Shown: positions 1 to 37,061 of the stretch, in pieces
Layout of the letters: every line of letters starts with the position of its first letter
How positions within the stretch are numbered: position 1 is the stretch's first letter
IMG/VR virus record: IMGVR_UViG_3300021141_000029
Span: 1-37,061 of that record
Length of the DNA: 37,061 nucleotides
Direction: 5' to 3' (one strand)
Origin: a virus
The notes under the pieces: generated by a model
Databases searched by the model: none
Seen by the model: the letters and a program-made list of their open reading frames with translations, nothing else
What the model was told of the DNA's origin: nothing
Position numbers and translations under genes: made by a program

Positions 1-1
1 C

Positions 2-1078
2 CAACCGCAGGCTAAGCCCAAACTGCCCGGGCCGGACAACAAGTTGGAGGACGCGCGTGGGTTCTTCAAAGGCATCGAGGGTGGCGATGTGCGCTGGGGC
101 AAAGATGCGGTGGGCAATCCCCGGCTGAAATGGACCGACCCGCAGAGTGGCAGGGAGTTGACCCTGACCCCCGAGACCGTCAAGAACTACCTCGACCAGT
201 TCCCGGAATTGCGTGGCAAGTTCAAGGCGCCAACCAACACCGCGGAACTCAACAAGCTCATTGAGGACCAGGAAAAACGCCAGGAACTGAAGAAGCAGGT
301 GTGGTCCCGGACTGGGACACCACTCCGCTTCAGCCAGCAGGGACTTCAGAGTGCTGCCAAGGGCCTTGCCGGGGCCAATGTGTCCAAGGGTTCGATGGAT
401 GTGATGACCCGCTACCTGTCAGACCTCGCGGAACACGACCCGGACCGGTTGGGCAAGATGCTGACCACCAACAAGGTTCCCGAACGAGACCAGCACTACA
501 AGTGGCTCGACAGCCTGGGGGAAGGCAGCGTTGACTTCCTGAAATACTTGGCGGGAGGCCGACCAGCAGTGGGTGGACCTGCGACCGGCAGCACTATGCC
601 ACCGGCTATCAGCAAGCTTTCCAAGTCTATCCTGACCAATCCAATGGCCTATCGTCGCAATCTGCGTGACCTGCACCATGAACTGATTGAGGCGGGCATG
701 TACCAGCCGGGGACCCGCCCCATGTGGCCTGACCGTGAGCGCCTGATGGAGGTGGCGGGCAAGCTAAAGCATATGGGAAGGCACGGGGAGATGGATCAGT
801 ACCTTCAGGCTGTCCAGAAGGGGCAACCCATGGTGGACCTGGAGGAGCAATCCAGCCCGCAGGTGGCACCACCTCCCCAGCAGGCTGAAGAACCCGCCGA
901 GCCCTGCCACAACTGCTCGGGTGGCCTCAAGGAGCAGGTGGAGCGACTACAGGCGAGGGGCATCAAGCTGGCCATCCCCAAGGAGATGGACTGCAAGCCT
1001 TCAGCCAACCGATTGACCCCCACAATTCAGCCGATTCGGCCCATGGGACCTGCTCAGGTTCCGCTTATCGATGATTAG
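2..1078 (+). CDS. Unrecognised phage protein, 5'-truncated by the window edge
   Basis: The frame is open from the first bases of the window, so the gene is probably cut at its 5' end; 358 residues are visible and the first possible internal start is a TTG at 44. The protein is hydrophilic and mostly helical-looking in its first two thirds. It then has a Pro/Gln/Glu-rich linker (PPPQQAEEPAEP) followed by a short CHNC motif and a tail rich in Pro. I see no catalytic motif and no membrane segment. A strong terminator hairpin follows 70 bases after the stop, so this is the last gene of an upstream unit, which by usual phage order would hold terminase and portal genes. It could be a late head-morphogenesis protein or the end of a large virion protein. 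I do not recognise the family. Confidence 0.7.
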   Translation, partial: QPQAKPKLPGPDNKLEDARGFFKGIEGGDVRWGKDAVGNPRLKWTDPQSGRELTLTPETVKNYLDQFPELRGKFKAPTNTAELNKLIEDQEKRQELKKQVWSRTGTPLRFSQQGLQSAAKGLAGANVSKGSMDVMTRYLSDLAEHDPDRLGKMLTTNKVPERDQHYKWLDSLGEGSVDFLKYLAGGRPAVGGPATGSTMPPAISKLSKSILTNPMAYRRNLRDLHHELIEAGMYQPGTRPMWPDRERLMEVAGKLKHMGRHGEMDQYLQAVQKGQPMVDLEEQSSPQVAPPPQQAEEPAEPCHNCSGGLKEQVERLQARGIKLAIPKEMDCKPSANRLTPTIQPIRPMGPAQVPLIDD

Positions 1079-1147
1079 CCAGGTATAGCATCAGGCTTAC
1101 TGGCAGACACGCTATGTAAACCTGTAAATACCTGCTTGCGTACCAAT

Positions 1148-1188
1148 ATCACCCGGCGTTTGACTTACGCCGGGTGATTCTGTTTATT
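1148..1188 (+). terminator. Rho-independent terminator
   Basis: ATCACCCGGCGT (1148-1159) pairs perfectly over 12 bp with ACGCCGGGTGAT (1167-1178) around a 7-base loop, followed by the T-rich stretch tctgtttatt. It separates the partial first gene from the head operon. The rest of 1079-1258 has no gene; an isolated TATAGT at 1206-1211 could be a -10 element but has no convincing -35 partner. Confidence 0.85.
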
Positions 1189-1258
1189 GCCAACTGTTGT
1201 ACCCGTATAGTCGGTCACTTTCGTACCGGCTTACTGATATCAACAGGTGGGCAACTCA

Positions 1259-2506
1259 ATGACGACCGTCAAGGGAATACTGCCGCCCGGTGAGTATGTC
1301 ACCCGTGAGGATGTCTTCGTCCTTGACCCCCACACTCTGCGAACTGAGGCGGGCGAGAAGATTCTCGATGTGACGGAGCGGATGCTCCAGAAGATCGCCT
1401 CCAACCAAAACAAGCGAACAACTGACACGGGTGACGCAACTCCCCTGGTGATCGGCCATACCCGTGATGGCGAGGACGAGCAGTCCCAGCCCGAGGTGGT
1501 CGGTTACGCCACCGGCTGGAAGGTCAAGAAGTTCTTCAAGACCGGCAAGCACGCCCTTTGCGCGACTTTCCACATCTTCAAGCGTTCAGTGGACAAGGTT
1601 CGCCAGTACCCACGCCGTTCGGTGGAACTGTGGGTGAACTCACTCACTATCGACCCGATTTCGCTGCTGGGTGCGACTACCCCCCAGCGTGACCTGGGAC
1701 TTCTCAAGCTCTCGAAGGACGGGAGCGGGAGCAAGATCGTTGCCTCAATGGATGACTCAGGAGAACTCACTGTGGATGAAAACACGCAACAGATCGTCGA
1801 CGCGGTGCTGGAGGCGATCAAAAGCACCGATGTCTGGCAGTTCATGGAAAACCAGATGAAGGAGCAGGGTGCCGAAGCGGAATCCGCTGGCGGTGCCGGT
1901 GACGATTCGCCCTTGGGCGGCGGCGCTCCTCCCGGTGGCGAGTACGACCCTTCCGGCGAGGCCGGAATGATGGACGCGCTTGCTGGCGGTGACGCTGGTG
2001 GCGTTCCTGGCCCTGATGACGAGGCCATGCAAATGTCGGCTGCCGGGGCACCCGGTGGTGGCAACACCTTCTCGCCCGGCATGGGTGGCATGGGTGGGGA
2101 GGAAGAGTACCCCAAGAAGTTCAGCAAGATCTCCTTCCAGCGGATCGCCCGCGAGAACCAGGAGATGAAGTCCACCCTCAACGGTCTGGTTCTTCGTTAC
2201 CGGAGAGCGGAGCGCGAGAAGCAACTCATGGCCTTGGAGCATGAGGGTTACATGCTTGACCAAGCCGAGGAGATCGCCTTGTGCGAGACCCTCAATGACC
2301 AACAGTTCAACGCCCACCTGCAACGGGTGCGTTTGCGATACCAAAAGGCCCCAGTTGGCCAACTCCCGTACCTGGAGCATTCCGCCCAGGTGAACCGTGG
2401 ACGCTCCCCGAACGATGTCCGTTCGGTCGTCGACACGGCGATCCAGATGGGTATCTCCTACGAGGAAGCCCTCAATCGTTCCAGTTCCGCCCGCACCACC
2501 TACTAA
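1259..2506 (+). CDS. Putative capsid maturation protease / scaffold (Mu I-like)
   Basis: The 415-aa protein resembles phage protease/scaffold proteins of the Mu gpI type. The first ~150 residues carry the features I associate with that family: a PLVIGHTRDG segment with a candidate catalytic His, a YPRRSVELW segment with a candidate catalytic Ser, and an LLGATTPQRDLGLLKLS segment. A Gly/Pro-rich linker (GGDAGGVPG, APGGGNTFSPGMGGMGGEE) follows, then a charged helical C-terminal region rich in Arg and Glu, as expected for a fused scaffold. These proteins assemble the procapsid and cleave scaffold and capsid. ATG 1259 is chosen because AGGTGG lies 8 bases upstream; a GTG at 1247 lies inside that site. 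It heads the head operon, 15 bases before the decoration gene and two genes before the capsid gene. The family assignment is good; the exact catalytic residues are inferred. Confidence 0.75.
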   Translation: MTTVKGILPPGEYVTREDVFVLDPHTLRTEAGEKILDVTERMLQKIASNQNKRTTDTGDATPLVIGHTRDGEDEQSQPEVVGYATGWKVKKFFKTGKHALCATFHIFKRSVDKVRQYPRRSVELWVNSLTIDPISLLGATTPQRDLGLLKLSKDGSGSKIVASMDDSGELTVDENTQQIVDAVLEAIKSTDVWQFMENQMKEQGAEAESAGGAGDDSPLGGGAPPGGEYDPSGEAGMMDALAGGDAGGVPGPDDEAMQMSAAGAPGGGNTFSPGMGGMGGEEEYPKKFSKISFQRIARENQEMKSTLNGLVLRYRRAEREKQLMALEHEGYMLDQAEEIALCETLNDQQFNAHLQRVRLRYQKAPVGQLPYLEHSAQVNRGRSPNDVRSVVDTAIQMGISYEEALNRSSSARTTY

Positions 2507-2521
2507 GGAGGGTTTATACCC

Positions 2522-3244
2522 ATGCCTCTGAACAATCCCGCATTTCGCGCCGCCGGAAAGATCTACCCGAGCCGGTTCGTCACGATCGATGGTGGCACAA
2601 TCGCTGACTTCACCGTCCTGCAAGCCAATGGCGGGGGTTCCCCGCTGATTGGTATCTGCCAAGACGGCAGCAAGTTGGTTCCAGGCGTTCAGGCCCGGAC
2701 CACCGCTGACCTGTACGCCGCCGATGTCAATGACCCCATTCAGGTCTACGGCGAGACCGATGTTTGCTTGGTCTGGAACGGCAACGCCGACATCAAGGCC
2801 GGTGACCTGCTGACCGCTGACGCTGAAGGACGCGCCGTCAAGGCCGGCGATGGCGACTGGGTTGGAGCGATTGCCCTCGAGCATTGCAAAGCTTCCAACG
2901 CGGTCTACGGCAACCTCTGCCGGGTGCAGGTCAAATTCCTGAAGGGTGGAGGTGTCGCCGCTCCCGGAGTTGCCGGCGCCCCGACCGTCACCTTGGTGAA
3001 TCCATCCGAGGTTTTCGCCAACAGCGGCGTGAAGGCCATCCAGATCCTGGGCACCAACTTCACCGCTGACGGCGATGTGCTGGTCGATGGCGAGTCAATG
3101 GCCGCCAAGGGCGAGTACCAGTTCGTCGGTGCCACCGAAGTCCGCTTCGGTCTGGACACCAGCACCCTGACCTCCGGCGTTTTTGTTGCCGTCACCCTCA
3201 AGGCGGCCGGTGGCGAAGCCCCCTGCCAAGTCCAAGTCAAGTAA
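2522..3244 (+). CDS. Putative capsid decoration protein with C-terminal IPT/TIG domain
   Basis: The 240-aa protein sits directly before the major capsid gene, the usual place for a head decoration or stabilising protein. Its first ~145 residues (AAGKIYPSRFVTIDGG, DPIQVYGETDVCLVWNG, IKAGDLLTADAEGRAVKAG) look like the small beta-rich DUF2190-type or decoration-type fold. From about residue 150 there is an Ig-like TIG domain: PTVTLVNPSEVFANSG, IQILGTNFTADGDVLVDGE, then a Val-rich strand. TIG domains on capsids are thought to project outward and bind surface sugars or partners. Translation starts at ATG 2522 behind AAGGAGG, which overlaps the stop of the protease gene. A similar TIG-like segment ends the collagen-like fibre at 13440-15170. 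Confidence 0.65.
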   Translation: MPLNNPAFRAAGKIYPSRFVTIDGGTIADFTVLQANGGGSPLIGICQDGSKLVPGVQARTTADLYAADVNDPIQVYGETDVCLVWNGNADIKAGDLLTADAEGRAVKAGDGDWVGAIALEHCKASNAVYGNLCRVQVKFLKGGGVAAPGVAGAPTVTLVNPSEVFANSGVKAIQILGTNFTADGDVLVDGESMAAKGEYQFVGATEVRFGLDTSTLTSGVFVAVTLKAAGGEAPCQVQVK

Positions 3245-3269
3245 CCCAACCCATTAAGGAGTCTGACCC

Positions 3270-4385
3270 ATGCCAAGCGCTTTTCCATCCGGCAGTAACA
3301 CCTTTGTCCCGTCATTTGATGCGACAGGGGAACTGACTGTCGGCTTCGCAAAGAACAGTCGTGACTTTGCGATCAACAAGTACATCAGCGTGACGAATGT
3401 CAAGAAGACCGCTGGTTACTACTTGCAATTAAACACCGAGGCTGCGGCCCGTGTGACTGACCAACTGATCAACAGTGCAACATGGCACGATGGTCAGGAT
3501 GCCCCGAGCGGTGAATGGGAACGCGAAGCATTCGAGTTCCGCCAGTACGCCACCCAGCGCTACGCGTTCCCGTTCCGCATTGGGTACCGTGCTGCCGATC
3601 AAGCTGACTGGAAGATCGTCGCCAGCCACGCCGCAATGGCGGCCCAGCGCGCGATGACCAGCCGGGCCAGCCGGGTGGTTGATGTGTTGCAGGCTCCCGG
3701 GGCTTTCCCGGTCGGCAATGACATCACCTGCACTGCTAACCAGTCCCCCGAAGGTCAGACCCCCAGTCTGTTCCTCAACGGTGGTGACTCCGGTGACCTG
3801 AACCAAGGTACATCAAAAGGCCCAGCCCTGAAGCGTGCCCTGAACTGGGCCGCCCGCAAGGTGTTGCAGAACACCATGGGCGTGGTCAAGAAGGACGACC
3901 TGTCCATCGTGATCAACCCGAACGTGGCTGATGCGTTGTCTCGCTCGAAAGAGTTGCACACTTACCTGAAGGAGTCGCCAACCGCTCTTGCTCAGGTGCG
4001 TGGTGACAGCGAGAGCATCAACGGTGAGTATGGTCTTCCCGACAAGGTCTACGGGTACAAGATCATCATCGAGGACACCGTCAAGGTGTCTCAGAAGAAG
4101 CGGACCGGTCGCAACCAAGTGATCGACCCGTTGAACGTCCCGACCGAGGAGGGATTCATCCTCGGTGACAACCTGCTGATGCTTGCCCGCCCAGGCAAGC
4201 TCTCGGCAATCGAGGGACAGCAGAGTTTCTCCACCTGCCATATCTTCGCATATGAAGAGATGACCGTGGAGCAGAGGGACGACCCCGACAACCGCAGGAT
4301 CTCCGGTCGCGTGGTCGAGGACTACGATGTCCAGATCATCGCCCCTGTGACGGGTTTTATCTTCCGCAACTGCATTGGAGGCTAA
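3270..4385 (+). CDS. Probable major capsid protein
   Basis: The 371-aa protein is placed as third gene of the head operon, after protease/scaffold and decoration genes and before a gp36-like connector, which is the standard location of the major capsid protein. Its size and soluble alpha/beta composition fit. Segments such as DFAINKYISVTNVKKTAGYYLQL, the EWEREAFEFRQYATQRYAFPFRIGYRAADQADWKIVASHAAMAAQRAMTSRA stretch (described here only in part: RYAFPFRIGYRAADQ) and a long helix of MAAQRAMTSRAS are compatible with the spine helix of an HK97-type fold, but I cannot prove the fold. ATG 3270 has AAGGAG upstream. The only 6-base gap to the next gene suggests tight co-translation. It should be the most abundant virion protein. 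Confidence 0.7.
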   Translation: MPSAFPSGSNTFVPSFDATGELTVGFAKNSRDFAINKYISVTNVKKTAGYYLQLNTEAAARVTDQLINSATWHDGQDAPSGEWEREAFEFRQYATQRYAFPFRIGYRAADQADWKIVASHAAMAAQRAMTSRASRVVDVLQAPGAFPVGNDITCTANQSPEGQTPSLFLNGGDSGDLNQGTSKGPALKRALNWAARKVLQNTMGVVKKDDLSIVINPNVADALSRSKELHTYLKESPTALAQVRGDSESINGEYGLPDKVYGYKIIIEDTVKVSQKKRTGRNQVIDPLNVPTEEGFILGDNLLMLARPGKLSAIEGQQSFSTCHIFAYEEMTVEQRDDPDNRRISGRVVEDYDVQIIAPVTGFIFRNCIGG

Positions 4386-4391
4386 CCCGCA

Positions 4392-5060
4392 ATGGCATAC
4401 GCCACCCCGGAAGAACTGCTGATCCGCTACGATGCCCGCCGCGTTGCCGACCTTGTGTCGGACACTGGGACGAGGACTACGGATCCGGCCAGCAGTCCGG
4501 TGGTGGCGGCGTGCCTTGAGGACGCTTCCGGTATGGTCGAGTCCGCCTGCCGCGTGGCTGGCAGGTACACGATCAACCAATTGGTCAACCTCCAGGGTCA
4601 CACCAGGTTCCTGCTCACCAGGCTGGTGTGCGACCTCACCTATGGCTTGCTTGTCGCCCGCCGGGGTTATTCGGCAAATGACATGAACACGATGGCCCCT
4701 CAGTACAAGGGCGCCCTCGACATGCTTGAGCAGATCAAGCAGGGTGACCGGATATTCGACTATCCGGGGACCGACACGCACAATCCTGACGCGGGTTCCT
4801 CCTGTGGTTGCAGTTCCTGCACCAGTGAGATTGATTACGGCAGCGGCCCCCTGATTTACGGGCCATGCGAGGCCAATGGCGCGAGTTGCTCCGGGTGCGC
4901 TAGTTGCGCCGGACGATCCGGACCTTCTGAACCTGTCTACACCGCGGCTGAGGCGGGTTACAAAGTTATCGGCATGAAGACCTACACCCAAGGGGTTCAC
5001 ACGGGGCTGGATCTGGTCGGCAGATCCCGCAGGCTTTGGGGCCAACGGAACATGACCTAA
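4392..5060 (+). CDS. gp36-like head-tail connector with Cys-rich insert
   Basis: The first ~115 residues (MAYATPEELLIRYDARRVADL, then helices and a QYKGALDMLEQIKQGDRIF segment) match the DUF1320 / Mu gp36-like family, small proteins encoded just after the capsid gene that join head and tail. Family members are usually about 130-150 aa. Here 222 aa are present because of an added C-terminal region with seven Cys in roughly 40 residues (CGCSSC, then GPC, and CSGCASC) and a final basic segment ending in GRSRRLWGQRNMT. The Cys pairs look like a metal-binding knuckle or a disulfide cluster. It follows the capsid gene by 6 bases. The connector call is solid for the N-terminal half; the role of the Cys-rich tail is unknown. 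Confidence 0.7.
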   Translation: MAYATPEELLIRYDARRVADLVSDTGTRTTDPASSPVVAACLEDASGMVESACRVAGRYTINQLVNLQGHTRFLLTRLVCDLTYGLLVARRGYSANDMNTMAPQYKGALDMLEQIKQGDRIFDYPGTDTHNPDAGSSCGCSSCTSEIDYGSGPLIYGPCEANGASCSGCASCAGRSGPSEPVYTAAEAGYKVIGMKTYTQGVHTGLDLVGRSRRLWGQRNMT

Positions 5061-5069
5061 GGAGGGTCG

Positions 5070-5606
5070 ATGGGATTACTCGACCTTCTGCGCCAGGTCA
5101 CCCAACGGGTTTACCTGCCAAGCGTGGCCAAGGAACATGTTGTCGCCCCCTACGAAAAGGCGGAGGCGACCGCTTCGTACTCCCACACCTCGGGGTACAT
5201 CGTTCTTCCTGTCGCCTACATGGAATCTGGTTCCTCCGGGAGCGGTTCTGGGGCGAAGGAAACTTCGGTAGCCATCCGTCTGCATCAGCCCATCACAGTC
5301 AAGTCTGTCAAGCACACGGGCAGTCGGCATGGCCTGTTGCCCGAGGTATTCGAGCCAAAACCTGGCCAGTATGTCCGTGATGACAAGTCGGTGGTCCTTG
5401 ACGTTGCCCGGTCCATCTCGGCACCGGAGTTCGGTGCTGGTGAGCATCATGGCGCGGCCTTCGCGGTTGCGGGTAGCACCACCATCGTCTTGGGTGGTGA
5501 CCTGCCCCCGGCCATGCTGACCGACCCGATTCCCAAAAACCTTTATGACGGGACCGTCACACCCGTGCCCGTGACTATGGCGGATTACACTCGGAGGGAT
5601 GTCTGA
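5070..5606 (+). CDS. Unrecognised structural-module protein (178 aa)
   Basis: The protein is beta-rich with a Gly/Ser spacer (SGSSGSGSGAKE, about residues 54-65), and has no membrane segment or Cys. It lies between the connector and a probable tail protein, starts behind a perfect AAGGAGG and ends in a TGATG overlap with the next gene, so it belongs to the same translational unit. By position it could be a head-closure, neck or tail-completion protein. I do not recognise the family. Confidence 0.6.
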   Translation: MGLLDLLRQVTQRVYLPSVAKEHVVAPYEKAEATASYSHTSGYIVLPVAYMESGSSGSGSGAKETSVAIRLHQPITVKSVKHTGSRHGLLPEVFEPKPGQYVRDDKSVVLDVARSISAPEFGAGEHHGAAFAVAGSTTIVLGGDLPPAMLTDPIPKNLYDGTVTPVPVTMADYTRRDV

Positions 5607-6331
5607 TGGCTATTCTCGGTGCAAACAATCGATTCTGGCACACAGGGCCCGCGGTGGTCTATGCGGTCATGGGTCGCACTCCCGCCGAACTGGTGAACTA
5701 CGCCCTAACCCCGGCCAATTGGATGGCCAACGCCTTTATCCTTGGCACCTGCGAGAGGTATCCGCAGATTCAGGTGCAGCAGATCCGCGAGGAGGTTCGC
5801 AACGACCTGGGTGGTGATTCGGTGATCGCCAAGCCGTTCCACGGTGAGAAGGCGGTCGTCCAGTGCGAACTCAACCGGTGGCACGAGGTGAATCTGGACA
5901 ACCTTCGGGCCAACTTCTGCGGGCAACGCATCGGCAGGACCGGCCTCCACGAGGTCGTCGGTATTGGCACGATGGTGGACATCCCCGGCAACTCGTGCGG
6001 GATCTTGATCTATTACCCGGACAGTCTGCGCCGCCCACATGAGGGCATGTTCCTGCCGATGGCGACCCTCGATGACTGGGCTCCCGTCAAGATCGGCAAC
6101 CGCACCGCCGCGGTCTCCATCCGCATGGAAAGCAACACCGGGTTCGCCATCGTCAACGGCAACACCTGGGTGTCGTTTGATTATGTGACCTACCCCAACG
6201 GAACCGGTGGGCTGGACAACCTGTTGGTCACACGCTCTGAGGCCGAATTCAAGTCTGACATAACACCCCCGGAGAAGATCGATGTGGTTGAGAGTAGCCC
6301 AGACGCTCCTGAAGTTGCTGCCAAAATCTGA
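5606..6331 (+). CDS. Unrecognised virion protein, candidate tail tube
   Basis: The 241-aa protein starts with MAILGANNRFWHTGPAVVYAVMGRTPAELVNY. It has alternating hydrophobic strands, including a VSIRMESNTGFAIVNGNTWVSFDYVTY stretch near residue 175 (only its key feature, a beta-hairpin-like pattern, is meant) and a Gly-rich NGTGGLDNLLVTRSE end. Size, beta content and position after the connector region fit a major tail tube or neck protein, but no diagnostic motif is visible. Its ATG overlaps the previous stop (TGATG). The 3' end overlaps the start of the next small gene. The function is inferred from context only. Confidence 0.55.
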   Translation: MAILGANNRFWHTGPAVVYAVMGRTPAELVNYALTPANWMANAFILGTCERYPQIQVQQIREEVRNDLGGDSVIAKPFHGEKAVVQCELNRWHEVNLDNLRANFCGQRIGRTGLHEVVGIGTMVDIPGNSCGILIYYPDSLRRPHEGMFLPMATLDDWAPVKIGNRTAAVSIRMESNTGFAIVNGNTWVSFDYVTYPNGTGGLDNLLVTRSEAEFKSDITPPEKIDVVESSPDAPEVAAKI

Positions 6332-6515
6332 TGTGCCCGCAGGCGAAACCCCGGTGCAGCAGGACAATGAGGCCCTGCGTCGCGGAATCGCCCAGGCGTT
6401 GGAGGAAGGCAAGCGGGACCAGCCGACCCAGCCGGAAAGTCCCCAGGCCGAAACGGTTCCCGCCAAAGCGCCCGAGACCCCCACGACCATCGAAGGTGAC
6501 GAGGATGCTGAGTAA
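6282..6515 (+). CDS. Small acidic Pro/Glu-rich protein, start uncertain
   Basis: The 77-aa frame has coding-like GC-rich third positions. It encodes a helix (NEALRRGIAQALEEGKR) and an acidic PTQPESPQAETVPAKAPETP tail ending in GDEDAE. ATG 6282 has a GGAG site 7-8 bases upstream but overlaps the previous gene by 50 bases; GTG 6333 would remove the overlap but has no visible site. The gene overlaps the next one by 11 bases. Small overlapping frames at this point in siphophage genomes often belong to tail assembly chaperones, sometimes made by frameshift. I see no good slippery site here, so I treat it as a separate gene of unknown function. Confidence 0.5.
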   Translation: MWLRVAQTLLKLLPKSDVPAGETPVQQDNEALRRGIAQALEEGKRDQPTQPESPQAETVPAKAPETPTTIEGDEDAE

Positions 6516-6801
6516 CGGGTCTTTCGGTCCGTATTTTGACGGTGAAACGATCCGGTGGGCTGATGCACTGTCGGCTTGGAGGTTCCTGGAGGCCGCGGTT
6601 GGCTCCCCTGAGCAGACCTTGGTGGTCATCCAGACCGGCAAACCCGCCGAGGCCCTCAAGGCCGAGCGGGAACTGATCAAGGCGGGGCGTGAGGCCCTGT
6701 CACTAACTCCCTTCGACCCGTTCACGGGTGTGGGGGTGACTGACTTGGCGGCCAAGCGATTGGTTACCCAACTGATTGAATCAAGCGGGAGGCGCGGTTG
6801 A
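6505..6801 (+). CDS. Unrecognised small structural-module protein (98 aa)
   Basis: The protein starts at ATG 6505 (MLSNGSFGPYFDGETIRW). The same frame is open back to 6331, but that upstream part reads as an Arg/Pro-rich out-of-frame shadow of the preceding gene, so I reject the longer version. The product is soluble, with a probable strand-helix pattern and a helical C-terminus (DLAAKRLVTQLIESS). It overlaps the preceding gene by 11 bases and the following TTG start by 4 bases, so translation is probably coupled. The family is not recognised. Confidence 0.55.
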   Translation: MLSNGSFGPYFDGETIRWADALSAWRFLEAAVGSPEQTLVVIQTGKPAEALKAERELIKAGREALSLTPFDPFTGVGVTDLAAKRLVTQLIESSGRRG

Positions 6802-7490
6802 AACGGAACCCATTCGAGGAACCACAACCGCACCCCGAGTTCACGGTGACCACCGTCGAACCTCTGGAACCGATCCGTCACGAATATGACCGACCAGAAC
6901 CCCTGGAGAGGGCCGCGGTGGAGTTTGGTGACCCAGCCACCCCGGAACGCCCGTCCTTGGAGTTCGGCCAGCCCTCTCAACTGACCACACCTGAGCCGTA
7001 TGCCACCGGCGAGGCCCCAGAATTGGCCCAGGTTGAGCCTGCCCCGTCCAAGGATGCAACGAGCGACCTGGAACCCTTGGCTCGTCCTGAGGTGAAAATC
7101 AGCCCTCCGGATGCCGTTGAACCGGTCAAGGTTGAAACCAGCACCCCAGAACCTTTGCAACCGGTCCAAGTGGAGACCAGCACCCCAGAACTTTTGCAGC
7201 CGGTGCAGGTGGAGACCAGCACCCCGGAACCTTTGCAGCCGGTGCAGGTGCGTACCAGCGTGCCCGAACCTGTGGCTCCCCTGCCTGGGGGTTACAAGAT
7301 GCCTGAACCGGTGCCACCCCTGTCGGGGGATTACAAGATGCCGGATCCCCTGCCCTACCTCAAGCCAATCGAATTCGGTCAGGACCAAGTGGATGTTGAG
7401 GCGCTTCTTGCGGATCTCAAGCCCCGCAAAGAGGTCCGGTTCCTGAGGATGAGCGGCACGGTCACCACCCTCTCTGAGGAGGGTTACTGA
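6798..7490 (+). CDS. Pro/Glu-rich repeat protein (230 aa)
   Basis: Translation probably starts at TTG 6798, with GGGAGG about 7 bases upstream and a 4-base overlap with the previous stop. The protein is almost entirely low-complexity and rich in Pro, Glu, Val and Thr. Residues 112-189 are six tandem 13-residue units of the form V-E-T-S-T-P-E-P-L-Q-P-V-Q, degenerating toward GGYKMPEPVPPLS and GDYKMPDPLPYLK. Only the last ~40 residues look folded (VDVEALLADLKPRKEVRFLRMSG). Such extended Pro-rich proteins can act as linkers, rulers or scaffolds. It precedes the large virion protein at 7490 with a TGATG overlap. Function unknown. Confidence 0.6.
   Translation: MKRNPFEEPQPHPEFTVTTVEPLEPIRHEYDRPEPLERAAVEFGDPATPERPSLEFGQPSQLTTPEPYATGEAPELAQVEPAPSKDATSDLEPLARPEVKISPPDAVEPVKVETSTPEPLQPVQVETSTPELLQPVQVETSTPEPLQPVQVRTSVPEPVAPLPGGYKMPEPVPPLSGDYKMPDPLPYLKPIEFGQDQVDVEALLADLKPRKEVRFLRMSGTVTTLSEEGY
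7131..7364 (+). repeat. Tandem 39-bp coding repeat (six units)
   Basis: Six consecutive 39-base units encode the 13-aa Pro/Glu repeats of the 6798-7490 gene. The first three are nearly identical at the DNA level (GTGGAGACCAGCACCCC and similar); the last three diverge while keeping the 13-residue period. Such arrays vary in copy number by slippage or recombination. Confidence 0.75.
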
Positions 7491-9289
7491 TGCTGCGTGG
7501 CTACAGCTTCGTCATGTACAACGATGTGGTGCTGGAGATCACCAAGCTGGTGTCCTTCAAGCGTCAGGCAGTCATGGACAAGGCTGGCCTGAACTACATG
7601 TACACCCGCTGCACCCTGGTGGTGCGCGGCATCCTGAGCCAGGCCACCTCCGAGCATTACCTGGGGCCGGGTCGGTATCGCCCGGACACGGGCAACCTCG
7701 AGCCGACCATTTACGATGCCAACGCCCAAGTCTTCCCCGGTGAACGCCTGCCACCCGCGCCTGATCGCCTGAACCCGATTGGTGGCCTTGAATCAGACAA
7801 CGCCATCCGCATGGCCCTGCTGGTCCCGCGCCGCCGCCTGTACTATGTCGTCGGTGGTGACTACCTCATTGATGCCCCGCATGGCAACACCCCATGCGAT
7901 GTCAACTTCGGGCCAATCCCGCTTTTTGCCCATGTCGAGAAGATTGCCGGGATGGGAACCACCAGCATCCTGTTCGGGATCCAGGTGGACCTGAACCAAT
8001 GCCCGATGTTCACGGGCATGGCGGATGCCCCCAAGGTGTTGTCCCACGAATACAGCCAGCAGGTCGAGGTGGACGAGAGGTTCCTGACCCGCCGGACCAC
8101 CCGTGGCGAGATCAAGTGCCGAGCCGAGGACATCGCCCTCGCAACCACCTACCCGGACCGGTTTCGGGAGTATTTCTCGATAGCGGTCCCCGGGCACTAC
8201 AAGCGGGATTCCATCCGGGTGGTGGCGCATCCTGACATGACCACGCTGGAATATGCGGTGGTCGATGTCGAGAAAGAGCGCCCGATCGTCAACTACTACG
8301 ACCCTGAGATTCAGTGGGAACTGAAGGACGCGGGTGGCAACGATATTGAGCGCATGGTCTCCCTGAAGGGTCCCCTGTCCAGGGTGGCCGCCCTCAAGGT
8401 CACCCATACCGTGGGTGGCGGGCGTGAGTTCACCAATCTGGCCCAGCAGTCGTTTGGCGCGGTGCCGGTGAATCCGAGCAACTTCCTCCCTGACATCCTG
8501 TTCCCCGGGACATGGAAGGACATCCTCAACGCCAACAAGGCGAACCTTGACACGTGGATCCGGGATTGGCTTGACCGCAACAGGAACCGGGCGATTGGCA
8601 CCGAGCGGGTGCTGATGAACCTGCGCTACGGCACCCCGGTGCTGGAGGAATCCATCAAGATTGAGGTGATGGGCAGTCCCACATCCACCAGATACGAGCT
8701 TGAACTGATTGCCTGGTATGTCCTGATGGCCCGAATGCCTGTGGTGGCCAACAAGGTTGATGGTGCGTTCCGCGACCAGTTCTATGCGGGCGGAAGCATC
8801 TCGTTCAAGGTCACCCACGATGTCATGGGCAACTATGTCTCCATGGACTTCGGCTACAAGCGCGCCGCCCCTGAAGCTTTCGGCATCGGTGCAGCAATCA
8901 CCGGCATGGGTGACATGCGGTTCGGCCCGATGATCTCGGGTGAGCAGTCAATCGTCGGTCAGGAAGTGATTGAGGGCGTGACCCTGCACAGCTACAGCAA
9001 GAACCATAACGCCAACGACCTTTACAACGTGCCAGCATCCCGGTTGCCCGAGAATGAATACAACCCGTGGGGGCGCAAGGGCGAGTTCATGCATGGCGCG
9101 GATTACTCCCCTGTGGTGGTGGATTCCCTGCACGATGCCTGCGAGGCCCCGCACGAACACTCCGAGCAGTTGCCTGACCGCGAAGCCAACCTTGACTCCA
9201 CCGGTGATCCAATGCCTCGACAGGCCTCGACCGATCCGGTGATGAACCTTCGCCCCGTCACCCCGCAGAAGTCGGAAGGTGATGCCTGA
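7490..9289 (+). CDS. Large unrecognised virion protein (599 aa)
   Basis: The 599-aa protein begins MLRGYSFVMYNDVVLEITKL and is beta-rich and soluble through about residue 530, with few low-complexity parts. The last ~60 residues are hydrophilic (CEAPHEHSEQLPDREAN, PMPRQASTDPV) and probably disordered. It contains no long helical repeats, so it is not an obvious tape measure. Size, absence of enzyme motifs and location between small neck/tail genes and the fibres suggest a baseplate, stopper or tail-hub component. It overlaps both neighbours by one base (TGATG). I do not recognise the family. Confidence 0.6.
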   Translation: MLRGYSFVMYNDVVLEITKLVSFKRQAVMDKAGLNYMYTRCTLVVRGILSQATSEHYLGPGRYRPDTGNLEPTIYDANAQVFPGERLPPAPDRLNPIGGLESDNAIRMALLVPRRRLYYVVGGDYLIDAPHGNTPCDVNFGPIPLFAHVEKIAGMGTTSILFGIQVDLNQCPMFTGMADAPKVLSHEYSQQVEVDERFLTRRTTRGEIKCRAEDIALATTYPDRFREYFSIAVPGHYKRDSIRVVAHPDMTTLEYAVVDVEKERPIVNYYDPEIQWELKDAGGNDIERMVSLKGPLSRVAALKVTHTVGGGREFTNLAQQSFGAVPVNPSNFLPDILFPGTWKDILNANKANLDTWIRDWLDRNRNRAIGTERVLMNLRYGTPVLEESIKIEVMGSPTSTRYELELIAWYVLMARMPVVANKVDGAFRDQFYAGGSISFKVTHDVMGNYVSMDFGYKRAAPEAFGIGAAITGMGDMRFGPMISGEQSIVGQEVIEGVTLHSYSKNHNANDLYNVPASRLPENEYNPWGRKGEFMHGADYSPVVVDSLHDACEAPHEHSEQLPDREANLDSTGDPMPRQASTDPVMNLRPVTPQKSEGDA

Positions 9290-9780
9290 TGTTCCAGCGC
9301 ACGCCATTCGCCGACATCATCCGGGAAGTCATCGCCCAACTGGAGTTGTACGCTCTAAAAAGCACCTGGGTGGGCATTCAGGAAAAGATCCCGATGATGC
9401 TGGGTGATTACCTCATCGCCATCCAGCCCGGTTCCCCCGTGGCCGACGAGGGTACTGCCACCGGCACGGGCCCGACCGGCACCATCATTCGCAGGACCAT
9501 CACGCTGACGATCAAGTCCCGTTCATACGAGGACGAGGGGGAGCGTGCCTTCCAGGCGCTGATGGAGCATCTGACCGTGGAGGAGTTGGCCCTGACCGCC
9601 ATACAGGCGTACATGTCAGACCTCCTCACCGAACCGATGTGCCTGACGGAGGGTGGCCAGTCCGTCCGACAGGAGACTGGGGTGATTACATCGTCCCTCC
9701 CGTTCCGTTGTGTTTATCCCGCTCTACTACTGGTGCCGCAAATGGAGGGTCCAGACAGTGTCCACGTGCCCAACGCCTAA
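9289..9780 (+). CDS. Unrecognised tail/neck protein (163 aa)
   Basis: The protein has an N-terminal helix (FADIIREVIAQLELYAL), a central beta region (TIIRRTITLTIKSRSYEDEGERAFQ) and another helix (VEELALTAIQAYMSDLL). A small alpha/beta protein of this size before the tail fibres would suit a tail terminator or baseplate wedge. It starts in a TGATG overlap, and its 3' end overlaps the start of the fibre gene by 23 bases. No family recognised with confidence. Confidence 0.55.
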   Translation: MFQRTPFADIIREVIAQLELYALKSTWVGIQEKIPMMLGDYLIAIQPGSPVADEGTATGTGPTGTIIRRTITLTIKSRSYEDEGERAFQALMEHLTVEELALTAIQAYMSDLLTEPMCLTEGGQSVRQETGVITSSLPFRCVYPALLLVPQMEGPDSVHVPNA

Positions 9781-10717
9781 GTTAATTACCGACCTTGACC
9801 CGAGGTATCCGATCACTAGCGACTATGTCGCCACGGCATCGGCCGCCAATTCTGGACCTGCTGGCAAGTCCACAGTCCAGCAAATCCTGGACCTGGCAAG
9901 CCAAGCCACCGCGATCATCTCGACGGTCACGCCTCCCCGCCCGAATGGTCCCGGCGTGATCTGGATCAACCCGATAGATAATTCGGTGTACTACTGGGAC
10001 GGCAATGCCTGGATCCCGTTGGAGAACGCCGGTGGTGGTGGTGGCAACAAGGTCACCGTCTCCCCGAACGCGCCCAGCAACAATATCCTGGGCGACATCT
10101 GGGTGACACCTGAGGGTGTGATCAGCGTCTGGGACGGTAGCCAATGGATCACCTCCAGCGTCAGTGAGAACGACCCGTACTCCCCGAAGGTGGCCAGCGC
10201 GGCCCCCACGGACCCGGGCAAGACCGGCGTGATCTGGATCAACTCCACCGATGACTCAATGTCCTACTGGGACGGCGCAGCATGGTTGCCCCTGACCGCA
10301 GGTGGAAGCGGCCCCGGCGCGGTGATCTCCCCGACCGCCCCGCAAAACCCTGAATCCGGCACCATCTGGACAACACCTGAAGGGGTGACGCTGATCTGGA
10401 ACGGATCTGAGTGGGTCTCGCCGTCCATCGATGTGCTGGCTGAAATACGCGGGCAGACCATTGAACCTTCTGTGGTGCAGCTTGGCCAGACTGGTCGGTT
10501 GGTTTTTGACGGTTCATACATCGTCGACAGCGCGGCCGGTCCCGCCATCCAGCAGGGTGCCGAGGCCAACCGCATCCTGACTTCCAAGGACCTTCCGACC
10601 ATCTATGTCCAATTGGACCCTCCCACCAGCCCCAAGCCTGGTGACTACTGGGAGAAGACCTCGACCACGGCGACGGTGTATCAAGACGGCGCGTGGAAGA
10701 CCGTTGCGATTTCGTGA
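9758..10717 (+). CDS. Tail fibre with W-D/N-G repeats
   Basis: GTG 9758 is chosen as start because GGAGGG ends 8 bases upstream; the frame is open farther upstream but would overlap the previous gene more. The 319-aa protein carries at least five repeats of a Trp-rich module, roughly G-x-I-W-[IV]-x-P-(6-8)-W-x-G-x-x-W. Examples are GVIWINPIDNSVYYWDG, GDIWVTPEGVISVWDG, GTIWTTPEGVTLIWNG and GDYWEKTSTTATVYQDG. The repeats are separated by Gly-rich or Pro/Ala-rich linkers (GGGGGN, SPTAPQNPESG). The pattern fits an elongated beta-structured fibre. The same W/Y-x-G core opens each of the next three fibre genes, so this may be the base to which they attach or a related receptor-binding fibre. Confidence 0.7.
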   Translation: MSTCPTPKLITDLDPRYPITSDYVATASAANSGPAGKSTVQQILDLASQATAIISTVTPPRPNGPGVIWINPIDNSVYYWDGNAWIPLENAGGGGGNKVTVSPNAPSNNILGDIWVTPEGVISVWDGSQWITSSVSENDPYSPKVASAAPTDPGKTGVIWINSTDDSMSYWDGAAWLPLTAGGSGPGAVISPTAPQNPESGTIWTTPEGVTLIWNGSEWVSPSIDVLAEIRGQTIEPSVVQLGQTGRLVFDGSYIVDSAAGPAIQQGAEANRILTSKDLPTIYVQLDPPTSPKPGDYWEKTSTTATVYQDGAWKTVAIS

Positions 10718-10747
10718 CCGGGCTAATGCCCAATGGAGACTCAGGCT

Positions 10748-11404
10748 ATGGACGAGAGTGTGTATTTCTATGACGGCACCAAGTGGGTGGACCTCAAGGG
10801 TCCTGCTGGTGTCGCTGGTGCTGAAGGCCCTGCCGGTGCTGAAGGCCCAGCAGGCCCTGCCGGTGCAGAAGGCCCATCAGCCTATGATTCCGCCGTTGCT
10901 GGTGGTTTCACCGGCACCGAGGCTGAATGGCTTGCCACCCTGGTCGGCCCTGCCGGACCCGAAGGGCCTCAGGGTATCCAGGGCGTTGAGGGCCCGATGG
11001 GTACTCAGGGCATTGGCATCCGCTACATCGACACCGTGCAGAATGAGGCCGCTCTGCCCGCCACTTCCGCCCAAGGTGACCTGTATGTGGTCTCCGAACC
11101 GGCCCCGCCTCGAGGCTTTGTCTACGAAGAATCCACCTCCAGCTGGAGAGATGCCGGACCCGTGCAAGGTCCTCCGGGCGTTGCGGGACCACAAGGCATC
11201 CAGGGCGAAGCTGGCCCCGCTGGCGAAGCGGGTCCAACCGGCGCTGATGGCGCTCAGGGCATTCAGGGCGAGGTCGGTCCTGCTGGCCCTGAAGGTCCTC
11301 AGGGTATCGCCGGAACCAGCATCAATGTCTATGGTCCTCAGCCGGATGCCCCCGCGGCTCCCCTGAAGGGCGACTTCTGGTTGAAGACTACTGTCGTACG
11401 GTAA
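10748..11404 (+). CDS. Collagen-like tail fibre protein (218 aa)
   Basis: ATG 10748 is preferred (GGAGA 8 bases upstream); an in-frame ATG at 10733 overlaps that site. The protein starts with the shared fibre module (VYFYDGTKWVDL) and then has two Gly-X-Y tracts. The first (GPAGVAGAEGPAGAEGP onward) is interrupted by a short AEWLATLVG segment. A globular insert (about residues 90-140, GDLYVVSEPAPPRGFVYEES) precedes the second tract. It ends in a beta segment containing GDFWLK. Collagen-like triplets form trimeric rods in phage fibres. The gene sits between two other fibre genes and is probably co-expressed with them. Confidence 0.75.
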   Translation: MDESVYFYDGTKWVDLKGPAGVAGAEGPAGAEGPAGPAGAEGPSAYDSAVAGGFTGTEAEWLATLVGPAGPEGPQGIQGVEGPMGTQGIGIRYIDTVQNEAALPATSAQGDLYVVSEPAPPRGFVYEESTSSWRDAGPVQGPPGVAGPQGIQGEAGPAGEAGPTGADGAQGIQGEVGPAGPEGPQGIAGTSINVYGPQPDAPAAPLKGDFWLKTTVVR

Positions 11405-11432
11405 TTGATCCAAGCGTGAAGGGAGACTGGTC

Positions 11433-12995
11433 ATGGCTGATGATCTGATGTACTGGAACGGTGCCACCTGGGTTAGTCTTCAGGGAGTTGCCGGTCCGCA
11501 GGGCGTTCCTGGCCCGAACAAGGTCTCCCTTGACGCTGGAAATACCGCACGATTGGGCTCGGACGGACTGGTGTTCGTCGCGGCCCCCGTGGTCAACCTG
11601 CCTGTCGCGTCTGCCACCATCCTGGGTGCTGTTAAAATCGGCTCCGGGATCACGGTGGCGGCGGACGGCACCATCTCCATCGCCTCTGGCGCGGGGTATC
11701 TGCCCCTCGCCGGGGGTACGATGACCGGCACAATCAATGTGGCCGGGTCCACTGGCCTGAAGTGGCCAACATCCGGGATTGGCACCCAAGACTCCGCCGG
11801 GACGGTGGCTTTCGCGGCGCAGGACGGCAGCATCCTGTTCGAGATTGGAACTGCGGCAGCGACCTCCCGCAAACCGTTGATTGTTCCCCTGCCCACCAGC
11901 AACATCCATGCGGCCAACAAGCAGTATGTCGATGAATCAATCGCCGCCTTATCCGGAGCCAACTACCTGCCCTTGGCGGGTGGAACCATGACTGGCACGC
12001 TGTACACCAACGCTGGCACCGCGCAAGTCTTCGGTGCTGTAGCTGATGCAGCAACATCTCCGTATCTCTCAAAGAACGCCGGTGGCGACTTCATCATCGG
12101 CAACAACGGCAGCACTGCTGTCCAGATTCGCAAAACGGATCGGGTGGCGACATTCCTCGCGGTGCCTCAATGCTCAAGCGCACCCATCAACACCGCAGAC
12201 TTGGTCAACAAGGCCTATGTGGACAGCAAGGTCGGTGGCGGTTTCCTACCCCTGACGGGTGGCACACTGACTGGGCCCCTGCTGATTGATGTGCCCTCCG
12301 GGTTTGCCCTGAAGCTTGGCAGTTCAACCGACTTCTACGGACTATACAAGTCGCTTAATGGATCGCTGCGGGTTGAGAAGGGCGGCGTTATCCTGTTCGA
12401 GTTCGCTAGCGCGGGGCACACCTCGCTCAAGCCTATCACGCTGCCTGCCGATCCGACTGTGGACATGGAGGCCGCCACAAAGAAGTATGTGGATGCCAAG
12501 GTTGCCGCCGGGGGCGGTGCTGGTTCCTACCTGCCCTTGGCGGGCGGAACCATGACCGGCGGCATCACGCTGCCAACCACGGTTCAGTCGCTCACCTGGG
12601 GCGCCTCCACCTACAACATCTTCGGCGCCAATGGCGGCGTGGCGGTGCGCTACGGAAACGCCAACATCGTCACCTTCACGGCAACGGGCGCCACCTTCAT
12701 CCAGAAGATCACCACCCCAGGCACCGGCCAGGGCGTGGAGTTCGGCTCGGGTGGCGGTTACTTGTCAAAGGTGGGAACCGGCATCGGCGCTTATTGCGGT
12801 GGGCAGCAGCGTCTGTTGATAGGGGCCGCAGAGCATACCTCATCAGTGCCAATTGTCCTGCCCGCTGCCCCGACCGCCCCGCTCCAAGCCGCTACCAAGC
12901 AATATGTCGATGCCCGTGTGGTGGTCACCGCTGCGGGTGCCGCCGCCCCTGCTGTCACCGGACTGTCTGATGGAACCCTCTGGGTGGAGGCCTGA
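11433..12995 (+). CDS. Tail fibre with YLPLAGGTMTG and KQYVDA repeats
   Basis: The 520-aa protein opens with the locus-wide module (LMYWNGATWVSLQG) and a short collagen-like stretch (VAGPQGVPGP). It then repeats two signatures typical of phage tail fibres. [YF]LPL[AT]GGT[ML]TG occurs four times, each followed by a beta segment. The A-x-x-K-x-Y-V-D spacer occurs four times (AANKQYVDE, LVNKAYVDS, ATKKYVDA, ATKQYVDA). These units make a repetitive shaft with intermittent small domains. The final GLSDGTLWVEA resembles the W-rich module again. The protein probably contacts the host surface. Spacing to the next gene is 2 bases. Confidence 0.85.
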   Translation: MADDLMYWNGATWVSLQGVAGPQGVPGPNKVSLDAGNTARLGSDGLVFVAAPVVNLPVASATILGAVKIGSGITVAADGTISIASGAGYLPLAGGTMTGTINVAGSTGLKWPTSGIGTQDSAGTVAFAAQDGSILFEIGTAAATSRKPLIVPLPTSNIHAANKQYVDESIAALSGANYLPLAGGTMTGTLYTNAGTAQVFGAVADAATSPYLSKNAGGDFIIGNNGSTAVQIRKTDRVATFLAVPQCSSAPINTADLVNKAYVDSKVGGGFLPLTGGTLTGPLLIDVPSGFALKLGSSTDFYGLYKSLNGSLRVEKGGVILFEFASAGHTSLKPITLPADPTVDMEAATKKYVDAKVAAGGGAGSYLPLAGGTMTGGITLPTTVQSLTWGASTYNIFGANGGVAVRYGNANIVTFTATGATFIQKITTPGTGQGVEFGSGGGYLSKVGTGIGAYCGGQQRLLIGAAEHTSSVPIVLPAAPTAPLQAATKQYVDARVVVTAAGAAAPAVTGLSDGTLWVEA

Positions 12996-12997
12996 TC

Positions 12998-13408
12998 ATG
13001 AAAGTCCTGAAGGGCGGTACGTGGGCTGATTCCACCCCAAAAGGTGTGATGGTTGGTGGCGCATGGAAGGTGCCCCAAGCTGTCCATGTTCTGAAGGGGG
13101 GCGTGTGGGTCAAGGTGTGGCCTAATGAAGCACCGCCGCCGTACCTCTACGACATCAAGATCGAGTACCTGCCGAATTACGAGGTGAGTTTCACCGTCCT
13201 CGATGGCTGGCCTGAGGGCGATCCGAATGAAGTGTACATGTTCCGATGCACTCAGATTCCGCGGAACGGGTATGTCACGCGGACCTTCAACAAGACATGG
13301 GCCGCCAATGGCTACGGTGCCGGTCTTGACTGCACGCTAGAGGACCTGTCCAGCATCCCTGGCAAGGAACTCAAGAAGATCTCGTTCAAGATCAACCCTA
13401 GGCCCTGA
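12998..13408 (+). CDS. Small fibre-associated protein (136 aa)
   Basis: The N-terminus carries two copies of a VLKGGxW-type module (MKVLKGGTWADS and HVLKGGVWVKVW, with GGAWKV between), again a Trp-containing fibre-like motif. The remaining ~90 residues (YLYDIKIEYLPNYEVSFTVLDGW onward) look like a compact beta domain with two Cys. It starts 2 bases after the preceding fibre gene stop and lies between two fibre genes. A tip, chaperone or accessory fibre role is plausible but not shown. Confidence 0.6.
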   Translation: MKVLKGGTWADSTPKGVMVGGAWKVPQAVHVLKGGVWVKVWPNEAPPPYLYDIKIEYLPNYEVSFTVLDGWPEGDPNEVYMFRCTQIPRNGYVTRTFNKTWAANGYGAGLDCTLEDLSSIPGKELKKISFKINPRP

Positions 13409-13439
13409 CTCAACATATTAAACACTCCTGAGGTTAACA

Positions 13440-15170
13440 ATGGCCGTAGATGACTTGCTGTATTGGAACGGATCCATCTGGATGTCCTTGAGCGGACCAC
13501 AAGGCCCGCAAGGATTGCAGGGGGATCAGGGTTTGCCCGGCGAACCCGGTCCCAAGGGTGATCCCGGCCCGCAAGGTCCGGAAGGCCAGCAGGGTATCCA
13601 AGGTGATGCCGGAAGCGGCGTGGTGATCAAGGGCACCATGACCACCTACCCGCCTGATGCCGCCCCCAATTCGGGGGATATGTGGATCGTGGGCGACACT
13701 GTTCCCCCAGGCGCACCACCTGATGCCGAACCCGGAGACGGCATCGTCTGGACCGGTTCGGAGTGGGTCAATGTCGGTCCAATCCGCGGCCCAGTCGGCC
13801 CTCAGGGCATTCAGGGCCCATCTGGCGTGGATGGCCCGCAAGGTCCAGCCGGTTCACAAGGCGAACCCGGCGTTGCCGGACCGCAGGGTGAAACCGGACC
13901 ACAGGGTCCGCAGGGATTGCCCGGGGAAACCGGCCCGCAGGGTCCCCAAGGCGTGCAGGGTGACCCCGGCCCAGCCGGTGCCGACAGCACTGTCGCTGGC
14001 CCGGCAGGTCCGCAGGGCGAAACCGGACCCGCAGGACCACCCGGCGCGGATGGGGCTCAGGGCATTCAAGGTCCGTCTGGAGTGGATGGAGCGCAAGGCC
14101 CTGAAGGTCCCCAAGGATTGCAGGGCCCTACTGGCGAAGCTGGCCCCCAAGGCGATCAGGGTTTGCCTGGCGAGGCTGGCCAACAAGGTTTGCCCGGCAA
14201 CACTGGTCCGCAGGGTCCAGAGGGTCCCGCTGGCGCAAAAGGCGATCAGGGCTTAAATGGCGATACTGGCGCACAAGGCATCCAAGGATTAACGGGCGAA
14301 ACTGGACCTCAGGGACCACAGGGACCTACAGGTCCGAAGGGCGACCAGGGTATCCAAGGTCCAGCCGGACCTCAGTATCCAAGCGCTTTGGGTACGCCTG
14401 CTGTCGCTGAATACCTGAAGATCTGGCCGACCCTAGCCTCGACCACGCTGAAGGATTCCACCGTCCGCGAGGTGGTGTTTGCGGGCCTTGATCAGACCAC
14501 GGCTCCCGAACCAACTGTCGCCTTGAAAACCAAGACCGGCAACCTGTCGTTTGCGGCGGCGGCGACAGACCTGACCGGGCCGATCTCCTCGGGTGTCCGA
14601 TTGGGTACTGCGGCGGGCACCTACCACCCTCTCCTGAACCCGGCGGCGGCGCTGAATTACATTGAGGGCAGCACCCAGGTCAAGGGTTACCTCAAGGTCG
14701 TGCAGGGACCGGAGTGGGCTAGCCCGTACCAGTACCCGTCTCTATCAATCCCGATTTCAGCCCTGAACAACTTCACCTCCGGTACTACAGGTTTGCCGGG
14801 GGACATTCGGATATCCGACTCTTATCTATTCGTTTGCGTGCGGACGAATGCCTGGGGCCGAATTCCTCTGCAAGCGTTTGCGCCGAGCCACGATGTCACC
14901 ACGCTGGAGACCAAGGCCAACATCATCTCCGCGGCTCCTGAAGTGGTTAGCCTTTCCGCGGGCCCTGTGACCATCCGGGTCACCGGTGACGGCTTTGTCA
15001 CCGACACGGTAGTGCGTGGGTACGGGGTATCCAACTGCTGCGTGATGTCAAAAACCGAGTTGGTGTTCACCTACGACCCTGCTGCCGCGCCTGCTGGTGA
15101 CAGCGTTGAGTTGGAGTTGCGTGATGACTGTGGCACCAAAGCAACGATCTTCCTGCTGTTGACCCCATAA
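13440..15170 (+). CDS. Long collagen-like tail fibre with C-terminal TIG-like domain
   Basis: The 576-aa protein begins with [14 protein letters not shown], then a Gly-X-Y tract (about residues 18-60). A globular insert follows ([30 protein letters not shown]). The main collagen tract spans about residues 119-310 with frequent GPQGPQG, GIQGPSG and GLPGETG triplets. After it comes a beta-rich head domain, and the last ~85 residues ([21 protein letters not shown] to [10 protein letters not shown]) look like an IPT/TIG Ig-like domain. It is the last and longest gene of the fibre locus and ends 10 bases before the next gene behind AAGGAG. The trimeric rod is predicted from the triplets; receptor binding by the C-terminal domains is inference. 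Confidence 0.85.
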
Positions 15171-15180
15171 GGAGACTCCC

Positions 15181-15480
15181 ATGAGCGATGACAAACAGAC
15201 CGTCACGCCAATCGCCAGCCAGGCCCTCCAGCCGATGTTGGCGAGTCTGGCAACGATTGTGGCCACCCTGCTGGGCACCAGCACGATGGTGAGCCCGATT
15301 AACGCCAACCAGGGCAAGATGCTGTCCGAGATGCTGGAACTCAACAAGTCCATCTCCGAGCAGACGAGGGTCATGGCGGAGGTGGTGAAGTCCAACAATG
15401 TCATCGCCAACCAGGTGGCGGCCAAGTTGGACAGCATCAACACCCGGCTGGACGGGCTGGAGAAGAAGCTGGCCAAGTGA
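15181..15480 (+). CDS. Small protein with hydrophobic segment and coiled coil
   Basis: In this 99-aa protein, residues ~18-42 form a hydrophobic stretch (MLASLATIVATLLGTSTMVSPI). It is followed by a long amphipathic helix (MLELNKSISEQTRVMAEVV to LDGLEKKLAK) typical of a coiled coil. A single membrane segment plus coiled coil could be a holin-like or fibre-associated protein. It lies between the fibre locus and a group of exported proteins, where lysis genes are often found. It starts behind AAGGAG 4-5 bases upstream. No family is recognised and the holin idea is weak. Confidence 0.55.
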   Translation: MSDDKQTVTPIASQALQPMLASLATIVATLLGTSTMVSPINANQGKMLSEMLELNKSISEQTRVMAEVVKSNNVIANQVAAKLDSINTRLDGLEKKLAK

Positions 15481-15519
15481 CTGATCGATCCCATCTACTG
15501 ACGCGAAGGGGATAGAGAC

Positions 15520-16290
15520 ATGATATGTGGATTACTGCTGACGTTATTCTGCCAGCGTGTTGAACTGCCGCCCACGATTCGTGCGGACATCGGGCAGTTT
15601 ATAACAGTTCGGCCCATCTCGGTTGATGGCGGCACTGTCGAATACTACCCGCTTGACCCGGGCCTGTCGGTGTTCCCGTCCAGCCTGCTGACTGACAAGA
15701 CCGCGCTGGTGTTCACGGTTTACCAGCCGGGCCGGTATCGGATCATGGCGTACACCGCCAAGGGCAATGTGCCCAGCCCGCCCTCCATCACGACCATCGT
15801 GGTGGGTGGTGGCCCGGGTCCGAATCCAGGCCCAAGCCCCGGTCCACGCCCTGACCACGGTCCGGACAAGCCGGATTTCGGCCCGGACAAGCCACCGCAA
15901 CCCGCTCCTCCGCCCCCACCTCCGCCACCGCCTGCGGACATCACCGAGGACCCGCTGTATCAGGCTTTTGAGTCAATCGCCGGTGGATTGCAGGAGCCGA
16001 ACCAGAAGCGCAGTCTGACCCAGTACGGCAATGCCTGGACGAAGGCCGGTCCGGTCGTCGAGGGCAAAAACCTGGGCCAGTGGAATAGTGCCGTCAAGAA
16101 GGCCGCCACCGAGGAGGGTCTGCCACTCGGGGCGATCTCGGCCATTCGGGAGCGTGTCGGAGTCGAGGTGGCAAATGTCGTGGGGACCGACCCGGCAATG
16201 GCCTTGTCCGGTGACAAGGGCAAGGCCGCCAAGGACCTCGGCGTGAAGTTTGGCCTGATCTTCCTGAAGCTTGCGGAGAACAGCAAATGA
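15520..16290 (+). CDS. Putative exported protein with proline-rich linker
   Basis: The N-terminus MICGLLLTLFCQ is a short hydrophobic stretch that may act as a signal or anchor. Residues ~15-85 form a beta-sandwich-like domain (FITVRPISVDGG, LVFTVYQPGRYRIMAYTAKG). A Gly/Pro linker follows (PNPGPSPGPRP, then nine consecutive Pro residues after APP). The C-terminal ~115 residues look helical. The architecture of a surface-type domain, flexible linker and helical domain suggests an envelope-associated or lysis-related protein. It overlaps the next gene by 4 bases (ATGA), so it is probably coupled to the papain-like peptidase. Function not recognised. Confidence 0.6.
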   Translation: MICGLLLTLFCQRVELPPTIRADIGQFITVRPISVDGGTVEYYPLDPGLSVFPSSLLTDKTALVFTVYQPGRYRIMAYTAKGNVPSPPSITTIVVGGGPGPNPGPSPGPRPDHGPDKPDFGPDKPPQPAPPPPPPPPPADITEDPLYQAFESIAGGLQEPNQKRSLTQYGNAWTKAGPVVEGKNLGQWNSAVKKAATEEGLPLGAISAIRERVGVEVANVVGTDPAMALSGDKGKAAKDLGVKFGLIFLKLAENSK

Positions 16291-17195
16291 GTGATGAAGA
16301 GAACAACATGCCCGAAGGTCTGGAGGGTGGTGGTGGTTGGCATCATGACCCCGAGAAGGTCGCCGCTATTCAGTCCACCCTGCCCCAGCCAGTCTGGGGT
16401 GGCACACCCGCCGCAAGCCTGAGCGACTACCCGAAGGAAATCTTCGGGTGGCGACTGTGGAAGGAAGCCACCGGCACCGAGTGGCCTGTCCTCAACCAGG
16501 GACAGGTGGGCAGTTGCTGCTCGTTCGGTGCCAGCCACGCCGTCATGTACAGCCAAGCAGCTGAAGCCGTCATGGGGGATGAAGAGACTCCGCTTATTCC
16601 CTGCATGGAGTTCATCTACGGAGTTAGCCGCGTGCAGGTGGGTGGAGGTCAACTGGGCCGGGGAGACGGCTCCCTTGGCGTGTGGGTCGCCAAGGCTGTC
16701 AGGGACTATGGCATCCTGGAACAGGCCCAGCACGGGCAGTATGACTGCCGCAAGTACAACCAAGACCGATGCCGGGACTGGGGGTCCAGTGGACCTCCCC
16801 AAGAGTTACTCGGTGAGGCCCGCGACAACAAGGTCGGCGCAATCACCCAGATGAGATCCTTCGAGGATTGTGTTCAGGCCCTCGCCCAAGGTTATGGGGT
16901 GAACCTCTGTAGCCAGCAGGGTTTCTCCAGCACACGGGACGGACAAGGGTTCGCAGACCCGAAGGGTACTTGGTCCCACTCGATGGCCGCGATTGCCTAC
17001 CGTCTGGATCGGCCCGGGCTGTTCATCTGCAACTCTTGGGGCACGGCGTATTTCTCAGGTGGTCGATACCCTGACGACATGCCGCTCCAAGGGTTTTGGG
17101 CCGACAAGTCAGTTGTTGAACGAATGCTGGACTGTGGGGACTCGTGGTCTCACAGCAACGTGGATGGTTTCCCACTGAAGAAGCTGTCCTGGTGA
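16287..17195 (+). CDS. Papain-like (C1 family) cysteine peptidase
   Basis: The 302-aa protein has the papain-type catalytic signature. Gln71 in NQGQVGSC is the oxyanion residue, Cys77 the nucleophile, His231 in the WSHSM segment the general base, and Asn249 in the NSWG motif completes the triad. Cys78 takes the place of the usual Trp after the nucleophile. There is no signal peptide and the ~65 residues before the Gln are too short for a classic inhibitory propeptide. It would hydrolyse peptide bonds; the target could be host envelope protein, virion protein or a host factor. It follows the exported Pro-rich gene with a 4-base overlap. Phages seldom carry this family, and no standard endolysin is seen here, so a lysis or entry role is worth considering. 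Confidence 0.75.
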   Translation: MSDEENNMPEGLEGGGGWHHDPEKVAAIQSTLPQPVWGGTPAASLSDYPKEIFGWRLWKEATGTEWPVLNQGQVGSCCSFGASHAVMYSQAAEAVMGDEETPLIPCMEFIYGVSRVQVGGGQLGRGDGSLGVWVAKAVRDYGILEQAQHGQYDCRKYNQDRCRDWGSSGPPQELLGEARDNKVGAITQMRSFEDCVQALAQGYGVNLCSQQGFSSTRDGQGFADPKGTWSHSMAAIAYRLDRPGLFICNSWGTAYFSGGRYPDDMPLQGFWADKSVVERMLDCGDSWSHSNVDGFPLKKLSW

Positions 17196-17323
17196 CCAAC
17201 CTGGGAGTGGTGCTTCGGCAGGCGACAGGGCCGTGCGCGTCAGGCACCCCCTCCACTCTCAGGCCATACACCCGGTGCCGGGTTGATATCAAGGGGGCAC
17301 CCCCGACGAGTACGAGGTGTTTT

Positions 17324-17674
17324 ATGCGCTATGTCCTGATTGCCGTGTCCATGCTGTCCATGCTGTCCGTTGCCCAAGCTGGTCCCCTGCGTATCCGCGC
17401 TGAGGCCCGTGCTGCGGAGGCGGCACAACGTGCTGGCAAGGTCGTTGTCCTGTCCGATGGTAAACCAGCCCTGTTGAGGGGCGGTCAACTCTACCGGATC
17501 GAGAAGGATTCCGAAACCGGTGACCTCACCGTCTCCAGCAAGGGACTGCTGGCTGTCGGTCGTGAATCCTTCTCCAAGCCCGTGGTGGACCCAGTTCCCG
17601 CGCCAGCCCCCTCAACCCGGCCCGCTCCTGTTGGTCGCCCACGCCGGACGACCTACTACGAGTTCGGCAACTGA
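17324..17674 (+). CDS. Small secreted protein (116 aa)
   Basis: ATG 17324 is selected because it begins an obvious signal peptide (MRYVLIAVSMLSMLSVAQA, probable cleavage after AQA) and has GAGGTG 4-5 bases upstream. The frame extends upstream, but that part is not coding-like. The mature ~97 residues contain a charged helix (IRAEARAAEAAQRAGK), a small beta segment (VVVLSDGKPALLRGGQLYRIE) and a Pro-rich tail ending in RRTTYYEFGN. No Cys or enzyme motif is present. It resembles small exported proteins I remember from planctomycete genomes, but this is from memory. An export role at the host envelope during infection is inferred. Confidence 0.65.
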   Translation: MRYVLIAVSMLSMLSVAQAGPLRIRAEARAAEAAQRAGKVVVLSDGKPALLRGGQLYRIEKDSETGDLTVSSKGLLAVGRESFSKPVVDPVPAPAPSTRPAPVGRPRRTTYYEFGN

Positions 17675-17786
17675 TGCGTGAATTGACCCCGGCGGTCTGC
17701 TGGGGAACCGGTTTCTGGCGGCCATGCCATGCTTCTCCACCCTGTGGATGTGCCCCGCAGGTTTCTCTCGGGACGGAGTCCGACTG

Positions 17787-18137
17787 ATGCGAACACTCGC
17801 AATCCTATTGCTGATATCAATCCTGCAAGCTGCCCACAGTGGCCCGTTTGGCGTGTTCCGGCGGGGTGGTGGTGGACCGGTCAACACGACCGCCAACGCC
17901 GCGCAAGGTGCGGTTCAGGGGGTGTTCTCCAGCGCTCAGGGCGTGAGCGAATACATGGCCCGAACCGGCAGAATCGGGCACTTCGGGGGCAATTCCGGGT
18001 TTGAGGGCGTGGGCATGGGGGCGACTGCGGCGCAGGCTATCGCCAACACCTGCAAGCCACGCTCGGGTGGATACCCGAGGGAGACTGGCGTGTCACAGGG
18101 CGCCAACGGCATGTTCTACGCCTGCAACAGATGGTAG
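17787..18137 (+). CDS. Small secreted planctomycete-type protein (116 aa)
   Basis: ATG 17787 starts a signal peptide (MRTLAILLLISILQAAHSG), with GGAG about 9 bases upstream. The mature part has a Gly-rich start (FRRGGGGP) and a helix rich in Ala/Gln. The conserved-looking core is MARTGRIGHFGGN, then FEGVGMGATAAQAIANTC, ending in GANGMFYACNRW with two Cys. I associate this HFGGN / EGVG(M/F)G / AQAI-x-x-C / NG-x-(W/F)YAC pattern with short secreted proteins found in planctomycetes, which supports that host. A terminator hairpin follows 31 bases after the stop, closing this transcription unit. What the protein does for the phage is unknown. Confidence 0.65.
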   Translation: MRTLAILLLISILQAAHSGPFGVFRRGGGGPVNTTANAAQGAVQGVFSSAQGVSEYMARTGRIGHFGGNSGFEGVGMGATAAQAIANTCKPRSGGYPRETGVSQGANGMFYACNRW

Positions 18138-18167
18138 TATCCCGGCAACCTGTTACATTGTTCGGTG

Positions 18168-18196
18168 ACCCGGTGGGACTGTCCTCCCGGGTTTTT
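18168..18196 (+). terminator. Rho-independent terminator
   Basis: ACCCGG (18168-18173) pairs with CCGGGT (18187-18192), and inside it GGAC (18176-18179) pairs with GTCC (18181-18184); a TTTTT run ends the structure. It follows the secreted-protein gene and stands only 26 bases before the acyl carrier protein start, so it could also attenuate that gene. Confidence 0.75.
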
Positions 18197-18222
18197 CCAC
18201 ATCATGGCGAACGGACTCCACC

Positions 18223-18468
18223 ATGACCACGATCGACCTCATCTATCGGAAGCTGTCTGAACTGACCGACGAAAAGATCGAGGCCAGCACCCCATTGCGG
18301 GACACCGGCCTCGACTCGTTTGACCTGATTCAGCTTGCCTACGAATTGGACCTGCCGAACACCTACTCCACGAAGGAGCTAGGTTCCATGTCGCTCATTG
18401 ATTACGCGCGTTTGCTGGATGAGCAGAATCCCGATCCGCTAATTCCTCAGGCTGGGCCGGTTTCGTAA
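18223..18468 (+). CDS. Acyl carrier protein
   Basis: The 81-aa protein has the size and four-helix layout of acyl carrier proteins. The phosphopantetheine attachment site is clear: DTGLDSFDLIQLAYELD, with Ser32 as the modified residue (DSF here, DSL in most ACPs). A hydrophobic helix II follows, then a TYSTKELGSMSLIDYARLL helix III/IV region that matches the usual T-(V)-x-D-(L/A) segment loosely. ACPs carry acyl or other thioester intermediates on a 4'-phosphopantetheine arm added by a host transferase. No ketosynthase, adenylation or acyltransferase gene is nearby, so the partner must be a host enzyme or an unrecognised protein. The 3' end overlaps the convergent gene at 18395-18784 by 74 bases. 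The ribosome site is weak (GGA). The family call is good; the role is unknown. Confidence 0.8.
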   Translation: MTTIDLIYRKLSELTDEKIEASTPLRDTGLDSFDLIQLAYELDLPNTYSTKELGSMSLIDYARLLDEQNPDPLIPQAGPVS

Positions 18469-18784
18469 ACTCCAGCGTAAACCCGCCGTTTTCAATGCCT
18501 GCTGCGTCCTCTGCCCAAATCCGCCCAAGGACCCACCTGAGTGCCCGGACTGCCTCGTGGGATGATTCCATGCGAGATGCACGGGTCAGTAGGAGCCAGC
18601 CATTTAGGGGCTGGTAGACCCCGAGGTACTGCCACCCGTGGGGCATCATAAAACGCACGAAGTGGGTGCTGTGGGCGGACCCGTCAGAATCCACCCGGCT
18701 GAACTGGTACAGGTACTGACGACCATGTCCGTTCAGTGTCAGGGTCGTTTCGGTATCACAGAGAGACTGCTCGATCGTGTTCAT
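18395..18784 (-). CDS. Unrecognised minus-strand protein (129 aa)
   Basis: Read on the minus strand, ATG 18784 has GGAGG 5-6 bases upstream and a promoter-like pair farther up, so the gene is credible. The product has a beta-rich first half (TTLTLNGHGRQYLYQFSRVDSDG, GWQYLGVYQPLNGWLLL) and a helix (SSHEAVRALRWVLGRIW), with an acidic tail. It is a single minus-strand gene inside a plus-strand structural region and converges on the acyl carrier gene with a 74-base overlap. Such lone reversed genes are often accessory genes expressed in the lysogen. No family recognised. Confidence 0.6.
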   Translation of the reverse strand: MNTIEQSLCDTETTLTLNGHGRQYLYQFSRVDSDGSAHSTHFVRFMMPHGWQYLGVYQPLNGWLLLTRASRMESSHEAVRALRWVLGRIWAEDAAGIENGGFTLEFTKPAQPEELADRDSAHPANARNQ

Positions 18785-18815
18785 GGTTCCTCCGGTAGCG
18801 TAAACATGTCAACGG

Positions 18816-18845
18816 ATTGTATACACGATCCTTGCATCCTGTCCA
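18816..18845 (-). promoter_or_regulatory. Candidate sigma70-type promoter for the 18784 gene
   Basis: On the minus strand TGGACA (18845-18840) and TACAAT (18821-18816) are separated by 18 bases. Each matches the consensus at five of six positions. The predicted start point is about 25 bases before ATG 18784. Confidence 0.45.
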
Positions 18846-18891
18846 CTGGTATGCTGGAAATAATGCGTACCCGGTTGATGGAGGAGATCAG

Positions 18892-20649
18892 ATGCTATCC
18901 TATGCTGGTGAACCACTACCACTTGTTACCGGTGAACTGAAGGGGTGGCTAGACTCGTACCTCTCCACTGCTGACCTGCGTATATCCGAACAGCGTCAGG
19001 CCACGATTGGCAGTCTGCCGTGTCTTCAGGGCATGGATCAGCCCGCAATGAGGCTAAGCCGTCTGAGTTGGCCAACCGGTCTGAGCCGGTACGCCAGCGC
19101 CCTTTTCTGCTGCACCTATTCGCAGCTAGACCGAATTCTGAGGGTGGTGGATACCCCCGGGGCCCAGCAACGACAGCCTGCTGACTTGAGGATCGGCAAG
19201 GACATCACGGTCAAAATGCACCTGCTGACCCCGGTGCAGGTCGCGGGCAAACCCTTGACTGGGGACGGACTACTGCCGGTTGATGTGGAGACTGACCCGG
19301 CTGGTAACTACAAGGACCCCGGCCAGCTATGGTTGCTCCCCTTGGTGGACGAGCGTTTTTTCCTCCTCGCCGGTTGCCTGCATGACATGAAGTCTTCCCT
19401 GACCTGGGAGGATTGGTTCAAGTCCGTCCACGAATCGACTTCAATCAACTGCACGGTGGATACCATCGATGCCAAGTTCGGCTACCCTGGCGGCTTGTTC
19501 TACGACTTACCCAAGGATTCCCCAGGCTTGCCCGTGCTGGCCGACAACGCGGCCTACTGCATCGGTCGGCGGTATGTGCGGCAACTGAGTGGTGACTACG
19601 CCCTGCAGACCTATGACAAGGCCCTGCCTCTGGTGACACCCGTCACAGGGTTTGGGGTGATTGCTGGATCTCGGAACAACCCTGCCCCCATCGTGCTGCC
19701 CAAGGGTGGAGCCTTCAGCATCTACGGGTCGGACACGGCAATCGATGTGGTGGCGGACACGCTGGACACTTGGCCCGGCCACACAAGGTGGCATGGCGGG
19801 CGCAACTTCCACCTTCGGTGCAAGGTCTCCGACACGGCCAAGGCTGAGGATTACGCCAAGGCTTTCCTGAAGGAGACCCTGAGATGGCGGTTCATCCACC
19901 AGGATGTGACGTTTGCGGACGCAAAGCCGTTCACCCTGACGGGTGGTGAAGACCGCCTCGAGATCACGGTCAACGCTGATTCGGTGACCACCAGGGTGTA
20001 TGCGCGGCATTCGGAGTGGCACGACACGCTGTCGGTTCGGTTCACCGAGACCTACAACGCCGAGGATTGTGAGGGGTGCGGTGGTGGTGGTGGTGGCACT
20101 GTGGCGGGCCCGGAAAACTGCCCGCGGGTGTCCCATGTCGGTTGCACCGCCGGGATTATGACCGTCGGCTACCAACTCGCCTGTGAGTCCATCCCGGACC
20201 CGGTGCAGGGTCCCCCGGCGGGCGGTCCCGTCGGCACCATCGTCATGTGGGGCACCTCCACCATCCCCAACGGTTGGCTGGAGTGCGACGGCAAGGAGTT
20301 TGACCCCACGGTCTTCCCTGAACTGTTCGATGTCCTGGGAGACCGGTATGTGCCGGACCTGCGGAACCAGTTCGTGCGAGGCAAGGGTGACAAGACTGGG
20401 GCGTTGCTGTCCAAGAAGGCATGGACGACAGGTATGCCCAAGACCCCGTTCAAGGCATCCGCCGCGGGCGGTCACGACCACTCTGGTGGCGTGATGCCGG
20501 GGAGCATGACGGGCAACACATCCCCTGGCGGTTTCATGCAGGGCCGGACCGGGCGTGAGGCGGACCATGTCCACACCATCACCGGGGGTGACACCGAGAC
20601 GGCCCCGGACCATGTGATCCTCCTCTATATCATCAAGGCGGAAATCTGA
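18892..20649 (+). CDS. Tail fibre/spike with C-terminal tail-collar domain
   Basis: ATG 18892 is chosen because GGAGGAG lies directly upstream; the frame is open for 75 more bases without a ribosome site. The first ~400 residues are an unrecognised beta-rich region. At about residues 390-440 comes a Cys/Gly-rich linker (CEGCGGGGGG, ENCPRVSHVGC). The last ~145 residues match the phage tail-collar / microcystin-dependent protein domain: GTIVMWGTSTIPNGWLECDGK, a YVPDLRNQFVRG segment, HDHSGG, DHVHTI and the closing HVILLYIIKAEI. Collar-domain proteins form receptor-binding fibre tips with metal-binding His residues. It leads a four-gene block of virion proteins ending at 24163 and overlaps the next start by one base. 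Confidence 0.8.
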   Translation: MLSYAGEPLPLVTGELKGWLDSYLSTADLRISEQRQATIGSLPCLQGMDQPAMRLSRLSWPTGLSRYASALFCCTYSQLDRILRVVDTPGAQQRQPADLRIGKDITVKMHLLTPVQVAGKPLTGDGLLPVDVETDPAGNYKDPGQLWLLPLVDERFFLLAGCLHDMKSSLTWEDWFKSVHESTSINCTVDTIDAKFGYPGGLFYDLPKDSPGLPVLADNAAYCIGRRYVRQLSGDYALQTYDKALPLVTPVTGFGVIAGSRNNPAPIVLPKGGAFSIYGSDTAIDVVADTLDTWPGHTRWHGGRNFHLRCKVSDTAKAEDYAKAFLKETLRWRFIHQDVTFADAKPFTLTGGEDRLEITVNADSVTTRVYARHSEWHDTLSVRFTETYNAEDCEGCGGGGGGTVAGPENCPRVSHVGCTAGIMTVGYQLACESIPDPVQGPPAGGPVGTIVMWGTSTIPNGWLECDGKEFDPTVFPELFDVLGDRYVPDLRNQFVRGKGDKTGALLSKKAWTTGMPKTPFKASAAGGHDHSGGVMPGSMTGNTSPGGFMQGRTGREADHVHTITGGDTETAPDHVILLYIIKAEI

Positions 20650-21146
20650 TGGCGAAGTTCAACTGCAAGGGGCAGCAGCCCCAGGTGCCATACCGTCCCG
20701 TCTACCTCCAATGCTGGGGTCTTGGCAGGCTCCCAGGTGCCCTGCTCATCGATGTGGGTCCGGTGGTCAAAAACCCGGCATGGACCGGTCCCGACCTTTG
20801 CGGTGGCTACACGGTGAAGGATTCGGCCATGCCCCGCAGGCCCTGCACCTACACCTACGAGTGGAGCGGGTTGGACAACTTCGGCATCGTTCTGACCACC
20901 GGGTCGTTCGACTACAGCAGCAACACCCGCTCCGAGTTCCCGGTCTCCGACACGATCGACCAGAACCCGCTCCTGACAGACCCCGCTGGCAAGCCGCGCT
21001 GGTATGTCGGCGGCAGCGGATCGCTTCAGCCGGGAGCAACCTCCTGGTGCAGCCGGGTGAACGGCATCACCAAGCTGGAGGTCGTCGGCACCTATCAGAC
21101 CGAGACCTGCATCGGCCCCATTCGCATCCACTACGAGGGACCCTGA
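20649..21146 (+). CDS. Unrecognised virion-type protein (165 aa)
   Basis: The protein starts in a TGATG overlap with the collar fibre gene and ends one base before the next ATG. It is beta-rich, with six Cys (for example LQCWGLG, DLCGGYTV, RPCTYTYEW, SWCSRV, TETCIG) and many Trp and Gly residues. It has no signal peptide. Position and composition suggest a structural component assembled with the fibre or spike encoded before it. Family not recognised. Confidence 0.55.
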   Translation: MAKFNCKGQQPQVPYRPVYLQCWGLGRLPGALLIDVGPVVKNPAWTGPDLCGGYTVKDSAMPRRPCTYTYEWSGLDNFGIVLTTGSFDYSSNTRSEFPVSDTIDQNPLLTDPAGKPRWYVGGSGSLQPGATSWCSRVNGITKLEVVGTYQTETCIGPIRIHYEGP

Positions 21147-21147
21147 C

Positions 21148-22404
21148 ATGGTCGCTGGAGCCTATGCCGAACTGCTGGCCGGTGAGTGCCTGGTGAAACC
21201 CGCGACCTGGGGAACCTATGGCAACACCAACATCGTCTGGCCTTACCGCCAGGTGAGCGTCTACAGCGTTTTCGGTTCGGTGGGTGGCACCAACCAGAAC
21301 GCGGGCACCTGCGCCTGTGGATTCAACACCTTGGCCGATGGCAGCGTGGCCGCCGACAAGCCTGGGACCGAACCCCTGCCGGTCTTTTCCCTGCCGGGTT
21401 CGACCTACAGCCGCGGGGTCATCTACGGGCGGCACCCCGATTCCACCTTCGACCCGCAGAAGGAACCCGTCCTCCTGGAGTCCAGGGATGGCCGGGATGT
21501 GTACTTCAAGACCGCCGAGTTTGAGCCGTGGAGGAAGCGGTCCAAGTATCGCCCCGAGATCATCGGCAACACCGGGTACAAGACATTCGCCTCGGGTCCC
21601 CCGATCAAGCATGGCATCCTCTGCCATTCGCTGCGCCGCCGCCTGAAGCGCAAGGAATCCCCGAACAACCGGGACTACAAGGGGCGCATGTCGTTCGACT
21701 TCCTCGATGCCGACCAGCCGGTCTACGGTCAGTCCGACTGGATGGGGCACCTGCACCCGGGTCACTACCTGTGGACGAACGAGGGAGTGCCGGAACCTTT
21801 GCTGGCGGTGCGTCACTATGAGGACGGCGGTTCGGACCCGGATCTGGACACCGACGGGGCCTTCAAGCATTTCTTGCCCTTCTGCGCCCCGATGCCCGTC
21901 TATGACGAGAACGGCACCTCCATGGGGTCGTATATCGGCTACACGATGCAGCAAATCTTCGGCATGGGGTTCATCCACTTTGCCGATGCAACGAACTATG
22001 TGCCGGATCCGTCGAAGCCGGGCCGGTACATCCAGAAGAAGGTGTTTTTGCCCGACGATTACCGCTCTCCAATCAACCCGCAGACGGGCAAGCGCACCCG
22101 CCAGGTGAACCACCGGGAGCAGTTCTTCTCGCTGTCCTCGCACCTGTTCATGGTGGGCGACAACCCCAACCTGGGCAGTCCGCTCGTCGCCCGCACCCGG
22201 TACTGGTGGTACAACGACGGGTTGGTCACCGACCAGCCTTGGATCAACCGCCCGTATTTGTGCGGCTTTGTCGATCCGAAGATGTCCGCCGGGGCCTGGG
22301 ACTTCCCCATCCAGTTCAACATCTTGGGTGCTGACGGCAACCCCGCCGCGCCCGAGAACATTCTGATCGGCCTGGAACCCGTCTCCACTTACCTGACAGC
22401 CTGA
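21148..22404 (+). CDS. Unrecognised virion-type protein (418 aa)
   Basis: The 418-aa protein has Tyr/Trp/Gly-rich segments (WPYRQVSVYSVFGSVGG, WMGHLHPGHYLW) and a TCACGF Cys pair. A basic segment (HSLRRRLKRKES, near residue 160) and a PDPSKPGRYIQKK segment are also present. It shows no enzyme motif, coiled coil or membrane segment. It is packed between two other Cys-containing genes with spacers of 1 and 7 bases. It is probably a tail or spike component; the family is not recognised. Confidence 0.55.
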   Translation: MVAGAYAELLAGECLVKPATWGTYGNTNIVWPYRQVSVYSVFGSVGGTNQNAGTCACGFNTLADGSVAADKPGTEPLPVFSLPGSTYSRGVIYGRHPDSTFDPQKEPVLLESRDGRDVYFKTAEFEPWRKRSKYRPEIIGNTGYKTFASGPPIKHGILCHSLRRRLKRKESPNNRDYKGRMSFDFLDADQPVYGQSDWMGHLHPGHYLWTNEGVPEPLLAVRHYEDGGSDPDLDTDGAFKHFLPFCAPMPVYDENGTSMGSYIGYTMQQIFGMGFIHFADATNYVPDPSKPGRYIQKKVFLPDDYRSPINPQTGKRTRQVNHREQFFSLSSHLFMVGDNPNLGSPLVARTRYWWYNDGLVTDQPWINRPYLCGFVDPKMSAGAWDFPIQFNILGADGNPAAPENILIGLEPVSTYLTA

Positions 22405-22411
22405 GGACCCC

Positions 22412-24163
22412 ATGGGTAACCGAGTCTCCGTTGGCACCGAGATCTGCGCGGATGCGCCACCCCTCATCGAAACCAGTCTGGACTGCTCACTCTGCACGAT
22501 CGGGTTTCCCCAGTTCGGGGGACGGTTCCTCATCTCGTTTTATTCCGGAGACTTCTGCCCCACTGACGCGCTGGAGCCCTCCCCCTCGATCTGGTTGCAG
22601 GGGATGTACCCGAAGATGACGCAACTGAAATGCGTCCAGCCCGGCTATGACCAGGAACCGGACCCGGGCCTGTTTGCGGGGGAAGGCATCTTCGGTTCGG
22701 TCAGCTACCTGAACCCGGCGACCAACCGCAGCGCCGCGCAACAGTTCCGGCACCGTGTCGAGGTGCGTCCCACCTCTGAGTACACCATGAACCTGAAGTG
22801 GACCTGCCAAGTGCTGGGTCCCCGCTCGATCTGGTCCCCCTACTCCTCCCTGAACATCGAGGTGGTGGAGGTACTCGGACCCAACGACAGTACCGCCACC
22901 CCGTATCGGTCCCGGCAGTTCGTCCCGGTTTCCGGCACCTCCTATGTGCGCTGGGCCGGGGAAACCCGCACCTATCCGCCACCAGCAGGGGCCGCCCGCG
23001 GTGACATCTACACCACGCAGTGGTCGCTGGAACAGGACCCGCCCCTCCAGTTCCTGCCCGACCCGTTCCCGCCCCAAACCCCGGCGGGCTGGGCGTTCGT
23101 CTGGGACGGCAGCAAGTGGAACGGCTATGGTTCAGCCACCCGCTGGGACATCGAGAAGATCCGGGCCGATAATGGCCAACCCATCACCATGCGCCGGTAC
23201 ATCCCCATCAGCGTGGACACCTCGATCGCTGGCGAGGGCGACGGGGTGGCGAGTGCGGGGATCACCTTGGGGCTTGAGTCCATGCGTGAGGGGTGCGGTG
23301 GCGGTGGCAACTCCTTCCCCATCTGCGGGATGTGGTTCCCGATCAAGGACGACAGCAATGACGGAGCTTGGCACACCTGTTTCAGGGTCATCACCCAGCC
23401 CGACGGCGGGCTCCCCTGGATGACCCAGATCGGGGCCGACCAGACAGACTGCGGCAAGCGGTTCCTGGTGAACGATGGCACCGTCCAGTACGGACCCTAC
23501 TGCGGATGCGACAAGGTGATAATGAAGGCGTGGGGGCGCTGGGAGTCCCAGAAGAACGATGCCATCCCCTGCTACTACCCCGAGGTGGTCTCCATCGGCG
23601 TGCCTGGGGAAGCCGTCGCCCAGGTCCAGGAGATCCAGACCAACGGCACCGGGTCTATCGTCATCAAGCAGTTGGACGGTGGGAAAATCTGGGCGTGCCA
23701 CGGGATCTCCCAGGGGGAAGACCCGACCAGCCCGGACAAGTGCAGCAAGATGGACTGGGACTTCTGCGAGGTCACGATGGACAAGGTGGTCACCACCGGC
23801 AGTCCGTATGTGTACAAGCTGCGCTTCGACCAGCACAAGCTGACGATGTGGCTGCACTCGCTCCGGTTCCCCTCGGACCCGATTCTCCCTGAGCCCTGCA
23901 TCAAGAAGGACACGGCCACCAGGTTCGCCCCGGCCCCGGCTCCCAGCCCGGACTCCCCGCCCATGGACCGTCGTGGGCTGGAGCGGATCCAGTTGCCCTG
24001 CACCTACTTGGGGGAAAAGCTCCGCAACCAGCCGTTGAAATGCAGGTGCGGGACCGTTGATGTGTACACCTGCTCCAAGTTTGGCGAATGCACCCGGGTC
24101 ATCCATGATGGGCTGGACTGCTGCGCCACCTGTGACACGTACATCGGAAAGGTGCAGGTGTAA
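22412..24163 (+). CDS. Large Cys-rich virion-type protein (583 aa)
   Basis: The protein carries about 30 Cys, unusual for a phage structural protein made in the cytoplasm. They occur as pairs (LDCSLC, CGCD, CRC, CCATC) throughout. The C-terminus has a compact module CRCGTVDVYTCSKFGECTRV, followed by GLDCCATCDTY, that looks like a metal-binding knuckle. I recall similar CxC-...-C-xx-(F/H)G-x-CT-...-C-xx-C-xx-Y tails in planctomycete proteins. Between the Cys clusters are beta segments and Pro-rich linkers (APAPAPSPDSPP). It is the last gene of the structural unit; the next region has inverted repeats and a regulatory operon. A spike or adhesin role is inferred. Confidence 0.6.
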   Translation: MGNRVSVGTEICADAPPLIETSLDCSLCTIGFPQFGGRFLISFYSGDFCPTDALEPSPSIWLQGMYPKMTQLKCVQPGYDQEPDPGLFAGEGIFGSVSYLNPATNRSAAQQFRHRVEVRPTSEYTMNLKWTCQVLGPRSIWSPYSSLNIEVVEVLGPNDSTATPYRSRQFVPVSGTSYVRWAGETRTYPPPAGAARGDIYTTQWSLEQDPPLQFLPDPFPPQTPAGWAFVWDGSKWNGYGSATRWDIEKIRADNGQPITMRRYIPISVDTSIAGEGDGVASAGITLGLESMREGCGGGGNSFPICGMWFPIKDDSNDGAWHTCFRVITQPDGGLPWMTQIGADQTDCGKRFLVNDGTVQYGPYCGCDKVIMKAWGRWESQKNDAIPCYYPEVVSIGVPGEAVAQVQEIQTNGTGSIVIKQLDGGKIWACHGISQGEDPTSPDKCSKMDWDFCEVTMDKVVTTGSPYVYKLRFDQHKLTMWLHSLRFPSDPILPEPCIKKDTATRFAPAPAPSPDSPPMDRRGLERIQLPCTYLGEKLRNQPLKCRCGTVDVYTCSKFGECTRVIHDGLDCCATCDTYIGKVQV

Positions 24164-24182
24164 AAATTCTCTCAATCACCCC

Positions 24183-24238
24183 TTGCAACTATACCGATAT
24201 GGGTATAGTATGAGGTTGTCAGGTACGAAAACCTGACA
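24183..24238 (+). promoter_or_regulatory. Promoter-operator region with two perfect inverted repeats
   Basis: Two perfect 8-bp inverted repeats with 6-base spacers lie in tandem: ACTATACC/GGTATAGT (24188-24209) and TGTCAGGT/ACCTGACA (24217-24238). A TTGCAA at 24183 and TAGTAT at 24206 (17-base spacing) could be -35 and -10 elements, so the first repeat would overlap the promoter and the second the transcript start. The second could also fold as an RNA hairpin, but no T-run follows. Confidence 0.55.
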
Positions 24239-24257
24239 GGACACAAGAGGGGTTAAA

Positions 24258-24512
24258 ATGTACACAATCGAAGCGAAAATGTCTAACGGCAAGAACGAAA
24301 CCTTTAACGACCTGACCGACCTTTTCAGGTGGTTGGCTCACTACAATCTGGAGCCAGACGAAAACGGCTGGACGGAACTAAACGAGTACTGTGAGAGGCG
24401 TGTGGCTTACGCGGTAGACGATGCACCTGAAGATCCATCTTGCGAAATGTTGGTACAGTGCCACATCCCCGGAGCAGCTCATAAGTTTATTACTGAATCC
24501 GAGGAAGTATGA
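24258..24512 (+). CDS. Unrecognised small protein (84 aa)
   Basis: ATG 24258 has GAGGGG about 6 bases upstream. The product is acidic and soluble (NETFNDLTDLFRWLAHYN, YAVDDAPEDPSCEM) with a mixed alpha/beta pattern. It is the first gene behind a paired-operator region and overlaps the excisionase-like gene by 4 bases (ATGA), so the two are co-translated. Possible roles are a regulator, a partner of the DNA-binding protein, or an anti-host factor. Codon use is less GC-biased than the structural genes. No family recognised. Confidence 0.6.
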   Translation: MYTIEAKMSNGKNETFNDLTDLFRWLAHYNLEPDENGWTELNEYCERRVAYAVDDAPEDPSCEMLVQCHIPGAAHKFITESEEV

Positions 24513-24691
24513 ATCTGCTTTCCACCAACGAAGCTGCCACCCGGCTGGGAATCACCCAGCGCCGAGTGGTGGCCTTAATCACCTCGGGCCGGTTGCCCAG
24601 CCAGCGTGTTGGCAAAATGCACGTGGTGCGGGAAAAGGACCTCAAGTTGGTCAAGGACAGACCGCCGGGGAGACCGGCCAAAGACAAGTAA
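24509..24691 (+). CDS. Excisionase-family / MerR-like HTH protein
   Basis: The 60-aa protein is nearly all one helix-turn-helix domain of the excisionase family. LLSTNEAATRLGITQRRVVAL forms the two helices, followed by ITSGRLPSQRVGKMHVVREKD as recognition and wing segment and a basic tail (RPPGRPAKDK). Such proteins bend att DNA to direct excision or act as small transcription regulators. It is coupled to the preceding gene through an ATGA overlap, and its operon is preceded by two inverted repeats that it or another regulator could bind. It lies about 2.4 kb from the integrase, so an excisionase role is possible but not certain. A bidirectional terminator follows. Confidence 0.7.
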   Translation: MNLLSTNEAATRLGITQRRVVALITSGRLPSQRVGKMHVVREKDLKLVKDRPPGRPAKDK

Positions 24692-24701
24692 AGTAAGGCA
24701 G

Positions 24702-24729
24702 AGGCCCGGGGGACTGATCCTCCGGGCCT
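24702..24729. terminator. Bidirectional terminator between convergent operons
   Basis: A 12-bp stem (AGGCCCGGGGGA, 24702-24713, with TCCTCCGGGCCT, 24718-24729, one G-T pair) closes a 4-base CTGA loop. It stands between the plus-strand excisionase gene (ends 24691) and the end of the minus-strand operon (24744). The T-tracts on both sides are weak. Confidence 0.65.
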
Positions 24730-24743
24730 TGCGGTTCTGTGAC

Positions 24744-25016
24744 CTATCTGTCCAAGTCCGCGTCAGCCTGAATGTCCAGACGCAAGTGCTTGGACATGTG
24801 CTTGACCACTCTGATTGCGATTATGCGTCCCTGCTGGCCTGTATAGATGCCATGCAGGACACCGTTCACGATGGCCTTCCACTTTTTGCGCGTCTTGCCA
24901 TCTGTCGGTGGGTCACCATACGGCAGCACGCTGCCTACGACCACGCCGTTGCACTCGATGTGAAACTCTTTGCCACCATGCGGACTGGGCCGCTTTTCCA
25001 CCTTGGACTCAATCAT
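24744..25016 (-). CDS. Unrecognised small protein (90 aa)
   Basis: On the minus strand, ATG 25016 is preferred because GAGG lies 5 bases upstream; a longer version from 25055 has no ribosome site and would overlap the upstream gene. The product is basic and beta-rich (KEFHIECNGVVVGSVLPYG, RKKWKAIVNGVLHGIYTGQ), ending in an acidic DIQADADLDR tail. It is the last gene of the sigma/exonuclease/PAPS-reductase operon, 7 bases after the previous stop. Function unknown. Confidence 0.6.
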   Translation of the reverse strand: MIESKVEKRPSPHGGKEFHIECNGVVVGSVLPYGDPPTDGKTRKKWKAIVNGVLHGIYTGQQGRIIAIRVVKHMSKHLRLDIQADADLDR

Positions 25017-25023
25017 TCTCGCC

Positions 25024-25851
25024 TCAATCTGTGCAGTGGCAGGGTAGTGTGTCATCGTCAGGGAAGCGGAACTCTTGTTGGGATTCCGCCATCTGGATCA
25101 ATCCGCGGTAGGAGGGTCGGTCTGAACGAAACCGGCCAATCTTGGCGGTGCCATCCTCCTTCCGCCCGATGGCCCGCTCTTCACGGCTGGCCCACCATTC
25201 CAAGGACCCCGCGTCTTCCTTGGCAATCCTCTGAATCTTGTCCCTTCCCTTCAGGAAGCAACCCACGCAGTTACCGAGTAGGCGGGGAATGCCAAGCCGG
25301 AATGGATGCTCTTGCCAGAAGCGTTCCACGTCCTCCAGGGTGTGGCGGGCATGGTACATGGGGCAATCGACCTCGTTGCGCCTACTGTTGGACTTGATCC
25401 GGGTCACCCGGTGCGGCTCGTCATAGCGCAGACCGACCACCTCGGTGTGCCCATCGTTAAACCCAAGGGTTTCTGCCCACCGATCAATGGTGCGAATCTT
25501 CAGTTCCACTGTGCAGAACCTAGTCACAGGGTTGGGCAGGTACTGCCGCTCCTCCACCAGGATGTCAAACGGCTCCCCGTTGCGGCTGGCGGTCTCGTAG
25601 GTGACCTCCACCCAAGACTTCTTGGGGCGGTACTCCAGCCAATGGACCTTGACTCCCCAGTTCTGCTCCACATCCCGGATGAATTCCAAGGTGGCAGGGT
25701 GTTCCAGACCGGTGTTGGCGAAGACCACCTTGATGTCGTCGGGCAGCGTTCCTCCATAAGCCCGCAAAACCTGCCACAGCATGAATCCGCTGGTGGCTCC
25801 ACCCGAGAACGAGATGATCCCGGGGGTGTCAATCCGGTAGTGGTCAATCAT
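25024..25851 (-). CDS. PAPS-reductase-family / adenine nucleotide alpha-hydrolase-like protein
   Basis: The 275-aa product has the family PP-loop SFSGGATSG (residues 14-22) that binds ATP or an adenylyl sulfate. It also shows the typical downstream blocks: FANTGLEHPATLEFI, VTRFCTVELKIRTIDRW, VGLRYDEPHRV, FRLGIP and LGNCVGCFLKGRDK. The Cys pair in GNCVGC, with the earlier FCT and DCP Cys, could hold a metal or Fe-S centre. ATG 25851 overlaps the exonuclease stop by 8 bases; an upstream extension reads as Arg/Gly-rich noise. Related phage proteins are often annotated CysH-like and are suspected in nucleic-acid thiolation or sulfur metabolism; the substrate here is unknown. It is co-transcribed with a sigma-like factor and YqaJ exonuclease. 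Confidence 0.8.
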   Translation of the reverse strand: MIDHYRIDTPGIISFSGGATSGFMLWQVLRAYGGTLPDDIKVVFANTGLEHPATLEFIRDVEQNWGVKVHWLEYRPKKSWVEVTYETASRNGEPFDILVEERQYLPNPVTRFCTVELKIRTIDRWAETLGFNDGHTEVVGLRYDEPHRVTRIKSNSRRNEVDCPMYHARHTLEDVERFWQEHPFRLGIPRLLGNCVGCFLKGRDKIQRIAKEDAGSLEWWASREERAIGRKEDGTAKIGRFRSDRPSYRGLIQMAESQQEFRFPDDDTLPCHCTD

Positions 25852-26407
25852 TCCACCACCCCCTTGCCCGCGCCGCCTGCCTAGCCTTGTCAAAAAGGTT
25901 TTCCTGCATGGCCGTGTCAGCATCCACCCGGACGATGGCGAGTTGCTCCTCATGGCGCGGAGTGTCAGGGAAAAACGAGGCGAACAGCATGGACTGATGA
26001 CCCATGACTAACATCTGCCAGTTCACCTGGGGACGGTAATAGTCTACCACCTCCCCACCTAAGGCCATCTCGTGGACCTTCCAGCTTGGGCACTTGATCT
26101 CGACGATGATCTTGTGGTCGTCACTGATACCGTCCAGACTCGCCCGCAAGAACTTGTACTGAGCGTGCTGGAAACACCCGGGGCGGATCCAGCACTGGGT
26201 CGTCTCAATGAACCTCATGCGGGCGGCGGGTTCCAGCGCGGTGCCCCTTGCCATGCGGGCGTTGGGGGCTTTCTCCATCTTCAGCTTCTTGAGCCCCCCG
26301 AAGAACCCGGCCATCTGGCAGGCATCACTGCTGCCGAAACCCTCGTCACGCCAACGGCTCCAAGCCTCACTGCCCTGCTCCAGACCCTTCAGTTCTTCAG
26401 CGTTCAT
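25844..26407 (-). CDS. YqaJ / lambda-exonuclease-like recombination nuclease
   Basis: The 187-aa protein carries the YqaJ exonuclease pattern. It begins with QGSEAWSRWRDEGFGSSDA (substrate loop and Ser-Ser), then ARGTALEPAARMRF with Glu59. Next come LRASLDGIS with Asp92, the E-x-K motif in VEIKCP (Glu103 and Lys105) and YRPQVNWQMLV with Gln127. These enzymes resect 5' strands of duplex ends so that an annealing protein can load; the RecT-like protein at 29126 is the likely partner. ATG 26407 is chosen because GGGAGG precedes it by 4 bases; it overlaps the sigma-like gene by 4 bases (ATGA). At 187 aa it is a little short for the family but contains all key residues. Confidence 0.85.
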   Translation of the reverse strand: MNAEELKGLEQGSEAWSRWRDEGFGSSDACQMAGFFGGLKKLKMEKAPNARMARGTALEPAARMRFIETTQCWIRPGCFQHAQYKFLRASLDGISDDHKIIVEIKCPSWKVHEMALGGEVVDYYRPQVNWQMLVMGHQSMLFASFFPDTPRHEEQLAIVRVDADTAMQENLFDKARQAARARGWWND

Positions 26408-27000
26408 GCTGCCTCCCATGTGATTCCGATTCGTCGAACCTTTTCGCGGAGACGATCCACCGCGTAGCAGACTGCCTGCCGGGACATGCCCACCTTGGCA
26501 CCGGTTTCGGTCATCGATAGCCCTGCCATCAGGTGTTTGCAGATCTTCTGATCACGTTTGCTGATGCCTGACATCACCCTTGCCACGGTTGCCCGGTCAT
26601 GCTCCCGGCGTACCCACCCGAAGTGGTCACCAGAGCAGGGAATGACGTTGGTCAGGTCCTCGATTGAGACGGTAGTGGAAGCGCGGCATTGGGCCTCCGA
26701 GTGACGCATGAGTTGCGTCCGAACTGCCCGTGCCTGCCACAGCAACCATGTGGTGAACGCACCCTTAGTCTTGTCGTACTTGTAGCCAGCGTGAACCACC
26801 CTGATGGTCAGCTCCGAAACGAACTCCTCAGGGCTGATACCCAGCGGTGGGCGAACCTTGTGGGCGGCCCAGAACAGCAATGCCGGTTGCCGCTGTAGTC
26901 TCTCCCGGACCCGTTGCCGCCCCCACTGCTTCTGGGCTTTCGTCGGCGCAGCTGCAACCTGGATTCCATCTAGACCTGTTTTTTCAGCACCCATCAGCAC
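26404..27000 (-). CDS. Sigma-70-family-like transcription factor
   Basis: The 198-aa product has the two-domain layout of a small sigma factor. A region-2-like block spans about residues 57-100 (PEEFVSELTIRVVHAGYKYD, KGAFTTWLLWQARAVRTQLMRH). A C-terminal HTH block resembling region 4 spans about 146-198 (ISKRDQKICKHLMAGLSMTE, TGAKVGMSRQAVCYAVDRL). GTG 27000 has AGGAA 7 bases upstream; ATG 26994 is the alternative. It would steer host RNA polymerase to phage promoters, probably late genes, or act as an HTH regulator if region 2 is not functional. It is the first gene of the leftward operon, and its upstream region is shared with the divergent integrase and contains GTTGACAAG and a TGACA/TGTCA inverted repeat. 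Confidence 0.7.
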   Translation of the reverse strand: MLMGAEKTGLDGIQVAAAPTKAQKQWGRQRVRERLQRQPALLFWAAHKVRPPLGISPEEFVSELTIRVVHAGYKYDKTKGAFTTWLLWQARAVRTQLMRHSEAQCRASTTVSIEDLTNVIPCSGDHFGWVRREHDRATVARVMSGISKRDQKICKHLMAGLSMTETGAKVGMSRQAVCYAVDRLREKVRRIGITWEAA

Positions 27001-27116
27001 ACCCGGATTCCTGTTGTTTTCCGTACCAGCAACCCAAACTACCCCCCTGCCGCCGGGTTGACAAGATGACAATATGTCACTGGGATACTTGCTCACACCC
27101 AAACGGAGGAGACCCG

Positions 27117-27986
27117 ATGACTATTAGGGAATTGTTGACCCGGATGCTGGCGGATAGGACTGACCTGAGAAGGACCACCAGGATCAGCTACCGGGTGGAA
27201 CTCCAACGGCTGGCCGACCTGTTCGATGTGGAACCTGAAACCCTGACCGCACCCAAGTTGGAGCGTTGGGCTGGCTCAAACCAGCTACGCCGCCGCACCC
27301 TGAAGACCCTGAAGAGCTTGCTGAACTGGGCGATGCGAGTCGGGCTGGTTGGGGCAAACCCGGTGGCTCCATGCAAGGGGCCCAAGGTCAAAACCTTGAC
27401 CAATCGCCCAGGCATTCACCGCGCATTGGAACTGCCCGCAGCATTCAGTAAGCCACGGGACAGGGCCCTCGTCACCTTCCTGCTTGATTCAGGCCTGAGG
27501 ATCCGCGAGGCATTGGGCCTAACATGGGACCGGGTGGACCTAACCAACCGCTCGGTGTTGGTGGACAGGGCGTTGGACACCCTGGGCCAGTTCCAAGGGC
27601 TCAAGGTGGATGGCGCCGAAAGGGACTTGATCTTGTCCGCCCGGACGGTGGCACTTCTGCGGGATATCCAGCCAAAGCTGAACCGCGGACCGGTGTTCCG
27701 CAACCGATTCGGTGGTCACCTCGATGCCCACAACTGGCACTGTCGGGCTTGGAAACCCGCCCTCCAACGGGCCGGGATATACCTCAGAATCCACGATCTA
27801 CGCCATGCCTGTGCCAGCCTCTTGCTTGAGGCGGGCTTGCCCATTGCCGCAGTCCAGCAACGCCTAGGACACTCCTCCATCGAAACCACCATGCGCCACT
27901 ACGCCCGCAGGTCGGCCAAGTTGAGCCGGGATGCCGCGTCCGCCATGGATGGGATTCTGGGTGGCCTAGGCAACACGGATTCCTGA
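27117..27986 (+). CDS. int: Tyrosine recombinase (integrase)
   Basis: The 289-aa protein starts at ATG 27117 behind GGAGGAG; the frame is open upstream but that part is not coding-like. Residues 1-90 form the core-binding (SAM-like) domain. The catalytic domain shows Arg128 in SGLRIREALGL, His226 and Arg229 in HDLRHA, His252 in RLGHSS and the nucleophile Tyr262 in MRHYAR; Lys is probably in the GLKVDGAERD beta hairpin. It integrates phage DNA at a host att site; the tRNA-Arg fragment and CCGGACAC repeats just downstream are the likely attP. No large N-terminal arm-binding domain is visible, so arm recognition may be limited or use the first ~30 residues. A terminator follows 82 bases after the stop. 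Confidence 0.9.
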   Translation: MTIRELLTRMLADRTDLRRTTRISYRVELQRLADLFDVEPETLTAPKLERWAGSNQLRRRTLKTLKSLLNWAMRVGLVGANPVAPCKGPKVKTLTNRPGIHRALELPAAFSKPRDRALVTFLLDSGLRIREALGLTWDRVDLTNRSVLVDRALDTLGQFQGLKVDGAERDLILSARTVALLRDIQPKLNRGPVFRNRFGGHLDAHNWHCRAWKPALQRAGIYLRIHDLRHACASLLLEAGLPIAAVQQRLGHSSIETTMRHYARRSAKLSRDAASAMDGILGGLGNTDS

Positions 27987-28010
27987 TACCAAGCCAACTG
28001 GTACGCCTGT

Positions 28011-28061
28011 CCGGACACCCTCACCGGACACCCGGACACAACCGGACACGATATCGGACGC
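28011..28061 (+). repeat. CCGGACAC direct repeats (candidate integrase arm sites)
   Basis: CCGGACAC occurs at 28011-28018, 28024-28031, 28032-28039 and 28042-28049, with a degenerate TCGGACGC at 28054-28061. They lie between the integrase stop and its terminator, on the integrase side of the tRNA fragment, where arm-type or excisionase sites of an attP would be expected. Confidence 0.6.
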
Positions 28062-28068
28062 TATACCA

Positions 28069-28093
28069 CGCCGGGGCCTTCCCTGGCGTTTTT
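28069..28093 (+). terminator. Rho-independent terminator of the integrase gene
   Basis: CGCCGGGG (28069-28076) pairs with CCCTGGCG (28081-28088), one G-T pair, around a CCTT tetraloop. TTTTT (28089-28093) follows. Confidence 0.85.
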
Positions 28094-28168
28094 GCGTTCT
28101 AAGCCACGCAGAGTGCAAAGTGGTACGATCCGTCACCTTGGGGCGCAAAAGCCCGCCAGAACGCAAAA
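28090..28168. repeat. 11-bp perfect inverted repeat
   Basis: TTTTGCGTTCT (28090-28100) is the exact reverse complement of AGAACGCAAAA (28158-28168), 57 bases apart. The left arm overlaps the T-run of the integrase terminator. It may be a protein-binding pair in the attP region or a long-range RNA stem; no gene lies between the arms. Confidence 0.6.
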
Positions 28169-28292
28169 TAGGGGCCATTCTGGCCATGCTGGTGTCTGTT
28201 GGTCTGAATGAGGTGGTCAAACGAGGGACTAGAAGGTCCGGTGACCAGTTACGCTGGAAACAAAGCTACTTGCATCACATGTAAGCATCTTG

Positions 28293-28331
28293 TCCGAAGA
28301 CCGATGCTCTGTCCAGTTGAGCTACGGGTGC
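28293..28331 (-). other. 5' half of a tRNA-Arg(UCG), probable attP core
   Basis: Read on the minus strand, 28331 to 28293 reproduces a tRNA from position 1 to 38. It contains acceptor strand GCACCCG, TA, D-stem GCTC/GAGC with an AACTGGACA loop, A26, anticodon stem strand TCGGT, and loop CTTCGGA with anticodon UCG. After the loop the sequence no longer pairs (CAAGA where ACCGA is needed), and no T-loop or 3' acceptor strand follows, so it is not a working tRNA. Identity that stops at the anticodon loop is the mark of a tyrosine-integrase crossover. The integrase gene ends 306 bases away. Phages normally carry the 3' half; here it is the 5' half. Confidence 0.7.
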
Positions 28332-28692
28332 GTATATCAGTTCTACCACATCACCGCATATCGTGCAAGACCTTCTGGAGGTGACGGGATGCCGGGTTGC
28401 AGCCCCCTCCTCCCCTGCACCCCTCCACCCTGTGGGATGTGTCGGGTTGGTCGGTTATGGGGTTTTTCCTGCCGCCGAAAAATGGTGGTGGTGGTTAACC
28501 GGCCAGGCGTACCGGTGTACCAACCGCACTGCTGAATCGTTTGTGCAAACCCATTACTGCTGATCGCCAAGTCTCCTCAGGGTGGTGGGTAACTGACCTC
28601 CATACCCGTCAGTGCTACATGAACTACTAACGTAGTTCATGATGAATAGTACACGCCCGCGCATGCGTAAGCACACGCCGTGCCAAATGGAC
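28332..28692. other. Noncoding interval downstream of the att site
   Basis: No credible gene is seen in these 360 bases; short open frames on both strands have poor composition and no ribosome sites. The interval contains C-rich and GGTGGTGGTGG tracts, a perfect palindrome at 28618-28641 and a CGCATGCG palindrome near 28660. It probably serves as attP arm DNA and as downstream DNA of the minus-strand RHH gene. Confidence 0.5.
28618..28641. promoter_or_regulatory. Perfect 10-bp-arm palindrome
   Basis: CATGAACTAC (28618-28627) and GTAGTTCATG (28632-28641) are exact reverse complements around TAAC. The symmetry and arm length fit an operator for a dimeric regulator or a recombinase-type site. 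It lies 52 bases beyond the 3' end of the RHH gene. Confidence 0.55.
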
Positions 28693-28935
28693 CTACTTGC
28701 CCTTAGCTGCCTTTAGCTTTGCCTGGAACCGGCGCTGCATCTCGTTGATGCGGTCAGTGACGAGTGGTAGCTGCTCGGTGCAGAATTCCATCACCGCTTG
28801 GATGGCCAACTCCTTCTCGGTTTTGCCCAACGCCATCGCCACCATGTTCAGCAGCTCCTTGGACTCAAGGTCCAACCTGACCGTCAGGTTAACGTCCCTC
28901 GGATCGCCTGACTTATCTACCTTGCCCTTGCTCAC
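28693..28935 (-). CDS. Ribbon-helix-helix regulator (80 aa)
   Basis: On the minus strand GTG 28935 has GGGAGG about 6 bases upstream; longer versions lack a site. After a basic start (SKGKVDKSGD) the sequence VNLTVRLDLESKELLNMVAMAL forms the beta strand and first helix of a ribbon-helix-helix fold. GKTEKELAIQAVMEFC forms the second helix. The C-terminal ~30 residues form another helix (LVTDRINEMQRRFQAKLKAAKGK). RHH dimers bind palindromic operators through the strand. The gene is divergent from the RecT-like operon, and the space between holds two palindromes, so it could repress both itself and the early operon. Identity as repressor is inferred; the fold is probable. Confidence 0.65.
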   Translation of the reverse strand: MSKGKVDKSGDPRDVNLTVRLDLESKELLNMVAMALGKTEKELAIQAVMEFCTEQLPLVTDRINEMQRRFQAKLKAAKGK

Positions 28936-28994
28936 ATTCAGCCTCCCTAGAAGGTGTCTTCGGAAATCCAACCCTGTCACCAGCTTACAGCGAA

Positions 28995-29081
28995 ACTTGA
29001 CAGGTTGACAAGTCACGGCTTGCAAACCTGCCTGCCTGAACCCAGAATCCTGTGACCACCTGTACCCAGTCACCGTGACTG
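28995..29081. promoter_or_regulatory. Divergent regulatory region with two palindromes
   Basis: ACTTGACAGGTTGACAAGT (28995-29013) is an imperfect palindrome (7 of 9 pairs) containing GTTGACAAG, which recurs upstream of the integrase and of the 36412 gene. CAGTCAC/GTGACTG (29067-29081) is a perfect 7-bp inverted repeat with a single central C. They lie between the RHH gene and the RecT-like gene and are likely operators; TTGACA at 29005-29010 could be a -35 element. Confidence 0.5.
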
Positions 29082-29125
29082 AATACGCCGGTTGGTACGC
29101 TAGTGAACATGTTTGGGAAAAAAAT

Positions 29126-29776
29126 ATGAATCAACCTGTCACCACGGATTTGGCCATCGTGCCGAGTCCGCAACCGAGTAACCAGGAGTCGAAACCGGCT
29201 CCTACCGCCAACGAGCTAGTCGCGGCCAACGCAGTCAAGAGCGGCATGTACAAGGGCCTGACGGTCAGCACGGCCCTGATGATTCTGCAAATGGCCGAGG
29301 AGCTTCAGATTCCTGCCGCCCAAGCCCTTGGCAGCATCCACATCGTGCAGGGCAAGCTGGTGCTGTCTGCCACCCTGCTGGGTGCGTTGGTGCAGCGTTC
29401 AGGGAGCTTTGACTACCGGGTCACAGAAAACACGGACAAGGCCGCCGAGGTGGAAATCTTGCGCCGGGTGGATGGTGCGTGGGCATCGGTTGGCAAATTC
29501 CGGTTCAGCATTGAGATGGCCAAGCGGGCTGAGTTGCTTGGCAAGTCCGTCTGGAAACAGTACCCCGAGGCGATGCTGTTCTCGCGGGCCCTGACCGCAG
29601 CAATCCGCATGTTCGCGCCTTCACTCACAGTGGTCGCCTGCTACACGCCTGAGGAGGCTGAGACATTTGACAGCCCGCAGCGTTTTGGTGGTCAACAACC
29701 CACCCGTCGCATGACGGAATCAGAAGCGGGCCAGATGGCCAGCATGGTCAACGGCGTGCGTGAGGCCAACTCCTAA
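29126..29776 (+). CDS. RecT-like single-strand annealing protein
   Basis: The 216-aa protein starts at ATG 29126, preceded by TGGGA. It resembles a branch of the RecT/Red-beta superfamily. Central blocks include GMYKGLTVSTALMILQMAEEL, PAAQALGSIHIVQGKLVLSA (typical 'known from phage recombinases' beta-hairpin) and TLLGALVQRSGSFDYRVTE. Later come VWKQYPEAMLFSRALTAAIR, with the invariant-looking W-x-x-(Y)P-x-x-M-x-x-(A/S)RA, and VVACYTPEEAE. Such proteins anneal complementary single strands made by a 5'-3' exonuclease; the YqaJ nuclease at 25844-26407 is the natural partner. It heads the rightward early operon, behind palindromic operators, and is followed by a large hairpin. Confidence 0.75.
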   Translation: MNQPVTTDLAIVPSPQPSNQESKPAPTANELVAANAVKSGMYKGLTVSTALMILQMAEELQIPAAQALGSIHIVQGKLVLSATLLGALVQRSGSFDYRVTENTDKAAEVEILRRVDGAWASVGKFRFSIEMAKRAELLGKSVWKQYPEAMLFSRALTAAIRMFAPSLTVVACYTPEEAETFDSPQRFGGQQPTRRMTESEAGQMASMVNGVREANS

Positions 29777-29779
29777 TCC

Positions 29780-29840
29780 ACCAACGGGTCAGGAGGTTGG
29801 GGCCGCTCACCCCTACCACTTCACATCCTGACCCGTTGGT
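29780..29840 (+). other. Long hairpin with 15-bp perfect stem
   Basis: ACCAACGGGTCAGGA (29780-29794) pairs exactly with TCCTGACCCGTTGGT (29826-29840). Inside, GGT-T-GGGG (29795-29802) pairs with CCCC-T-ACC (29810-29817) around a T-T mismatch. It lies between the annealing-protein gene and the next gene, with no T-run, so it is more likely an RNA processing or stability element, attenuator or protein site than a plain terminator. Confidence 0.65.
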
Positions 29841-29885
29841 CCCCGAGCTTTCTCGTCATCACATCAATCACAGGAATGGACACCT

Positions 29886-30329
29886 ATGTCTCTAAGCATC
29901 GGATATCACCGCGCAAAGATCATGACCACCGCAGTTGCGGTACGCAACGACTCACGATGGGTCGAACTAGAAGTGTTCACGGAAGGTGGTGAACAGGTGC
30001 TGGTGAAGCTGTACCTCACCCAGCGTGCCCTGCCGTGGACCCAGCAGAAGTTGGAGCGTCTTGGCTTCAAGGATTCGTTGGCCAGCATTGCAGGCAACCG
30101 CTCCATGCTTACCGGTCTGGTCGTGGACCTGCGGGCAAAGGAGGGCAAATCCCCACGCAACGATGGTGGGTTCTGGCCTGAGTACGAGGTCTACCTGCCG
30201 AAGTCAAAGGCAACAGCCCCTGCTCAGGACCTGCCTGATGGTGAGCTACCCACCGAGGGTCGCTTGACTGAGGCGCAACTGGGAGCCCTGGAGGACGAGG
30301 TTGGCGGGTTTGACTGGGGGGTCAAATGA
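29886..30329 (+). CDS. Unrecognised early protein, possibly ssDNA-binding (147 aa)
   Basis: The N-terminal ~100 residues are beta-rich (RWVELEVFTEGGEQVLVKLYL, SMLTGLVVDLRAK, WPEYEVYLPK). A Pro-rich linker and an acidic C-terminus follow, ending in EDEVGGFDWGVK. An OB-like beta domain with an acidic, aromatic-containing tail would suit a single-stranded DNA binding protein acting with the annealing protein before it, but I do not recognise a family. AGGA lies upstream of ATG 29886. It overlaps the next gene by 4 bases (ATGA). Confidence 0.55.
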   Translation: MSLSIGYHRAKIMTTAVAVRNDSRWVELEVFTEGGEQVLVKLYLTQRALPWTQQKLERLGFKDSLASIAGNRSMLTGLVVDLRAKEGKSPRNDGGFWPEYEVYLPKSKATAPAQDLPDGELPTEGRLTEAQLGALEDEVGGFDWGVK

Positions 30330-30868
30330 TGTTCGGCACTGACGACCGCCCCAGGTGGATCCAGAAGCACAATGCCTACTTCGGCGCTCGTTTCACGACC
30401 GGGATCTATCAGGAATGGACTGAGATCTTGGTGCGTGAGATGGGAGCCACCGGAGACGCGCTGCTCGAGGCGGTCAACCAGATGATCCGACATGGCCAGA
30501 AGGGTTTCGTGGAGGACCACCTTCGTTCTTTGCAGTCCCATGTGGCGAAGAACTGCGGCGGTTGCACCACATGCAACGGGAGGGGCCTTGTTGAGGTTCC
30601 CAACCGCGGACCTAGGCGTGATCAGCTACCTCTCATCTCGTTCAGCTGCGGGTGTCCGCGTGGTGTGCAGGTGAGGGTGAGCAAGTATTCCGATGCTGGC
30701 CTTCTCTCAGAATATGAGGACAGGTACGGCAGCGGGTGGCGGGATGAGCCAAGGAGGGCCATCCAGTCCATTAACGTGGGCGAAATCACCCCGGGCAACA
30801 TGGGGGCAGCTTTCCGCATGATTGTGGAACTGGCCAAACGATCTCAGGAGAGTGCCCTTGTCTCCTGA
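30326..30868 (+). CDS. Zn-finger-containing early protein (180 aa)
   Basis: The first ~85 residues look helical (IYQEWTEILVREMGATGDALL, FVEDHLRSLQSHVAKN). Residues ~87-130 hold a DnaJ-like zinc motif: NCGGCTTCNGRG, then later SFSCGCPRG. The remainder is helical (NMGAAFRMIVELAKRSQ). Helix plus zinc motif in an early operon between recombination and replication genes recalls helicase-loader or replisome-organiser partners, but no P-loop is present and the family is not recognised. It is coupled to both neighbours: ATGA overlap upstream and an 11-base overlap with the next TTG start. Confidence 0.55.
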   Translation: MMFGTDDRPRWIQKHNAYFGARFTTGIYQEWTEILVREMGATGDALLEAVNQMIRHGQKGFVEDHLRSLQSHVAKNCGGCTTCNGRGLVEVPNRGPRRDQLPLISFSCGCPRGVQVRVSKYSDAGLLSEYEDRYGSGWRDEPRRAIQSINVGEITPGNMGAAFRMIVELAKRSQESALVS

Positions 30869-31037
30869 TGAAGCAACTGCCTTGGCCGAACTCGGCCTGC
30901 TCGTGGAGAGGACGCAGCAGGTTGAGTTGGCCCGGGCGGCCCTCCTGGGCGTCATCACCGGCCATATCAAGGCCGAGGTTGGTGGCCCCCTGTGGGAGCG
31001 GTGTGTGGAAATCATCACGACCACAAGTCGTGAATGA
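30858..31037 (+). CDS. Small helical protein (59 aa)
   Basis: The frame encodes a compact helical protein (LSPDEATALAELGLLVERTQ, ELARAALLGVITGHI, WERCVEIITTTSRE). TTG 30858 has AGGAG about 8 bases upstream and overlaps the previous gene by 11 bases; ATG 30822 is a longer alternative without a site. It ends 3 bases before the GGC pentamer array. Too short for a functional call. Confidence 0.45.
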   Translation: MSPDEATALAELGLLVERTQQVELARAALLGVITGHIKAEVGGPLWERCVEIITTTSRE

Positions 31038-31040
31038 GCC

Positions 31041-31160
31041 TTGGCAGGGCATGGCAAGGCGGTGCAATGCGGGGCATGGCAAGGCTAGGAGCGGCATGGC
31101 TCGGCATGGCCGGGCTGGGCTGGGCATGGCCGGGCTCGGCACGGCGGGGCGAGGCAAGGT
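31041..31160 (+). repeat. Period-5 NNGGC array A (24 units)
   Basis: From 31041 to 31160 the sequence divides into 24 consecutive pentamers, and 20 of them end in GGC (for example ATGGC, AAGGC, CGGGC, TGGGC). The exceptions are GGTGC, AATGC, TAGGA and the last unit AAGGT. The register never slips across 120 bases. Translation gives only low-complexity Gly/Ala/Trp/Arg sequences in all frames, so it is not a gene. It runs directly into structured RNA element A. Confidence 0.85.
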
Positions 31161-31218
31161 GGTTGAACTTAGCGGCATCTCGGGTTGCAAGCGCCCGGAC
31201 AACCTATCCCGAAAGGGA
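31161..31218 (+). ncRNA. Structured RNA element, copy A
   Basis: P1 pairs GGTTG (31161-31165) with CAACC (31200-31204). P2 pairs TCGGG (31180-31184) with CCCGG (31194-31198). Between P1 and P2 lies a one-sided joining strand with ACTTAGCGGCA; the P2 loop contains TGCAAGC. CTT-A-GC in the joining strand can pair with GCAAG in the loop, giving a pseudoknot with one bulged A. P3 is TCCC/GGGA (31207-31218) closed by GAAA. Copy B has the same unpaired sequences but different, still complementary, stems. Transcription is inferred from its place inside the early operon. Confidence 0.65.
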
Positions 31219-31221
31219 AGC

Positions 31222-31281
31222 GCGGCAGGGAGTGGCTGGGCTTGGCGTGGCTTGGCTGGGATTGGCTGGGCAAGGCAAGGT
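31222..31281 (+). repeat. Period-5 NNGGC array B (12 units)
   Basis: Twelve pentamers in one register (31222-31281), nine ending in GGC (GTGGC, TGGGC, TTGGC, AAGGC and others), ending again in AAGGT just before RNA element B. It is shorter and more T-rich than array A, so the two were not copied very recently. Confidence 0.8.
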
Positions 31282-31341
31282 GGTCGGACTTAGCGGCACT
31301 GGAGTGCAAGCCTCCAGACGACCTATCCCCCACTTCGGGGG
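31282..31341 (+). ncRNA. Structured RNA element, copy B
   Basis: P1 pairs GGTCG (31282-31286) with CGACC (31319-31323). P2 pairs CTGGAG (31299-31304) with CTCCAG (31312-31317) around TGCAAGC. P3 pairs CCCCC (31327-31331) with GGGGG (31337-31341). The joining strand GACTTAGCGGCA and the loop are as in copy A, while P1 changes a T-A pair to C-G and P2 changes at several pairs with complementarity kept. It ends 30 bases before the start of the next gene and could act in that gene's leader. Confidence 0.65.
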
Positions 31342-31371
31342 CGTTTGGTTACTTGGGAAGTGAGGCAAAAG

Positions 31372-32004
31372 ATGGCAGTGGTCGAAGCGGTCAAGAGCGA
31401 CACCAGGACAAAGATGATTCGGAGGCGTGTATGTCTGCGCGGGATCAAAGCGGCGATGTTCGACAGATACCCGGGCGACAATCAGACCAAGCTGGAGTGG
31501 TGGCAGAAGGTCTATCTGCACCCCAAGAGGGGGGCAATCTCTTTGCCAGCGATGAACATCAGTTCGTTGTTATCTGCCCACAATACCAACTCCGCCCCAA
31601 AACGCCTGCGTGACAAGCGGAAGTACAAGGATATCGCTAACGCCTGCCTGAGCTTTGTGATGATCTCGGCGGAAGACGGCGGTGACTACATCCCCTTTTT
31701 GCGTGACGGCAAACCCATCCACATGGGAACCATCGCTCCCAACCAGTCCGAGGACCCACTGTCCGGGATCAGTCTGCACCGTATCGTGGCGCGGCTGGAC
31801 AAGGGTATTCCCAACCCGAAGGAGCGGCCCCTCCTCCCTTGTCCGTGGGAACTGCGTTTCATCCTGGAGATCATCCCCAACCGGGAGATCAAGGAACAAG
31901 AAATCAAGAACCTGATTGAGGAGGCCGGTCTGGCGATTGGCATCGGAACCTTCCGCGGTGTACACGGCAAGTATGTCGTGGATGAGTGGTCTGAGCTTCC
32001 ATGA
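31372..32004 (+). CDS. Unrecognised early protein (210 aa)
   Basis: ATG 31372 has GAGG about 6 bases upstream and lies 30 bases after the second structured RNA element; the frame extends to 31345 without a ribosome site. The product is basic at the N-terminus (TRTKMIRRRVCLRGIKAAMFD) and contains mixed alpha/beta segments (LEWWQKVYLHPKRGAISLPA, YKDIANACLSFVMISAEDGGD). The C-terminal part has a helix and strand (IKEQEIKNLIEEAGLAIGIG, GKYVVDEWSEL). I recognise no catalytic motif. Its position between recombination and nuclease genes suggests a DNA-related early function, and the RNA elements in its leader suggest post-transcriptional control. Confidence 0.6.
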   Translation: MAVVEAVKSDTRTKMIRRRVCLRGIKAAMFDRYPGDNQTKLEWWQKVYLHPKRGAISLPAMNISSLLSAHNTNSAPKRLRDKRKYKDIANACLSFVMISAEDGGDYIPFLRDGKPIHMGTIAPNQSEDPLSGISLHRIVARLDKGIPNPKERPLLPCPWELRFILEIIPNREIKEQEIKNLIEEAGLAIGIGTFRGVHGKYVVDEWSELP

Positions 32005-32141
32005 TCCACCGGCAGGCAAGGGCGATATCCACTTAGCCGCGCCCGCGGGTCGTCCGTCTGCTTTCCAGTGGCGACACCTTCCATTGTGGGATGTGGTGTG
32101 ACACCCGGGAGAGACCGGGACTTATCTGAGGAACCCAACCC

Positions 32142-32678
32142 ATGATGAAGCCACATCCGACATTTGAACGCCTGCATGAGGTGTTTGTTTATGAGGCGGA
32201 AACAGGACTGCTGTTGTGGAGGATCCGAGCTTCACAAAGCATTCTTCCTGGAATGCCTGCGGGAACCATAGACCGCAAGGGCTACCGCGTTACTTGTTTG
32301 GACCGCATGTTCCTTAAAAATCACCGGATCATCTGGGCCATGTACCACGGCGAGTGGCCTGAGGATGGCATGGTGGTGAACCACAAGGATCATAACCCTT
32401 CCAACAACCGGATTGAGAATCTGGAACTAGCTACTGCCGCACAAAATAATTGTCACAGGTCTGGCCCGACATCGTTGAGTACCAGTGGTGTGCGTGGAGT
32501 TTCCAAGGTTAAACAGACTGGGAAGTGGCGTGCCGCTATCACGGCCAACAAGAAGAGCATCTACCTAGGTGTCTTCAAGACGATTGAGGAGGCCATTGCC
32601 GCCCGTGAGGCAGCGGGCCTGAAATACCACGGCCAGCACCAGGGCAGGTTATTCAAGGAGGCAACAACCAATGGGTAA
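32142..32678 (+). CDS. HNH homing endonuclease with AP2 domain
   Basis: The 178-aa protein starts with a short N-terminal motif (FVYEAETGLLLWRIR) common in this family. An HNH core at about residues 60-100 follows (NHRIIWAMYHGEWPE, VNHKDHNPSNNRIENLELAT), with the His-Asn-His metal and catalytic residues. An AP2-like DNA-binding domain lies at about 115-165 (SGVRGVSKVKQTGKWRAAI, YLGVFKTIEEAIAAREAA). Such free-standing enzymes cut a target site and spread by repair. It overlaps the next gene by 8 bases. The 136-base spacer before it (32005-32141) has a CCCGG/CCGGG hairpin and no gene. A paralogue sits at 36412-36903. Confidence 0.85.
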   Translation: MMKPHPTFERLHEVFVYEAETGLLLWRIRASQSILPGMPAGTIDRKGYRVTCLDRMFLKNHRIIWAMYHGEWPEDGMVVNHKDHNPSNNRIENLELATAAQNNCHRSGPTSLSTSGVRGVSKVKQTGKWRAAITANKKSIYLGVFKTIEEAIAAREAAGLKYHGQHQGRLFKEATTNG

Positions 32679-33033
32679 GTTCAGCAGGGACAAGGGGGCG
32701 AGAGCCGAAAGAAAGACGGTTGAACTCCTTGAGGGCCTTGGTTTCAAGGCCCAGCGTATCCCCTTGTCCGGGGCCGCTGGTGGTTACTTCAAAGATGACA
32801 TCCTCGTCAAGTTGCCTAATGGCTTGCTGGTGAGGGCTGAAGTTAAATCAAGAGCCAACGCAGAGGGCTGGCAGACCCTGAAGCGGTGGATGGGTGAGAG
32901 CGACATGCTGTTCCTCATTGAGGACCGCACCAAGCCGTTGGTGGTGCTGCCGTGGTCTTCCTGGGAGACCATTGTGGACATGATTCCTACGCCTGAGTTG
33001 CCCATGGGTGAAGTTGGCGAGGTGCCGCAATGA
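32671..33033 (+). CDS. Hjc-like PD-(D/E)xK nuclease (putative Holliday junction resolvase)
   Basis: The 120-aa protein begins GKFSRDKGARAERKTVELLEG with Glu13, continues with GFKAQRIPLSGAAGG and KDDILVK (Asp43), and has the E-x-K pair in RAEVKSR (Glu57, Lys59). This order matches archaeal Hjc-type resolvases and related PD-(D/E)xK nucleases. It would cleave branched DNA intermediates from recombination or replication before packaging. It overlaps the HNH gene by 8 bases and the next gene by 4 bases (ATGA), inside the early operon. Confidence 0.75.
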   Translation: MGKFSRDKGARAERKTVELLEGLGFKAQRIPLSGAAGGYFKDDILVKLPNGLLVRAEVKSRANAEGWQTLKRWMGESDMLFLIEDRTKPLVVLPWSSWETIVDMIPTPELPMGEVGEVPQ

Positions 33034-33350
33034 CTGGACGCATGAAGCCGATCAACCGCATCTTGTCAGCTTGGTCAGATTCGGGTGTGCCCCAGACTGC
33101 TGCCAAGTTCTTGGCCCGCACCAACCCTGACGACCCTGAGCTGCAGTCCTGCATTCGCAAGCTCACCAAGATGTCTGACCCAACTGCCCACGCACTTCAG
33201 AGGGAGTTGGACTACTTCATGGGGCCTGATGATATTACCTCGCACCGATACCACGGTGACGCGGGCAAAAACAGCCGGATAGTGGTGATGCGGATTCGTG
33301 GTGTCAACCAACTGAACCGTTACCACGTGACGACCCACATGGGGAAGTAG
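33030..33350 (+). CDS. Unrecognised early protein (106 aa)
   Basis: The 106-aa protein is coupled to the nuclease gene through an ATGA overlap. It is basic and probably helical in the first 65 residues (INRILSAWSDSGVPQTAAKFL, DPELQSCIRKLTKM, HALQRELDYFM), with a beta-like, Arg/His-rich end (SRIVVMRIRGVNQLNRYHVTTHMG). It could be a DNA-binding accessory protein. No family is recognised. A hairpin lies between its stop and the next gene. Confidence 0.55.
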   Translation: MTGRMKPINRILSAWSDSGVPQTAAKFLARTNPDDPELQSCIRKLTKMSDPTAHALQRELDYFMGPDDITSHRYHGDAGKNSRIVVMRIRGVNQLNRYHVTTHMGK

Positions 33351-33396
33351 GGAAGGACCGGCGCGGTTAGATCTTTTCCGCGAGACCCAATGCCCT

Positions 33397-33423
33397 GCCA
33401 CCAGAACCCGGACATCTGGTGGC
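33397..33423 (+). other. 8-bp hairpin upstream of the 33449 gene
   Basis: GCCACCAG (33397-33404) and CTGGTGGC (33416-33423) are perfect complements around an 11-base loop, followed by ccccattt. It may attenuate transcription between the nuclease genes and the putative replication gene or shield its ribosome site. Confidence 0.5.
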
Positions 33424-33448
33424 CCCCATTTAGACAGAGGAGCGCAGG

Positions 33449-34939
33449 ATGCAACCACTGAGCCATGACGGGATTGACTGGACACCCGGCCTTGACCACA
33501 TCGAGGAACCTGTCTCGGGGTGGGGGATCACCCGGCACTTGCGCCGAACCCCCTGCTACCGCCTACTCCAACTCATTGACGCGGGCAAGGTGCTGGATCA
33601 GTACGCCGCCGCTTGGCTCCTCTCATCCACCAATGGTGAACGCCCAGGCAAGCCGTCCCAGTACGGCGACGACCACGCCGACCGCCAATGGCTCTTCGGC
33701 AAAATCCCGCACCACCAGGTTCTCAACCTGACCCGCGAACTCAGCATTGTGGACACCCTGTGCGCCCGCCCCATACCCATCGATCCTGCCCTCTCAGGGC
33801 AATACCTGGAATCACTGGTGGACATCCTCAACGAGTTCCACCAACTCAAGGATGTCAAGTGCTGCCCGCACCTCTTTGACCCCAAGACCTTTCGCCCAAA
33901 CCGTGAGCGAATGCTTGGCATCGCCCGCCACCACACCAACAACCCCAAGCTTAAGTCGCTACGCCAAGCACTTCTCGCCATGCCCGACGACCCCCTACTG
34001 ACGCTCTTCCACGAGTACAGCCAAGCCTGGAACACCTACCGCCGCGCACTCAAGGTGGGCACCGCCATCCCACACGACATCTGCATCGATGAGATCGGCA
34101 TCACCCACAACAGGACACAGTTGTCACCTTCAGAGTTCCGCAGATTCGCCAGATTCGACAGTCCACTCACCTTTGCCAGTATCAACGGGTTGGAACTTAG
34201 CGAAGGAATGCGGACTGCCAATTTGGCAGGCACCAAGCTTGCCGACTGCCATTCTGTCGGTCAGTTGGGGAAAATGATCAAGGTGCGCTGCCATAATGGC
34301 AGGCGGGCAGAGCAGGTGGGGAGGTCGTTTCTGAGGGCGTTGGTGCTGGGGAGGGAGAAGTACCGGGTTGGGAGGGGCTGGGAGGGGGTTAGGGAGGCTG
34401 GAAGGGCGCTGGGGATCGAGGGTGACGTGTTTGCCGAGCCTTTGTGGCTGCGTGTGGGGCGTGCGTTGTTGAGTCCGAACCCTGAGGGGTTGCGGTGGAT
34501 GGACGACTACCTACCGGAGTTGCTGGAGCATGGGCGGCTGTTGTTCCCAGGGTCAGAAGTGGGGCTGGAGGAGCGTTGCTGGTCTGCGCTGGCGTTCCAC
34601 TGTGGTGACTTGGAGTTGATGCCGTACCTGCGTGACCCGGAGTTGCGTAAGCGGCTGGGGGCGTTGTTGGGTGGTACGCACCGGGCGTTGGGGCATGACG
34701 GGCGTGTGCTGGCGAACTGTCAGCGTTCCGAGATGGGGTTGTGGTCGGTGTATGGCAGTGTTGACTCGTTGGTGCGTCTGGCGGCGTTCAGGCTGGAGTT
34801 GGCGGGTGGCGTGGTGCGTGGCATCCGCGGTACGACCATTGCGGTGGAGGGGTTGGATCAGTGCCAGGTGGCGGAGTTGCTGCTGCTGGCCGGGTTTACT
34901 GACCTGACTATTGGCACGGGCGTTCGATGGGAGGTGTGA
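33449..34939 (+). CDS. Unrecognised 496-aa protein, candidate replication initiator
   Basis: ATG 33449 follows GAGGAG. The first ~250 residues look helical and DNA-binding-compatible (RHLRRTPCYRLLQLIDAGK, FRPNRERMLGIARHH, LSPSEFRRFARFDS). The second half is rich in Leu, Gly and Arg (KYRVGRGWEGVREAGRALG, ELRKRLGALLGG). I see no P-loop, polymerase or helicase motif. Codon use switches sharply in mid-gene: the first half prefers C-ending codons, the second G- and T-containing ones. The switch coincides with CTGCCAW palindromes at 34215-34302. An origin inside its own initiator gene is known from lambda O, so an initiator role is proposed from that parallel only. Confidence 0.6.
   Translation: MQPLSHDGIDWTPGLDHIEEPVSGWGITRHLRRTPCYRLLQLIDAGKVLDQYAAAWLLSSTNGERPGKPSQYGDDHADRQWLFGKIPHHQVLNLTRELSIVDTLCARPIPIDPALSGQYLESLVDILNEFHQLKDVKCCPHLFDPKTFRPNRERMLGIARHHTNNPKLKSLRQALLAMPDDPLLTLFHEYSQAWNTYRRALKVGTAIPHDICIDEIGITHNRTQLSPSEFRRFARFDSPLTFASINGLELSEGMRTANLAGTKLADCHSVGQLGKMIKVRCHNGRRAEQVGRSFLRALVLGREKYRVGRGWEGVREAGRALGIEGDVFAEPLWLRVGRALLSPNPEGLRWMDDYLPELLEHGRLLFPGSEVGLEERCWSALAFHCGDLELMPYLRDPELRKRLGALLGGTHRALGHDGRVLANCQRSEMGLWSVYGSVDSLVRLAAFRLELAGGVVRGIRGTTIAVEGLDQCQVAELLLLAGFTDLTIGTGVRWEV
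34215..34302. other. Candidate replication origin: CTGCCAW palindromes at the GC-skew switch
   Basis: CTGCCAA-T-TTGGCAG (34215-34229) and CTGCCAT-A-ATGGCAG (34288-34302) are perfect 7-bp palindromes, with a half site CTGCCAT at 34246-34252. Starts are 31 and 42 bases apart, close to three and four helical turns. An A-rich GGGGAAAATGATCAA stretch lies between. C-rich plus-strand sequence on the left turns G-rich on the right, the polarity expected of a bidirectional origin. Confidence 0.5.
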
Positions 34940-34940
34940 C

Positions 34941-35327
34941 ATGGGCAGCATGAACCGGCGGAAGCATCTGACGATGGAACAGGTGTGTTGGTGGTGGGCG
35001 GGCAGCAAGTGCTTCAAGTCCTACCGCGAGGTGCGGTTGATGATGGTGAACAAGGTGCGGCTGGGTCACTTCCCCAAGCCGTCCAGGAAGCTGAGCAGCA
35101 ACATCACGCTGTGGGCTCTGGCGGACCTGAGGAAGTGGTTGTTGTCAGAGCAGGAGCGGTTGTGCGGTCTGCGTGACCGACTAATCGCCTGGGACAGGGA
35201 GGACAGCTATGGGTGGTGGTCAGATGATCGGCCTGAAGGAACTTCAGACCCTGCTGGGGATCAGCCGCCAGGCGGTGTACGCGGGGATCCGCCGGGGAAA
35301 GCTGCCCCCCGCGACGGTGCGGACTGA
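34941..35327 (+). CDS. Unrecognised Trp-rich basic protein (128 aa), C-terminus uncertain
   Basis: ATG 34941 has GGAGG 6-7 bases upstream, which overlaps the previous stop region. The first ~85 residues look real: a basic, Trp-containing helical domain (MEQVCWWWAGSKCFKSYREV, LWALADLRKWLLSEQERL). The last ~40 residues (DRPEGTSDPAGDQPPGG onward) overlap the next gene by 119 bases and look like an out-of-frame reading of it. Either the true protein has a disordered tail or a frame change truncates it near 35200. It may be a DNA-binding accessory of replication; no family recognised. Confidence 0.5.
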   Translation: MGSMNRRKHLTMEQVCWWWAGSKCFKSYREVRLMMVNKVRLGHFPKPSRKLSSNITLWALADLRKWLLSEQERLCGLRDRLIAWDREDSYGWWSDDRPEGTSDPAGDQPPGGVRGDPPGKAAPRDGAD

Positions 35328-35604
35328 GGACGGGCGAGTCTGGTGGAACCGGGTGGACATCGAGGCGTGCATCGCTGAGCGCAAGCCCGCGGCCCGCCTT
35401 CTGGCGGAGCGTGAGGGTGCCATTCCAATCCTGGTGGGTGCTGATGGTGCGCTGGTGGGTGTGTCTGACCTGGATGGTCAGGTGGTGACGGTCTATGACG
35501 AACACCTGCTGGCAGTCCTGCTGAAACGCCGCGGAATGAAGGACCCAGGTGCGTTCATCCGCGGTCTGAGGGACAGCGGGCCAGTCTTCATCAGGAGGAA
35601 CTGA
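35209..35604 (+). CDS. Excisionase-type HTH DNA-binding protein (131 aa)
   Basis: ATG 35209 has GGGAGG about 7 bases upstream. Residues ~6-35 form a helix-turn-helix of the excisionase/MerR type (LKELQTLLGISRQAVYAGI, RRGKLPPATV), followed by a wing (DGRVWWNRVDIEACIAE). The remaining ~75 residues (GAIPILVGADGALVGVSDLDG, VVTVYDEHLLAVLLKRRG) form a second beta/alpha domain. It may regulate early genes or, with the integrase, control excision. It ends one base before the GTG start of the Zn-ribbon gene. Confidence 0.65.
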   Translation: MGGGQMIGLKELQTLLGISRQAVYAGIRRGKLPPATVRTEDGRVWWNRVDIEACIAERKPAARLLAEREGAIPILVGADGALVGVSDLDGQVVTVYDEHLLAVLLKRRGMKDPGAFIRGLRDSGPVFIRRN

Positions 35605-35605
35605 T

Positions 35606-35860
35606 GTGGGTGCCCCGCGTTACTGCTCCCGATGCCGGGTGGCCTTCCGCGGTTCCTCCCCCTCCTGCCAGAAGTGCCAGAAGGCCGTGAGGCGTGCCGA
35701 GTCTGACAGGAACCGCGCCCTGATGGAGTACGCCAGGGCCCTGACCCGCGAGTGGCTCCCACCCACCTGCTACACCTGCACTGTCTGTGGCGTGGTGGTC
35801 AAGAAGGGTGAGGCCAAGTGTTCGACCCATGCAGGGACAGCAGGAAGTAACCAGTCATAA
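35606..35860 (+). CDS. Small double zinc-ribbon protein (84 aa)
   Basis: GTG 35606 has AGGAGG 7 bases upstream. The first zinc ribbon is YCSRC plus CQKC within 25 residues, the second is CYTCTVCG plus a later CSTH. A basic helix (AVRRAESDRNRALMEYARAL) lies between. Double zinc ribbons on such a small basic protein suggest nucleic-acid or polymerase binding. It ends the early operon; a hairpin (35867-35883) follows immediately. Confidence 0.6.
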   Translation: MGAPRYCSRCRVAFRGSSPSCQKCQKAVRRAESDRNRALMEYARALTREWLPPTCYTCTVCGVVVKKGEAKCSTHAGTAGSNQS

Positions 35861-36329
35861 CATGAACAGACCCGTTGGGTCTGACATCACCTTCAGGACA
35901 ATGCTGAAGCAAGACGCACCGGTAGCAGGGAAGGGCCGGAGCCTTCCGCGGTGGGGCGTTCGCCAAAGTACCGTCACAGAACCACCCAAGTGCCTGCTAC
36001 CGTCCCGCCGAAAATCCTGCCGAAGCAGGAACATGGTCGCGGTTGGTTCTATCGGGCTTTCCTTGGACATCGTCCGCAGTAGGCCCCACCTGGGTGACGC
36101 TCCCGGCTAACCTGGAGCTTCGTCTGTGAGGCTGGCCGGTATGAGACAGGCATCTGAGTCCTGCTCCCTCTGGCCAGTTATCACCTGCCAAGTGCCTGGT
36201 TTGCTGTCCGCTCTCCATCGTTCTGGCTGCGGCTAGGTATCCAAACACGGCACCCGCATTCTGACCTACCAGTGACCGGGATGCAAGTGACGATAAGTGT
36301 CAGTGTCCGCTAATGTTATTTATGTTGCG
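35861..36329 (+). other. Noncoding region with many hairpins, candidate structured RNA
   Basis: No convincing gene is present in about 470 bases; open frames on either strand lack ribosome sites and have shadow-like composition. Local stems include CAGACCC/GGGTCTG (35867-35883), CTTCAG/CTGAAG (35891-35909), GGAAGG/CCTTCC (35929-35947) and CCTGC/GCAGG (36016-36029). A 10-bp long-range pair CGGTAGCAGG (35920-35929) with CCTGCTACCG (35993-36002) encloses a multi-branched loop. The density of stems suggests a noncoding RNA or leader, but no known family is recognised. Confidence 0.45.
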
Positions 36330-36380
36330 TTGTCAACCTTCGCCACCCAGTTGACAAGCCTTTTGGCGTACCGGTATGAT
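36330..36380 (+). promoter_or_regulatory. Sigma70-type promoter overlapped by an 8-bp inverted repeat
   Basis: TTGACA (36351-36356) and TATGAT (36375-36380) are spaced by 18 bases, a near-consensus promoter. TTGTCAAC (36330-36337) and GTTGACAA (36350-36357) form a perfect inverted repeat whose right arm covers the -35 element, as expected for a repressor operator. The HNH gene at 36412 follows. Confidence 0.7.
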
Positions 36381-36411
36381 TGCGTACCAGTCTAACCAGG
36401 AGGGTGAAGGC

Positions 36412-36903
36412 ATGACAGCGGAAGAGTGGCGGGCGTTGGTTGAGTATCGAGACGGGTTTCTCTACTGGCGGGTGCGCCCAAGTCGGTCGGTCTTTGCGGG
36501 AGACCAAGCCGGTGGTAACGGCGGTGATGGGTACTGGTCAGTCAAATACCGCGGCCAAAAGTATATGTATCACCGCGTTATCTGGATGGTTTGCAACGGT
36601 GACCTGCCTGCCGGGTCTTGCATTGATCACATTGACCGTGACCCCTTCAACAACCGCATCGAGAACCTGAGGCTGGCCACCATGTCGCAGAACCATTTCA
36701 ATACCCTCAAGAGGCTGTCCAGCTTCAGCAGTACCTTCAAGGGGGTACATCGTGACACACGTCCTGGCAGAAAGCCCTGGAATGTCTATCTCATGGCCAA
36801 TGGCAAGAGGTACTACCTGGGCAGCTTCGACCACGAGGAGGAGGCCGCGGGCGCCTACGCGGAAGCCGCCCTTGCCCTGCATGGGGAGTTCGCAGCGTTC
36901 TGA
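36412..36903 (+). CDS. HNH homing endonuclease with AP2 domain, second copy
   Basis: ATG 36412 has AGGAGGG about 8 bases upstream; an in-frame ATG at 36376 lies inside the promoter -10 and is rejected. The 163-aa protein has the N-terminal YRDGFLYWRVRPSRS motif and an HNH core (KYMYHRVIWMVCNGD, CIDHIDRDPFNNRIENLRLAT). An AP2-like end follows (FKGVHRDTRPGRKPWNVYLM, YYLGSFDHEEEAAGAYAEAA). It is a diverged paralogue of 32142-32678. It has its own promoter and terminator, so it is an independent unit, consistent with a mobile gene. Confidence 0.85.
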   Translation: MTAEEWRALVEYRDGFLYWRVRPSRSVFAGDQAGGNGGDGYWSVKYRGQKYMYHRVIWMVCNGDLPAGSCIDHIDRDPFNNRIENLRLATMSQNHFNTLKRLSSFSSTFKGVHRDTRPGRKPWNVYLMANGKRYYLGSFDHEEEAAGAYAEAALALHGEFAAF

Positions 36904-36918
36904 CCCACTTACAAGCAG

Positions 36919-36964
36919 AAGACCCGCCCTGATGGCCTAGACGGCTACCGGGGCGGGTCTTTTC
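36919..36964. terminator. Strong, probably bidirectional terminator
   Basis: AAGACCCGCCC (36919-36929) pairs over 11 bp with GGGCGGGTCTT (36951-36961). Inside, TGGCC pairs with GGCTA (one G-T). A T-run continues to 36963. It separates the HNH gene from the convergent partial gene. Confidence 0.85.
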
Positions 36965-36978
36965 GTGGCTATTGATGC

Positions 36979-37061
36979 TTACCCGCGCTTGCGCTTGATC
37001 GGCCCCTTGAACCAATACACCACGGGTGCGAACGGATCGATCTCCAGATCTACCAGGCAGA
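36979..37061 (-). CDS. 3' end of a minus-strand gene, cut by the window edge
   Basis: Read on the minus strand from the right edge, the frame gives CLVDLEIDPFAPVVYW and then FKGPIKRKRG before a TAA at 36981-36979. The alternating hydrophobic pattern and basic end look like a real C-terminus, and a strong terminator lies just downstream. Only 27 residues are visible, so no function can be given. Confidence 0.45.
   Translation of the reverse strand, partial: CLVDLEIDPFAPVVYWFKGPIKRKRG

Follow-up and report, generated by a model that had tools for sequence, protein, structure and literature searches.

RNase P cleaves model hairpins made of an acceptor stem, a T-stem and a T-loop, shows NAIM interference at G19, G53 and A58, and works at a T-loop-to-cleavage distance of 12 bp (PMC11143913). 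The enzyme is also reported to recognise the leader/acceptor junction and the D/T-loop region (PMC12630138). Processed tRNA mimics also reside within longer transcripts, for example mascRNA and the plant t-elements (PMC4919922). Here we analyzed a stretch of viral DNA of 37,061 nucleotides (positions 1 to 37,061 of IMG/VR record IMGVR_UViG_3300021141_000029, hereafter the window), in which an initial annotation had described two tandem RNA elements that fold alike, at 31161-31218 and 31282-31341. Both were confirmed on the + strand, and we assigned the following parts to them and their surroundings (single residues in tRNA numbering):

31040-31160, + strand: array of GGCNN pentanucleotides 5' of copy 1, with up to 13 units in an unbroken run
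31161-31204, + strand: tRNA-like element copy 1 (covariance match, E 4.8e-8, R1)
31161-31165 (GGTTG) with 31200-31204 (CAACC), + strand: acceptor-like stem (P1) of copy 1
31166-31177, + strand: D-loop-like strand of copy 1 (A18 at 31171, G19 at 31172)
31178-31179, + strand: 2-nt bulge of copy 1
31180-31185 (TCGGGT) with 31193-31198 (GCCCGG), + strand: T-stem (P2) of copy 1
31186-31192, + strand: T-loop TGCAAGC of copy 1
31205-31207, + strand: 3' tail of copy 1 (N73=T, N74=A, N75=U)
31207-31218, + strand: hairpin TCCC-GAAA-GGGA directly 3' of copy 1
31220-31280, + strand: GGCNN-type array separating copies 1 and 2
31282-31323, + strand: tRNA-like element copy 2 (E 1.1e-15, from a covariance model seeded with this same sequence)
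31282-31286 (GGTCG) with 31319-31323 (CGACC), + strand: acceptor-like stem (P1) of copy 2
31287/31318, + strand: g.a mismatch of copy 2
31288-31298, + strand: D-loop-like strand ACTTAGCGGCA of copy 2 (A18 at 31292, G19 at 31293)
31299-31304 (CTGGAG) with 31312-31317 (CTCCAG), + strand: T-stem (P2) of copy 2 (G53 at 31304, C61 at 31312)
31305-31311, + strand: T-loop TGCAAGC of copy 2 (T54 at 31305, G55 at 31306, C56 at 31307, A58 at 31309)
31324-31326, + strand: 3' tail of copy 2 (N73=T, N74=A, N75=U)
31327-31341, + strand: hairpin CCCCC-ACTTC-GGGGG 3' of copy 2
31372-32004, + strand: downstream gene, 210 aa, weak match to phrog_4652

Each copy has an inner stem of 6 bp, a loop of 7 nt and 3' strands that are contiguous except for one mismatched base. 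As the initial annotation had noted, the 11-nt joining strand and the TGCAAGC loop are the same in both copies, and a third hairpin follows each of them. Copy 1, in which a T.G pair closes the T-loop and which stands outside the 20-element alignment described below, lies 123 nt downstream of the stop codon at 31037, and 48 nt separate the end of copy 2 from the start codon at 31372. Since the folding energy of the single sequences was no better than that of shuffles (z +0.80 and -1.24), support for the fold comes from comparison and not from energy.

The elements are not confined to the window phage: scans and covariance models located the fold in at least 11 unrelated phage or prophage lineages, with P1/P2 pairing kept. 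An exact-core scan of IMG/VR returned a sister phage (L010) with two copies and a third cut off at the contig end, together with two unrelated stem sets (L017/L022 and L024); a bacterial genome scan added a Planctomycetota MAG (L253), in which a covariance model revealed a second copy with the shorter linker ACAAGCGGCA. Relaxing the linker to AC-N(1-3)-AGCGGCA recovered many phage members (L469, L483, L487, L490/L508, L495 and L496). Strict-core searches varying single core positions yielded no new members, two Planctomycetota scans nothing beyond the MAG already found, and INPHARED DNA searches no near relative of the window phage; a match in one Planctomycetota genome (G171) looked spurious, with the core deleted, and was discarded. 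The shared core is A-C-n-AGCGGCA/UGCAAGC, around which the stems covary freely. About 120 records that had not been picked for real elements contained one clear element (G470, U55 type) and two weak matches, one of them a Lactobacillus repeat. This near-identical repeat, CCCCACGCAAGCGGCATCCCCGTGCAAGCCGGAGAGTGGGG, was found in different Lactobacillus-like contexts (L472:8167, L501:6016, L505 (rc 2872) and L544:1501-1543), in three of them ahead of the same small secreted-protein-like gene; it matches only with a stem mismatch, was kept out of the alignments, and may be either a mobile repeat or a diverged member of the family.

The pattern that had been taken as a sign of selection on an RNA fold, bases in P1 and P2 changing while their pairing is kept, extends to the wider family. 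Among four unrelated members, 11 of 13 pairs are changed on both sides with 96% paired, a result matched by 0 of 500 shuffles. In the alignment of 20 elements, standard pairs fill 96% of the 260 pair cells, 12 of the 13 pairs covary, both sides are changed in 113 cells (37 expected), and the covariation score is 1.10 versus 0.21. This covariation strongly supports selection on the fold, and establishes both the fold and its conservation. A strict T-loop descriptor, which required a T-stem of 6 bp, no fewer than 5 of the 6 acceptor pairs and a linker of 9-13, matched 29 elements, whereas 119 permuted loops averaged 2.9 matches in this DNA, a contrast that is inflated for TGCAAGC because the DNA was partly chosen by that loop. 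The top permuted loop reached 21 and the next two 13 and 11; the count of 21 presumably belongs to the swap of the first two loop positions, which matches TTCRA loops too. The TTCRA elements of phages G443 and G470 lie outside the TGCAAGC selection, and over 36 kb of G443 the coding strand carries ten perfect 12-bp elements and the opposite strand none. Decayed tRNA genes, or a DNA-level hairpin of recombination or transposition rather than a functional RNA, would fit the tRNA-like sequence, the sporadic distribution and the repeats in one phage, but are highly improbable in view of the compensatory changes seen everywhere, the G.T wobbles in the coding-strand sense and the coding-strand location of all ten G443 copies; moreover, decay would not yield an exact 12-bp stack.

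The fold resembles a pared-down tRNA. P1 corresponds to the acceptor stem and P2 with its 7-nt loop to the T-arm, and P2' runs directly into P1', giving a coaxial 12-bp stack of 6+6 bp, the length of the tRNA ruler, with no linker between the two 3' strands and an outermost 13th pair that is open in 9 of 20 elements. A linker of 10-17 nt (mostly given as 10-15) takes the place of the D- and anticodon arms. Among the 20 elements no columns are invariant except the tRNA positions G19, G53, T54, C56, A58 and C61; position 57 is always a purine and position 60 always a pyrimidine, and the T-loop rule T54-N-C56-R57-A58-N-Y60 with a closing G53-C61 pair holds in all 20. The G19-C56 contact (31293-31307 in copy 2) is likewise kept in every one. 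Part of the pseudoknot originally proposed between joining strand and loop (CTT-A-GC with GCAAG) survives in these comparisons: the adjoining G:C is kept in 20/20, but the CTT:AAG half was rejected, as most relatives are without CTT and its second T is present in only 4/20.

Positions 18 and 55 covary, A18 occurring with G55 in 15/15 elements and G18 with U55 in 5/5 (Fisher 6e-5, a value inflated because several elements share one phage), and the G55/A18 pair is non-canonical for a tRNA elbow. Some gene gaps of G443 contain the loops TTCGAGC, TTCAAGC, TTCGAGT or TTCGATT, that is, a tRNA T-loop. A long-form element of the same phage (minus strand, start near 16540, L527) retains the TGCAAGC T-loop and carries a 50-nt insert with a D-arm-like and an anticodon-arm-like hairpin, and the presence of AGCGG in the loop of the D-arm-like hairpin supports this motif as the D-loop partner. 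With neither an anticodon arm nor a D stem, the element itself cannot decode. We conclude that the elements are very probably tRNA mimics of acceptor stem, T-arm and elbow without an anticodon, as judged from sequence comparison. T-loops are also present in riboswitches and in RNase P RNA, and the strict core AC-n-AGCGGCA/TGCAAGC of most members could define a new class of compact riboswitch or self-cleaving ribozyme in which the motif serves purposes unrelated to tRNA function. We regard this as unlikely: within one phage the core becomes canonical TTCGAGC/TTCAAGC with a matching GG in the D-loop strand, the 12-bp stack with its P2'-P1' continuity is exact, no gene class recurs beside the elements, and none of them matches an Rfam riboswitch or ribozyme.

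An Rfam scan of the window produced no family match, including tRNA (RF00005) and mascRNA-menRNA (RF01684), no family reached threshold on the family members, and ARAGORN reported 0 tRNAs in the window and detected none of the family elements. The initial statement that no known riboswitch or ribozyme was recognisable thus agrees with Rfam, although the tRNA mimicry had escaped notice. The highest scores were those of two G443 elements against RF01684 (29.7 bits, E=0.005, and 19.8 bits, E=2; gathering score 42.5) and of the second G470 element against RF00005 (26.7 bits; gathering score 29), and because both thresholds were missed, the elements are filed as neither tRNA nor mascRNA. Twister-sister, whose terminal loop we take to be similar to that of the element, was dismissed since Rfam gave no support and the remainder of the fold does not fit. 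Adjoining the tRNA-like array of G443, a sub-threshold match to the HDV-F-prausnitzii ribozyme lies at L512:2613-2676 on the - strand (G443 ~19439-19502; 29.8 bits, E=0.08). Elements of this type were not found described for phages in open-licence papers; by this limited literature and Rfam they are new, while their kind, processed tRNA mimics, is known.

Several further arrangements depart from the common form. In phage G447 the T-arm is duplicated internally (L508:1187-1250, CGGTGCAAGCCCGTG twice) and the acceptor stem pairs across the duplication. Units at L123:2240-2375, where two stand in tandem, and at L294:2413-2460 are tRNA-like, with canonical T-loops, no anticodon arm and mini D-hairpins (GCA-GGTT-TGC and CGG-TAGG-CCG). 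Cultivated L. casei phages such as phiAT3 have a different 12-bp structure with the T-like loop TCCGATT in the gap that follows the major tail protein, at the same place as the L495 element; it is no more than suggestive, because it is near-identical across all eight phages examined and has a low model score.

The elements are intergenic. They typically lie ~7-33 nt past the upstream stop codon and mostly 21-75 nt ahead of the next start, on the coding strand. G443 has its ten elements in a 6-kb operon, between successive genes, close to one for each gap. In other phages an element stands alone or most gene boundaries have one. Many elements, though not all, have a hairpin on their 3' side (mean z -1.2 over the 40 nt that follow). 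The downstream genes are unrelated and include primase-helicase-like, SprT-like and tail genes and small unknowns (neighbor names were read from translations unless stated otherwise). Elbow and acceptor mimicry in several copies per phage could also be expected of decoy tRNAs that soak up host tRNA-binding factors or tRNA-cutting defence enzymes; we consider such a role very unlikely, given that there is no anticodon for anticodon nucleases to act on, that the sites are gene boundaries and not tRNA clusters, and that most phages have few copies.

At the window locus, the initial annotation had raised the possibility of a tandem regulatory RNA in the 31372 gene leader. As a gene-specific element this is not supported: the element is absent from 46 phage records, nearly all of which have a relative of the gene, and it precedes unrelated genes elsewhere, so that a gene-specific riboswitch was rejected. 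An uncut cis-acting leader or 3'-UTR element, with an elbow-binding protein or RNA or a non-cutting RNase P tuning the translation or stability of the neighboring message, would suit the position shortly ahead of start codons, the hairpin that is often next, and an elbow conserved though no CCA is encoded. We nonetheless consider it rather doubtful, as the genes downstream differ among phages, relatives of the window's downstream gene are without the element, and ten copies in one operon better suit general processing.

What relatives of the 31372 gene often share is the GGCNN array, in which both window copies are embedded. At least five consecutive units were found 5' of the 31372-type gene in 37/61 relatives compared to 1/131 random viral loci (arrays precede the homologous gene in L386, L388, L389, L397, L399, L421 and L437), and the tRNA-like element was absent in all tested array-bearing relatives. 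Array and element are separable, because these relatives often have arrays without the element, and the array is probably a separate feature, whose GG-N3-GG spacing would be compatible with two-layer G-quadruplexes. Immediately downstream of the 31372 gene, 32142-32678 encodes a protein with HNH_3 and weak AP2 domains, likely a homing endonuclease. From the tyrosine integrase at 26847-27986 and the RecT-like annealing protein at 29075-29776, the window is probably a temperate phage in which recombination genes adjoin the elements.

As the best explanation, we propose that the elements are minimal tRNA mimics that act as punctuation in phage transcripts and are cut by host RNase P and/or RNase Z, a reading to which we give an even chance. 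It draws on the elbow residues, the ruler length, the RNase P hairpin data and the processed mascRNA and t-elements. We infer that the elements are transcribed at gene boundaries as "tRNA punctuation" to the benefit of the phage. The D-loop-like strand would dock on the T-loop via G19-C56 to form a tRNA elbow, RNase P would cut on the 5' side of the acceptor stem (predicted sites just before 31161 and 31282), RNase Z would cut after the discriminator (predicted after 31205 and 31324), or both would act, and the cuts would separate the messages, giving the upstream RNA a defined 3' end and the downstream RNA a new 5' end that is often hairpin-led.

Several observations count against processing. 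Beyond the stem, the tail mostly reads N-(C/A)-U, U75 being present in 23/26 elements (14/17 outside G443), and there is no CCA or 3' RCCA, an end that RNase P prefers, albeit not absolutely. The first position of the acceptor stem shows no preference for G1, P1 is short in both window copies (5 bp plus a mismatch), copy 1 contains a 2-nt bulge, and matches occur in only ~1-3% of random phage records. The tRNA elbow is also bound by factors other than RNase P and RNase Z, so its conserved residues do not single out these enzymes. The missing CCA, the unconstrained N1 and this shared elbow limit our confidence in the function to the midpoint.

If the proposal is true, phages hold an unrecognised RNA-processing code of gene-boundary tRNA mimics that neither tRNA finders nor Rfam detect, nature uses the minimal RNase P substrate known for many years from in vitro work, phage mRNA maturation is tied to host tRNA enzymes, and a portable processing part of 41-44 nt is at hand. 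The natural G55/A18 elbow variant offers a test of how the D-loop/T-loop lock forms.

Compared to described systems, the phage elements share with canonical tRNA (RF00005) the universally conserved T-arm residues and G19-C56, but are without D stem, anticodon arm and CCA. The phage P1/P7 C4 antisense RNA precursor is also a phage RNA processed by host RNase P (PMC11143913), with a different structure and role. AT1-type RNase P model hairpins have the same acceptor stem, T-stem, T-loop and 12 bp and are cleaved (PMC11143913), whereas the phage elements, known here from sequence, are natural, add a D-loop-like strand expected to restore the elbow, and have no RCCA end. The mascRNA/menRNA family (RF01684), which serves MALAT1/MENbeta 3' processing and is cut by RNase P and RNase Z (PMC4919922), likewise combines a tRNA-like acceptor and T-arm without a working anticodon; mascRNA keeps a D-arm and remnants of the anticodon region, whereas the elements described here have a short linker and occur several per operon in phages. 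Mitochondrial tRNA punctuation and plant mitochondrial t-elements similarly place tRNA-shaped units between protein genes of one transcript, whereas the phage units are in dsDNA phages, have no anticodon arm, and are predicted to be processed. It may equally well be true as not that several unrelated phages punctuate their genes with anticodon-less tRNA mimics bearing a G55/A18 elbow variant and rely on host RNase P and/or RNase Z to cleave their polycistronic messages, as a phage counterpart of mitochondrial punctuation.

Follow-up and report, generated by a model that had tools for sequence, protein, structure and literature searches.

Within the window, by which we mean the whole stretch of DNA analysed (IMG/VR record IMGVR_UViG_3300021141_000029, 37,061 bp), strand composition inverts abruptly inside a single reading frame, at a cluster of three dyad-symmetric sites. 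We consider it probable that the interval 34215-34302 is the core of a bidirectional, intragenic, iteron-type replication origin within the gene at 33449-34939. An origin at 34.2 kb would explain the polarity of the switch, its position, the mirror symmetry of the GC and AT composition, and the shared iterons. The features of the locus are:

33449-34939, plus strand: reading frame with the composition switch, a single open frame of 496 aa; candidate initiator gene
33530-34214, plus strand: C/A-rich left arm (A.23, C.38, G.22, T.17)
34187-34302: support interval of the switch and proposed origin core, from the change point and the keto minimum at 34186
34215-34229: site 1, perfect dyad CTGCCA-ATT-TGGCAG
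34246-34260: site 2, imperfect dyad with two mismatches, like the imperfect sites of locus L090
34288-34302: site 3, perfect dyad CTGCCA-TAA-TGGCAG
34303-35490, plus strand: G/T-rich right arm, strongest beside the sites and fading by about 35.5 kb
34941-35327, plus strand: downstream reading frame of 128 aa, beginning just past the 33449 stop; a weak excisionase-like match (E 0.011) only
35209-35604, plus strand: HTH_17/excisionase-like DNA-binding protein of 131 aa (PF12728, E 7.7e-7; phrog_66, E 1.4e-7)

Strand composition and dyad sites of the 33449 frame

Inside the reading frame GC skew passed from -0.28 to +0.42, and keto (G+T) skew flipped in parallel. The base counts reported by the first-pass annotation, 26 C and 11 G at 33721-33780 and 32 G and 7 C at 34321-34380, were exact on recount. 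Its placing of the change from C-rich to G-rich near 34250 also held, as did the C-to-G polarity of a bidirectional origin that it had read there: the greatest GC-skew step of the window (+0.69 between adjacent 600-bp blocks) fell at 34220-34260, and the maximum-likelihood change point within the frame at 34255, with a 2-log-unit interval of 34187-34302. The keto step was +0.59 at 34250, the next-best place in the window reaching 0.15, and a four-segment model set its bounds at 33530, 34260 and 35490. Codon shuffles of the frame (n = 1000) gave a mean step of 0.11 and a maximum of 0.29, against the observed 0.69. At four-fold sites the left part had C69 G25 A20 T12 (C.55, G.20, A.16, T.10) and the right part G75 T25 C11 A6 (G.64, T.21, C.09, A.05).

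A coding-strand effect of gene orientation, already dismissed in the first-pass annotation, was rejected here as well, since both halves are coding in the same frame and on the same strand. GC by codon position was.61/.43/.76 on the left and.65/.47/.78 on the right, so that the coding-like order GC3>GC1>GC2 is kept in the same frame throughout. The ATG is preceded by a Shine-Dalgarno-like GAGGAG, and a minus-strand reading frame on the left looks out-of-frame. Low-complexity repeats were likewise rejected as a cause; the switch region has only one 20-bp two-copy repeat.

The strong skew was limited to about 33.53-35.49 kb, some 2 kb, and did not continue along the genome arms. On the right it stood at +0.58 in the initial 150 bp, had dropped to about 0.2 by 750-1350 bp and was 0 beyond, fading with distance and reaching into the following genes. 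In composition each arm is nearly the reverse complement of the other: the left arm differed by 0.14 from the reverse complement of the right and by 0.58 from the right as it stands, the background for the left-right comparison (321 pairs) having a mean of 0.08 and a maximum of 0.23. The right part was the most G-biased of the 33 gene stretches listed in the window, with the next downstream gene second. The four-fold C excess of the left arm (0.47) was matched by 2522-3244 (0.52) and 10733-11404 (0.54), so that most of the anomaly lies in the right arm; the excess of A over T on the left was matched in the window by 26847-27986 only. Among 510 reading frames of at least 340 aa, drawn from 2.87 Mb of partly redundant sequence that included the window, this frame ranked first with 0.72, followed by 0.52, the 99th percentile lying at 0.36. 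In a test of whole sequences (n = 269) the switch of the window again ranked first, ahead of L161 (-0.61).

The change-point interval coincides with three sites of the type CTGCCA-N3-TGGCAG, at 0.51-0.57 of the length of the frame. The first-pass annotation had described two palindromes and a half site spaced by 31 and 42 bases; these were found to start at 34215, 34246 (the imperfect one) and 34288, spacings near three and four helical turns at 10.5 bp per turn. Site 1 is read as TANLAG, site 2 as DCHSVG and site 3 as RCHNGR. Two codon registers are thus in use, one at site 1 and the other at sites 2 and 3, which indicates that the DNA is kept and not a repeated peptide. A same-arm 6+3+6 pair within 120 bp arose in 1 of 5000 codon shuffles and in 1 of 5000 synonymous permutations, which makes chance palindromes unlikely, and sites 1 and 3 form the sole same-arm pair within 150 bp in the window (spacers of 0-7). 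Around the sites we detected no AT-rich unwinding element, AT being at most 52% per 50 bp, and near them no DnaA box.

The same dyad in other sequences

IMG/VR was scanned for two copies of the dyad, which returned 15 stretches with gaps of 45-75 and 107 with gaps of 5-35; 115 motif loci from the scans (90 + 25) were classified. In 77 of them (62 + 15) some copies lay exactly 29 bp apart, often many per contig, and these loci seem to form a repeat class of their own. L085, L164, L171, L199 and others have a 44-bp element made of two CTGCCA-N3-TGGCAG dyads whose starts lie exactly 29 bp from each other; it repeats at intervals of about 1 kb in some contigs, and L085 has 12 dyad copies within 5 kb.

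Four of the 38 loci outside the 29-bp class, among which the same virus occurs twice in two cases (L083/L092 and L086/L088), had the array within a replication-initiator gene of another viral contig recognised by PHROGs:

L090: array in an O-like gene (phrog_678, E 1.7e-7)
L091: array in a replisome organizer/DnaD-like gene, adjoining a DnaB-like helicase (phrog_13246, E 2.1e-8)
L193: array in an O-like/DnaD-like initiator gene (PHROGs, E 4.5e-22)
L244: array in an O-like/DnaD-like initiator gene (PHROGs, E 8.3e-16)

These arrays held 2-5 sites at 0.25-0.52 of the gene, mostly spaced by 17-23 bp, with spacings of 35 and 43 in L090 and 45 in L244. Over its array L193 encodes PANLAG and CQNG/CQIG, where the window has TANLAG and CHNG. 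Three more loci lay in long reading frames, one low-complexity (L082), one repetitive (L096) and one an intein-bearing ribonucleotide reductase (L094); the rest of the 38 had reading frames below about 210 aa or none. Arrays in initiator genes, whose enrichment is uncalibrated against other arms, support the proposed origin without proving it, because any dyad used by phages may turn up in some initiator genes.

A within-gene skew switch was absent from all four motif-bearing initiator genes. Nor was a switch seen in eight O-like regions chosen among phage and plasmid records, whose genes also lack the dyad motif, so that the switch is so far peculiar to the phage of the window. In three of ten records (G007, G010, G014) no more than about 300 bp separated the array from the cumulative GC minimum, and in seven the distance was greater; in G006, G009 and G013 the local skew around the array was of opposite sign. 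The arrays of G010 and G014 lie between divergent genes, and gene orientation can explain the skew there.

The dyad pair was absent from 398 Pseudomonadota genomes and the perfect dyad from the HTH_36 loci of bacteria (L103-L132). No one protein common to all motif-bearing records was found, and a literature search with the letters of the dyad gave no related match. O-like genes carry other repeats: L103 has four copies of GTTTCGTCC within 600 bp, and the O-like regions L264-L270 have repeated TPEAAS/TPAKS peptides. From these the sequence of the iterons seems to vary, while their mid-gene place recurs.

Genes around the locus and the genomic setting

The 33449 protein had no match in Pfam, PHROGs or NCBIfam, and no relatives were obtained by tblastn in phages and plasmids or by peptide-seeded scans of viral_contigs and genome_contigs. 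Aligned by hhalign with three O-like proteins it reached a probability of 1.1%, which indicates no O-like domain, and its AF2 single-sequence model had a pLDDT of 36. For the 34941 frame likewise no relatives were obtained. The product of 35209 is an alternative candidate binder of the dyads. No helicase or helicase-loader gene was recognised among the tested reading frames on both sides, where 30326-30868 and 33030-33350 are without assignment.

The record is classed as linear and is without end repeats, and is therefore probably a fragment. Its left part has scaffold, head-tail and tail-fibre-like genes; together with the integrase and the RecE-like, RecT-like and resolvase-like genes, these mark the source as a tailed and probably temperate phage. 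Genes with assignments that bear on this setting are:

26847-27986: integrase (PF00589, E 4.6e-24)
29075-29776, plus strand: RecT-like annealing protein, upstream of the locus in the replication/recombination region (phrog_561, E 1.1e-19)
32671-33033, plus strand: Holliday-junction-resolvase-like nuclease (phrog_23036, E 4.6e-10)

A sigma-factor-like frame at 26404-27102 (minus strand; phrog_351, E 2.3e-8) overlaps, on the opposite strand, the 5' end of the listed integrase frame, and a phosphoadenosine-phosphosulfate-reductase-like protein is encoded at 25024-25953 (minus strand; phrog_424, E 4e-49). HNH endonucleases at 32142-32678 and 36376-36903 (PF13392, with weak AP2-domain matches) stand on either side of the origin region and look like free-standing homing endonucleases. 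A close relative, G001 (IMGVR_UViG_3300042431_000999, 36,468 bp), is 99.1% identical across 329-31329 of the window. It departs from the window left of 329 and ends near 31.3 kb, at the repeat tracts described below, perhaps through an assembly break at repeats; as it ends before the locus at 33449-34939, it is uninformative there.

The region 31.0-32.0 kb (31043-31350 with the gene 31345-32004) is probably a VIPR RNA-guided system, with a Vipr gene and vrRNA repeats. Such systems have been described, in a 2026 preprint (PMC13142463), as a Vipr RAMP protein with vrRNAs made of GGY/NN repeats; our assignment was made by architecture, from the description in that preprint. Two GGCNN/GGANN tandem tracts, with ends near 31158 and 31279, lie just upstream of the gene, each followed by a similar tail (GTGGTYGRACTTAGCGGCA...) in which, by eye, GGTTG/CAACC and GGTCG/CGACC pairs are kept. 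Relatives of the gene were present at 68 loci in viral contigs; 63 of these had tracts within 1 kb, and all 127 tracts were on the gene's own strand. GGCNN-type tracts were absent from 190 control loci (1.74 Mb). An Rfam search gave no match, single-sequence folding of the tails was not significant, and the vrRNA spacers had no convincing target among the sequences of this analysis.

Possible causes of the switch and comparison with known systems

If the locus is an origin, the dyad-symmetric iteron array would be bound by a phage initiator, for which the 33449 protein itself is a candidate, and replication would start at the array and run both ways. In early bubbles the displaced strand, plus to the right and minus to the left, would be exposed as a single strand for long enough to be deaminated at C and A, with C turning to T and A being read as G; this would enrich the right in G and T and the left in C and A. 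What we observed is the composition, the place where it changes, and the arrays of the same dyad in O-like/DnaD-like initiator genes of other contigs; that an initiator binds here and starts replication, which protein it is, and the deamination are inferred. The extent of about 2 kb is unlike ordinary fork asymmetry, which led us to suppose short early bubbles with exposed displaced strands, and since A is as depleted as C, single-strand deamination fits better than cytosine deamination alone.

The origin proposed by the first-pass annotation is favored by a switch that has the polarity of an origin and its centre at the sites. On a cumulative plot of the whole window, which is an incomplete record, the keto minimum lies at 34186 (-732), whereas the minimum of GC skew alone is at 29955 (-328, compared with -254 at 34.2 kb). 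Against an origin speak the 33449 protein, which has neither an O-like domain nor relatives, the lack of an AT-rich element, a DnaA box and a recognised helicase gene, the short reach of the skew, and a C excess on the left that stays within the range of other genes. Most of the 38 motif loci lie outside initiator genes, and the motif-bearing initiators are without the switch.

Divergent transcription would be expected to leave the same base signature. The dyads would then be operators of a bidirectional promoter in the gene, and the non-template strands, exposed by a sense transcript to the right and an antisense transcript to the left, would become skewed alike. The arrays of G010 and G014, which lie between divergent genes as operators would and near the cumulative skew minimum, are in line with this. 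However, a scan of 33300-35300 for one promoter type, sigma-70-like, returned none where 0.2 were expected, the left side has no leftward gene, its minus-strand frame looking out-of-frame, and as strong a switch occurred in no other compared sequence (510 reading frames, 269 sequences). We regard this explanation as unlikely, with little besides the promoter scan counting against it.

A mosaic gene, made of segments of opposite history joined in frame near 34.25 kb or with one of them inverted, appears slightly more unlikely still. In its favor, phage genomes are mosaic, G001 parts from the window on the left side and stops short of the locus, and of the two arms the right is by far the more unusual. 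A random join, however, would not be expected to give an intact frame, mirror-symmetric arms, a right arm that fades into the next genes, or dyads at the join, and the symmetry, the fading and the dyads make it the less likely event. Some other site-specific transaction at the dyads, such as recombination, partition or nicking, might expose strands or bias repair locally. Dyad arrays serve many proteins, and the phage encodes an integrase and the excisionase-like 35209 product; the mid-gene place and the shared motif nevertheless point to initiator genes and not to att sites, and we hold this for improbable.

A further-reaching form of the origin reading, which we find doubtful and offer tentatively, is that 33449 founded a new initiator family that has taken over iterons otherwise serving O-like initiators, and that its origin, for much of the time a paused two-way bubble, scars its own gene. 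In the short paused bubble the displaced strands would mutate fast and leave a mirror-image compositional scar in the gene. If the locus is an origin as proposed, short two-way initiation bubbles would leave a readable scar, the sequence by itself could serve to map phage origins and even the size of the bubbles, replication initiation would gain a protein family that has no relatives, and one iteron sequence would be common to unrelated initiators. Should the origin reading fail, a very clear intragenic switch of strand composition is still there that needs a local explanation.

The precedent of lambda, invoked in the first-pass annotation, holds in that the same dyad is arrayed in four O-like/DnaD-like genes, but 33449 itself is not recognisably O-like. 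According to the account in PMC4488673, the lambda origin lies within gene O and comprises four iterons of 19 bp, next to a strand-asymmetric segment rich in AT; the O protein has known relatives, and P adjoins. Compared with lambda as described there, the window likewise has dyad iterons mid-gene in a replication region, and its C-to-G polarity fits a bidirectional start. It differs in having three sites, two perfect and one imperfect, at the wider spacing of 31 and 42 bp, in being without the AT-rich segment or an O-like domain, and in an asymmetry that extends over about 2 kb.

With L090, L091, L193 and L244 the window shares intragenic CTGCCA-N3-TGGCAG dyads, some of them read in matching codon registers (ANLAG; CQNG versus CHNG). 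Unlike the window, those genes are recognisable initiators with mostly closer spacing and no skew switch. In the strand asymmetry of mitochondria, the presumed displaced strand is poor in A and C and rich in G and T. The proposed displaced strands of the window are depleted and enriched in the same way, but where mitochondria have one displaced strand genome-wide, the window has a pair of mirrored arms, about 0.7 and 1.2 kb long.
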